From contig CM049316.1 of NCBI GenBank assembly GCA_026874595.1, positions 53,205,676-53,269,675 on the forward strand: 64,000 nt of DNA, written 5' to 3'. The notes beneath the pieces are model-generated. The model was given only the letters and a program-made list of their open reading frames with translations, searched no databases and was not told where the DNA came from. Positions 1-64,000 of this stretch are shown here, piece after piece. The position numbers and the translations under genes are program-made. The stretch's first letter is position 1. Each line of letters starts with the position of its first letter. The DNA is from Sipunculus nudus. Its lineage: Eukaryota; Annelida; Sipuncula; Golfingiida; Sipunculidae.

Positions 1-70
1 AATCATGACTGCTCCATATGTTGTCTGCTTTAGCTATCATCAGTAGTTAGCAGTAAACTGCACACAGCTA

Positions 71-78
<8 letters not shown>

Positions 79-128
<50 letters not shown>
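79..128. repeat. (AT)n microsatellite
   Basis: About 25 uninterrupted AT dinucleotides directly upstream of a possible splice acceptor at 153-154. The open frame that runs through it on the minus strand is an artefact of the repeat. Confidence 0.97.
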
Positions 129-131
<3 letters not shown>

Positions 132-154
132 ATACTTGTGGTTTTTTCTTTTAG

Positions 155-221
155 GAAAGGAAGAAATGGAGGTGGACAGAGATTCGGTGGTCGGCGTCAA
201 CCAGATAGCTCTTGCCTGTAA
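155..221 (+). CDS. Possible terminal exon of an upstream gene (Gly/Arg-rich C-terminus)
   Basis: A pyrimidine-rich tract ending in TTTTAG at 149-154 looks like a splice acceptor. Reading from 156, the frame gives 21 residues rich in Gly, Arg and Gln (NGGGQRFGGRRQ in the middle) and ends at TAA 219-221. Such Gly/Arg-rich tails are common on RNA helicases and other RNA-binding proteins, so this may be the last coding exon of such a gene lying to the left of the window. A second frame, starting at 157, stays open longer, to TGA 265-267 (36 codons), and cannot be excluded. No polyadenylation signal was seen close downstream. The call is tentative, because a purine-rich sequence can give Gly/Arg codons by chance. 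Confidence 0.25.
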
Positions 222-924
222 ACAGTCCCTGCAAACATCAGCTGTCATAGACCTTAAATATGAATGATTAGTACTCACTACGATTAACCTTATATTTTGC
301 CGAGAAAAGCCAAGCAGATGAAAATGATTCTTGCTTTTACATTGAACAAGTTGTAATAATCTGCACTAAAACCATGTTTAAAGGACACGGTGTAACTTTA
401 ACATTCCCGGTCGACCCGTCACGTGAAGTATTGGTACATTAAGTTCAAAATGTCAAATCAATGCGGTTACATTATGGATATAATCCTCGCGAGTATGAAT
501 GATTCATACATTTCATTTGTAATTCAGTAATATTAGCTCGGTGATTGAGCCACAAATTATTTTTTAACCAAATAAGTTCTTTATTTATTTAATTTTCCTG
601 GTCAGTCCCTTTTGTATATAGTTGACTTTTAGATTAAGAACGGATTATTGTATTTCTTTTTTCTGTGATCGAACGCCGTAAAGATGTCCGAGCCAATACA
701 TGTAGCATGTCAGCGTCTGTGTGAATATATCTATATTTCTTTAATTTTATACTGTATTTTTTACTAGAATTAATCGAAGGCAGGTATGCAGATTATTCAA
801 GAAACAAAAGCAATGATGATTCAGTCGATCATGTGGCAATGTATTTATTTGTTAAACCCCTTTAAGAACCTTGCACCATCAAATATGAAGTCTTTGCAAA
901 ATTGACTGCATCACCATTGTCAGT
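222..924. other. AT-rich sequence, no recognisable feature
   Basis: If 155-221 is a terminal exon, the first part would be its 3' untranslated region. No open frame, RNA gene or repeat could be supported here. Confidence 0.5.
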
Positions 925-1612
925 GATAGCACTGTACTTGTCTTGTACGCTCCCGAGGCAGAGGAAATTTTGCTCTTCTAAAGAAGCTACTGATTTTTTA
1001 GTAATTACTACTTACGATATAGGTAGTAAGCCTATAGGTAAAGCGATATGTAAAGAGCGTACGTGTCTTAAAGTATACACTTTTAAGTTTACACTGTCGC
1101 TGTGCATATGGGTTCACTTACTGAATTTGTGAGTCAAGAGATATAGTGTAGTCTGATTTGTACGTCTTGTAAGCTCCCGAGGCAGAGGGAATGTTGCTGT
1201 TCTAAAGAAGCTACTGATTTTTTGTAATTACTACTTACGACATAGGCAGTAGGCCTATAGGTATAAAGCGCTATGTAAAGAGCGTACGTGTCTTAAAGTA
1301 TACACTTTTATGTTTACACTGTCGCTGTGCATATGGGTTCACTTACTGAATTTGTGAGTCAAGAGATATTGTGTAGTCTGATTTGTACGTCTTGTAAGCT
1401 CCCGAGGCAGAGGAAATGTTGCTGTTCTAAAGAAGCTACTGATTTTTTAGTAATTATTACTTTCGACATAGGCAGTAGGCCTATAGGTATAAAGCGCTCT
1501 GTAAAGAGCGTACGTGTCTTAAAGTACACAATATCATGTTCATGCACACTGTCGCTGTGCATACGGGTCTACTTACTGAATTTGTGAGTCAAGAGATATA
1601 GTGTAGTCCGAC
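925..1612 (+). repeat. Tandem repeat, three copies of a 224-225-bp unit
   Basis: The landmark GCTCCCGAGGCAGAGG begins at 949, 1173 and 1398, giving a period of 224-225 bp. The copies share long stretches (the GAAGCTACTGATTTTT block, the CACTGTCGCTGTGCATA block, the TGAGTCAAGAGATAT block) and differ by scattered substitutions and small indels. The short open frames in the copies (for example 902-1132 and 1327-1587) are not conserved between copies and are not considered genes. Confidence 0.95.
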
Positions 1613-1920
1613 ATGTTCTTCAAATGAAGTGACATTTTTATGATCTTATATACAATGACAAACATTTCAGATACTTGAATACACACACGCTGGAGTTTAT
1701 TTGTACTGCATGAATGATAATTTACACCACAAATTCAACTTTTGTGATATACTTCGGTTAGTCTTGAAATGTACACGGCATGACTTTGATTAAATTTACA
1801 TTATTTTATTCAATAGAGATCTTTCTTTTTACTGTACAAGCGGACTCATTTCAAATCTTAAATGGTTCTCTACTAAATTTCTTTGTAGCTGGTCTAGCTT
1901 TTTGGCTGACTGAATTTCTG

Positions 1921-1983
1921 GGGGCGATCCAGGGGCGTAGCCGAGGGGGAGCCGCAGGGAGCCATGCCCCCCCCCCCCCCCCA
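1921..1983. repeat. G-rich/poly-C segment resembling the end of a dispersed element
   Basis: A GC-rich island in AT-rich sequence holds CCAGGGGCGTAGCC near 1929-1943 and runs into a poly-C tract at about 1967-1981. Motifs of the type CAGGGGCGTAGCC often mark termini of dispersed elements in marine invertebrates, but no matching second terminus was found, so the element type is unknown. Confidence 0.35.
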
Positions 1984-2914
1984 CTTAATATAATTATGAT
2001 CAAATAAAAAAATCATGAAATTCCTTACACTTGTATACCCAGACTCGGGGCTTTCAATTTCAATATCAAGTTTTCTAAAGAAAAGCAAGTTTTGTTTATA
2101 TCACGTTTTACCATCCGCATTATTTGGGACTGAGAGCCTCACTATAGTATGGCACTGATGTCAGTGCACCGAGACATTGCGCTCGATCCTCAGGATGTAA
2201 TATCGGAGTTAGCCTGGAGACATTGCAGGAAACCTGAGCCACATAACTTATTAGAGGGCTGAAGTAAACATGTACGCAGTGCACATGCAGTGATTAACGT
2301 TGGCCCTATATTGTTTATTGATAATTCTTCACTGCAAATTTATATATTTTTTTGTTTATTCATATTGTTATATATATATACAATATAAATTATAACCAAA
2401 TAAAACCCGCTCTTGTCGAACCTCGGATGTGTCTAAGTTTTCTTAGGGTCCCTTCGACTTCGACGAGGTTTCACTGTATATCTTAATGTCTCTGAGAAAA
2501 AAAGTTAAAGCTAACGTATTTAATAATTTAATAAAAGACGACATCTTGATCGAGAAAGACAAAACACAGTGCTAAAATAAGCATGTTTTTTTTTATCACA
2601 CACATATATATATCGTAGTCTCAAAAACATCTATTCCTTCTTCCAGCATTGGGAATGGTGCGGCTATAAGGAAAATCACTTCATGGTTTCCAACTGCACC
2701 GCTCGACATCCGAATATTATACCTTTCAGCATCAGATACCCCAAAAGGATACAATCTGGTGTTTACACTAGTGTCATACTAAACCAGTTATATAACAAAA
2801 ATATCGTACGAAAGCTCAGAGCCGGGCGGAAATCATGGAGGTGACCACGTGCGTTCCACAGCCTCTTTGGGGTCCACAGGAATAGTTTTATCCGACCGTG
2901 CACTATAGAGGTGC
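1984..2914. other. AT-rich intergenic sequence, nothing recognised
   Basis: Contains short T and TA tracts and an AATAAA at 2399-2404 with no assignable gene. No coding frame or repeat family could be supported. Confidence 0.5.
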
Positions 2915-4352
2915 GGACCGGACCGGACCGGCCCGGAACATCTCCCGGCGGCCCGGTCCATCACATGAGCGGTCCGGTACTGATCCGGTCCAATAGGAGG
3001 CGGTACGGTCCAGTAGCTGAACCGGTTTAAGCGGACCGGTCCATTTATAAAATATCATTAAAACAGAAAAAAAATTATAGCTTCAATTCAGCCTTTATTC
3101 TACATAATTTTATCATTATATATAAATATCTTTTTTTATTTGACAGAAGAGAATACGACATACACATCAATCCGTATTATAAATTTAATATTATAATCTA
3201 TACGTGAATCGCAAGATCTGGGTTTTATTTTCAAATGACAACAGTGGAATAATGTTTGTTACTTTGTAAGGCATGTTGTTTAGAATATAAACCAAATTGT
3301 GCATCTAGGGCGAGCTGATTAAAAGAATTTCAGGCGGGGGTGGATGCGGCTGAATAGTGAAGTAGTGGTTTAAGTGCGATTTGAAAATAGAAAGCTTATT
3401 AATCTTATGTAATGATTTATTATATTTAGTCTGTATATGCCTATGTTATTTATGTATAGACTTGATACAGAGTAATATAGAGGAATGGCATCAGCTTTGT
3501 TAACCACACAGCTGGGGACAATGATTGTAATGCTGAACATGTCACCTCAGTCCTAAGTTAATAAAAAAAATGACCCTTTACTCTTACTCAGAGAATGAAA
3601 ATACAACATAAAATACATGTATTGTATTTATACAGGCGCAGTTGCCATTGCTTTAAATACATTTTACATATCTAAAGATACTTTCTTTGAAATGTTAATT
3701 ACACCTTGCATGTTCATTACAAGTTTGTAGGTTGAAACTAAATCCCTTTAGTTATCTGTATATCTTAAATCATAAAGGGGCCCAATCACCTATAGGGCAG
3801 GTTAAGTAAACACGAAAAATGGCTTGTTCCCATTAAAATAAATCTTTACCTGCCAATATATTGCCATGAAACCGGTTGCTTATTCCTGTAAAGGAGTGTT
3901 ATAAACAGTGGACCGGGCGCGATCATAGGTGTTAGCATATACACAGCGCGTGGGGCCGTGTTCAGAACGGAGCCATAATTAGGAGATGCCCTGACTGACT
4001 TGGCAAAAAAATTTTAATACATGTTTCAGCTGTCTTAAACACCGCGTGTTGCGGCTCACAATCGGACCTTCGGTGACTCTACCGTGTAAAGGTAAACAGA
4101 GACACGTGGGCTCCGTTTACGAACACGCAGAGCCATAAAATGATGTTAAACAGCCGTATGCGAGGAAATGAGACTGTGTGCTGGTATGTTTCGCTGAGAA
4201 ACTTTTGTATAAAGCAAAACTGAACTGATAGTGTGAAAGAATAGACATAATATTGTTCCTCATTATGTCCCTTTAAAATAAAGAGCGGTTTGGATAGGTC
4301 CTGTACAGGAATAAGCGGCACAGTAGTTTGTGTTATTTGTCCGGTCCGGTCC
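2915..4352. mobile_element. Possible 1.4-kb element bounded by inverted GGACCGG repeats
   Basis: A cluster of GGACCGG/GGTCCGG heptamers lies at about 2915-3048, and GTCCGGTCCGGTCC lies at 4339-4352. That is the reverse complement of GGACCGGACCGGAC at 2915-2928. The bases between are AT-rich, have no convincing open frame and show no internal repetition. No target-site duplication was visible outside the two motifs, so this may be a decayed foldback element or two unrelated copies of one simple motif. Confidence 0.3.
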
Positions 4353-4809
4353 ATGTCGCTGTATATGCACACGCTCCAGTTTGTTTAACATTTCCCTGTC
4401 ACACAAACTACTCGCGATTTTCGAACAATATGAATGATATATTATCAATAAACGTTCTGGATTCCATGCTTTAAGTGCAAAAATAATTTCAAAATCCAGA
4501 GGTAATAAGATATCGTTAAGACATTCGAGCGGATGTCTGAGTATAAATAAATGTAGACAGGTTAATTGAGCCCACAGAACAGGCCGTTTATACTTCAAAT
4601 CATGCAGCCTTTGATATGGAAGTACATGTATCTAAGGGCCATATAGATATAGAATTATCACATAAATTATATCTTGCCTTATATGTGAAATAAATGTATA
4701 CACAAAATTCCAAATTTTCACTAGAAATATATACCAAGCCCCGTATCTTTGCTTGTTTAACAGCTAAAATGATAATTAAATTGTCTGTCAAAGTACACTT
4801 CCTGTACAT

Positions 4810-4814
<5 letters not shown>

Positions 4815-4873
<59 letters not shown>
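4815..4873. repeat. (TA)n microsatellite
   Basis: About 29 uninterrupted TA dinucleotides. Open frames through it (Ile-Tyr repeats) are artefacts. A poly-C tract follows at about 4948-4961. Confidence 0.97.
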
Positions 4874-4875
<2 letters not shown>

Positions 4876-4961
4876 TTTTCGTCAAGGAATCCGTTCAATA
4901 TATTTTTGTCATAATCTCTGCATGGTAAAATGTGTAGTTTTGAAGGACCCCCCCCCCCCCC

Positions 4962-5599
4962 TTATGAAATTTCAGTTCATTTATGCCGATGTAAATTCAA
5001 TTTGACTTCATTTACTAAAATCCCAGGCCGCTTAGAAAGCACAGAGTGGCGCCAATGTTAATTAATTACGGTTAAATTCGCGTTTCAGAAATTTTCTCCA
5101 CGAAGTTAGCTGGAATTGAAAAAGTACCTGTCAACGAACGAGCCGGATTGAGTAATTAAGACGGAAACCAACACTACATTTTAACTACAAATACTGAGTG
5201 AAGCAATTAATGTAATTCCCTACAAAACAATATATTTTTGCCAATGTTGTGACTGAATCTTCGGGGGGGTCAAGGACAACTTGTGACAGATCTTGACGAT
5301 ATCATGATCCAGATTGCGAACTTCAAAATCAGTGAAGGATCGAAGAATACAAACACTTCAGTAAAATATTAAGGCAGATGTTTCCTTGTAATATTAATAT
5401 GTTATTTCAATTGAACATTGGTAATTCACGAAGCATGGCGTGGACAGAGTTATATAACAATTATATAATAGAATGCCACGACACTGATACAATCGAACAA
5501 TATTTTGCTTAATGTGATTTCGTCCAAATATTTTGGAACACATTTCAGTCATGGATTATAAAAAAAACATTGAATTACACTCTTCTATGAGCAACCTAA
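4962..5599. other. Non-repetitive AT-rich sequence, nothing recognised
   Basis: No open frame, RNA gene or repeat family could be supported in this stretch. Confidence 0.5.
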
Positions 5600-5782
5600 A
5601 ACCCAAGTATTCGTGTGTGACCGGCGAGGTTTCTAAACCCCGAGTATACGAGTGTGACCGGCGAGGTTTCTAAACCCCGAGTATACGAGTGTGACCGGCG
5701 AGGTTTCTAAACCCCAAGAATAGGTGTATGACCGGCGAGTTTTTCTAAAACCGGAGTATACGTGTGTGACCGGCTAGGTTTA
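5600..5782 (+). repeat. 37-bp minisatellite, five copies
   Basis: The motif TGACCGGCGAGGTTTCTAAA begins at 5618, 5655, 5692, 5729 and (degenerate) 5767, giving periods of 37, 37, 37 and 38 bp. The unit is GC-richer than its surroundings. Confidence 0.95.
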
Positions 5783-5807
5783 ATTAAAGGAACATTTTAA
5801 TTTCATC

Positions 5808-6035
5808 GTGGAACTCGTGGAATTTCTTAGAATAATCATGTAACATTTTTTTAGAAAAGTCATGTAACATTTTCTAGAATAGTCCTGCAGCATTTTTGAG
5901 AATAGTCATGAAACATTTTTTAGAATAGTCATGTAAATTTTTAGAAAAATCATGTACCATTTTTAGAATAGTCATGGAAATTTTGTCAGAATAGTCATGT
6001 AATTTTTTTAGAATAGTCATGTAACATTTTTTTAA
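5808..6035 (+). repeat. Degenerate minisatellite of about 20-25 bp
   Basis: Roughly ten imperfect copies of a unit containing AGAATAGTCATGTAACATTT, with variable T tracts and substitutions. It lies just after the 37-bp array. Confidence 0.85.
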
Positions 6036-6889
6036 TATTCAAAAGAAATGAAACAGTGGCCAAAGCTTTCACAAAATTGAGAATGAGTGAAAAATTGTCA
6101 AGTATTACTAAGAGTTCAGCTCCATAAAGGTTTGTTTGAAATAGATGATTAAAAAATGCCACTTTGTTAGCTGCCCAGTTTAATAAAAAAAAAAACAGAA
6201 AAAAAATAGATAATCTATATCAGTCTGCAAATGAAAGAATGCCATAATTATACTTCTTTTCTTTTGTGAATATAGGGCTAGGTAGATTAATTACTGTTGC
6301 TGTAAAACAAGACAACTTTTGGCTTTATTTCATAAAATCAATGCTTCTGTAAAAACCAAATAATGTAAATCAATATAGACCTGGGTCCAGATCAGATGGA
6401 ATACTTGCTGTTTGTAAATATCATCTAACATTAATCTTCTATGTTATTACATGTTATGACTTTTTGTCATTGTTGTTATATTGGTCCGTAAAATACAAAT
6501 GAAGACCTATGAATGTAATATTTTTTTTCAGTTTTACCTTTTTTTCCCAGTTTTACCCTTGTAGAATATCCCTTTTAGAATAGATGTAATATATGAAAAA
6601 ATTGTTTACACAACCTTCAAAGTATAATAATATAATAATAATGTAAGAACTATAATGCATGCTTTATTCATGTTTGACTAAACGTGTTAATCAATTGGGC
6701 CCGATTGATGCTCCTGTCTGTGAACAGAGTGCATAACATTTGCAATTTTGCATAGGTTTTCTTAAACTTTATTTGATATGATTATTATTCGATAAGTTCT
6801 TTATACAAGCATCAAACTTAAATCAGTGCATCTTATCACCTAACCCTGATACAAATTAGGTTTACCTCAGGTTCATGTTTGTTCCACAG
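6036..6889. other. AT-rich sequence, nothing recognised
   Basis: No supported gene. If 6890-6955 is an exon, this stretch would be the preceding intron. Confidence 0.45.
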
Positions 6890-6955
6890 TTGGTCCCTGG
6901 TCAGTCAAGAATCTTCCACAGCCTCAACAAGGAGCGCCACCGTGTGTCTGTGTGA
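6890..6955 (+). CDS. Possible terminal exon of an unidentified gene
   Basis: TTTGTTCCACAG at 6878-6889 is a good splice acceptor. Read from 6890, the frame gives 21 codons (beginning LVPGQSRIFHSLNK) and ends at TGA 6953-6955. No homologue is recognised. A competing frame from 6892 is open for 113 codons to TAG 7228-7230 (listed separately). Which of the two is real, if either, cannot be decided here. Confidence 0.25.
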   Translation: MVPGQSRIFHSLNKERHRVSV

Positions 6956-7230
6956 GACACAATTTTCAGTGTAGCCCGCGTAATATTTACGGTAATTGTT
7001 TTTCCCGGACAAGCATCAACACGAAGGCCGGGAAGGCAAAGTTAAAGGTTTGTGATAATTTAAGAAATATAATTCTAACACGAAAAGAAATATTACTTGA
7101 CTTATATTCCTCATACCGGTTTAAATTAAATTTTCCTGTCAATACCTTGCCGGTGGGATTACGAGAAGAACTGAGCGATAAATGGGGTATTGATGGGGAC
7201 GCCATGGTCCTAACAACAAGTGACATATAG
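6892..7230 (+). other. 113-codon open frame of unknown status
   Basis: A frame that enters from the possible acceptor at 6889 is open through 6892-7227 and stops at TAG 7228. The region is less AT-rich than its surroundings, and the end of the frame (GLREELSDKWGIDGDAMV) reads like protein. There is no ATG near the beginning, no recognised domain, and an overlapping reading (6890-6955) competes. It may be an exon, a fragment of a mobile element, or chance. Confidence 0.2.
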
Positions 7231-7329
7231 AGCTCACTGACCAACTTTCAACCACCCTAATGCAACAGTAACCGAACTGCTACCTGTCAGGACAGACCAG
7301 TGCCAGTATAGGCCAGTGTTATAAACATG

Positions 7330-7338
7330 TCACATCAG
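7330..7338 (+). repeat. Left target-site duplication TCACATCAG
   Basis: The 9-bp word TCACATCAG directly precedes the left inverted repeat and recurs exactly after the right one at 9663-9671. Confidence 0.9.
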
Positions 7339-7792
7339 GGCTGTGTGTAAAACCCGGACGCCGGACGTTGGACGCCGATTTTACAAATATCGACATATTT
7401 TAATAACTACTCATCAAATACCTATAAAATTTCACATAGCCATTGTCCGTATATAGATCTTTAATCATACAGAGTAACATGAATAAATATGGATTAATTA
7501 TAATTTTATTAACCGTCATTCATCTCGGACGTGAGTCGGACGTCGGCCGGACGTCAACTGAAACGCAAGTATTTTGCAATTATGGTAAAATTTATCTGTG
7601 CAAAAAGTACTAAGATATACAGTTTTGGAATAAAAACTCAAGCACAGCCAATCCTAGGCTTAAAATCCCCATATTAATTTAGTTATCACTTATTTTGTAA
7701 CACTCGGATGCCGTAGGGGGTTTATAAAGGGCTGTTCCACAAAATAGGACACCCATTCTGCCACACCTGTGTGACCCCAGAGGGCGCTCGTG
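7339..7792 (+). repeat. Left terminal inverted repeat, 454 bp
   Basis: Matches the reverse complement of 9209-9662 along its whole length with scattered single-base differences. It includes GACGTC-rich tracts near the terminus and ends inward at CCAGAGGGCGCTCGTG. Confidence 0.93.
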
Positions 7793-8229
7793 TCTGTTCC
7801 ATGTGCATTTTTAATAATCATAATTAATAATTAAAATAAAAAAATATTAAAAATATCATTTAAAATTTATACATTTTCAACAATAATAATGATGATGATA
7901 GTAATAATAATGATATTAATAATAATAACAATTATAATAATAAAAAATAACTTTTGATAATAATAGTTATTATAATCAAACTACAATGCCAACTTTAGTC
8001 AGACTTTTTTCTGTAAACCAGCCAGTTACTCTGACCCGCCAAAGTTATACTATGGAAGGGTATACCTCAGGTGATACAGAAATTGCTAATTACATCACTA
8101 ATTCATATAAAAACAGGAGGTACAGGTACATACTTGGTATATGCTTCATGTCAGTACTTGACATGGTTAACTGGAGCAGACAAATCCTGCTCAGTTGTGC
8201 TTGTCGCCTGTAAAACCCAGTCAATGAAA

Positions 8230-8426
8230 TTTCATTGAGAGAGAGAGAGAGACAGACAGAGAGAATGAGAAAATGAGAGAAAGAGAAAGTGACAGAAGAG
8301 GAAGACACACATTTTTACCTATTATTAAAAGTATTATCACATAAATAATAATAAAATTATTGTTATTATTTATATAACAAATAACAAAATAAACTAAAAA
8401 AATCAAACATGTAATAAAAGTTATAC

Positions 8427-8477
<51 letters not shown>

Positions 8478-8735
8478 GGTGACACAGTTTTCCAGCCACT
8501 TAGAATAATCTTGTAATTTTTATATTTAATATTTCTGAGAGAGAGAGAGGGAGTGAGAGAGAGAGGCAGGCAGGCAGGCAGAGAGAAAAAGTGAGAAAAG
8601 AGGAAGACCCACTTTACCAGATGATAATAATATAATCACATAAATAATAATAACTTTAATTATTACAAATAACAAAATAAACTTGAACAAGAAAACATGT
8701 AATGAAAGTGATACTCCTTATAAATAAGACGGAGT
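8230..8735 (+). repeat. Internal tandem duplication with GA-rich and (TA)n tracts
   Basis: Two related copies (about 8235-8430 and 8536-8720) each run GAGAGA tract, GAAAGTGA/GTGAGAAAAGAGGAAGAC, an AATAATAA-rich stretch, ACAAATAACAAAATAAACT, then AAACATGTAATRAAAGT. A (TA)n microsatellite at 8430-8472 separates them. This is an internal expansion of the transposon, not a gene. Confidence 0.85.
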
Positions 8736-9072
8736 AGTACGGGATGGTGTGCATCTGACACGAGACAGCAACAGAAGATTATGGCAGAATATACGAGGCT
8801 GTATTTTATTAGTTCTGTTTTTAGCCATTATTATATTTCTGTGTATATATGTCAGGGATATTTCTGATGTTTTCATTCGTAACAGTATACACTTTGTCTT
8901 TTTATATACCTTTCCATGTATATATTTGATCTGTATGTTAATAAAGGTTTTCTTGAACAGGTTCCAGCCTTCTTTTCTTCTTATTTTATATTCCGAAAAA
9001 AAATTGAGCTTGAAACATTCAATAAATAAATAAATTAATATTCAATATTAAATATTTACGTCTCCCAGTTCT

Positions 9073-9075
<3 letters not shown>

Positions 9076-9112
<37 letters not shown>
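9076..9112. repeat. (TA)n microsatellite
   Basis: Simple TA tract inside the transposon, shortly before the right inverted repeat. Confidence 0.95.
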
Positions 9113-9114
<2 letters not shown>

Positions 9115-9208
9115 TATAAAAAAATTTCCTTGCAAATGAGAGTAAAAAATGGGAATAAATTTCAAATGGCACTGAGACCTAGAGTTAAAAAAGTGCGCAT
9201 TGAAAATG

Positions 9209-9662
9209 CACGAGCGCCCTCTGGGGTCACACAGGTGTGACAGAAAGGGTGTCCTATTTTGTGGAACAGCCCTTGATAAACCCCCTACGGCATCCGAGTG
9301 TTACAAAATAAGTGATAACTAAATTAATATGGGGAATTTAAGCCTAGGATTGGCTGTGCTTGAGTTTTTATTCCAAAACTGTATATCTTAGTACTTTTTG
9401 CATAGATAAATTTTACCATAATTGCAAATTACTTGCATTTCAGTTGACGTCCGGCCGACGTCTGACTCACGTCCGAGATGAATGACGGTTAATAAAATTA
9501 TTATTAGTCCATATTTATTCACGTTACTCTGTGTGATCAAAGATCTATTTACGGACAATGGCCATGTGAAATTTTATAGGTATTTGATGAGTAGTTATTA
9601 AAATATGTCGATTTTTGTAAAATCGGCGTCCGATGTCCGGCGTCCAGGTTTTACACACAGCC
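9209..9662 (-). repeat. Right terminal inverted repeat, 454 bp
   Basis: Reverse complement of 7339-7792. The element end at 9662 is fixed by the adjoining target-site duplication at 9663-9671. Confidence 0.93.
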
Positions 9663-9671
9663 TCACATCAG
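9663..9671 (+). repeat. Right target-site duplication TCACATCAG
   Basis: Exact copy of 7330-7338. Removing one copy and the element restores a continuous pre-insertion sequence. Confidence 0.9.
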
Positions 9672-12600
9672 CACCTAGCCCCAGCTCCAGTGCTGTGTCA
9701 CCACTACTTCTCTGTGGATAAGGCCTGGCTTTAAGGGTCTGGTTAATTGGCAGTGTACTGACTACTGTGTGGTCTTACTCCAATTGGCAATACTACTGCC
9801 AACCAGACCACTATCTAAAAGAAGTTTGCCTACTTTTATCCTCATTGATCTCTTAAACGGAGTTGTGTATGAGTATGACATGTGGTTTACCGCATTTTAA
9901 CATTTATTGTTCCTGCAGTGACCCCGCAAATACGAGAACATATAATTTTTCACATACCATCATTTTGAGGGATTTTTTTGGCGTGGTTTTTAAAGTGCAT
10001 GGAGGTTACCATTAGAAACGGCCAAACTGCCTTAAGCAAAGACCAGAACAGCCAAATCTCCCATGCATTGTCACATAGCTTTTGTTTAGTTGCCTCCTAA
10101 CATAACAGTAAAAAAGAGCATTAATGCGTCCAGCAGTATTCTCATTGTGATGTATTCAAAATGCCAGTATTTATCCTCAATGGGATATAACAACATCACC
10201 TTTCCACTTCTGGGTGTGTCCTGCCATAGATCTGCAAGTGTCTATGAACTTTGATTATTGTTATGTGACAGGTGAAGAAGTTCTTTTTTAACATGTCAAT
10301 GACCCGCGATGTTTTGACTAGGCTGACCATTCAGGAAACCCTTAAAACAGTGGATACTTTGACTGACACTGCAGAAAGTTGATCATTACTAAAAGAAAGA
10401 GCATAAAACAGTTCGTAAGTTTGGAGAATATCAGATTTTAAATTGGCCTAAGAAAGCCAGGGTACACATTTTTGTGAACGTTAGCTGGTGCTGTCTGGAC
10501 CACACTCACAAATTCATGGATATTCAGGACTACACTGTAAGGTCAAAGGTCTCATGCAGAGAACAGCTTACCATATTCACCAAGTGTGACATATCCATGA
10601 CTGCCACTACCCTTGACCTGAGCGTTTGTGCTAAATGTTATTATGGTGACTGAAGCAGCGGTTCTCAGAGAAAATCAGTTGGTCTAATTATGCCCCCAAG
10701 AATACTTTATGAATAAGCACAGAGATGGAGCTCGTAATACGGGCCATGAGCACCTTTTGCATCATGATATATAATGAAAACCGTGAATTGGTTTAGCAAA
10801 GATAGGGTTCATGGTCAAATATCTGCTTTGAAGCTGTGCTTGTTAAACAAGTGCTCGCTTCACTTGGGTGGTCTAAGGCATTTTCCTGCATAATTTGTCT
10901 CTTAAAAGTTACAATTTATTCAGATTTTATTTATATTTGAATTCTTTCAAAGAATCAATTGCTAATAGTGCTCTTGTGTCCTACAAATGCCTTGTATTAA
11001 AGTTTCCTAACAATCATAGTAACCCTTTGCTAAAAAGGTTGCTGCAGATTTTGACTTAAAACATATATTTAATTAATCTTTCATATCTTCCTTACATCAG
11101 TCTATACTTTATACATCTAAAAATAATTTTATATGTAAACAGTCGAAGAGCTAAGAAAATCAGAATGCCTCTGTGTCCCATTCTGGTTTGCAAAAACAAA
11201 CATCATCACTGACCAGGTCTTAAAGGTAAACATACCTATATATGAATTTCTTTCCACAAGCACAGGGCCACATTATAAATGCAGTACATATTGTTATATA
11301 TATCTTATTGAGACAGTATCCTACTGATATTCTGCATTTTATCTAAACTTTTAGAATAAAAATATCGAGGCAACATTACTCATCTCATTTAATACCTCCC
11401 CTTACCCCAATATAAAGCCCAGACACAGGTTTTAATCAGCTCGTATTTGCAAATACTGTAAAGAGCTGCATATATGTCAAGAAATTTGTTCTAAAAAAAT
11501 GAAGGGAGTTGGTTGACTGTGTGCAGGTCTATGCATAAGTGGCCAGTTTTGCCTGGACTTGGTCAGACTGCCGACCTGAATGCCTGACTTCCCTAGCTAA
11601 GACTTATCACTCACCAGATGTCAGTTTCGGTGAAGTCAGGTACACGTGTGGCCCTTTCAGTCAATAAATACTGTGGAATAAGTTTTCCAAACAATCCTTT
11701 TTTTTTCAAAGTTCAACCATTTGCACTCTCCTTTTATTCGGATAATGCAGTATATTATTTTTTTTGCAATCCACTTGGCGGCTGACAGTGAGGAAGCACC
11801 CCTGCGCCTAGTTATATTGAGCTTCATTCACAAGCAATTAAGCATGAGTGCTAGAAGCACAAATATTGCGTAATCAATGAGGATCTTATTATGAGCATCA
11901 ACCCTGTGTATCTGACATCCAGTTCTGGTACAGAATTGCTCAACAACAACATGGGGAGCTTACACAAGTGTGCTAATGCAGAAATAGTAAAAGCCTGCTG
12001 GTTGTGGTAGGTGACATACTAACAGATAACAAAAGGCAGGGCCAGCTTGGTTGAACTTCAAAGCCTTGAAGCCATATTCCCATTGATGAGGTAATGAGGT
12101 CTTCAGGGTGCAGTGTTTTCATAGTTGTTGTTTCAGATCATTACAAGACTGACTGGAAATACATGCCATGAAGATTGCCATGATTATTGATGACTAGTTT
12201 ACCAAACAGGCCAGACAAGAAAAGTGAGATGTTCCATTCAACTAACGATCATATCAAACAACTGATAAACCAAAATCTTTTAAGCATTAGATATTAAAAT
12301 AGCAAACTATAAAAGAATATCAGATTTTTTACATAGGAATTGGCATTGAAGAAGACTGTTTAATTTTTTATCCCATTTTGGATAAGCAGACACGGCCTAC
12401 TTGCCATTTGATTGTCTATTCCATTTCTCTTCAAGCAACATTGGTGTCACCTAATGGAAAAAAAAATAGTTGACTGTTTTAATACTGATGATGAATTAAT
12501 GCTAGTTTTGAAATTAAAGCTATTAAGTCTTACATCATATACTTATTCATAACACTTGAAGCACAGATATTGGTTAATAACACTTGAAGTGCAAATCTTT

Positions 12601-13109
12601 GTTTATTTTTTATTTATAAAAAAATTTCAATTTGATAACAAAAGTATGTTTATTCAATTTCTTCCCTTTTTCAATAAGCAGAATTGAATGGTCCCCTTGA
12701 CATTTGACCATTAATTCCCCCATGCTTATCACAAAACATGTTGAGCTCATCAACATGACATCACTGATCAGGATCAAGTCAATTACGAGTCATGTGATCT
12801 CTTCCCTAATATATTGTGTATTACTAATTGAAAACCTTGACTTGCAAAAAATATGTGATCCTTAATTGGTGTTTCCGTAAAAAAGTTTGGATTAATTTAC
12901 ATACATGGCCTCGTAAGGCATTCTGTATTCAGATGGCATTCTCCATCAGCTGACCAGATAGCTGGAACCTTTGAGATAAGATATTTAGATTAAGGACAGT
13001 TTCCACAAATTCCAAATCATATTGGTTCATATACATTAAATTTGTGACAGAGTTTTTTGACCATTTTACCTGTGTATGTTGCCTTGACTTGTCTGGGTAT
13101 TCTTTGCAG
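9672..13109. other. Upstream region of LRRCC1, little recognisable
   Basis: About 3.4 kb of largely non-repetitive sequence with no confidently called gene. It probably contains the LRRCC1 promoter, first non-coding exon and first intron, because a splice acceptor precedes the start-codon exon at 13109. Two short open stretches bounded by splice-like sites are seen. One is 10272-10382 (36 codons after a TGACAG acceptor, ending in TGA). The other is 11143-11225, listed separately. No CpG island, TATA box or transcription start could be placed. Confidence 0.4.
11143..11225 (+). other. Possible internal exon of unknown gene
   Basis: An 83-bp stretch lies between a possible acceptor (TATGTAAACAG, ending at 11142) and a good donor (AAAG/GTAAAC at 11226). 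The frame from 11145 is open for 27 codons, includes CVPFWFAKTNIITDQVLK and leaves no partial codon at the donor. No family is recognised. An open frame this short is expected fairly often by chance, so confidence is low. Confidence 0.2.
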
Positions 13110-13194
13110 GTTGGAAATGGTCAAGGATGTCATTTTAAACTTATAATAGCTGACTAGGCATTTCATCAGGTGACCTCATCATAAGACAGAGAAA
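13110..13194 (+). other. LRRCC1: LRRCC1 5' untranslated part of the first coding exon
   Basis: TATTCTTTGCAG at 13098-13109 is a strong splice acceptor, so the start-codon exon probably begins at 13110 and a non-coding exon lies further upstream. An in-frame TGA at 13171-13173 lies eight codons before the ATG at 13195, which closes the frame upstream and supports that start. Confidence 0.55.
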
Positions 13195-13466
13195 ATGGAT
13201 TCTGATCAAGAAGACTTGACATTGATTGACTCGAGCATCAGTAGTTTGGCTGACATAGCCTTACATCCTCGTTTGAAAACCCTCAATGTACATTGCAATT
13301 ACATTCATCGGATTGCTTACCTTGATAGGCTGACCCGCCTCGTTCATCTGGACTTGTCAGCCAATCAGATTGAGCGAATGGAAGGAATGGAATGCCTTCT
13401 TTCCTTGAGTACACTCAATTTGGCATCAAATGTAATACAGACTGTATCTGGACTGCAGAACCTCAG
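13195..13466 (+). CDS. LRRCC1: LRRCC1 coding exon 1 (start codon, leucine-rich repeats)
   Basis: LRRCC1 (also called CLERC) is a centriole and centrosome protein of animals, needed for spindle and cilium organisation. It has N-terminal leucine-rich repeats and a long C-terminal coiled coil. This exon encodes residues 1-90 and two bases of codon 91. Three SDS22-type leucine-rich repeats of about 22 residues are plain: LKTLNVHCNYI near 28-38, LVHLDLSANQI near 49-59 and LSTLNLASNVI near 71-81. An acidic leader with the DSSISSLADIALHP segment precedes them, as in vertebrate LRRCC1. The start is supported by an in-frame stop at 13171. The exon ends CCTCAG/GTGAAA at 13466 with two bases of an Arg codon, completed by the first base of exon 2. 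The family is assigned from recalled resemblance of repeat order, cap and downstream segments. Other SDS22-like proteins share the repeats, but the combination with later exons favours LRRCC1. Confidence 0.88.
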
Positions 13467-14313
13467 GTGAAAATGCTTTTATTTTTTTTATTTGATTTAA
13501 AAAATTTTAATAATTACAATATAAGTGCTTAAAATGTCAGTTTGCAAACTGCTTATTAGCTCATCAGGCCATAAGCACGATGGACTAATGCCATGGCGAT
13601 GCAGCCTCTGTCCACAATTCTCAAAAATATGTTTCTTCTCATTTATTTCTCAACTGGTTTTGATTTTGTTGGTTTTATCTGATCAATACAGCTGGTGGTT
13701 GGCTTGGTAACTTCTAAATGGAATTTTAAAATTCCTTAGTCATGCAAATATATGCAAACTTTTTTAAAAATAAAAAAATGCTTCTTTTACTTAAATTTTA
13801 AAAATAATTTTTAGTCTGCTTGTTTTATCTGATTTGGCTTGGGGCTGTCTTCTACAAGTTTACACAGGATTTTGGACCTGCAGGTTTGACCCCTTGAGAT
13901 ACTGTCTTTCACTGATGAATAGTTCATTCCATGCACTTAATGAAAATTGCCTTATTTTATGTAGCAGTGATCACTACACCATTAATGATCTGGTTATGGC
14001 ATTTGACTGGAAATTATTTCAATTACAAATGTAAATCATTTCCATGAATTGTTTAAACAGAAGATATGATGAAGAAATGCAGTTAATTTTGTTGTCAGAT
14101 CCTGCACGTTTTCTTTTGCCCCTGATTTTGTCTCCTGAAAATATACTTAAAAGAAACAGACATGCAGATTGCCGTATAATGTAATATATCAGTATCTGTG
14201 TAGACTCGATGTGTAGAAAGAGAATTTCAAATTTGATCAGAAGTGTGGATGTGAGTCATCCGTGCAGCTACAGGTGAAAATGATTACTTGAATTTTTATT
14301 TTCCAACCAACAG
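13467..14313 (+). other. LRRCC1: LRRCC1 intron 1
   Basis: 847-bp GT-AG intron (GTGAAA ... CAACCAACAG). Short open frames inside (13525-13710, 13834-14034) are AT-rich and not conserved in style with the exons. Nothing else was seen. Confidence 0.85.
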
Positions 14314-14531
14314 GAACTTGGTAAAGATAAATCTGGCTTACAACCAGATCCAGGATGTTTCAGGATTCTCATCAATGTGGGGTCCAGACTATCGGCTGTC
14401 ACAGGTGGACTTACAGGGGAACCAACTTGCCAGCAAAGAACATCTGCTACAGAGCTTCAGAGGCTGTGTCAACCTGAGACATTTAACACTTACTTATTCG
14501 GGAAGTGATAACCCATTATGTGCCAATGCAG
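14314..14531 (+). CDS. LRRCC1: LRRCC1 coding exon 2 (LRRs and start of cap)
   Basis: Encodes the last base of Arg91, residues 92-163 and one base of codon 164. It continues the repeats with LVKINLAYNQIQDVSGF (residues 93-109) and a last, looser repeat, LSQVDLQGNQL near 119-129. Then comes LRHLTLTYSGSDNPLC, the segment that in this family runs into the cap. The acceptor is TTTTCCAACCAACAG ending at 14313 and the donor is GCAG/GTGCTT at 14532. The Arg codon formed across the exon 1-2 junction keeps the leucine spacing of the repeat array unbroken, which confirms the junction. Confidence 0.88.
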
Positions 14532-15204
14532 GTGCTTATAAAACCTCTTGTTGTTAACATCTGATTTTTTACAAATCACAGCACTTGCTGTATGATTCTA
14601 CACAGAGTTTGTGAAATCAGTCTACTACCATAGTGATGGGAGTTGTAAAGTCATGTTCCATGATTAAAAAAAAAATGACTGATGATAAATTATGAATCAT
14701 TTATTTTACCTTAAGTATTTCCATAAAGTATATTGTGTCAGTCAGTATTCATGTACAGACATTGTAAAATCATGTTATAATAGTAATCAAACACTTGTCC
14801 GGAGGCCTCGCTTTGGTTTTTATGGTAACTATGATTAATTATAAAAGAAAAATGACCTATCATTGATCAAATCTATGAACTTCACTGCAGTAAACTATCA
14901 TAACTATAAAGGAATTTCATGTATTGTTTATTTTAAAAATAGGAATTACTGGTAAGTAATATGTTGTAGGCACAGAGTGCAGAACTTTAAGATTTTGTAA
15001 ATTGTTTATTGCTTAACCATAATGAACATGTATCAGGCTGAACCTATATCAGAAGCAGAGAATGTCAGTGTATAAAAGTAAAAATAGAAGAATGGTGAAT
15101 TACTTGACTTATGACGGGATGGATCCATCTGTATCATTATTAGCATCATAATCATGGCCTTTATAACACATTGTAAACACTAACATATAGAGTGTTTGCT
15201 TCAG
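14532..15204 (+). other. LRRCC1: LRRCC1 intron 2
   Basis: 673-bp GT-AG intron ending GTTTGCTTCAG. AT-rich, with no repeat or gene seen. Confidence 0.85.
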
Positions 15205-15312
15205 ATTACCCTAGATGTGTGTGGGATGCGCTGTCATGGCTTCGTGTACTGGATGGCCGCGATGGAGCAGGTCATCCTGCTCCTACTGATGAAATCCTAT
15301 CAGATATTCCAG
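15205..15312 (+). CDS. LRRCC1: LRRCC1 coding exon 3 (LRR C-cap)
   Basis: A 108-bp exon completing Asp164 and encoding residues 165-199 plus one base of Gly200. The segment YPRCVWDALSWLRVLDGR has the pattern of a leucine-rich-repeat cap (Tyr-Arg ... Leu-Pro/Ser-x-Leu-x-x-Leu-Asp), seen in LRRCC1, LRRC and dynein-associated SDS22-type proteins, where it closes the hydrophobic core. The acceptor is TTGCTTCAG at 15204 and the donor is CCAG/GTAAAA at 15313. The exon ends in the same phase as exon 2 began codon 164, so it is symmetric (phase 1-1). A short open extension past the donor, to 15509, is intronic. Confidence 0.87.
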
Positions 15313-15618
15313 GTAAAACATACACATCAAGCACCTTAACTGAAGCAAAGACTTATTTTAGAAGTGGAAGAGTAATATTGCTCTGCATAATGAGCAGTTG
15401 TGGAAAAAAAAAGTTTTTGTTCTGTTATAGTTGCCCCATGTATACTGTACCACAAAGGTACCACTCAGTGTACGCTGTGACTTTATATGTAATTGCAAAA
15501 ACATGTTAATGAATGATGGGTAATTAAAGTTATTTATAAATTCCTTGGTAATTTGGGTTAACTTAAACATTTAATATATTATTAAATTTCAACTGTCAGA
15601 TATAAAATAGGGCTGAAG

Positions 15619-18600
15619 ATGTCAGTTAGTAGATGCAGTGCTCACATGACCTGTCACATCAGCTTGGTCATGTCAGTCAGTAAATCCAGTGCTCACATGA
15701 CCTGTCACATGAGCTTGTTCATGTCGGTCAGTAGATCCAGTGCTCACATGACCTGTCACATCAGCTTGGTCATGTCAGTCAGTAGATCCAGTGCTCACAT
15801 GACCTGTCACATCAGCTTGTTCATGTCAGTCTGTAGATCCAGTGCTCACATGACCTGTCACATCAACTTGGTCATGTCAGTAAGTAGATCCAGTGCTCAC
15901 ATGACCTGTCACATCAGCTTATTCATGTCAGTCAGAGGATCTAGTGCTCACATGACCTGTAACATCAGCTTGTTCATGTCAGTCAGTAGATCCAGTGCTC
16001 ACATGACCTGTCACATCAACTTGGTCATGTCAGTAAGTAGATCCAGTGCTCACATGACCTGTCACATCAGCTTGTTCATGTCAGTCAGAGGATCTAGTGC
16101 TCACATGACCTGTAACATCAGCTTGTTCATGTCAGTCAGTAGATCCAGTGCTCACATGACCTGTCACATCAGCTTGGTCATGTCAGTAAGTAGATCCAGT
16201 GCTCACATGACCTGTCACATCAGCTTGGTCATGTCAATCAGTAGATCCAGTGCTCACATGACCTGTCACATTAGCTTGGTCATGTCAGTCAGTAGATCCA
16301 GTGCTCACATGACCTGTCACATCAGCTTGGTCATGTCAGTCAGTAGATCCAGCACTCACATGACCTGTCACATCAGCTTGTTCATGTCAGTCAGAGGATC
16401 TAGTGCTCACATGCATGTCACATCAGCTTGTTCATGTCAGTCAGTAGATCCAGTGCTCACATGACCTGTCACATCAGCTAGGTCATGTCAGTCAGTAGAT
16501 CCAGTGCTCACATGACCTGTCACATCAGCTTGGTCATGTCAGTCAGTAGATCCAGTGCTCACATGACCTGTCACATCAGCTTGTTCATGTCAGTCAGAGG
16601 ATCTAGTGCTCACATGCATGTCACATCAGCTTGTTCATGTCAGTCAGTAGATCCAGTGCTCACATGACCTGTCACATCAGCTAGGTCATGTCAGTCAGTA
16701 GATCCAGTGCTCACATGACCTGTCACATCAGCTTGGTCATGTCAATCAGTAGATCCAGCACTCACATGACCTGTCACATCAGTTTGTTCATGTCAGTCAG
16801 TAGATCCAGTGCTCACATGACCTGTCACATCAACTTGTTCATGTCAGTCAGAGGATCTAGTGCTCTCATGACCTGTCACATCAGCTTGTTGATGTCAGTC
16901 AGTAGATCCAGTGCTCACATGACCTGACACATCAGCTTGGTTATGTCAGTCAGTAGATCCAGTGCTCACATGACCTGGTACATCAGCTTGGTCATGTCAG
17001 TCAGAGGATCTAGTGCTCACATGACCTGTCACATCAGCTTGTTCATGTCAGTCAGTAGATCCAGTGCTCACATGACCTGTCACATCAGCTTGTTCATGTC
17101 AGTCAGAGGATCTAGTGCTCACATGACCTGTCACATCAACTTGTTCATGTCAGTCAGTAGATCCAGTGCTCACATGACCTGTCACATCAGTTTGGTCATG
17201 TCAGTAATTAGGTCCGGTGCTCACATGACCTGTCACATCAGCTTGGTCATGTCAGTCAGTAGATTCAGTGCTCACATGACCTGTCACATCAGCTAGGTCA
17301 TGTCAGTCAGTAGATCCAGTGCTCACATGACCTGTCACATCAGCTTGGTCATGTCGGTCAGTAGATCCAGCGCTCACATGACCTGTCACATCAGCTTGGT
17401 CATGTCAATCAGTAGATCCAGCACTCACATGACCTGTCACATCAGTTTGTTCATGTCAGTCAGTAGATCTAGTGCTCACATGACCTGTCACATCAACTTG
17501 GTCATGTCAGTAAGTAGATCCAGTGCTCACATGACCTGTCACATCAGCTTGTTCATGTCAGTCAGAGGATCTTGTGCTCACATGACCTGTCACATCAGCT
17601 TGTTGATGTCAGTCAGTAGATCCAGTGCTCACATGACCTGTCACATCAGCTTGTTCATGTCAGTCAGTAGATCCAGCACTCACATGACCTGTCACATCAG
17701 CTTGTTCATGTCAGTCAGAGGATCCAGTGCTCACATGACCTGACACATCAGCTTGTTCATGTCAGTCAGTAGATCCAGTGCTCACATGACCTATCACATC
17801 AGCTTGTTCATGTCAGTCAGAGGATCTAGTGCTCACATGACCTGTCACATCAGCTTGTTGATGTCAGTCAGTAGATCCAGTGCTCACATGACCTGTCACA
17901 TCAGCTTGTTCATGTCAGTCAGTAGATCCAGCACTCACATGACCTGTCACATCAGCTTGTTCATGTCAGTCAGAGGATCCAGTGCTCACATGACCTGACA
18001 CATCAGTTTGTTCATGTCAGTCAGTAGATCCAGTGCTCACATGACCTGTCACATCAGCTTGTTCATGTCAGTCAGAGGATCTAGTGCTCACATGACCTGT
18101 CACATCAGCTTGTTGATGTCAGTCAGTAGATCCAGTGCTCACATGACCTGTCACATCAGCTTGGTCATGTCAGTAAGTAGATCCAGTGCTCACATGACCT
18201 GTCACATCAGCTTGTTCATGTCAGTCAGTAGATCCAGCACTCACATGACCTGTCACATCAGCTTGTTCATGTCAGTCAGAGGATCCAGTGCTCACATGAC
18301 CTGACACATCAGCTTGTTCATGTCAATCAGTAGATCCAGTGCTCACATGACCTGTCACATCAGCTTGGTCATGTCAGTCAGTAGATCCAGTGCTCACATG
18401 ACCTGTCACATCAGCTTGTTCATGTCTGTCAGAGGATCTAGTGCTCACATGATCTGTCACATCAGCTTGGTCATGTCAATCAGTAGATCCAGTGCTCACA
18501 TGACCTGACACATCAGCTTGTTCATGTCATTCAGAGGATCCAGTGCTCACATGACCTGTCACATCAGCTTGGTCATGTCAGTCAGTAGATCCAGTGCTCA

Positions 18601-18893
18601 CATGACCTGTCACATCAGCTTGGTCATGTCAGTAAGTAGATCCATTGCTCACATGACCTGTCACATCAGCTTGTTCATGTCAGTCAGTAGATCCAGTGCT
18701 CACATGACCTGTCACATCAGCTTGGTCATGTCAGTCAGTAGATCCAGTGCTCACATGACCTGTCACATCAGCTTGTTCATGTCAGTCAGAGGATCTAGTG
18801 CTCACATGACCTGTCACATCAGCTTGGTCATGTCAGTCAGTAGATCCAGTGCTCACATGACCTGTCACAGCAACTTGCCTTGGTCATGTCAGT
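15619..18893 (+). repeat. 51-bp tandem array, about 64 copies
   Basis: The unit reads ATGTCAGTCAGTAGATCCAG followed by TGCTCACATGACCTGTCACA and TCAGCTTGGTC. Period is 51 bp, with common variants (GTCAGAGGATCTAG, GTTCATG versus GGTCATG, GTTGATG). A 1-bp deletion in the ATGCATGTCAC variant occurs at 16411 and again at 16614, 203 bp apart (three 51-bp and one 50-bp unit), marking a local four-unit duplication. Because 51 is divisible by three, one frame stays open as a 17-residue repeat and gives spurious open frames up to 281 codons. Stops recur, and there is no splice context. Confidence 0.97.
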
Positions 18894-18962
18894 GAGTCTT
18901 TCAAAGAATGGTTTTCAAATTGTGTTTTAGCATTATTACATAAACATAATTGTGAGCTGTTT

Positions 18963-19083
18963 CTGTATTAATGAGAAAATTCTCTGTTAAAAGTTTATTC
19001 GCCAGAGTAAACCAACTAAAATTTTCCCTTATTGGGCCTATTTTTGCCCATTCTGCCTCACTCCTGTGTATCTAGGTCACACT
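18963..19083 (+). repeat. Left inverted terminal repeat of the DIRS-type element
   Basis: About 121 bp, complementary to 21929-22048. Runs from TCTGTATTAATGAG to GTATCTAGGTCACAC. Confidence 0.88.
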
Positions 19084-20499
19084 TCTTGGGATTCTCACCC
19101 AACTTGTTCTGTTTGCCGCTCAAAGACTGACGCTTGCCATGGTCCTTCTGACCCATGCTTTTATTGCCAGACATGGTCCACTGATAAGTGGTGGTTGGGG
19201 GGGGGGGAACCTTCCTCCGGGGACCGCGACACTGCTTGGTTGCGGTCACCCTTTGTTCCTGCGTGTAGTGTACCTTCCACACTGATTGTTTCCACGGCCA
19301 AGTCCTTATTGTCAATCTTCCGTAATCTTCGCCTGTCCCCGCTCAGTCGAATCAGTCTTCCACTTATGCTATATTGTCTATATTTTGTTCCATGTTGATG
19401 TCAGATTTAGATGATTCGTCTAAGTCTGTCCCTACTGTCCCAGTGGCATCCCCGGACCCCCAGGTTCTATCCCCTCAGCTGTTATCCTCTCCTCCGGCTC
19501 CACGCTGGCTTCTCTTACAGTCCCCTGTGGTTCCTGATGCCGGCCCTCCCATTGCTACTGCTGATCAGGCTGCTGATGTGTGTCCTGCTATCCCTGATAC
19601 CAGACGCATGTCCTCTTCTTTCTTCCAGCCCCCTCCTGTGCCTGTGAGTTGGGACTCCTTGCCAGTTCCTGTTTCCAGACGGTCTATGGCTTCTGAGGTC
19701 AAGCTCCAACGTCAGGCCTGGCGTACTCGGAATTCAGGTCTATCCAGGAGTCTCAGCAGGACAGGCCATCGTCCCGGGGTCTCCGTCCTCGGCCTGCTAC
19801 CTCCATGACTACAAGATTCTACCTGATTTTGGCTACTCTCCAGGCTCCTTCTTCTGCATCACCCTTTTTGTATGGAGTTCACTGAGCAGACAGTAGCGCT
19901 CTTAGTTGAGCATCACGCTGCTCTCACTGGGGCCATTTCAACATCTACGGGTGCAGCGGTTCCAACTGGTCCCGCCAAACATTGGTCCTCCGGCACTCTC
20001 TGGTCCCCTAGGGGTTATCGTGTGACGCTTTTTGACAGGTTTGTTCCCTTTCCGCCCCTGGCGGAGGTCCCCTAAATGGCTATGCACCTAGAATCTGGCG
20101 TTGATCAACCTTTCGGGGATGTCAAGTCGCTTGGCCAAATTCCATGTTTTCTACCATTAACCAAACTGGAGGGTTTAGGCCGACAGGCATTGGGGATCCT
20201 CAATGATCTCCAAGCCATTACCAGTCTCCTGTTGGTCTGCCAAGACCCGGCCACCGTAAACGATATCTGGCAGGCTTTCGCCCATGATTGTGCTGAACTC
20301 TAGGACACTTTATGGCGTCTGGTTGAAAACTGTTTTCTGCTTTGGCTGTTTGCACTTATTAGGTGCTCTCAAGCTGGAGCTCACTCCTGCTGAGTTATCA
20401 GAGCTAAATACTCAGCCGTTTACGGGCTTACTGCTGTATGGTGGTCAGCTACGCCCTTCATTGGATCACACTTTAGAGCATTGTGATCATCGGGCTTGA
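19066..20499 (+). pseudogene. Gag-like region of the DIRS-type element, broken
   Basis: Open stretches in different frames (19066-19398, 19374-19808, 20076-20303, 20284-20499) follow each other, so the original frame is broken by several indels. The first contains spaced Cys residues followed by CFYCQTWSTDKW, a Cys-x-x-Cys ... Trp pattern typical of the first protein of DIRS-type and related elements. The next is Pro/Ser-rich, a usual low-complexity Gag linker. A poly-G run at about 19197-19208 is one likely source of slippage. The later parts have no named domain. The role in an intact element would be particle formation. This copy cannot make it. Confidence 0.65.
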
Positions 20500-20794
20500 C
20501 TCCAATCTGCCCAGCCTTCATCTCGCCCATCTATTCATCTTGCTAGGGCTCATCCTGCGCCAGCACGCCAGTCATTTTCTAGCACGGCGCCAGCTCCAGC
20601 TCCGGCTAAGTCCTCACAGTCAGGCCACTTACCGTCCTTTCTGGGGAAATCCTCCAAGAAGGGTCATTCCAGAAATGACTCCTTCATTCCACTTGGCACC
20701 AGCCTCAAAGATCATTTTCTGGCTTGGGCGCAGATCACGTCGCACCCTTTTATTCTCAGCACCATCAGGTTCAGTTTCTGAATTACTTTTTTAA

Positions 20795-21665
20795 GTGTTC
20801 CACCGCTCACACTTCACCCTTCATCGCACCCCCTCCTCCAGACCCCGTTATACGGCCACCCTTGAGGAGACCATTCACACTATGATTGTCAAGCAAGCAA
20901 TTCTGGAGGTTTCCCCTACCACTCTTGGTTTTTATTCTTTGATTTTTGTTTGTCCCCAAGCCTCAAGGCAAATATTGGCCCATAATCAACCTCCAGCACC
21001 TGAATTCATACATTGCCCCACCTCCATTCAAAATGTACATTATTCAAGCTGTGCTCCGGACCATCCATCAGATGCATTCAAAATCGATCTCACCGATGTG
21101 TATTTTCATGTACCAGTTCACCTGTCCTCCAAGCCATTTCTTCGGTTTGCCTATGGGGATTGCATTTTTCAGTTCTGTGCTCTCACGTTTGGCATCAATA
21201 TGGCCCCGTGGATCTTTACCATAATTGTACACACTGTCACTGCCCATCTCCACTCAACGGGCATATCGGTCTTACCGTATCTGGACAATTGGCTTGTTCA
21301 TGTGGCCAATCGCTCCCAATTACTTCAACACAGGACCCAGGTTCTTTCCTTGTTAAAGAACTTCAGGTTTCTTGTAAATGCGGGCAAGTCTCAGCTTACT
21401 CCCACCTAGTCTCTCCAGTTTCTGGGTGTGGTTCTCAACTTCGAGTCCATAATGTCTGCACATGAATCTGTATCCCAGTCTGCCTTGTCGCAACTTCAAG
21501 TCAAGGCTCATGAAGTCAGGGCCATCCTACCTCCTTTACCAATTTATCCAACTTGTCTGGAAAGGTTTTTGGAAGTCCCTGTCAAGCTTCACGCAGTTTT
21601 ATTTCCATGATGTCAGACTCCAGAATTCTGGACTCTATGCTATGTGTCCTATTGTTGCTGCCTAA
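20795..21665 (+). pseudogene. Reverse transcriptase of the DIRS-type element, frameshifted and mutated
   Basis: Motifs of a DIRS/Ngaro-type reverse transcriptase appear in order but in alternating frames. A GFYS segment near 20930 is in the frame of 20795. The VPKPQGKYWPIINLQ fingers segment near 20950 is in the next frame. KIDLTDVYFHVPV near 21084 and a GINMAPWIFT segment near 21190 return to the first frame. The catalytic box, YLDNWL near 21279, has Asn where the family has the second Asp (YLDDW), so the active site is lost as well. The LGV segment that starts RNase H follows near 21420, again out of frame. At least two frameshifts and the active-site change show a dead copy. Confidence 0.82.
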
Positions 21666-21744
21666 AGTCATGGCCTTCTCCCGGTCATCCACCCATCCGT
21701 TCCAGTGACATCGTCTACTACTACGTCTTAGCTCCAGTGATGTT

Positions 21745-21860
21745 TCTCATTAATACAGATATAGCTCACAATTATGTTTTCTTAATAAAAACCCCCATTC
21801 CCTCCCGGTGAATGGTGGTTTTGTTAGTAAACTGTCGTGAGCTTTTCTGTATTACAAACA
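21745..21860. repeat. Internal complementary region of the DIRS-type element
   Basis: 21745-21789 is the reverse complement of 18928-18976 (the AACATAATTGTGAGCT block is exact). A second piece, GAGCTTTTCTGTATTA at about 21838-21853, resembles the same terminus in direct orientation. In DIRS elements such a region is thought to guide formation of the circular DNA intermediate. Its position just before the right inverted repeat is as expected. Confidence 0.75.
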
Positions 21861-21928
21861 ACTCCTCCCCCCCCCCCCCCCAGTGATCTTCTGTACTCCA
21901 CTATAAAAGTGATTACTGGAAACTGAAG

Positions 21929-22048
21929 TGTGTCTTAGATATACAGGAATGAGGTGGAATGGGCAGTAGTAGGCCCAATAAGTGAAAATTTAAGTTGGCT
22001 TACTCTGGCGTATAAACTTTTAACAGAGAAAATTCTCATCAATACAGA
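21929..22048 (-). repeat. Right inverted terminal repeat of the DIRS-type element
   Basis: Reverse complement of 18963-19083. It ends at AATACAGAATGAGCA and the 25-bp array begins at once. A poly-C tract (about 21869-21883) lies a short way upstream. Confidence 0.88.
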
Positions 22049-22049
22049 A

Positions 22050-23800
22050 TGAGCATTGTTGTACAGATAGACCCACAACATTGTTGTATAGATAGACCCA
22101 CAACATTGTTGTACAGATAGACACACAACATTGTTGTACAGATAGACACACAACATTGTTGTATAGATAGACACACAACATTGTTGTACAGATAGACACA
22201 CAACATTGTTGTACAGATAGACACACAACATTGTTGTATAGATAGACACACAACATTGTTGTACAGATAGACACACAACATTGTTGTACAGATAGACCCA
22301 CAACATTGTTGTATAGATAGACTCACAACATTGTTGTACAGATAGACACACAAAATTGTTGTACAGATAGACACACAACATTGTTGTATAGATAGACACA
22401 CAACATTGTTGTACAGATAGACCCACAACATTGTTGTATAGATAGACCCACAACATTGTTGTACAGATAGACACAACATTGTTGTACAGATAGACACACA
22501 ACATTGTTGTACAGATAGACCCACAACATTGTTGTATAGATAGACCCACAACATTGTTGTACAGATAGACCCACAGCATTGTTGTATAGATAGACACACA
22601 ACATTGTTGTACAGATACACACACAACATTGTTGTACAGATAGACACACAACATTGTTGTATAGATAGACCCACAACGTTGTACAGATAGACCCACAACA
22701 TTGTTGTATAGATAGACCCACAACATTGTTGTACAGAGAGACACACAACATTATTGTATAGATAGACCCACAAAATTGTTGTAACCCACAACATTGTTGT
22801 ACAGATAGACACACAACATTGTTGTACAGATAGACACACAACATTGTTGTACAGATAGACACACAATATTGTTGTACAGATAGACCCACGGCATTGTTGT
22901 TCAGATGGACACACAACAATCTTGTACTGATAGACACACAAAATTATTGTACAAATAGACCCACAACGTTGTTTTACAGATAGACACACAACATTGTTGT
23001 GCAGATAGACCCACAACATTGTTGTACAGATAGACATGCAATATTGTTGTACAGATAAACACACAAAATTGTTGTACAGATAGACACACAACATTGTTGT
23101 ACAGATAGACCCACAACATTGTTGTACAGATAGACCCAAAACATTGTTGTGCAGATAGACATGCAACATTGTTGTACAGATAGACACACTACATTGTTGT
23201 ACAGATAGACACACAACATTGTTGTATAGATAGACACACTACATTGTTGTACAGATAGACACACAACATTGTTGTACAGATAGACACAACATTGTTGTAC
23301 AGATAGACACACAACATTGTTGTACAGATAGACACACAACATTGTTGTACAGATAGACCCACAGCATTGTTGTATAGATAGACCCACAACATTTTTGTAC
23401 AGATGGACACACAACATTCTTGTACAGATAGACACACAACATTATTGTACAGATAGACACACAACATTGTTGTACTAATAGACCCACAACATTGTTGTAC
23501 AGATAGACACACGACATTGTTGTACAGATAGACACACAACATTGTTGTACAGATAGACACACAACATTGTTGTACAGATAGACCCACAACATTGTTGTAC
23601 AGATAGACCCACAGCTTTGTTGTACAGATAGACACACAACATTCTTGTACAGATAGGCCCAAAACATTCTTGTACAGATAGACACACAATATTCTTGTAC
23701 AGACAGACACACAACATTGTTTTACAGATAAACACACAACTTTAAACAGAGAGGCACACAACATGGTTATAAAGATAGACACACAACATGTTTATACAGA
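22050..23800 (+). repeat. 25-bp tandem array, about 70 copies
   Basis: The unit is ACATTGTTGTACAGATAGAC plus ACACA (CCACA and TATAGATAG variants). Period is 25 bp, with occasional shortened copies (for example near 22468, 22677 and 22782). Each unit carries ACAAC-ATT-GTTGT, a short inverted repeat with a 3-base loop. Since three units make 75 bp and the complementary strand lacks stops in the unit, all three minus-strand frames are open and give spurious open frames of up to 391 codons. Copies become degenerate after about 23640. Confidence 0.97.
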
Positions 23801-24229
23801 AAGGCACACAGCTTTGAACATTCTAGATATCCCATAGAGGAATAGACATCAATGCTAGATAGATATTGCACCAGACTGTTCAGTAAAGGTTTAAACAATT
23901 AAATTTTAGGATACCAGTATTCTCATCTTGTGACAGTTTAATTTGTATAACACATATTCTATCACTCTAATAATAGTAAAGGACTCCCCAGCTAAATGAC
24001 CAGTCACTGGTTCACAACAAAAATCTTGGCATTCAGTTAAAATTGTTTATAACCTATTCTGAATGGCCTCAGTCTTGGGCCAGATTTACCAAACTTACTG
24101 TCAAAGATCACAAATCACATGTGGAAGTTATTAAAAAGAACTAGGCCAGATCTTAGGCCAGATCTTATGAAAGGAGAACTAAGTCCATTTGGATCAAATT
24201 AAACTGTAGTTTCTACAATTGTTTTGCAG

Positions 24230-24273
24230 GCCTGGAGCAATTCATGGACTATTTGCTGTCAAATGAAAGTTCA
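24230..24273 (+). CDS. LRRCC1: LRRCC1 coding exon 4 (short helical linker)
   Basis: This 44-bp micro-exon completes Gly200 and encodes residues 201-214 (LEQFMDYLLSNESS), ending on a codon boundary. It is bounded by TTGTTTTGCAG (to 24229) and the near-perfect donor TCA/GTAAGT (24274). It lies 8.9 kb from exon 3, beyond both arrays and the retroelement. Phase, splice sites and resemblance to the LEG/QLLDxLxSS segment that follows the LRR cap in vertebrate LRRCC1 all support it. It is too short to be found by an open-frame scan. Confidence 0.82.
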
Positions 24274-24722
24274 GTAAGTGTTTAAATTCTTTCAAATGCC
24301 ACACTCTAATCAATAGAAAACTATTCATCTGCCCTTCTCTGAAAGAGGGTGGTGTTCTTTTATAAGCAGATATTAAAAAGTGTTCATAGATACCCTTGTT
24401 GGTGTATCCGTGAACAGTCCATCAGGTATTACCAAGTGTTGCAAAGATTCATGGTGAATAAAGAATTGAATAAGATACATTTTCATGTAATTAATAATTC
24501 TATAATTAGGGGGGTGTTAATTATACAGTCTTGTAATCTTCTAGCAAAATGTAATAAGATGCTGGCCTGTGTGTCACCCTGTGTACATTAATATGTGGAG
24601 GTCATGTCTTAATGCAGACCTACATTCTGTCTGCCAGCATGTACCGTATTTCTTTAAACTGAGCAGTGGGGTGATATTTGTTTCTCTGTCATTTCTTAGA
24701 CACAGCGAGTCCTCTTTTTCAG
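24274..24722 (+). other. LRRCC1: LRRCC1 intron 4
   Basis: 449-bp intron, GTAAGT ... CCTCTTTTTCAG. The open frame 24349-24591 is AT-rich and without exon features. An alternative acceptor at 24699 would put exon 5 in a frame without resemblance to LRRCC1. Confidence 0.8.
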
Positions 24723-24902
24723 GATGTTGACCCTATTTCCATGGCAACACCTCGCATTGATGCTGCTCTTGATAAATTCAAACAGACAGTAAAGACCTCA
24801 CCAGACATCAGTACAACCACTGACCCAGGCAGCAGTCTCAATAAATCCAGCTCCTCCAACAGAGGGCGAAACACTACATCCACAGGACCATCAGGTTTTG
24901 GA
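24723..24902 (+). CDS. LRRCC1: LRRCC1 coding exon 5 (low-complexity linker)
   Basis: A 180-bp exon encoding residues 215-274 with both ends on codon boundaries. It begins DVDPISMATPRIDAALDKF, equivalent to the conserved stretch after the LRR cap in LRRCC1. It continues into a Ser/Thr/Asn-rich stretch with several SP/TSP sites, likely disordered and open to phosphorylation. The acceptor is CTTTTTCAG at 24722. The donor GGA/GTATGT at 24903 was chosen over an earlier TCAG/GTTTTG at 24895 because it is closer to consensus and leaves phase 0, which matches the acceptor of exon 6. Confidence 0.82.
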
Positions 24903-26989
24903 GTATGTTGCATTGAGATAGAATAGATTGGTAGACCTGAAAAATAAGTATGTGTAGGGATGGCATTTATTACAACATTAACATTATGTATTATAATAGT
25001 ATTGCTGCATGCCTTTTAGATGTAAATGAAAAATACATAATGTTTACTTTGGCTAGCATGATACATATTGATGTGTTGATGTATTAGTCTGTGCAGTAGT
25101 TCTGCTATTAATACAGCTTCTGATGATTTTTAACAGGTCAAAATATGATTATCAATGGCTCTGACAAGAACCAATATATTTATTGATGGCACTGATGAAT
25201 ATTGCAAGACATGTTTTTGAACATCAGACACTGGGAAAGACAGAACATGTTTTTAAAATTACTCTCAACTTTTTATAAACATCAGACACTGGGAAAGACT
25301 GAACATTTGTTAGATTACCCTTTACATTTAGTCAAACACCAGACACTGGGAAAGGCAGAACATGTTTTTAGATGACCCTCACATTTAAATAAACATCAGA
25401 CACTGGGAAAACAGAACGTGTTTTAAGATTAGCTCCAAGATTTATATAAACATCTGACACTGGGAAAGACTGAACATGTTTTTAGATTACCCTGAAAATT
25501 TATATAAACCTCAGACACTGGGAAAGACAGAACATGATTTTAGATTACCCTCTACATTTATATAAACATCAGACACTGGGAAAGACAGAACATGATTTTA
25601 GATTACCCTCAACATTTATATAAACATCAGACACTGGGAAAGACTGAACATGTTTATAGATTACCCTCAACATTTATATAAACATCAGACACTGGGAAAG
25701 ACTGAACATGTTCATAGATTACCCTCAAAATTTATATTAACATCAGACACTGGGAAAGACTGAACATGTTTATAGATTACCCTCAACATTTATATACACA
25801 TCAGACACTGGGAAAGACTGAACATGTTTATAGATTACCCTCAACATTTATATAAACATCAGACACTGGGAAAGACTGAACATGTTCATAGATTACCCTC
25901 AAAATTTATATTAACATCAGACACTGGGAAAAACAGAACATGTTTTTAGATTACCCTCAAAATTTATATTTACATCAGACACTGGGAAAGACTGAACATG
26001 TTTTTAGATTACCCTCAAAATTTATATAAACATCAGACACTGGGAAAGACTGAACATGTTTATAGATTACCCTCAACATTTATATAAACATCAGACACTG
26101 GGAAAGACTGAACATGTTCATAGATTACCCTCAAAATTTATATTAACATCAGACACTGGGAAAGACCAAACATGTTTTTAGATTACCCTCAAAATTTATA
26201 TTAACATCAGACACTGGGAAAGACTGAACATGTTTTTAGATTACCCTCAAAATTTATATTAACATCAGACACTGGGAAAGACTGAACATGTTTTTAGATT
26301 ACCCTCAAAATTTATATAAACATCAGACACTGGGAAAGACTGAACATGTTTATAGATTACCCTCAACATTTATATAAACATCAGACACTGGGAAAGACTG
26401 AACATGTTCATAGATTACCCTCAAAATTTATATTAACATCAGACACTGGGAAAGACCAAACATGTTTTTAGATTACCCTCAAAATTTATATTAACATCAG
26501 ACACTGGGAAAGACTGAACATGTTTTTAGATTACCCTCAAAATTTATATTAACATCAGACACTGGGAAAGACTGAACATGTTTTTAGATTACCCTCAAAA
26601 TTTATATATACATCAGACACTGGGAAAGACTGAACATGTTTATAGATTACCCTCAACATTTATATAAACATCAGACACTTGAAAAGGCAGAATGTGTTTA
26701 AATTACCCTCAATATTTATACAAACATCAGACATTGGGAAAGACAGAACATGTTTATAGATTACCCTCAACATTTATATAAACCTCAGACACTTGAAAAG
26801 GCAGAACATGTTTAAATTACCCTCAATATTTATATAAACATCAGACATTGGGAAAGACAGAACATGTTTATAGATTACCCTCAACATTTATATAAACATC
26901 AGACACTTGAAAAGGCAGAATGTGTTTTTAGATTACCCTCCACATTTATATAAACATCAGACATTGGGAAAGACAGAACATGTTTATAG

Positions 26990-29900
26990 ATTACCCTCAA
27001 CATTTAAATAAACATCAGACACTTAAAAAATGCAGAATGTGTTTAAATTACCCTCATTATTTATATAAACATCAGACATTGGGAAAGACAGAACATGTTT
27101 ATAGATTACCCTCAACATTTATATAAACATCAGACACTTGAAAAGGCAGAATGTGTTTTTAGATTACCCTCCACATTTATATAAACATCAGACACTTGAA
27201 AAGGCAGAATGTGTTTTTAGATTACCCTCCACATTTATATAAACAACAGACATTGGGAAAGACAGAACATGTTTATAGATTACCCTCAACATTTATATAA
27301 ACATCAGACACTTGAAAAGGCAGAACGTGTTTAACTTACCCTCAATATTTATATAAACATCAGACATTGGGAAAGACAGAACATGTTTTTAGATTACCCT
27401 TAACATTTATATAAACATCAGACACTGGGAAAGACCAAAAATGTTTTTAGATTACCCTCAAAATTTATATTAACATCAGACACTGGGAAAAGCTGAACAT
27501 GTTTTTAGATTACCCTCAAAATTTATATTAACATCAGACACTGGGAAAGACTGACCATGTTTATAGATTACCCTCAACATTTATATAAACATCAGACACT
27601 TGAAAAGGCAGAACGTGTTTAAATTACCCTCAATATTTATACAAACATCAGACATTGGGAAAGACAGAACATGTTTATAGATTACCCTCAACATTTATAT
27701 AAACCTCAGACACTTGAAAAGGCAGAACATGTTTAAATTACCCTCAATATTTATATAAACATCAGACATTGGGAAAGACAGAACATGTTTATAGATTACC
27801 CTCAACATTTATATAAACATCAGACACTTGAAAAGGCAGAATGTGTTTTTAGATTATCCTCCACATTTATATAAACATCAGACATTGGGAAAGACAGAAC
27901 ATGTTTATAGATTACCCTCAATATTTATATAAACATCAGACACTTGAAAAGGCAGAATGTGTTTAAATTACCCTCAATATTTATATAAACATCAGACATT
28001 GGGAAAGACAGAACATGTTTATAGATTACCCTCAACATTTATATAAACATCAAACATTCAGAAAAGGCAGAATGTGTTTTTAGATTACCCTCCACATTTA
28101 TATAAACATCAGACAATTGAAAAGGCAGAACGTGTTTAAATTACCCTCAATATTTATACAAACATCAGACATTGGGAAAGACAGAACATGTTTATAGATT
28201 ACCCTCAAAATTTATATTAACATCAGACACTGGGAAAGACTGAACATGTTATTAGATTACCCTCAAAATTTATATAAACATCAGACATTGGGAAAGACAG
28301 AACATGTTTATAGATTACCCTCAAAATTTATATTAACATCAGACACTGGGAAAGACTGAACATGTTATTAGATTACCCTCAAAATTTATATAAACATCAG
28401 ATGCTGGAAAAGGCAGAATGTGTTTTTAGATTACCCTCAACATTTATATAAACATCAGACACTGGGAAAGACTTAACATGTTTATAGATTACCCTCAAAA
28501 TATATATTAACATCAGACACTGGGAAAGACTGAACATGTTATTAGATTACCCTCAAAATTTATATAAACATCAGATGCTGGAAAAGGCAGAATGTGTTTT
28601 TAGATTACCCTCCACATTTATATAAACATCAGACACTGGGAAAAACTGAACTTGTTTATAGATTACCCTCAACATTTATATAAACATAAGACATTTGAAA
28701 AGGCAGAATGTGTTTTAAGATTACCCTCTACATTTATATAAACATCAGACACTGGGAAAGACAGAACATGTTTTTGGATTACCCTTAACATTTATATAAA
28801 CATCAGACACTGGGAAAGACCAAACATGTTTTTAGATTACCCTCAAAATTTATATTAACATCAGACACTGGGAAAGACTGAACATGTTTATGGATTACCC
28901 TCAACATTTATATAAACATCAGACAATTGAAAAGGCAGAACGTGTTTAAATTACCCTCAATATTTATATAAACATCAGACATTGGGAAAGACCGAACATG
29001 TTTATAGATTACCCTCAACATTTATATAGACTTCAGACACTTGAAAAGGCAGAATGTGTTTTAAGATTACCCTCCACATTTATATAAACATCAGACACTT
29101 GAAAAGGCAGAATGTGTTTTTAGATTACCCTTCACATTTATATAAACATCAGACATTGGGAAAGACAGAACATGTTTATAGATTACCCTCAACATTTATA
29201 TAAACCTCAGAAACTGGGAAAGACAGAACATGTTTTTAGGTTACCCTCAAAATTTATATTAACATCAGACACTGGGAAAGACTGACCATGTTTATAGATT
29301 ACCCTCAACATTTATATAAACATCAGACACTTGAAAAGGCAGAACGTGTTTAAATTACCCTCAATATTTATATAAACATCAGACATTGGGAAAGACAGAA
29401 CATGTTTTTAGATTACCCTCAACATTTATATAAACATCAGACACTGGGAAAAACTGAACTTGTTTATAGATTACCCTCAACATTTATATAAACATCAGAC
29501 ATTTGAAAAGGCAGAATGTGTTTTTAGATTACCCTCCACATTTATAAAAACATCAGACACTGGGAAAGACTTAACATGTTTTAAGGTTACCCTCAAAATA
29601 TATATTAACATCAGACACTGGGAAAGACTGAACATGTTTATAGATTACCCTCAACATTTATATAAACATCAGACACTTGAAAAGGCAGAACGTGTTTAAA
29701 TTACCCTCAATATTTATATAAACATCAGACATTGGGAAAGACAGAACATGTTTATAGATTACCCTCAACATTTAAATAAACATCAGACACTTAAAAAAGG
29801 CAGAATGTGTTTAAATTACCCTCATTATTTATATAAACATCAGACATTGGGAAAGACAGAACATGTTTATAGATTACCCTCAACATTTATATAAACATCA

Positions 29901-31400
29901 GACACTTGAAAAGGCAGAATGTGTTTTTAGATTACCCTCCACATTTATATAAACATCAGACACTTGAAAAGGCAGAATGTGTTTTTAGATTACCCTCCAC
30001 ATTTATATAAACAACAGACATTGGGAAAGACAGAACATGTTTATAGATTACCCTCAACATTTATATAAACATCAGACACTTGAAAAGGCAGAACGTGTTT
30101 AACTTACCCTCAATATTTATATAAACATCAGACATTGGGAAAGACAGAACATGTTTTTAGATTACCCTTAACATTTATATAAACATCAGACACTGGGAAA
30201 GACCAAAAATGTTTTTAGATTACCCTCAAAATTTATATTAACATCAGACACTGGGAAAAGCTGAACATGTTTTTAGATTACCCTCAAAATTTATATTAAC
30301 ATCAGACACTGGGAAAGACTGACCATGTTTATAGATTACCCTCAACATTTATATAAACATCAGACACTTGAAAAGGCAGAACGTGTTTAAATTACCCTCA
30401 ATATTTATACAAACATCAGACATTGGGAAAGACAGAACATGTTTATAGATTACCCTCAACATTTATATAAACCTCAGACACTTGAAAAGGCAGAACATGT
30501 TTAAATTACCCTCAATATTTATATAAACATCAGACATTGGGAAAGACAGAACATGTTTATAGATTACCCTCAACATTTATATAAACATCAGACACTTGAA
30601 AAGGCAGAATGTGTTTTTAGATTATCCTCCACATTTATATAAACATCAGACATTGGGAAAGACAGAACATGTTTATAGATTACCCTCAATATTTATATAA
30701 ACATCAGACACTTGAAAAGGCAGAATGTGTTTAAATTACCCTCAATATTTATATAAACATCAGACATTGGGAAAGACAGAACATGTTTATAGATTACCCT
30801 CAACATTTAAATAAACATCAGACACTTAAAAAATGCAGAATGTGTTTAAATTACCCTCATTATTTATATAAACATCAGACATTGGGAAAGACAGAACATG
30901 TTTATAGATTACCCTCAACATTTATATAAACATCAGACACTTGAAAAGGCAGAATGTGTTTTTAGATTACCCTCCACATTTATATAAACATCAGACACTT
31001 GAAAAGGCAGAATGTGTTTTTAGATTACCCTCCACATTTATATAAACAACAGACATTGGGAAAGACAGAACATGTTTATAGATTACCCTCAACATTTATA
31101 TAAACATCAGACACTTGAAAAGGCAGAACGTGTTTAACTTACCCTCAATATTTATATAAACATCAGACATTGGGAAAGACAGAACATGTTTTTAGATTAC
31201 CCTTAACATTTATATAAACATCAGACACTGGGAAAGACCAAAAATGTTTTTAGATTACCCTCAAAATTTATATTAACATCAGACACTGGGAAAAGCTGAA
31301 CATGTTTTTAGATTACCCTCAAAATTTATATTAACATCAGACACTGGGAAAGACTGAACATGTTATTAGATTACCCTCAAAATTTATATAAACATCAGAT
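26990..31400 (+). repeat. Large duplications inside the 58-bp array (2,768 and 1,035 bp offsets)
   Basis: Rare variants recur at fixed distances. ACTTAAAAAA occurs at 27021, 29789 and 30824. GACCAAAAATG occurs at 27433, 30201 and 31236. Both sets have offsets of exactly 2,768 and 1,035 bp. ATTATCC at 27853 and 30621 is again 2,768 apart. Whole blocks of dozens of units were therefore copied in tandem. Confidence 0.85.
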
Positions 31401-34400
31401 GCTGGAAAAGGCAGAATGTGTTTTTAGATTACCCTCCACATTTATATAAACATCAGACACTGGGAAAAACTGAACTTGTTTATAGATTACCCTCAACATT
31501 TATATAAACATAAGACATTTGAAAAGGCAGAATGTGTTTTAAGATTACCCTCTACATTTATATAAACATCAGACACTGGGAAAGACAGAACATGTTTTTG
31601 GATTACCCTTAACATTTATATAAACATCAGACACTGGGAAAGACCAAACATGTTTTTAGATTACCCTCAAAATTTATATTAACATCAGACACTGGGAAAG
31701 ACTGAACATGTTTATGGATTACCCTCAACATTTATATAAACATCAGACAATGAAAAGGCAGAACGTGTTTAAATTACCCTCAATATTTATATAAACATCA
31801 GACATTGGGAAAGACCGAACATGTTTATAGATTACCCTCAACATTTATATAGACTTCAGACACTTGAAAAGGCAGAATGTGTTTTAAGATTACCCTCCAC
31901 ATTTATATAAACATCAGACACTTGAAAAGGCAGAATGTGTTTTTAGATTACCCTTCACATTTATATAAACATCAGACATTGGGAAAGACAGAACATGTTT
32001 ATAGATTACCCTCAACATTTATATAAACCTCAGACACTGGGAAAGACAGAACATGTTTTTAGGTTACCCTCAAAATTTATATTAACATCAGACACTGGGA
32101 AAGACTGTCCATGTTTATAGATTACCCTCAACATTTATATAATCATCAGACACTTGAAAAGGCAGAACGTGTTTAAATTACCCTCAATATTTATATAAAC
32201 ATCAGACATTGGGAAAGACAGAACATGTTTTTAGATTACCCTCAACATTTATATAAACATCAGACACTGGGAAAAACTGAACTTGTTTATAGATTACCCT
32301 CAACATTTATATAAACATCAGACATTTGAAAAGGCAGAATGTGTTTTTAGATTACCCTCCACATTTATAAAAACATCAGACACTGGGAAAGACTTAACAT
32401 TTTTTAAGGTTACCCTCAAAATATATATTAACATCAGACACTGGGAAAGACTGAACATGTTTATAGATTACCCTCAACATTTATATAAACATCAGACACT
32501 TGAAAAGGCAGAACGTGTTTAAATTACCCTCAATATTTATATAAACATCAGACATTGGGAAAATCTGAACTTGTTTATAGATTACCCTCAACATTTATAT
32601 AAACATAAGACATTTGAAAAGGCAGAATGTGTTTTAAGATTACCCTCTACATTTATATAAACATCAGACACTAGGAAAGACAGAACATGTTTTTGGATTA
32701 CCCTTAACATTTATATAAACATCAGACACTGGGAAAGACCAAACATGTTTTTAGATTACCCTCAAAATTTATATTAACATCAGACACTGGGAAAGACTGA
32801 ACATGTTTATAGATTACCCTCAACATTTATATAAACATCAGACAATTGAAAAGGCAGAACGTGTTTAAATTACCCTCAATATTTATATAAACATCAGACA
32901 TTGGGAAAGACCGAACATGTTTATAGATTACCCTCAACATTTATATAGACTTCAGACACTTGAAAAGGCAGAATGTGTTTTAAGATTACCCTCCACATTT
33001 ATATAAACATCAGACACTTGAAAAGACAGAATGTGTTTTTAGATTACCCTTCACATTTATATAAACATCAGACATTGGGAAAGACAGAACATGTTTATAG
33101 ATTACCCTCAACATTTATATAAACCTCAGACACTGGGAAAGACAGAACATGTTTTTAGGTTACCCTCAAAATTTATATTAACATCAGACACTGGGAAAGA
33201 CTGACCATGTTTATAGATTACCCTCAACATTTATATAAACATCAGACACTTGAAAAGGCAGAACGTGTTTAAATTACCCTCAATATTTATATAAACATCA
33301 GACATTGGGAAAGACAGAACATGTTTTTAGATTACCCTCAACATTTATATAAACATCAGACACTGGGAAAAACTGAACTTGTTTATAGATTACCCTCAAC
33401 ATTTATATAAACATCAGACATTTGAAAAGGCAGAATGTGTTTTTAGATTACCCTCCACATTTATAAAAACATCAGACACTGGGAAAGACTGAACATGTTT
33501 ATAGATTACCCTCAACATTTATATAAACATCAGACACTTGAAAAGGCAGAACGTGTTTAAATTACCCTCAATATTTATATAAACATCAGACATTGGGAAA
33601 ATCTGAACTTGTTTATAGATTACCCTCAACATTTATATAAACATCAGACATTTGAAAAGGCAGAATGTGTTTTTAGATTACCCTCCACATTTATATAAAC
33701 ATCAGACACTGGGAAAGACTTAACATGTTTTTAGATTACCCTCAACATTTATATAAACATCAGACACTTGAAAAGGCAGAACATGTTTTTAGATTACCCT
33801 CCACAATTATATAAACATCAGACACTGGGAAAGACAGAACATGTTTTTAGATTACCCTCAACATTTATATAAACATCAGACACTGGGAAAGACTGAACAT
33901 GTTTATAGATTACCCTCAACATTTATATAAACATCAGACGCTGGAAAAGGCAGAATGTGTTTTTAGATTACCCTCAACATTTATATAAACATCAGACACT
34001 GGGAAAGACTTAACATGTTTTTAGATTACCCTCAACATTTATATAAACATCAGACATTTGAAAAGGCAGAATGTGTTTTTAGATTACCCTCAACATTTCT
34101 ATAAACATCAGACACTGGGAAAGACTTAACATGTTTTTAGATTACCCTCAACATTTATATAAACATCAGACACTTGAAAAGGCAGAACATGTTTTTAGAT
34201 TACCCTCCACATTTATATAAACATCAGACACTGGGAAAGACAGAACATGATTTTAGATTACCCTCAACATTTATATAAACATCAGACACTGGGAAAGACT
34301 GAACATGTTTATAGATTACCCTCAACATTTATATAAACATCAGACAATTGAAAAGGCAGAACGTGTTTAAATTACCCTCAATATTTATATAAACATCAGA

Positions 34401-36439
34401 CATTGGGAAAGACCGAACATGTTTATAGATTACCCTCAACATTTATATAGACTTCAGACACTTGAAAAGGCAGAATGTGTTTTAAGATTACCCTCCACAT
34501 TTATATAAACATCAGACATTTGAAAAGACAGAATGTGTTTTTAGATTACCCTTCACATTTATATAAACATCAGACATTGGGAAAGACAGAACATGTTTAT
34601 AGATTACCCTCAACATTTATATAAACCTCAGACACTGGGAAAGACAGAACATGTTTTTAGGTTACCCTCAAAATTTATATTAACATCAGACACTGGGAAA
34701 GACTGACCATGTTTATAGATTACCCTCAACATTTATATAAACATCAGACACTTGAAAAGGCAGAACGTGTTTAAATTACCCTCAATATTTATATAAACAT
34801 CAGACATTGGGAAAGACAGAACATGTTTTTAGATTACCCTCAACATTTATATAAACATCAGACACTGGGAAAAACTGAACTTGTTTATAGATTACCCTCA
34901 ACATTTATATAAACATCAGACATTTGAAAAGGCAGAATGTGTTTTTAGATTACCCACCACATTTATAAAAACATCAGACACTGGGAAAGACTTAACATGT
35001 TTTAAGGTTACCCTCAAAATTTATATTAACATCAGACACTGGGAAAGACTAAACATGTTTATAGATTACCCTCAACATTTATATAAACATCAGACACTTG
35101 AAAAGGCAGAACGTGTTTAAATTACCCTCAATATTTATATAAACATCAGACATTGGGAAAGACCGAACATGTTTATAGATTACCCTCAACATTTATATAA
35201 ACTTCAGACACTTGAAAAGGCAGAATGTGTTTTTAGATTACCCTCCACATTTATATAAACATCAGACACTTGAAAAGGCAGAATGTGTTTTTAGATAACC
35301 CTTCACATTTATATAAACATCAGACATTGGGAAAGACAGAACATGTTTATAGATTACCCTCAACATTTATATAAACCTCAGACACTGGGAAAGACAGAAC
35401 ATGTTTTTAGGTTACCCTCAAAATTTATATTAACATCAGACACTGGGAAAGACTGACCATGTTTATAGATTACCCTCAACATTTATATAAACATCAGACA
35501 CTTGAAAAGGCAGAACGTGTTTAAATTACCCTCAATATTTATATAAACATCAGACATTGGGAAAGACAGAACATGTTTTTAGATTACCCTCAACATTTAT
35601 ATAAACATCAGACACTGGGAAAAACTGAACTTGTTTATAGATTACCCTCAACATTTATATAAACATCAGACATTTGAAAAGGCAGAATGTTTTTTTAGAT
35701 TACCCTCCACATTTATAAAAACATCAGACACTGGGAAAGACTGAACATGTTTATAGATTACCCTCAACATTTATATAAACATCAGACACTTGAAAAGGCA
35801 GAACGTGTTTAAATTACCCTCAATATTTATATAAACATCAGACATTGGGAAAATCTGAACTTGTTTATAGATTACCCTCAACATTTATATAAACATCAGA
35901 CATTTGAAAAGGCAGAATGTGTTTTTAGATTACCCTCCACATTTATATAAACATCAGACACTGGGAAAGACTTAACATGTTTTTAGATTACCCTCAACAT
36001 TTATATAAACATCAGACACTTGAAAAGGCAGAACATGTTTTTAGATTACCCTCCACAATTATATAAACATCAGACACTGGGAAAGACAGAACATGTTTTT
36101 AGGTTACCCTCAAAATTTATATTAACATCAGACACTGGGAAAGACTGAACATGTTTATAGATTACCCTCAACATTTATATAAACATCAGACACTTGAAAA
36201 GGCAGAACGTGTTTAAATTACCCTCAATATTTATATAAACATCAGACACTGGGAAAGACCGAACATGTTTATAGATTACCCTCAACATTTATATTAACTT
36301 CAGACACTTGAAAAGGCAGAATGTGTTTTTAGATTACCCTCCACATTTATATAAACATCAGACACTTGAAAAGGCAGAATGTGTTTTTAGATTACCCTTC
36401 ACATTTATATAAACATCAGACATTGGGAAAGACAGAACA

Positions 36440-36460
36440 TGTTTATAGATCACTTGAAAA
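36440..36460 (+). repeat. Truncated monomer junction in the 58-bp array
   Basis: TTTATAGAT is joined directly to CACTTGAAAAGG. About half a unit (from TACCCTCAAC to CATCAGA) is missing, unlike neighbouring units. This marks an unequal-exchange or deletion breakpoint. Confidence 0.8.
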
Positions 36461-39400
36461 GGCAGAACGTGTTTAAATTACCCTCAATATTTATATAAAC
36501 ATCAGACATTGGGAAAGACAGAACATGTTTATAGATTACCCTCAACATTTATATAAACATCAGACACTGGGAAAGACTTAACATGTTTTAAGGTTACCCT
36601 CAAAATTTATATTAACATCAGACACTGGGAAAGACTGAACATGTTTATAGATTACCCTCAACATTTATATAAACATCAGACACTGGGAAAAACTGAACTT
36701 GTTTATAGATTACCCTCAACATTTATATAAACATCAGACATTTGAAAAGGCAGAATGTGTTTTTAGATTACCCTCCACATTTATATAAACATCAGACACT
36801 GGGAAAGACTTAACATGTTTTTAGATTACCCTCAACATTTATATAAACATCAGACACTTGAAAAGGCAGAACATGTTTTTAGATTACCCTCCACATTTAT
36901 ATAAACATCAGACACTGGGAAAGACAGAACATGATTTTAGATTACCCTCAACATTTATATAAACATCAGACACTGGGAAAGACTGAACATGTTTATAGAT
37001 TACCCTCAACATTTATATAAACATCAGACACTGGGAAAGACTGAACATGTTCATAGATTACCCTCAACATTTATATAAACATCAGACACTGGAAAAGGCA
37101 GAATGTGTTTTTAGATTACCCTCAACATTTATATAAGCATCAGACACTGGGAAAGACTTAACATGTTTTAAGATTACCCTCAACATTTATATAAACATCA
37201 GACACTGGGAAAAACTGAACTTGTTTATAGAATACCCTCAACATTTATATAAACATCAGACACTTGAAAAGGCAGAACATGTTTTTAGATTACCCTCAAC
37301 ATTTATATAAACCTCAGACACTTGAAAAAACAGAACATGTTTATAGATTACCCTCAACATTTATATAAACATCAGACGCTGGAAAAGGCAGAATGTGTTT
37401 TTAGATTACCCTCAACATTTATATAAACATCAGACACTGGGAAAGACTTAACATGTTTTTAGATTACCCTCAACATTTATATAAACATCAGACATTTGAA
37501 AAGGCAGAATGTGTTTTTAGATTACCCTCAACATTTCTATAAACATCAGACACTGGGAAAGACTTAACATGTTTTTAGATTACCCTCAACATTTATATAA
37601 ACATCAGACACTTGAAAAGGCAGAACATGTTTTTAGATTACCCTCAACATTTATATAAACATCAGACGCTGGAAAAGGCAGAATGTGTTTTTAGATTACC
37701 CTCAACATTTATATAAACATCAGACACTGGGAAAGACTTAACATGTTTTTAGATTACCCTCAACATTTATATAAACATCAGACGCTGGAAAAGGCAGAAT
37801 GTGTTTTTAGATTACCCTCAACATTTATATAAACATCAGACACTGGGAAAGACTTAACATGTTTTTAGATTACCCTCAACATTTATATAAACATCAGACA
37901 TTTGAAAAGGCAGAATGTGTTTTTAGATTACCCTCAACATTTCTATAAACATCAGACACTGGGAAAGACTTAACATGTTTTTAGATTACCCTCAACATTT
38001 ATATAAACATCAGACACTGGGAAAGACTGAACATGTTTATAGATTACCCTCAACATTTATATAAACATTAGACGCTGGAAAAGGCAGAATGTGTTTTTAG
38101 ATTACCCTCAACATTTATATAAACATCAGACACTGGGAAAGACTTAACATGTTTTTAGATTACCCTCAACATTTATATAAACATCAGACATTTGAAAAGG
38201 CAGAATGTGTTTTTAGATTACCCTCAACATTTCTATAAACATCAGACACTGGGAAAGACAGAACATGATTTTAGATTACCCTCAACATTTATATAAACAT
38301 CAGACACTGGGAAAGACTGAACATGTTTATAGATCACCCTCAACATTTATATAAACATCAGACACTGGGAAAGACTGAACATGTTCATAGATTACCCTTA
38401 ACATTTATATAAACATCAGACACTGGAAAAAGCAGAATGTGTTTTTAGATTACCCTCAACATTTATATAAGCATCAGACACTGGGAAAGACTTAACATGT
38501 TTTTAGATTACCCTCAACATTTATATAAACATCAGACACTGGGAAAAACTGAACTTGTTTATAGATTACCCTCAACATTTATATAAACATCAGACACTTG
38601 AAAAGGCAGAACATGTTTTTAGATTACCCTCAACATTTATATAAACCTCAGACACTTGAAAAAACAGAACATGTTTTAAGATTACCCTCTACATTTATAT
38701 AAACATCTGAAACTGGGAAAGACAGAACATGTTTTTAGGTTACCCTAAAAATTTATATTAACATCAGACACTGGGAAAGACTGAACATGTTTATAGATTA
38801 CCCTCAACATTTATATAAACATCAGACACTTGAAAAGGCAGAACATGTTTTTAGATTACCCTCCACAATTATATAAACATCAGACACTGGGAAAGACAGA
38901 ACATGTTTTTAGATTACCCTCAACATTTATATAAACATCAGACACTGGGAAAGACTGAACATGTTTATAGATTACCCTCAACATTTATATAAACATCAGA
39001 CGCTGGAAAAGGCAGAATGTGTTTTTAGATTACCCTCAACATTTATATAAACATCAGACACTGGGAAAGACTTAACATGTTTTTAGATTACCCTCAACAT
39101 TTATATAAACATCAGACATTTGAAAAGGCAGAATGTGTTTTTAGATTACCCTCAACATTTCTATAAACATCAGACACTGGGAAAGACTTAACATGTTTTT
39201 AGATTACCCTCAACATTTATATAAACATCAGACACTTGAAAAGGCAGAACATGTTTTTAGATTACCCTCCACATTTATATAAACATCAGACACTGGGAAA
39301 GACAGAACATGATTTTAGATTACCCTCAACATTTATATAAACATCAGACACTGGGAAAGACTTAACATGTTTTTAGATTACCCTCAACATTTATATAAAC

Positions 39401-39688
39401 ATCAGACATTTGAAAAGGCAGAATGTGTTTTTAGATTACCCTCAACATTTCTATAAACATCAGACACTGGGAAAGACAGAACATGATTTTAGATTACCCT
39501 CAACATTTATATAAACATCAGACACTGGGAAAGACTGAACATGTTTATAGATTACCCTCAACATTTATATAAACATCAGACACTGGGAAAGACTGAACAT
39601 GTTCATAGATTACCCTCAACATTTATATAAACATCAGACACTGGAAAAGGCAGAATGTGTTTTTAGATTACCCTCAACATTTATATAA

Positions 39689-42600
39689 GCATCAGACACT
39701 GGGAAAGACTTAACATGTTTTTAGATTACCCTCAACATTTATATAAACATCAGACACTGGGAAAAACTGAACTTGTTTATAGATTACCCTCAACATTTAT
39801 ATAAACATCAGACACTTGAAAAGGCAGAACATGTTTTTAGATTACCCTCAACATTTATATAAACCTCAGACACTTGAAAAAACAGAACATGTTTTAAGAT
39901 TACCCTCTACATTTATATAAACATCTGAAACTGGGAAAGACAGAACATGTTTTTAGGTTACCCTAAAAATTTATATTAACATCAGACACTGGGAAAGACT
40001 GAACATGTTTATAGATTACCCTCAACATTTATATAAACATCAGACACTTGAAAAGGCAGAACATGTTTTTAGATTACCCTCCACAATTATATAAACATCA
40101 GACACTGGGAAAGACAGAACATGTTTTTAGATTACCCTCAACATTTATATAAACATCAGACACTGGGAAAGACTGAACATGTTTATAGATTACCCTCAAC
40201 ATTTATATAAACATCAGACGCTGGAAAAGGCAGAATGTGTTTTTAGATTACCCTCAACATTTATATAAACATCAGACACTGGGAAAGACTTAACATGTTT
40301 TTAGATTACCCTCAACATTTATATAAACATCAGACATTTGAAAAGGCAGAATGTGTTTTTAGATTACCCTCAACATTTCTATAAACATCAGACACTGGGA
40401 AAGACTTAACATGTTTTTAGATTACCCTCAACATTTATATAAACATCAGACACTTGAAAAGGCAGAACATGTTTTTAGATTACCCTCCACATTTATATAA
40501 ACATCAGACACTGGGAAAGACAGAACATGATTTTAGATTACCCTCAACATTTATATAAACATCAGACACTGGGAAAGACTGAACATGTTTATAGATTACC
40601 CTCAACATTTATATAAACATCAGACACTGGGAAAGACTGAACATGTTCATAGATTACCCTCAACATTTATATAAACATCAGACACTGGAAAAGGCAGAAT
40701 GTGTTTTTAGATTACCCTCAACATTTATATAAGCATCAGACACTGGGAAAGACTTAACATGTTTTTAGATTACCCTCAACATTTATATAAACATCAGACA
40801 CTGGGAAAAACTGAACTTGTTTATAGATTCACCTCAACATTTATATAAACATCAGACACTTGAAAAGGCAGAACATGTTTTTAGATTACCCTCAACATTT
40901 ATATAAACCTCAGACACTTGAAAAAACAGAACATGTTTTAAGATTACCCTCTACATTTATATAAACATCTGAAACTGGGAAAGACAGAACATGTTTTTAG
41001 GTTACCCTCAAAATTTATATTAACATCAGACACTGGGAAAGACTGAACATGTTTATAGATTACCCTCAACATTTATATAAACATCAGACACTTGAAAAGG
41101 CAGAACGTGTTTAAATTACCCTCAATATTTATATAAACATCAGACATTGGGAAAGACAGAACATGTTTATAGATTACCCTCAACATTTATATAAACATCA
41201 GACACTTGAAAAGGCAGAACGTGTTTAAATTACCCTCAATATTTATATAAACATCAGACATTGGGAAAGACAGAACATGTTTTTAGATTACCCTCAACAT
41301 TTATATAAACAACAGACACTGGGAAAAACTGAACTTGTTTATAGATTACCCTCAACATTTATATAAACATCAGACATTTGAAAAGGCAGAATGTGTTTTT
41401 AGATTACCCTCCACATTTATATAAACATCAGACACTTGAAAAGGCAGAACATGTTTTTAGATTACCCTCCACAATTATATAAACATCAGACACTGGGAAA
41501 GACAGAACATGTTTTTAGATTACCCTCAACATTTATATAAACATCAGACACTGGGAAAGACTGAACATGTTTATAGATTACCCTCAACATTTATATAAAC
41601 ATCAGACGCTGGAAAAGGCAGAATGTGTTTTTAGATTACCCTCAACATTTATATAAACATCAGACACTGGGAAAGACTTAACATGTTTTTAGATTACCCT
41701 CAACATTTATATAAACATCAGACATTTGAAAAGGCAGAATGTGTTTTTAGATTACCCTCAACATTTCTATAAACATCAGACACTGGGAAAGACTTAACAT
41801 GTTTTTAGATTACCCTCAACATTTATATAAACATCAGACACTTGAAAAGGCAGAACATGTTTTTAGATTACCCTCCACATTTATATAAACATCAGACACT
41901 GGGAAAGACAGAACATGATTTTAGATTACCCTCAACATTTATATAAACATCAGACACTGGGAAAGACTGAACATGTTTATAGATTACCCTCAACATTTAT
42001 ATAAACATCAGACACTGGGAAAGACTGAACATGTTCATAGATTACCCTCAACATTTATATAAACATCAGACACTGGAAAAGGCAGAATGTGTTTTTAGAT
42101 TACCCTCAACATTTATATAAGCATCAGACACTGGGAAAGACTTAACATGTTTTTAGATTACCCTCAACATTTATATAAACATCAGACACTGGGAAAAACT
42201 TAACTTGTTTATAGATTACCCTCAACATTTATATAAACATCAGACACTTGAAAAGGCAGAACATGTTTTTAGATTACCCTCAACATTTATATAAACCTCA
42301 GACACTTGAAAAAACAGAACATGTTTTAAGATTACCCTCTACATTTATATAAACATCTGAAACTGGGAAAGACAGAACATGTTTTTAGGTTACCCTAAAA
42401 ATTTATATTAACATCAGACACTGGGAAAGACTGAACATGTTTATAGATTACCCTCAACATTTATATAAACATCAGACACTTGAAAAGGCAGAACGTGTTT
42501 AAATTACCCTCAATATTTATATAAACATCAGACATTGGGAAAGACAGAACATGTTTATAGATTACCCTCAACATTTATATAAACATCAGACACTTGAAAA

Positions 42601-45600
42601 GGCAGAACGTGTTTAAATTACCCTCAATATTTATATAAACATCAGACATTGGGAAAGACAGAACATGTTTTTAGATTACCCTCAACATTTATATAAACAT
42701 CAGACACTGGGAAAAACTGAACTTGTTTTTAGATTACCCTCAACATTTATATAAACATCAGACATTTGAAAAGGCAGAATGTGTTTTTAGATTACCCTCA
42801 ACATTTCTATAAACATCAGACACTGGGAAAGACAGAACATGATTTTAGATTACCCTCAACATTTATATAAACATCAGACACTGGGAAAGACTGAACATGT
42901 TTATAGATTACCCTCAACATTTATATAAACATCAGACACTGGGAAAGACTGAACATGTTCATAGATTACCCTCAACATTTATATAAACATCAGACACTGG
43001 AAAAGGCAGAATGTGTTTTTAGATTACCCTCAACATTTATATAAGCATCAGACACTGGGAAAGACTTAACATGTTTTTAGATTACCCTCAACATTTATAT
43101 AAACATCAGACACTGGGAAAAACTGAACTTGTTTATAGATTACCCTCAACATTTATATAAACATCAGACACTTGAAAAGGCAGAACATGTTTTTAGATTA
43201 CCCTCAACATTTATATAAACCTCAGACACTTGAAAAAACAGAACATGTTTTAAGATTACCCTCTACATTTATATAAACATCTGAAACTGGGAAAGACAGA
43301 ACATGTTTTTAGGTTACCCTAAAAATTTATATTAACATCAGACACTGGGAAAGACTGAACATGTTTATAGATTACCCTCAACATTTATATAAACATCAGA
43401 CACTTGAAAAGGCAGAACATGTTTTTAGATTACCCTCCACAATTATATAAACATCAGACACTGGGAAAGACAGAACATGTTTTTAGATTACCCTCAACAT
43501 TTATATAAACATCAGACACTGGGAAAGACTGAACATGTTTATAGATTACCCTCAACATTTATATAAACATCAGACGCTGGAAAAGGCAGAATGTGTTTTT
43601 AGATTACCCTCAACATTTATATAAACATCAGACACTGGGAAAGACTTAACATGTTTTTAGATTACCCTCAACATTTATATAAACATCAGACATTTGAAAA
43701 GGCAGAATGTGTTTTTAGATTACCCTCAACATTTCTATAAACATCAGACACTGGGAAAGACTTAACATGTTTTTAGATTACCCTCAACATTTATATAAAC
43801 ATCAGACACTTGAAAAGGCAGAACATGTTTTTAGATTACCCTCCACATTTATATAAACATCAGACACTGGGAAAGACAGAACATGATTTTAGATTACCCT
43901 CAACATTTATATAAACATCAGACACTGGGAAAGACTGAACATGTTTATAGATTACCCTCAACATTTATATAAACATCAGACACTGGGAAAGACTGAACAT
44001 GTTCATAGATTACCCTCAACATTTATATAAACATCAGACACTGGAAAAGGCAGAATGTGTTTTTAGATTACCCTCAACATTTATATAAGCATCAGACACT
44101 GGGAAAGACTTAACATGTTTTTAGATTACCCTCAACATTTATATAAACATCAGACACTGGGAAAAACTGAACTTGTTTATAGATTACCCTCAACATTTAT
44201 ATAAACATCAGACACTTGAAAAGGCAGAACATGTTTTTAGATTACCCTCAACATTTATATAAACCTCAGACACTTGAAAAAACAGAACATGTTTTAAGAT
44301 TACCCTCTACATTTATATAAACATCTGAAACTGGGAAAGACAGAACATGTTTTTAGGTTACCCTCAAAATTTATATTAACATCAGACACTGGGAAAGACT
44401 GAACATGTTTATAGATTACCCTCAACATTTATATAAACATCAGACACTTGAAAAGGCAGAACGTGTTTAAATTACCCTCAATATTTATATAAACATCAGA
44501 CATTGGGAAAGACAGAACATGTTTATAGATTACCCTCAACATTTATATAAACATCAGACACTTGAAAAGGCAGAACGTGTTTAAATTACCCTCAATATTT
44601 ATATAAACATCAGACATTGGGAAAGACAGAACATGTTTTTAGATTACCCTCAACATTTATATAAACATCAGACACTGGGAAAAACTGAACTTGTTTATAG
44701 ATTACCCTCAACATTTATATAAACATCAGACATTTGAAAAGGCAGAATGTGTTTTTAGATTACCCTCCACATTTATATAAACATCAGACACTTGAAAAGG
44801 CAGAACATGTTTTTAGATTACCCTCCACAATTATATAAACATCAGACACTGGGAAAGACAGAACATGTTTTTAGATTACCCTCAACATTTATATAAACAT
44901 CAGACACTGGGAAAGACTGAACATGTTTATAGATTACCCTCAACATTTATATAAACATCAGACGCTGGAAAAGGCAGAATGTGTTTTTAGATTACCCTCA
45001 ACATTTATATAAACATCAGACACTGGGAAAGACTTAACATGTTTTTAGATTACCCTCAACATTTATATAAACATCAGACATTTGAAAAGGCAGAATGTGT
45101 TTTTAGATTACCCTCAACATTTCTATAAACATCAGACACTGGGAAAGACTTAACATGTTTTTAGATTACCCTCAACATTTATATAAACATCAGACACTTG
45201 AAAAGGCAGAACATGTTTTTAGATTACCCTCCACATTTATATAAACATCAGACACTGGGAAAGACAGAACATGATTTTAGATTACCCTCAACATTTATAT
45301 AAACATCAGACACTGGGAAAGACTGAACATGTTTATAGATTACCCTCAACATTTATATAAACATCAGACACTGGGAAAGACTGAACATGTTCATAGATTA
45401 CCCTCAACATTTATATAAACATCAGACACTGGAAAAGGCAGAATGTGTTTTTAGATTACCCTCAACATTTATATAAGCATCAGACACTGGGAAAGACTTA
45501 ACATGTTTTTAGATTACCCTCAACATTTATATAAACATCAGACACTGGGAAAAACTGAACTTGTTTATAGATTACCCTCAACATTTATATAAACATCAGA

Positions 45601-46100
45601 CACTTGAAAAGGCAGAACATGTTTTTAGATTACCCTCAACATTTATATAAACCTCAGACACTTGAAAAAACAGAACATGTTTTAAGATTACCCTCTACAT
45701 TTATATAAACATCTGAAACTGGGAAAGACAGAACATGTTTTTAGGTTACCCTAAAAATTTATATTAACATCAGACACTGGGAAAGACTGAACATGTTTAT
45801 AGATTACCCTCAACATTTATATAAACATCAGACACTTGAAAAGGCAGAACGTGTTTAAATTACCCTCAATATTTATATAAACATCAGACATTGGGAAAGA
45901 CAGAACATGTTTATAGATTACCCTCAACATTTATATAAACATCAGACACTTGAAAAGGCAGAACGTGTTTAAATTACCCTCAATATTTATATAAACATCA
46001 GACATTGGGAAAGACAGAACATGTTTTTAGATTACCCTCAACATTTATATAAACATCAGACACTGGGAAAAACTGAACTTGTTTATAGATTACCCTCAAC
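39689..46100 (+). repeat. 3,356-bp higher-order repeat in the 58-bp array
   Basis: The marker ATATAAGCATCAG (GCAT instead of ACAT) has its G at 37137, 38471, 39689, 40733, 42121, 43045, 44089 and 45477. From 39689 on, the spacings run 1044, 1388, 924, 1044, 1388, so each marker recurs after exactly 3,356 bp (39689/43045, 40733/44089, 42121/45477). Other variants, such as TTACCCTAAAAATT and CTCCACAATTATAT, follow the same offset. The unit is about 58 monomers. Confidence 0.88.
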
Positions 46101-46883
46101 ATTTATATAAACATCAGACATTTGAAAAGGCAGAATGTGTTTTTAGATTACCCTCCACATTTATATAAACATCAGACACTGGGAAAGACTTAACATGTTT
46201 TTAGATTACCCTCAACATTTTTATAAACATCAGACACTTGAAAAGGCAGAACATGTTTTTAGATTACCCTCCACATTTATATAAACATCAGACACTGGGA
46301 AAGACAGAACATGTTTTTAGATTACCCTCCACATTTATAAAAACATCAGACACTGGGAAAGACAGAACATGTTTATAGATTACCCTCAACTTTTATATAA
46401 ACATCAGACACTTGAAAGATGAAACATGTTTATAGATTACCTTCAACATTTATATTAACATCAGACACTAGGAAAGGCTTAACATGTTTTTTTCATTTTT
46501 TTCAGTATTTTTAAAAAAACAGTCCCTGGTGAAGGCAGAACATGTTATAGAACATTCTCAACACTCATATAAACATCATTCACTGGTGATGGCAGAACAT
46601 GTTAAAGATTATTCTCAACCTGTATCACATGACATTTCAGTATGATATTTTTTGTAGAGAATCATATTTCAACACAAGTTGACATATCTAACATATATTT
46701 GCATTTGTTAAGGCAGTGATAGGCTAATGATTGTTTGACTGAAAGATGTTGAAATAAACTTTCAGAAATAGATGTTTTGATGATAATAGATCACTCATTT
46801 CAAGCCTTGATGAGGTTTCCTAGGAGACCAGATGGGATATGTCTGTGACCTATAATTAGTCAGGGGTAAAATCCTGTTTGTAG

Positions 46884-46979
46884 CCTGGTACAGAGAACAT
46901 TAAGCATTCACTACCCACACATGACAGTCGTCTGGAGAAGCTGGAACAGCAACTGGCAGAGCTCCTACACGTCACCAAG
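46884..46979 (+). CDS. LRRCC1: LRRCC1 coding exon 6 (start of coiled coil)
   Basis: A 96-bp exon encoding residues 275-306 with both ends on codon boundaries. It includes DSRLEKLEQQLAELLHVTK, whose Leu residues fall at heptad a/d positions and which matches the LQKLDDQILQLLNET-like start of the coiled coil in vertebrate LRRCC1. The donor is AAG/GTAACC at 46980. The acceptor is taken as TCCTGTTTGTAG ending at 46883, because it gives phase 0 to match exon 5 and an open frame. A shorter exon starting near 46928 is possible but would break the phase. It lies just past the end of the 21-kb satellite. Confidence 0.78.
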
Positions 46980-47212
46980 GTAACCTCTTACAGCTGAACT
47001 TTGTTGCTAGGGGTGACATGATGTCATAGTAGTATTTGTCAATAGTGTGATACTTGTCCCCCCATCAGCACATCACCAGGGTAACTCATTACCATGTCAG
47101 CACTCTGGAGAGTTTATAGAGACTGCAGACGTTAAGATTTATAACAGCAGCAGGAAGAATAAATTTGTGTATATGGAGGAAAAATATCATTGGCACTCAC
47201 TTGTGATTCTTT

Positions 47213-48240
47213 TTAGCTCAGCTGACTGAAAGTCATCTGAGCTATAGGGATCACTCTTTGTCCATCATCCGTCTGGTCGTTTGGCCGTCCATCTGTTAAC
47301 AGTCGGTACCACAGTGCAAAATTTCAAATTAATTTTCTGAACTTCTTTTTGTTACCAAATTAAAGTTTAGATTAATACAAGGTATATAGTTTTTATTTGA
47401 AGTTTCTATCTCAAATAATAAAAAAGTTATGAACCATTGAAGCACCCCCAAAATGACCCCAAAATCGGGCGATTTTGCAGAAAACGACAAATTGTGATTT
47501 CAAGAGCCCATATAATTAAAAGTTTGCAAAATTGATGTCTTGTAAGGATATAATTTGATTAATATTATAGAGTTATACATGCCTATTTTTTTTCAGAGCA
47601 TAACCTCTGGTATTTTTAAAGTTATGAAACCCTAAAAGTGGGGACTTATTCTTTTTATCAAAGTGTCAAATCGGTGAAAACGGTGATTTGGTGACTTTTC
47701 ATCAAATAATGGACACTATTTTTTTAAAATGTCTAACTTATTAAACTTAAAAGGGGTCATATACACTCATGGTTCCACTTCCTTTATTATATTAAGAAAA
47801 TCATCAATCACACCACCATATAAATGAGTTTTTCCACACAAATATATGAAATATATTGATTTATTTATGATATTTAATCACATATTGTGACATTACTCAA
47901 GCACATAATCAACAAAATAGTTACATATTCACCCCAGCCATATTAACTCACTACTAAGCTGGAATAAACTGTTTTGAGATCAATTAAAATTAATTATCAA
48001 TAATAAAAAAATAAATAAAAAACTATCCAGGAAGGAAGATTTTGATTTTATCACATTTTGCTCAAATTTTCATGCTAGCCCGTATCATCTCACTGCTTCT
48101 TCTAAATAAGCACAAGGTAAAATGGAGTGTGAGTCCAGCTTGGAATGCAAATTCTCCAACATTTTCTGGTGATTGGCATGGCTCCAGATTATAAAAGTCC
48201 AATCTCTGCTCTGTCAGATACAAACTTGAAACTTGAAATA
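47213..48240 (+). repeat. Family 1 repeat head with a divergent core
   Basis: Begins with the family 1 head, TTAGCTCAGCTGACTGAAAG near 47213, then TCATCTGAGCTATAGGGATC and a degenerate CCGTC-type tract. The core (about 47320-48060) differs from the 338-bp monomer: it has AAGTTATGAAxCC segments and phrases such as CAAATCGGTGAAAACGG. No 3' end was seen before 338-bp monomers begin at about 48245. Confidence 0.65.
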
Positions 48241-48244
48241 TATA

Positions 48245-49320
48245 TATAATAACAGGGCACAAATCGTTACCGCTGGTACTGGAATCTTCCAACTTGACAT
48301 CCTGGGAGGGCCATAAAAAATCTCCATGGAAACCAGAAATTAGGTCTCTGTTACCCATATTCTCCAAGCTATAAGGTCTCGAAAGTACCCCCAAGAATAA
48401 TAAAAAATTTCATACAAAAGGTCAAGTAGCTGTATAACTACTGCCTTGATCACCATGATTCTCTGGATGAACATTGATCATGGAGTGTTCCATCAGTTCC
48501 TGTGAACTTGTGGCACCACCTGTATTTTTTCCAATTTTTACAAATTTTTTTCCCTATTTTGGAGACCTTTGAAGAATCGGTCATCTGTTAACAGGGCACA
48601 AATCATAACCACTCGACCTGGAATCTTCTTACTTAACATCAAGGGAGGTCCATGAAAAATCTCCTTGGAAACCTGAAATTAGGTCTCTGTTACCCATAAT
48701 CTCTGAGCTATGGGGCTTGTAAGTACCCCTCAGAATAATTAAAAATATATACAAAAGCTTCAGTATCTGAATAACTGATGCATTGATCACTATTGATTCT
48801 TTGCATGAGTATTGATCATGGATTGTGTTCCATCAGTTCCTGCAAACTGGTGGCGCCACCTATATTTTTTTCCAATTTTTACGATTTTTTTTCTTTATTT
48901 TTGAGACCTTCAAAGAAGCTGTCATCTGTTAACAGGGCACAAATCGTAACCATGAAACCAGGAATCTTCTAACTTGATATAAAGGGAAGTCCATGAAAAC
49001 CTGAAATTAGGTCTCTGTTACCCATATCCTCTGAGTTATGGGGCTCGTAAGTACCCCTCAGATTAATAAAAAAAGTTCATACCAGTGCTCCAGTATGTGA
49101 ATAACTAATGCACTGATGGCTATGATTTTTTGCATGCATATTGATCATGGAGTGTTTCATCAGTTCCTGCAGACTGGTGGCATCACCTGTATTTTTTAAA
49201 AAAATGTTTACACATTTTTGTATCCGCCAAAACAGAGTTTTGGGTATACTGTTTTTAGTTGGATGCCACCGCCGCGGCATAGGTCCGGAGAACCCATCTG
49301 TAACCACTTGGTGGAATTTT
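48245..49320 (+). repeat. Family 1 core monomers, three copies
   Basis: The landmark AACAGGGCACAAAT recurs at 48249, 48594 and 48932, a spacing of 338-345 bp. Each monomer runs AATCTTCYAACTTGACAT, CCATGGAAACCTGAAATTAG, GTCTCTGTTACCCATAT, TTGATCATGGAGTG, CAGTTCCTGCA, then CTGGTGGCGCCACC or a variant, and a T-rich spacer. The monomer translates in places to short hydrophobic frames that are not conserved between copies. Confidence 0.9.
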
Positions 49321-52300
49321 TTAGATCAGCTGACTTTAAGTCATCTGAGCTATAGGGATCACCTTTTGTCCATCGTCCGTATTGCTGTCTGGCCGTTAAC
49401 AGGGCACAAATCTTAACCGCTGGACCTGGAATCTTCTAACTTTACATCCAGAGAGACCTATGAAAAGTCTCCATGGAAACCAGAAATTAGGTCTCTGTTA
49501 CCCATATCCTTCGAGCTATGGGGCCCCAAAGTTCCCCCCAGAATAGTGAAAAATTTCATACAAAATCTTCAATATCTCATTAACTACATCACTGATGGTC
49601 ATGATTTTTTGGCATACATATTGATCATGAGATGTTTCATCAGTTTCTGCAGACTGGTGGCGCCACCTGTATTTTTTGATTTTTTACGATTTTTTTTCTC
49701 CATTTTTGAGACCTTTAAAAATGTGGACATCTGTTAACAGGGCACAAATCGTAAAGACTGGACCTAGAATCTTCATTCTTGACATTCTGAGAGACCTATG
49801 AAAAGTCTCCATGGAAACCAGAAATAAGGTCTCTGTTACCCATATCCTTCGAGCTAAGGGGGCCCAAAGTACCCCCCAAGAATAGTGAAAAATTTCATAC
49901 AAAAACTTCATTATCTGATTAACTACATCACTGATGGTCATGATTTTTGGCATACAAGTTAATCATGAGATGTTTCATCAGTTTCCGCAGACTGGTGGCG
50001 CCACCTGTATTTTTCGATTTTTATGCCCCCGCCACAAAGTGGCCGGGGCATATAGTTTTACCCATGTCCGTCCTTCCGTCCTTCCGAAATAAAACAGTTG
50101 TACGGACTTTTTTTCGCAATGCCTGCAGATATTGGCCTGATTTTTGGTGTGTGGGCAGATAATTACCAGTTACAGATAGAGTTCGCGTTTTGTCCTGGTT
50201 GACCTACTTTTGACTGTTTTACAGCTCCTTAACTTAGAAAATTTCATGAAAAATAGAAATTTTCATGACAAATACACATGTACAGACTTTTTTTCGCAAT
50301 GCCTGCAAATATTGGCCTGATTTTTTGTGTGTAGGCAGATAATGTGTAACCAGTTACAGATCGAGTTTGCGTTTCGTCCTAGTTGACCTACTTTTGACCG
50401 TATTACAGCTCCTTAACTTAGAAAATTTCATGAAAAATAGAAATTTTCATGACAAATACACATGTACGGACTTTTTTTCGCAATGCCTGCAGATATTGGC
50501 CTGATTTTTGGTGTGTGGGCAGATAATGACCAGTTACAGGTAGAGTTCACGTTTTGTCCCGGTTGACCTACTTTTGACCGTTTTACGGCTCCTTAACTTA
50601 GAAAATTTCATGAAAAATATTATTTTCATGACAAATATATATGTACAGACTTTTTTTCACAATGCCTGCAGATATTGGCCTGATTTTTGGTGTGTGGGCA
50701 GATAATGACCAGTTACAGATCATGTTTGCATTTCGTCCCAGTTGAATTACTTTTAACTGTTTTATGGCTCCTTAACTTAGAAAATTTCATGAAAAATATA
50801 AATTTTCATGACAAATACACATGTACGGACTTTTTTTCGCAATGCCTGCAGATATTGGCCTGATTTTTGGTGTGTGGGCAGATAATGACAAGTTACAGAT
50901 CAAGTTCACGTTTCGTCCCAGTTGATCTACTTTTGTACGTTTTACGGCTCCTTAACTTAGAAAATTTCATGAAAAATATTATTTTCATGACAAATATATA
51001 TGTACAGACTTTTTTTCACAATGCCTGCAGATATTGGCCTGATTTTTGGTGTGTGGGCAGATAATGACCAGTTACAGATCATGTTTGCATTTCGTCCCAG
51101 TTGAATTACTTTTAACTGTTTTATGGCTCCTTAACTTAGAAAATTTCATGAAAAATATAAATTTTCATGACAAATACACATGTACGGACTTTTTTTCGCA
51201 ATGCCTGCAGATATTGGCCTGATTTTTGGTGTGTGGGCAGATAATGACAAGTTACAGATCAAGTTCACGTTTCGTCCCAGTTGATCTACTTTTGTACGTT
51301 TTACGGCTCCTTAACTTAGAAAATTTCATGAAAAATATAAATTTTCATGACAAATACACATGTACTGACTTTTTTTTCGCAATGCCTGCAAATATTGGCC
51401 TGATTTTTGGTGTGTGGGCAGATATTGACCAGTTACAGATCGAGTTCGCGTTTCGTCCCAGTTGACTTATTTTGACCGTTTTACGGCTCCTGAACATAGA
51501 AAATTTCATTAAAAATATAAATTTTCATGACATATACACATGTACTGACCTTTTTTTTTTGCACTACCTGCAGATATTGGCCTGATTTTTGGTGTGTGGG
51601 CAGATAATGACCAGTTACAGATCGAGTTCATGTTTTGTCCCATTTTACCTACTTTTGACGGTTTGACGGTGCTCTAACATACAAAAAATTCATTAAAAAG
51701 TGCACATGTACGGACTTTTTTTCGCAATGCCTGCAGATACGGGCCTGATTTTTTATGGGCAGATAATGACAGTTACAGATCGAGTTCATGTTTCATCCCG
51801 GTTGACCTACTTTTGATTGTTTTACGGCTCCTAAACATAGAAAATTTCATGAAAGACAGAAATTTTTCTGGAAAATGCACATGTATGGACTTTTTTTCAC
51901 AGTCTATGCAGATACCGGCATGATTTTTGGTGTGTTGCTTGATAATGACCTGTAACAGATCGAGTTTGCATTTTGCCCTTGTTGACCTACGTTTGACCAT
52001 ATGACTACTGAACTTAAAATTTGTTTTCAAAATTTAACAAATGTTTCTAATTTGCCCCAGGCGGGGGCATTCATGTCGTTCCGACACATCTAGTTTACGA
52101 ATTGTTTTCTCTATTTTTGACACCTTTAAAAATGTGGACATCTGTTAACAGGTCACAAATCGTAAAGACTGGACCTAGAATCTTCATTCTTGACATTCTG
52201 AGAGACCTATGGAAAGTCTCCATGGAAACGAAAAATTAGGTCTCTGTTACCCATATCCTTCGAGCAAAGGGAGCCCAAAGTACCCCCCAGAATTGTGAAA

Positions 52301-52430
52301 AATTTCATACAAAAACTTCAATATCTGATTAACTACATCACTGATGGTCATGATTTTTGGCATACATATTGATCATGAGATGTTTCATCAGTTTCTGCAG
52401 ACTGGTGGCGCCACCTGTATTTTTCAAATT
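49321..52430 (+). mobile_element. Family 1 element interrupted by a family 2 element
   Basis: The head (AGATCAGCTGACTTTAAG variant at 49323) is followed by two 338-bp monomers up to about 50021. The T-rich spacer of the second is split by 50022-52093 and resumes at 52094 as TTTACGAATTGTTTTCTC, after which another monomer continues to about 52430. The split shows that the family 2 element inserted into an existing family 1 copy. Confidence 0.8.
50022..52093 (+). mobile_element. Family 2 composite element (Helentron/Helitron-like, non-autonomous)
   Basis: Starts with ATGCCCCCGCC (50023-50033), which opens a hairpin (GCCCCCGCCAC, 3-base loop, GTGGCCGGGGC; 50025-50049). A CCGTCCTT-type tract follows, then about eleven tandem monomers of about 180 bp. 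Each monomer has GTACGGACTTTTTTTCGCAA, GATATTGGCCTGATTTTTGG, CAGTTACAGATCGAGTT, CGGCTCCTTAACTTAGAAAA and TTTCATGA. The 3' end has the inverse GGCGGGGGCAT (52060-52070), a second hairpin TGTCG-TTC-CGACA (52074-52086) and CTAG before T at 52090-52094. There is no coding sequence. Subterminal inverse motifs, a tandem core, a 3' hairpin and a CTAG-T end agree with non-autonomous Helentron/Helitron elements. Assignment is by architecture only. Confidence 0.7.
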
Positions 52431-53434
52431 TTTAGCTCAGCTGACTTTCAGTCATGCTGGGCTATAGCGATGGGTCTTTGTCCGTCGTCCTTCCGTCTGT
52501 CTGTCCGGCCGTCCGTCCGTCCGTTAGCAGGGCACAAATCGTAACTGTAGGGGCTAGGGCCATGAACCCTATGCAGTCTTAGAGGTTATAAAAAGATCTC
52601 CTTGCAAACCTGAAATTAGGTCACGGCTCCTAAACATAGAAAATTTCATGAAAGACAGAAATTTTTCTGGAAAATGCACATGTATGGACTTTTTTTCACA
52701 GTCCCTGCAGATACCGGCATGATTTTTGGTGTGTTGCTTGATAATGACCTGTAACAGATCGAGTTTGCATTTTGCCCTTGTTGACCTACGTTTGACCATA
52801 TGACTACTGAACTTAAAATTTGTTTTCAAAATTTAACAAATGTTTCTAATTTGCCCCAGGCGGGGGCATTCATGTCGTTCCGACACATCTAGTTTACGAA
52901 TTGTTTTCTCTATTTTTGACACCTTTAAAAATGTGGACATCTGTTAACAGGTCACAAATCGTAAAGACTGGACCTAGAATCTTCATTCTTGACATTCTGA
53001 GAGACCTATGGAAAGTCTCCATGGAAACGAAAAATTAGGTCTCTGTTACCCATATCCTTCGAGCAAAGGGAGCCCAAAGTACCCCCCAGAATTGTGAAAA
53101 ATTTCATACAAAAACTTCAATATCTGATTAACTACATCACTGATGGTCATGATTTTTGGCATACATATTGATCATGAGATGTTTCATCAGTTTCTGCAGA
53201 CTGGTGGCGCCACCTGTATTTTTCAAATTTTTAGCTCAGCTGACTTTCAGTCATGCTGGGCTATAGCGATGGGTCTTTGTCCGTCGTCCTTCCGTCTGTC
53301 TGTCCGGCCGGCCGGCCGGCCGTCCGTCCGTCCGTTAGCAGGGCACAAATCGTAACTGTAGGGGCTAGGGCCATGAACCCTATGCAGTCTTAGAGGTTAT
53401 AAAAAGATCTCCTTGCAAACCTGAAATTAGGTCA
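51825..53434 (+). repeat. Tandem segmental duplication of 799 bp
   Basis: 51825-52623 and 52624-53434 are near-identical. They include the 3' end of the family 2 element, a family 1 monomer and the next family 1 head. Landmarks such as GCGGGGGCATTC (52061, 52860) are 799 bp apart. Past the CCGG/CCGT tract the offset is 811, because the second copy has gained 12 bp of GGCC repeats. The junction is at GAAATTAGGTCA. Confidence 0.92.
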
Positions 53435-55678
53435 CTGCGACCTATATTCTCGAAGTTATGGGGTGTGTTTGCACCCCCCAGAAATAACTCTTTGAGACAA
53501 AATTTTCATCCTAAACCTTCCATCTTTCACATACAGCTCACCTACCAACAGGGGAAGAACCATAATTTTTTTTAGGTCAAAAGGTCAAAGGTCAAGGTCA
53601 CAGGAGCCTCTTCATTGAAAAGCCTGTGGATGCATTTTAAGCAAACCCTTTCATCCCAATTCTTTGATTCTTCACATATAGCTCAACTACTAAGTTGGAG
53701 AAGAATCCTATAGATTTTAAGGTCACAAGGTCAAAGGTCAGGGTCACAGGATCCACTTCTTTGAAAAGGTTGTGGACACATTTCAAGCTAGACTTTTCAT
53801 TCCAAACCTTCCAGCACTGATATCGCTTCTCTGCCAACAGGGGAAAAGATCTGTTGATTTTGAGGTCAAAGGTCAAGTTCACAGCACCCACTTCTTGCGT
53901 GGAGTCATTTTCAGGCAAACTTTTCAATCTGTACCTTCCATCTGTCATATATGGCTTACCTACCAATAAGAGAAGAAGCCTGTTGATGTTGAGGTCAAAA
54001 AGTCAAAGGTCAAGGTCACAATGTTTAATTGTTCTAAATGCTTGTGAGCATATTTCAAGTGTAACTGTTCAACCCAAACCTTCAGTCTTTCACATATGCC
54101 ACATCTATGCATCAATCAGTTTGACTCAAACTTCATATTTATGGGTCTTTTTGCTTGAATAAATAACTTATTGATTTTGGGGTCAGCTGGTCAGCAGGTT
54201 AAAGGTTGCAGGTCAAAGTTATTCACCCATTGGTTGCCAAGTAATTACACCAGATTTAAGTGGTTAGTAGTTACCCATCATTTAGAAAGAATCCAGTTGA
54301 TATATGGGCAAACTGCCAAGGTCATAGGTCAGGGATGTTCACAATTACTTATTTTATAGACCATCTCTATTTTTCTTGTATATATAACCATCCCACTTCA
54401 GCTGGTACATCTCCCTGTGTGGCTGTAATTGTGAGTGACACTGGTGACATATGACTCCCTTTTGTATCAGCCTATTAAGTGATAAGGCTCAGTGATAAGT
54501 ACCTCGTTACTTCATAACAAAAACACTGTTGTCAGAATGCTTCAGCCAGGCATTAAGACTATGAGAGTATAGTATTAAGGTTTAGCTACTGATTTATAAG
54601 ATGATGGGAACATTTTGCAGTTTATTTTATGGAATCCTAGCAATAAACTTAGTTTCCTAGATATCTGAATATTTTAATATATATCACCACATATAAAAGC
54701 AAGTGTTTGTTCTCATAATATGTTGATGTGTACCTTGATTTAGGATGTTTTTTTGTTTTATTTCAAGACTCTTAGTCATGCTTTCTGCATTTCTTTTCTT
54801 TCAGGTTTGGCAGTTTACCTACCCTGCTGACCCCATTGAAAAGCAGAGTGATAATAAAAAATATTGGACTTACACTTTTTACAATTGCATATCTATAAAT
54901 CTGAAATGAGGGCCTGGACATGCCTTTTGAATTATTTTGGGCATTCATTACTGGATAATTTGCTCCAAGTTTGGTCTCTTATTGGAGAATGTGGGATATC
55001 AAATGTCATACTTGTCAGAAATCCATTATGTCTGCCAGTTAGCCACCTTAGAAATTCTTTCTTCAGTGCAGTTTCAGTAATTTTTCTTTAATGTTTGGTC
55101 CGATTTAGAGAATGTTTGTTGTCTGATTTCAGACTTGTCAGAAGTCCAATATGGCCACCAGGCAACCATCTTTTAATTCCTTTTGATCATATTATCTCAA
55201 GAACAGTTAAAGTGAATGCAGTTGGATGTATATTTATGTAATCTTGTAAAGGATTGGGTCAAATATTTCTGAATAAATATTACCATCATTTACAAAAGTG
55301 CAGTACAGTTGGCTTGTATTGAATAAAAATTCATACAGAAGCACCTGTTTCTCAATAATTCTTGCATGTATTTCCTTGATTTTTGCTATATATTTTGATC
55401 TTATATTTGCCCTTTGTGGTGTTCCTTTGAGACTGACAGGTTTCAAGCAAGCTGTTGGAATAGTTCCTGATAGCTTAACAATCATGCATTTTCCTCAGAC
55501 CATCAATTCACTGTGTTTTAACCAGACATAGGTGATATATTTTTCTGTTGTCATAGAAAATTTTCAACAAATTGGCAAATTGGTTCTTCAAAATTTGACT
55601 GGAAGTTGTGAATCTCAGTCCATGATGTCACAGGTCATGCTTGGCAGCTGAGCGTCATGACCCATGGGTCACTTGTTA
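53231..55678 (+). mobile_element. Family 1-type element with an AGGTCA-rich core
   Basis: It has the family 1 head (AGCTCAGCTGACT, 53233) and an expanded GGCC/CCGT tract. Its core then differs, with imperfect units of about 130-148 bp (CCTTCCATCTTTCACATA ... CTACCAACAGGGGAAGAA ... AGGTCAAAGGTCAAGGTCAC) near 53515, 53659, 53807, 53936 and 54078. Further units of another type occur near 54965 and 55097 (CTTGTCAGAAxTCCA). The 3' end has GCAGCTGAGCGTCATGACCC from 55644, with the palindrome TGACCCATGGGTCA at 55658-55671. Whether head and tail belong to one insertion is inferred. Confidence 0.6.
53574..54016 (+). promoter_or_regulatory. Clusters of AGGTCA nuclear-receptor half-sites
   Basis: At 53574-53600 four AGGTCA hexamers follow each other with spacers of 2, 1 and 0 bases (DR2, DR1, DR0). 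Related runs recur near 53720-53745, 53860-53880 and 53990-54016, one in each repeat unit. AGGTCA direct repeats are the canonical binding sites of RXR-type and other nuclear receptors. Whether they are bound here is unknown. Confidence 0.35.
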
Positions 55679-55689
55679 CAATTTATTTT

Positions 55690-56852
55690 TCTCTATTTTT
55701 GATACCTTTAAGGATGTAGTTATCTGTCAACAGGGTTCAAATTGTAACAACTGGACCTAGAATCTTCATTCTTGACACACAGGGAGACCCATGTAAAGTC
55801 TCCATGGAAACCTGAAATTAGGTCTCTGTTACCCATATCCTTTGAGCTATGGCACTCCAAAGTACAGCTCAGATTAATGGAAAATTTGATACAAAAGCTG
55901 AAGTATCTGAACAACTAATGCATAGATCACCATAATTGTTTGCATGGATATTGATCATGGAGTGTGTCATCAGTGTCTGCAGCCTGGGTGCGCCACCTCT
56001 ATTTTCTTTTTATTTTTTACGAATTGTTTTCTCTATTTTTGAAACCTTTAAAAATGTGAACATCTGTTAACAGGTCACACTCGTAAAGACTTGACCTAGA
56101 ATCTTCATTCTTGACACACAGGGACACCCATGAAAAATCTCCATGGAAACCTGAAATTAGGTCTCTGTTACCCATATCCTTTGAGCTATGGCACTCCTAA
56201 GTACAGCTCAGAATAATGGAAAATTTGATCCAAAAGCTGAAGTATCTGAACAACTAATGCAGAGATCACCATAATTGTTTGTATGGATATTGGTCATGGA
56301 GTGTTTCATCAGTTTCTGCAGCCTGGTGGCACCACATGTATTTGTTCGGGCTTTTTTCGAATTTTTTCTCTATTTTTGAGACCTTTAAAGATATGAACAT
56401 CTGTTAATAGGGCACAAATCATAACAACTGGACCTAGAATCTTCATTCTTTACACACAGGGAGACCCATGAAAAATCTCCATGGAAACCTGAAATAAGGT
56501 CGCTGTTAAGCTGTATGGCTTCAAAGTACCCCCCAGAATTATGAAAAATTGGATACAAAAGCTGAAGTATCTGAACAACTAATCCAGAGACCACCATGCT
56601 TCTTTGCATGGATATTGACCATTAAGTGTTTTTATTAGTTTCTACAGACTGGTGGAGCCACCTGTATTTTTTTAAAGTTTACACATTTTTTCTCTGTTCT
56701 TGAGATATATTAATACAGACACAATCTCAGCCTGTTGGTTAATCTGTTTGATGCTTCAGTTTAATGGTTATATACTACCATTCAGATGATAAAATTTCCT
56801 TTTGCAAATCTCTTCCCAGTCAGCTGAGCGTCATGACCCGTGGGTCACTTGT
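55690..56852 (+). mobile_element. Family 1 element, core monomers and 3' end
   Basis: Three monomers (landmark AACAGGG/AACAGGTCACA/AATAGGG at 55730, 56068 and 56407, spacing 338-339 bp) are followed by the 3' end AGTCAGCTGAGCGTCATGAC at about 56819 with its palindrome and CACTTGTTT. No head is seen, so the copy is 5'-truncated or joined to the preceding one. Confidence 0.8.
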
Positions 56853-56884
56853 TTAAATTTAGGATTATGATCGGGTCACATTTT

Positions 56885-57906
56885 TAGCTCTCATTTTTAG
56901 TTGACCTCTGACCTTTCCTCTCTGCCCAGCGTCCATATGTGCGTCTGTTTCCACACATAAACCCACATATCTCGGGAACCGTTTGACTGATCAGGCTAAA
57001 AATTTTGAGCAAATGTAGCCCTTGGATGGCTTTATAACCTACACTAAAATGGTGGCGCCACCTGCAACCATTTTTGCACAGCATCCATTTGTTCATCTGC
57101 CTTGGGATAAAATCACTCAAATCTCTGCATTGGCTGGACTTATCCACCTGAAAGTTTGCATGTGTATACATCCTAGAAAACTTTCTTGATTTTGTGGCAG
57201 GTGGCACCACCTACATTTATGTTTAAGCCGCAGACATCCAGGCTTATTTCTCTGGACTGGTTTGCTGTATCCTTCTGAAATTTTGCATGTGTATAGATCT
57301 CTATAGCTCTTAATCATACACAAAACTGGAGGCACCACCTGCAACCATTTTTGCACAGTGTCCATCTGTTTGTCTGCCATAGGCTAAAATCACTCATATC
57401 TCAGTAGTGGTTTGACTTATCTGCCTAAAATTTTGCATGTTTATACATCTTGCATAGCTTTCTAGATTTTGTGGCAGGTTGCACCAGCTACATTTATGTA
57501 TACGCTGCAGACATTCAGGCTTATATCTCAGGATTGGTTTGACATATCCCCCTATAATTTTGCTTGTGTATAGATCCCACATAGCTTTTAATCATATGCA
57601 AGATTGGTGGTGCCATCTGCCACCATTTTTGCACAGTGTCCTTCTGTTTGTCTGCTGTGGGATAAAATCACTCATATACAAGTAGTGATTTGACTTATCT
57701 GCCTACAATCTGTATACAACTTGGACAGCTTTTGGGATTGTGTGGTAGGTGGCGCAACCTACATACACATTTCGGCTGCAGAGATCCATGCTAATATGCA
57801 ACACTCCTCACTCTATTTCCCCTTGCAATTTAATCCATGCCTCACGTCACCTGTCCCACTCATATTTTGGTGGATACACGTCGCTTGTCGACTACCTGTA
57901 TTCTAG
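56885..57906 (+). repeat. Family 4 tandem repeat, about 285-bp units
   Basis: Starts with a TTAGCTCTCATTTTTAGTTG stretch and a GTCCATATGTGCGTCTG tract. Imperfect units follow, each with CACTCATATCTCAG-like, TTTGACTTATCTGCCT-like, TTTTGCATGTGTATACAT-like and GGTGGCGCCACCTGCAACCA-like segments. The landmark ACCATTTTTGCACAGTGTCC is at about 57068, 57345 and 57622. No 3' end was recognised. Confidence 0.75.
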
Positions 57907-58428
57907 TTATCTCTATGTTTGAGACCTTCAAATAAAGCCTCATATTTTAAGAGGGCACAAATAGTAACCCCTTGACCTAGAATCTTCATACTTGACATCT
58001 AGGGAGGTCCATGAAAAGTCTTCATGGAAAATTGAAATTAGGTCTCTGTTACCATTATTCTCAGAGCCAATGAGCTCATACCCCCCCCCCCCCCCCCCCC
58101 CGAATGATCAGAAATATGATACAAAAGCTCCAGTATATGAATAACTTATGCATTGATTTCCTTGATTCCTTGCATGGATATTGATGATGGAGTGTTTCAT
58201 CAGTTCCTGCAGACTGGTGGCACTACCTGTATTTTTTTCAAAATTTTACACATTTTTCTATTTATGAGACCTTCAAATGAAGTGGTCATCTGTCCAAAAG
58301 CCCACTGAAACCAAATTCTTAGGATTCTTCACAAAATTCATGATTTTTTTGGTACTTTTGCTGTCATTTTGCTCATTGTTTAACATTCCTTGAATTCAGC
58401 TGAGCGTCATGGCCCATGGGCCACTAGT
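57907..58428 (+). mobile_element. Family 1 element, short copy with CTAG end
   Basis: One monomer (AGAGGGCACAAATAG at 57951), broken by a long poly-C tract (about 58081-58101), then a fragment of a second. The 3' end has CAGCTGAGCGTCAT, the perfect palindrome GGCCCATGGGCC (58411-58422) and CTAG followed by T (58424-58428). Confidence 0.78.
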
Positions 58429-58795
58429 TGATTGAGTCCAGACAGCTTTACGCTTAAAGCTCTCCAGGTTTGAAGACTTTAATATTAAATGTATTTGAGA
58501 CATACTGGTCCTGCCCTAACTAAACAGATATATTGTGAAGTATGGTGACAGTATATTATGTATATCACATACATTATATGAAACGTTTATAAAAAAGTGC
58601 TGACAAGATCTACCAGCAAAATTACTGAAATAATGGTAGCAACAAAAGTTCCTAAGTTACAGTAATGATTGGATAATTATCACACAGAGAATACTACAAT
58701 CAGTAATGTGGCCCCAAATGAAATTATTGAAGATCCTTGAAGAATGTAACTTGGATTTTTATATTTAGCTCTTTTATGTTCTTGCTTCTGTACAG

Positions 58796-58883
58796 GAGTC
58801 ATTAGACCACTCCAAGAAGTCAGCCACAACCTCCAAGGCAGGAGTGACATCTGGTGGCCAGTCATCAAAGAAGCCCCAAGGAG
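58796..58883 (+). CDS. LRRCC1: LRRCC1 coding exon 7 (basic/Ser-rich linker)
   Basis: An 88-bp exon encoding residues 307-335 and one base of codon 336. The protein is Ser/Lys-rich (ESLDHSKKSATTSKAG ... SSKKPQG), a flexible basic linker before the main coiled coil, as in animal LRRCC1. The acceptor TTGCTTCTGTACAG ends at 58795 and the donor GGAG/GTCAGT is at 58884. It joins exon 6 in phase 0. The next exon must enter in phase 1 and was not found before the end of the window, so the long coiled-coil half lies outside. Confidence 0.75.
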
Positions 58884-59437
58884 GTCAGTTATTTCTGCAG
58901 TCATTTCTGGAGAGAACTCTGTGAACTTGTGAAGTTGAAGGGGTGTTTCTAGTATTATGTGAATATTTAACCCTTTAGAAAAAATACCCTCAGGTAACAT
59001 TGCATGAAGCAGATTTTTTTTTATAATATACTTGTGCACTATTGAATGCTGAGGTAATATTGACAGGACTTTTGGGACCATTTATTCACCCTTTAAATAC
59101 AGGTATAAAGAGTGACAGTAAATAGTTCAACTGATAAACTTACATCAAGTAAGTGAACGTGAAGTGACCTTTAGAGGGCAATTTAGGGCAGGTATGGACA
59201 GTAAAGCTTTTAGTATAACATTCTCTAAATGGATGCAAAAGTTACATAAATTATTTATGAAGATACAGGTATTAGATTGTTTGTACAAACATTTTCCAAC
59301 AGAAGAGTAAGTCCAATATTCTTTAAGCCATAATCTAGGTGGCGCTACCTCCTGTGTATGTGTTAGGTTGACTAGTGTGTTACAGGATTGGAATCCATGT
59401 ATATCTGAAGCAAGAAACATGTTCTCTCATGTGTTAT
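58884..59437 (+). other. LRRCC1: LRRCC1 intron 7, plain part
   Basis: Non-repetitive AT-rich intron sequence starting GTCAGT. It holds a lone AGGTGGCGCTACCT variant of the shared palindrome near 59337. No exon is supported. Confidence 0.6.
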
Positions 59438-60772
59438 TAGCTCAGCTGACTGAAAGTCATCTGAGCTATAGCAATCACTCTTTTGTCTGTCGTCCATCTG
59501 TCTGTCTGTCTAGCTGTCTGTCCCTCTGTCCTTACGTTAACCAGGCACAAATCGTAACCACTGGACCTGGAATCTTCCAGCTTGACGCCTAGGGAGGTCT
59601 ATGAAAACTCTCCTTGGAAACCTGAAATTGGGTCTCTGTTACCCATAACCTCAGAGCTATGGGGCTCCAAAGTACCCCAAGAAGACTGGGAAATTTAACA
59701 CTAAAGCTCAAGTATCTGAACAACTATTGCATTGATCACCATAATTCTTTGCATTGATATTGTTATGGAATGTTTCATCAGTTTCTGCAGTCTGGTGGCC
59801 CCACCTGTATTTTTTAGATTTTTTCGAACTTTTTCTCTATTTTTGAGACCTCTTAAGATGCGTTCATCTGTTAACAGGGCCAGATCATAATGACTAGATC
59901 TAGAATCTTCTCTCTTGACATGCCAGGAAACCCATGAAAAGTCTCCACGGAAACCTGAAATTAGATCTCTGTTACCCTATCCTCTGAGCTATGGGGCTTC
60001 TAAGTACCCCCTCCCCTCCCCCCCAAGAAAATTTGATACAAAAGCTCAAGTATCTGAACAATTGATGCATTGATCACCATTTTTCTTTGCATGCATATTC
60101 ATTTAGGACTGTTTCGTCAGTTCCTGCAGACTGATGATGCCACCTGGATTTTTTTTTCGAATTTTCATGCATTTTTTCTCTATTTTTGAGACCTTCCAAG
60201 ATGCAATTGCTTGTTAACAGGGTACAAATTGTAACCATTCAACCTAGAATCTTCTAATTTAAAATGTACAGAAGTCAATGAAAAAATCTCCTTGGAAATC
60301 TGAAATTAGGTATCTGTTACGCATATCCTTTGAGCTATAGGGCTTGTTAGTACCCTTCATTATAATTAAACATGTCATATAAAACCTTCAGTTTGTGAAC
60401 AACTAATGAATTTGTCACCATGATTCTTTGCATGCACATTCATCATGGAGTGTTTTACCAGTGCCTGCAGACTGGTGGCACCACCTGGATTTTTCAAATT
60501 TTTACGCACTATCTTGAGCCCTTATAAGATGTGGTTGTCTATTAACAAGGCACAATTTGTAACCATTGCACCAAGAATCTTCTAACTTGACATCCAGGGA
60601 TGTCCATGAAAAATCTCCTTGGAAACCTTGAAATAAGGTCCCTGATACCCATGTCTTCTGAGCTATGCTCAAGTTGAATGGGGATACCACCTACAGAATG
60701 TTGCATTGATAAAATTCCTTTTGTGAATCTTTTCCTAGTCAGCTGAGCGTCATGACCCCTGGGTCACTTGTT
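59438..60772 (+). mobile_element. Complete family 1 composite element (Helentron/Helitron-like)
   Basis: The best whole copy of family 1. The head AGCTCAGCTGACT (59439-59451) is followed by TCATCTGAGCTATAG and a TCTG/CCGT tract (59490-59530). Four core monomers follow (landmark near 59539, 59872, 60211 and 60543, spacing 332-339 bp). Then come the inverse of the head, AGTCAGCTGAGC (60737-60748), the hairpin TGACCC-CT-GGGTCA (60753-60766) and the end CTTG before TT. There is no coding sequence. The layout is the same as family 2 although the sequences are unrelated, and it fits non-autonomous Helentron-type elements. Confidence 0.75.
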
Positions 60773-61540
60773 TAGCTCAGCCTGACTTTAAATCATCTGA
60801 GCTATAGTTGTGGTCCAATGTCCGTTGAACTAGCACGTTTTGTAACTGTTAGACCTATGAATCCAAAATTTGTATACTGTTAGATGTCCATAAGATCTCC
60901 TACCAAACCGAAAACTGGGTCCCTGCATCTTTTTCCTTTGAGAATTTAAGGAAAAAACCCTCAAATTTCCATTAAAAACCTATTATCACACTTCAGGACA
61001 ACCTAATATCAAAACCCTTCATCTTTTTTTCTTAATAATTACCAGGAGTATTCTCCTATATATTTCCTATATACATGCCAGAAATTAAGACTGTTTAGTG
61101 AGATTTCTGTAAGTTATGGGCTTGAACATACTGGACTCGTTAAAATCAGGAAAAATATTTGCTCACTTAACAGGAAAATTATTGAAGCTAGAGACTTTTT
61201 TCCAAGTATATAACTCTGTTTAATTAAGATTCAGTTATATACCCAATATTAGATCTGAATTTATGAAACAATTAAGTTATTGGCATAAAATAAAATTAGT
61301 ACCATAAATTTTGCCCAACTTTGAACAAGGCACATTTTTTTCCTGCAAGTCCTGTTGTTTTAATTTTCATAGCATTTAAATATACTTAACTTTTTTTTTA
61401 AAGTAATTCAAGGAGTAATCCAGAAGATGCCAATCTTGTGTTAATATAACATTTATATATATATAAATATACATTTGTATGCATGATGTGGTGTTATCTG
61501 TTTGAAATTTATGATGATGCAATTTAGAATTATGAATCTA
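60773..61540 (+). repeat. Second family 1 head followed by an unrelated core
   Basis: Directly after the preceding element comes another head (AGCTCAGCCTGACTTTAAAT at 60774, then CATCTGAGCTATAG) and GTCCGTTGAACTAG. The following sequence has no 338-bp monomer and fades into AT-rich DNA with a short TATATATA tract near 61450. Likely a truncated or diverged copy. Confidence 0.55.
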
Positions 61541-64000
61541 TTTTTAGCGAACCTGTGAGCTTATGCGATGGTGTGGCAGCGTCCGTCGTCCGTCGTCTGT
61601 ACGTTAACCCATACTATCTTGAAAACGGCAAGAGGTAGCATCACGAAATTTTATGCAAAAAATTAGTCATCTAAAAAACTATATCGGATTTTGCTTATTT
61701 TTTGGCTAACTGCATTTTATTAGATTTTATAGGGAGAAAGCTAAAAAAGCTTTAAAAATCTTCTTCTCAGAAAATGTTCAGCTAAATTGTCCAATATTTC
61801 ACAGAAATGATTCCTGGAATAATCTTTCTCAAGTTTGTTCGAATGGTTTAAGTTCGGTGATTTTTGGCTGAGTTACAGGAAGTTGAACTTAGTCATCTGT
61901 CCATAAAAGCATACTAGAATTACAATCTCGGAAACGGCTGGAGCTATCATCACCAAATTTTATGCCAATGTTGTTCACATGAGACATATCTGAAATTGAG
62001 GTATTGGTGGCGCCACCTGCATCGACCTTTTTTGTACAGGGGTCATCAGTGCCAGTATCATACTGACGGCTACAAAAAACTTCTTCTCTTAAACCATATG
62101 GCCAAATAGTTTAATATCACACAGAAATGGTCCTAGGGTAGTGCTTTCTGAAGTTTGTTCAAATGGTCTAAGTTCAGAGACTTTTGGCTGAGTTATGGGA
62201 AGCTGAATTTAGTCATATGCTGTAACAGCCCATTTTAGCTCAGTGGCTACAAAGATCTTCTCCTCAAAAACCACTGGGCCAAATTCTTAAATCTCACACA
62301 TTAATTATCCTTAGATGTTGATAATTCAAGTTTGTTCAAATGGTTTTGGTTCAGTGATTTTTGGCTGAGTTATGGTAAGCTTAACATTTTGCTGTATTTT
62401 CCCATATGAGTTATAAACCTGTAAAATTTTTTTGGACTGACCCTACTGAGGCCAATTTGTTTAATATTTTACAAGAATAATCCCCTGAATAATTCTTATA
62501 ATAATTGTCTTTTATGGTTCCAAAGAATGAATTTAAGCTGAATTATAAAGGTTCAATTGAGTCATTTTACCATATATGTTAGCTGTGTGAAGCAGATACA
62601 CAGATACATCTAGATACATCTAGACTGGCACCAGTTTATCAGCATTTATTACATCATGCCTCTAGATATTTAGATTTCAGGTTATCTATGGTTAATATTG
62701 ACAAGAATGTTTTTTAAAAGCTTTTAAAAAATGTAGATTTATGATATTTAGATATTCCTCATGCCAGGCAATGTTTACAATCACAGGTATACAGCTCTCT
62801 GTGGGTATATAAAGATGGCTGTACATGGATTATAAATAATTGGTATCCATAGTCAAATTAATTCAAGATTTTGCCATCAGTGAGATGTATCTGTATTACA
62901 ATTTTGCATTCAATATGCATCTGTATTAATTTTTAGTGAACCTGTGAACTAATGCGATGGTGTGGCGGCGTTTGTCTTCTGTATGTTTACCCATACTATT
63001 TTGAAAATGATTGGAGCTTGCATCATGAAATTTAATGCAAAAAATTAGCCATCTGAAAATTTTCTTAAATTTTATAGAGAAAAGGCTAAAAAAACCTTTA
63101 AAAATCTTCTCCTCCGAAACACTCAAGCCAAATTGTTCAATATTTCACAGAAATAATCTTTTATGCCATCTCCTTCAATTTTGTTCAGGAAGTTGAAAAA
63201 AGCATACTAAAATGACAGTCTCAGAAGCAGCCAGAGCTATCATCACCAAATTTTTTGCCAGTGTTGGTCACATGAGTCATATATGAAATTCAGGTATTGG
63301 TGGCGCCACCTGAATTGACCTATTTTTGTACGGGGGTCATTGGTCATCTGTACATTAATCCATAATTTCTCAGGAATAGCAGGAGCTACCATGCATTCCC
63401 AGATTTTATGCAATTATCTGTCACATATCAAAATTTGTGGGATTCAGCTTATTTTTTTGCTATCTTCATTTACTTAGATTTTATAAGGAAAAGGCTGACA
63501 ATATTTTAAAAGTCGTCTTCTTGTAGACGGTCCAGCCAAATAGTTAAATATTTTACATAAATGATCCCAGAGGCAAGCCCTCACAAGTTTGTTCAAATGG
63601 TTTGCATTTGATGAATTTTAGTGGAGTTACACAAATTTGAACAGTCATTTGGCCAAGTAAGCATACTGACATAGTACTCTCAGAAATGACAGAAGCTAGC
63701 ATTACCAGGTATTGTGCAAATGTTGGTCACATGACTCATATTTGAAGTTGTAGATTTAGTGGTGCCACCTACATTGACCTGTTTTTTATGGGCAAAAAAA
63801 CCTCATAATTTTAGCCTCTTTCAGCTTAATGATAAAACTGTCAAGTTGAATTGTTCAATTTTTTCGAAAGAATTATCCTAGGACATGGTTCTTTTAATCA
63901 TATCAGAATATACTGAGTTTGTTGATTTTTGGTTGAGTTGTGAAAAGCTTAAGTTGGTCTTATGGCCATTATTATGTCTTTTTCAAACTGAGGACTGCAA
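61541..64000 (+). repeat. Family 3 composite repeat, two heads
   Basis: The head TTTTAGCGAACCTGTGAGCT (from 61542, then TATGCGATGGTGTGG) with a GTCCGTCGTC tract recurs at about 62932 as TTTTAGTGAACCTGTGAACT, 1,388 bp later. Each is followed by imperfect units of about 180-240 bp with CTTCTTCTC, CAAATxGTTxAATATTTCAC, CAAGTTTGTTCAAATGGTTT and GATTTTTGGCTGAGTTAT segments, and by one GGTGGCGCCACC (62006, 63299). The second copy runs to the end of the window, and no 3' end was seen. Confidence 0.7.

Follow-up and report, generated by a model that had tools for sequence, protein, structure and literature searches.

The window, the whole 64,000-nucleotide stretch of DNA analysed here (G000:C11:53205676-53269675, from a 1.43-Gb genome in 153 contigs), holds two repeat families that share one design. 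We consider it very probable that both consist of non-autonomous Helentrons (HINEs) and that each is related, by internal deletion, to a different Helentron lineage of this genome. Long relatives with the same ends and repeats suggest what moves the short elements and where their repeats came from. A first-pass annotation of this DNA had arrived at Helentron-type non-autonomous elements by inference, and the ends, the empty insertion sites and the partner elements described below support that placement.

Structure of the two families in the window

Family 1 is represented by a complete copy on the plus strand at 59439..60772, which runs from the A of AGCTC at 59439 to a CTTGTT that ends at 60772. 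As read from the sequence, its head (59439..59467) comprises the subterminal inverted repeat (subTIR) AGCTCAGCTGACT and an inverted copy, AGTCATCTGAGCT, and its tail (60737..60772) comprises the 3' subTIR AGTCAGCTGAGC, the hairpin TGACCC-CT-GGGTCA and CTTGTT. Family 2 is represented by a complete copy, also on the plus strand, at 50023..52095, which starts with ATGCCCC at 50023, ends with CTAGTT at 52095 and lies within a family-1 core. Here the head (50023..50050) holds the subTIR ATGCCCCCGCC and the inverted copy GGCCGGGGCAT, and the tail (52060..52095) holds the 3' subTIR GGCGGGGGCAT, the hairpin TGTCG-TTC-CGACA and CTAGTT. Tandem Repeats Finder resolved the family-2 core (50099..51998) into 180-bp monomers with a 359-bp double period, and gave tandem periods of 338-341 bp for family 1 against 180/359 bp for family 2. 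The 338-bp monomer was also considered as a dimer of 169 bp; its halves were not alike above 200 shuffles and this reading was rejected.

We found that both families follow the same order of head, inverted copy of the head motif, microsatellite, tandem core, inverse of the head motif at the 3' end, hairpin, CTTG or CTAG, and T. The subterminal motifs of head and tail are inverse to each other at 12 of 12 bases in family 1 and at 11 of 11 bases in family 2. All of the parts that the first-pass annotation had listed for this shared architecture were present in both families; what it had overlooked is the second inverted motif copy beside the head, which is the 'IR' of HINE/DINE-1 elements. As in HINEs, both families have subterminal inverted repeats at both ends, an IR and a microsatellite after the 5' subTIR, and a 3' palindrome. 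Both window copies also share with HINEs the absence of coding capacity: no ORF of at least 80 aa was found in the family-1 copy (59439-60772), and the sole such ORF in the family-2 copy (50023-52095) is one of 85 aa on the minus strand. When whole copies of the two families were compared, no likeness was found above 100 shuffles on either strand, which bears out the earlier remark that the families lack visible similarity.

Further pieces of family 1 lie on the same strand. The head search gave the head of a further copy at 47215..47243, to which no tail was paired, and repeat finding and alignment gave a family-1-type tandem array with a period of 341 bp at 48250..49197. By tail comparison, the tail of another copy was placed at 56818..56853 and a variant tail, with the hairpin TGGCCC/GGGCCA and CTAGTT, at 58394..58429. 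The family-1 sequence that is broken by the family-2 insertion consists of a head and two 338-bp monomers at 49323..50022 (repeats, head search and alignment), and the monomer sequence resumes at 52096..52434 past the insertion (alignment and an ungapped empty site); 52094-52434 is 94% identical to 49683-50023. A second family-2 tail, ending at 52894, was rejected as a second insertion, as it falls in a local tandem duplication of 813 bp with 98.3% identity (51824-52624 / 52623-53435). Rfam, applied to the whole window at gathering thresholds, returned zero matches.

Ends and insertion sites across the genome

When up to 2 mismatches were allowed, the 1.43-Gb genome yielded 16,782 hits to the tail pattern of family 1 and 4,292 to that of family 2, compared with 0 and 1 for the respective reversed-pattern controls. 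The tail patterns are not a product of chance. We then sampled 20 loci per family, each an exact pattern match among 100 places listed. CTTGTT stood at the tail in 19 of the 20 family-1 loci, and an exact CTAGTT in 15 of the 20 family-2 loci. Because the choice of these loci relied on an exact subterminal motif and on the opening bases of the hairpin, those bases give no independent measure of conservation, whereas the remaining hairpin, the end and the flank do. The TGACCC/GGGTCA hairpin was kept in most family-1 copies, and the TGGCCC/GGGCCA variant, found at 58394 and also in loci L069 and L071, is a paired change of A-T to G-C. Pairing was incomplete in some single copies and in the tails of lineage B (see below), all of them tails outside the pattern-picked sample. 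The first-pass annotation had proposed that exact ends be defined, and in the copies tested the ends are nearly constant and the tails conserved genome-wide.

The sequence past the tail end varied between sampled loci, except among four tandem copies within locus L039, where family-2 tails stand about 1,380 bp apart. Together with the duplication at 51824-53435 in the window, this shows that local tandem duplications exist, as would be expected if the families were ordinary satellite arrays whose inverted motifs are due to chance and whose spread is due to duplication and not to transposition. Fixed ends with unrelated flanks and empty sites free of duplication contradict such an origin for the copies tested, and we regard it as extremely improbable.

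Pairing of heads with tails gave 15 complete HINE copies (four of family 1 and eleven of family 2, the window included), a sixteenth row that joined a window head to the duplicated tail having been dropped. TT directly preceded the head in 15 of 15 copies, and inspection by eye revealed no flank repeats longer than 3 bases in them, T-runs aside. An uninterrupted family-1 monomer of L005 gave an ungapped alignment with the joined flanks of the window family-2 copy, identical at 114 of 120 positions, and these flanks also aligned to monomers in many other sampled loci. This agrees with the earlier description of one family inserted in the other, the family-2 copy sitting in a family-1 core. Uninterrupted counterpart sites were found as well for a family-2 copy in another family-1 monomer (L022) and, with small gaps, for one in another repeat (L024).

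For family-1 HINE copies, the search gave no clean empty site. The apparent empty sites of the family-1 copies in L005 and in the window were rejected as artefacts, since a family-1 end makes up one of the flanks; the site of L033 was ambiguous and the matches of L036 were of low complexity, and both were set aside. The TT or T-rich target without target-site duplication, which is that of HINEs, is documented by empty sites of family-2 HINEs and of a family-1 partner element, not of family-1 HINEs. The empty target sites that the first-pass annotation had suggested looking for were, in sum, recovered for family-2 HINEs and for one partner per family, with none that is clean for a family-1 HINE. 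Target-site duplications, ends at other positions and a lack of conservation, which it had named as observations that would speak against it, were unseen in the copies tested.

Rep/helicase elements with the same ends and cores

The genome contains at least 143 matches to PF14214, the Helitron Rep-like domain, among the 150 of 195 candidates that were scored. Downstream of 26 Rep loci, on the strand of the Rep, we found a family-1-like tail in eight, a family-2-like tail in one and neither in 17, the survey covering only about 390 bases past the frame at L046. One family-1-like tail was found on the opposite strand. A structure-based search for a further tail family downstream of the Rep loci gave none that was clear and one repeated candidate, in the related loci L041, L053 and L054.

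HINEs are very common and often nest; L066 has tails on both strands, and in L067 two tails are 9 bp apart. A tail near a Rep could therefore belong to a nested HINE, and element boundaries were tested for this reason. Were all of the heads and tails near Rep genes those of separate HINEs in or beside unrelated Rep elements, the HINEs would have some other mover. We found that the lineage A loci L043, L067 and L068 align at about 98% up to one base past the tail, and that the alignment of the lineage B loci L045 and L064 runs up to the tail; a boundary of this kind was shown for these five loci and not for L066, L069 and L071. For the 3' region of a family-2 element on C3, 29 of 41 non-self matches stop at query positions 670-673, CTAGTT ending at 671 (40 of 1,074 candidates scored); the other matches end elsewhere, mostly within the query.

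Six elements carry the head, tandem core, Rep and tail of one family. Four belong to family 1 (C17:35625477-35640361, C10:71595572-71611300, C5:42907356-42923483 and C1:71789259-71805195) and are 14.9-16.1 kb long, and two belong to family 2 (C3:41766493-41778497 and C5:20300944-20313329) and are 12.0-12.4 kb long. The tandem core is placed at the 5' end, and a PF14214 Rep match lies between both ends in 6 of 6. The sequence covered was complete for the C17 and C3 elements and partial for the other four, the middles of the elements on C10, C5 and C1 falling outside it. The same 5' DNA also follows a family-1 head located on C11, the tail of that copy lying outside the sequence covered; for lineage B, a search of about 14.8 kb upstream of the frame gave no head. 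In the elements on C17, C10, C5 and C3, the core continues into element-specific DNA that is common to copies. The window family-1 copy is 77% identical to the C17 element over 1,281 columns of head and core and 94% over 35 tail bases, and the window family-2 copy is 84% identical to the C3 element over 1,281 columns and 85% over 55 tail bases.

Genome-wide empty-site searches covered three of the six partners, those on C17 and C3 and the family-1 element of C5. The joined flanks of the C17 element matched one uninterrupted site about 97 kb away at 91%; the alignment has one gap within the T-run and a second, of one base, beyond it, and there is no duplication. Those of the C3 element form part of a dispersed repeat and were spanned by 40 of the 40 places listed; at the two inspected, a difference of no more than one base, within the T-run, was seen at the junction, and one uninterrupted place of this type lies in the window at 61639-61763. 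For the family-1 element of C5, the search with joined flanks returned nothing that spanned the entire junction. Rep-element copies with different flanks that start at the head and stop at the tail, heads and cores that continue into element-specific DNA, and joined outer flanks that match uninterrupted sites all argue against HINEs that only happen to be nested near Rep genes, a reading that we hold to be very unlikely. Autonomous Rep/helicase elements that share hairpin and head with the HINEs, as the first-pass annotation had sought, were found for both families.

DUF6570, Helitron_like_N and PIF1 domains are encoded by a 2,342-codon open frame of the C17 element. The endonuclease domain that Helentrons have fused to Rep/helicase matched this protein with 20.6 bits, under the curated cut-off of 24.5. 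The frame of the C3 family-2 element is split, and its pieces carry DUF6570 and Helitron_like_N, and PIF1; no endonuclease domain was found in the family-2 protein pieces scanned. Both proteins have PHxH and YxxxYxxK motifs. The family-1 (C17) and family-2 (C3) proteins are 30-33% identical in three aligned stretches, and thus one design in two families represents two separate Helentron lineages. The proteins of lineages A and B are 62% identical.

In the mechanism that we propose, a partner with a private head, microsatellite, its family's tandem core, a two-histidine two-tyrosine Rep with a PIF1-type helicase, and a private tail would encode a Rep that recognises the private subterminal motif and 3' hairpin and nicks near CTTG/CTAG. 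Rolling-circle replication would then peel off a single strand, which would be joined into a T-run without target-site duplication. By this account the Reps described here would move the HINEs described here, and the HINEs would have descended from partners by internal deletion. HINE and partner cores are only 77-84% identical, and therefore the elements examined need not be the direct sources. Other observations that weigh against the account are the 17 of 26 Rep loci with neither tail (L044 among them, although its protein is 84% identical to lineage A), the lack of a head upstream of the lineage B frame over the stretch searched, the endonuclease match below its cut-off and the split frame of the C3 element.

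Stacked heads and comparison with known systems

In three family-1 partners a second head lies inside the first, 724 (C17), 1,056 (C10) and 1,080 (C5) bases inward. The inner heads are preceded by nearly identical left context from a family-1 monomer, while beyond the first head the flanking sequence differs. In the DNA covered, each family-2 partner shows one head only, the outer one. The monomer position involved in the stacking, a T-rich stretch, is also the landing site of the window family-2 copy (50023) and of another family-1 head in the window, at 52434. The stacked heads are consistent with insertion of an element into a family-1 core, followed by movement of the resulting composite from its outer head, although this order of events is one that we infer.

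The stacked heads, in which an outer head and core were added before the inner head, could also be taken to mean that partner Helentrons acquired the ends and cores of HINEs: a Rep element would have inserted within or next to a HINE, whose head it now uses for its own movement, the HINE design and core having come first. Close proteins can indeed differ in their 3' regions, as the alignment of L044 with L043 spans the coding part and stops near the frame end. However, the inner head and the tail of the stacked partners are family-1 too, so the element was already of family 1 beforehand, and both family-2 partners have only the single outer head. We therefore consider capture of HINE ends unlikely and prefer HINEs as internally deleted relatives of the partners. 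It is possible, though we would not yet call it probable, that the core is resident in the autonomous Helentron and is not host DNA captured by each HINE, that the T-rich stretch of the monomer serves as a landing pad for kin, that landing stacks heads, and that replication from outer head to inner tail yields composites that are still mobile. If so, stacking could let Helentrons gain and renew 5' ends and tandem cores. Whether cores were inherited from a partner or captured is now directly testable.

The Cg_HINEs of the Pacific oyster Crassostrea gigas are non-autonomous Helentrons that include mutually unrelated families (group 3) of one design (PMC7492417), so that the kind of arrangement seen here is already known. 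They resemble our families in the 5' subTIR with a nearby inverted copy, the GTCY-type microsatellite, the tandem core, the 3' subTIR, the palindrome and the T-rich, duplication-free target (PMC7492417); their monomers are 138-181 bp (PMC7492417), in contrast to 338 bp in family 1, and the two were likened by description, not sequence. It is HINEs that spread satellite-like arrays around the Pacific oyster genome (PMC7492417). Pearl, DTC84 and MgE of other bivalves were likewise compared by description, Pearl consisting of short flanks around up to six core repeats (PMC7492417).

The HINE/DINE-1 elements of mite, mosquito and Drosophila are described as having arisen from Helentrons by deletion; they keep the subTIRs and stem-loop of the latter, and their TT target is not duplicated (PMC4067079). 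Our families resemble them in these features. HINE-Helentron identity was 98% in Drosophila and 84-99.9% in the mite (PMC4067079), whereas here it is lower, 77-84% over head plus core. The 3' CTAG of family 2 is also that of proto-Helentron-Pi of Phytophthora, but the latter is Helitron-like in structure while the ends here have Helentron-type subTIRs (PMC4067079). Canonical Helitrons have a 5' TC and A/T insertion, whereas the heads here start with A after a T-run; of their 3' CTRR, the CTAG of family 2 is an example and the CTTG of family 1 is not.

Ten autonomous C. gigas elements with a Helentron-type Rep motif could not be related to Cg_HINEs (PMC7492417), while the partners here have the same ends and cores as their HINEs. 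No HINE-partner link of this kind in bivalves was found in the open-access literature as available to us, including PMC11136912, PMC12628747, PMC10294476 and PMC8268682, which is not proof of absence in print. What is new is that, within one genome, each HINE family can be linked to Rep/helicase partners and that these Rep elements contain the core; compared by description with the Helentrons of HINE/DINE-1 (PMC4067079), the partners here carry the tandem core themselves. Two unrelated HINE families are each tied to Rep/helicase elements with the same ends and core, one element per family having empty sites, and defined pairs of Rep and ends are now at hand for a mobility assay.

Tandem duplications, tandem arrays and an empty site

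We found that a copy of a dispersed repeat at window positions 61639-61763 represents an empty site for the family-2 Rep element of contig C3. An 813-bp local tandem duplication (98.3% identity) occupies positions 51824-53435; the doubled stretch takes in the tail of a family-2 copy together with a monomer and a head of family 1. At L039, a locus elsewhere in the genome (C9:17321914-17327275), four family-2 tails are spaced about 1,380 bp apart and share a common flank; this series is the product of local tandem duplication of the element together with its flank. The window also contains tandem arrays with units of 58 bp (25220-46491, 21 kb), 51 bp (15619-18877), 25 bp (22054-23810) and 277 bp (57040-57709).

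Adjoining and continuous ends

The complete family-1 copy is followed, immediately 3' of its tail, by a second family-1-like head at 60773-60803. At the lineage-A locus L067 (C10:71594089-71597089) the lineage-A tail is followed by a lineage-B-type tail beginning 9 bp on. At locus L025 the family-2 tail motif near position 2201 (reverse complement or plus strand) continues back into family-2 core without ending.

Proteins of related Rep elements

The protein of L044 (C13:9104500-9114000) is 84% identical to that of the C17 family-1 partner, and the DNA match ends close to the end of the frame. Both family-1 and family-2 tails were absent within about 3.6 kb. Perhaps the ends of L044 were exchanged.

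The N-terminal part of the 2,298-aa ORF of L043, a lineage-A element, matched Herpes_teg_N (PF04843; 1.8e-11, residues 19-166). In the related protein of L041, an OTU match lies at the corresponding end, further in than the Herpes_teg_N match of L043.
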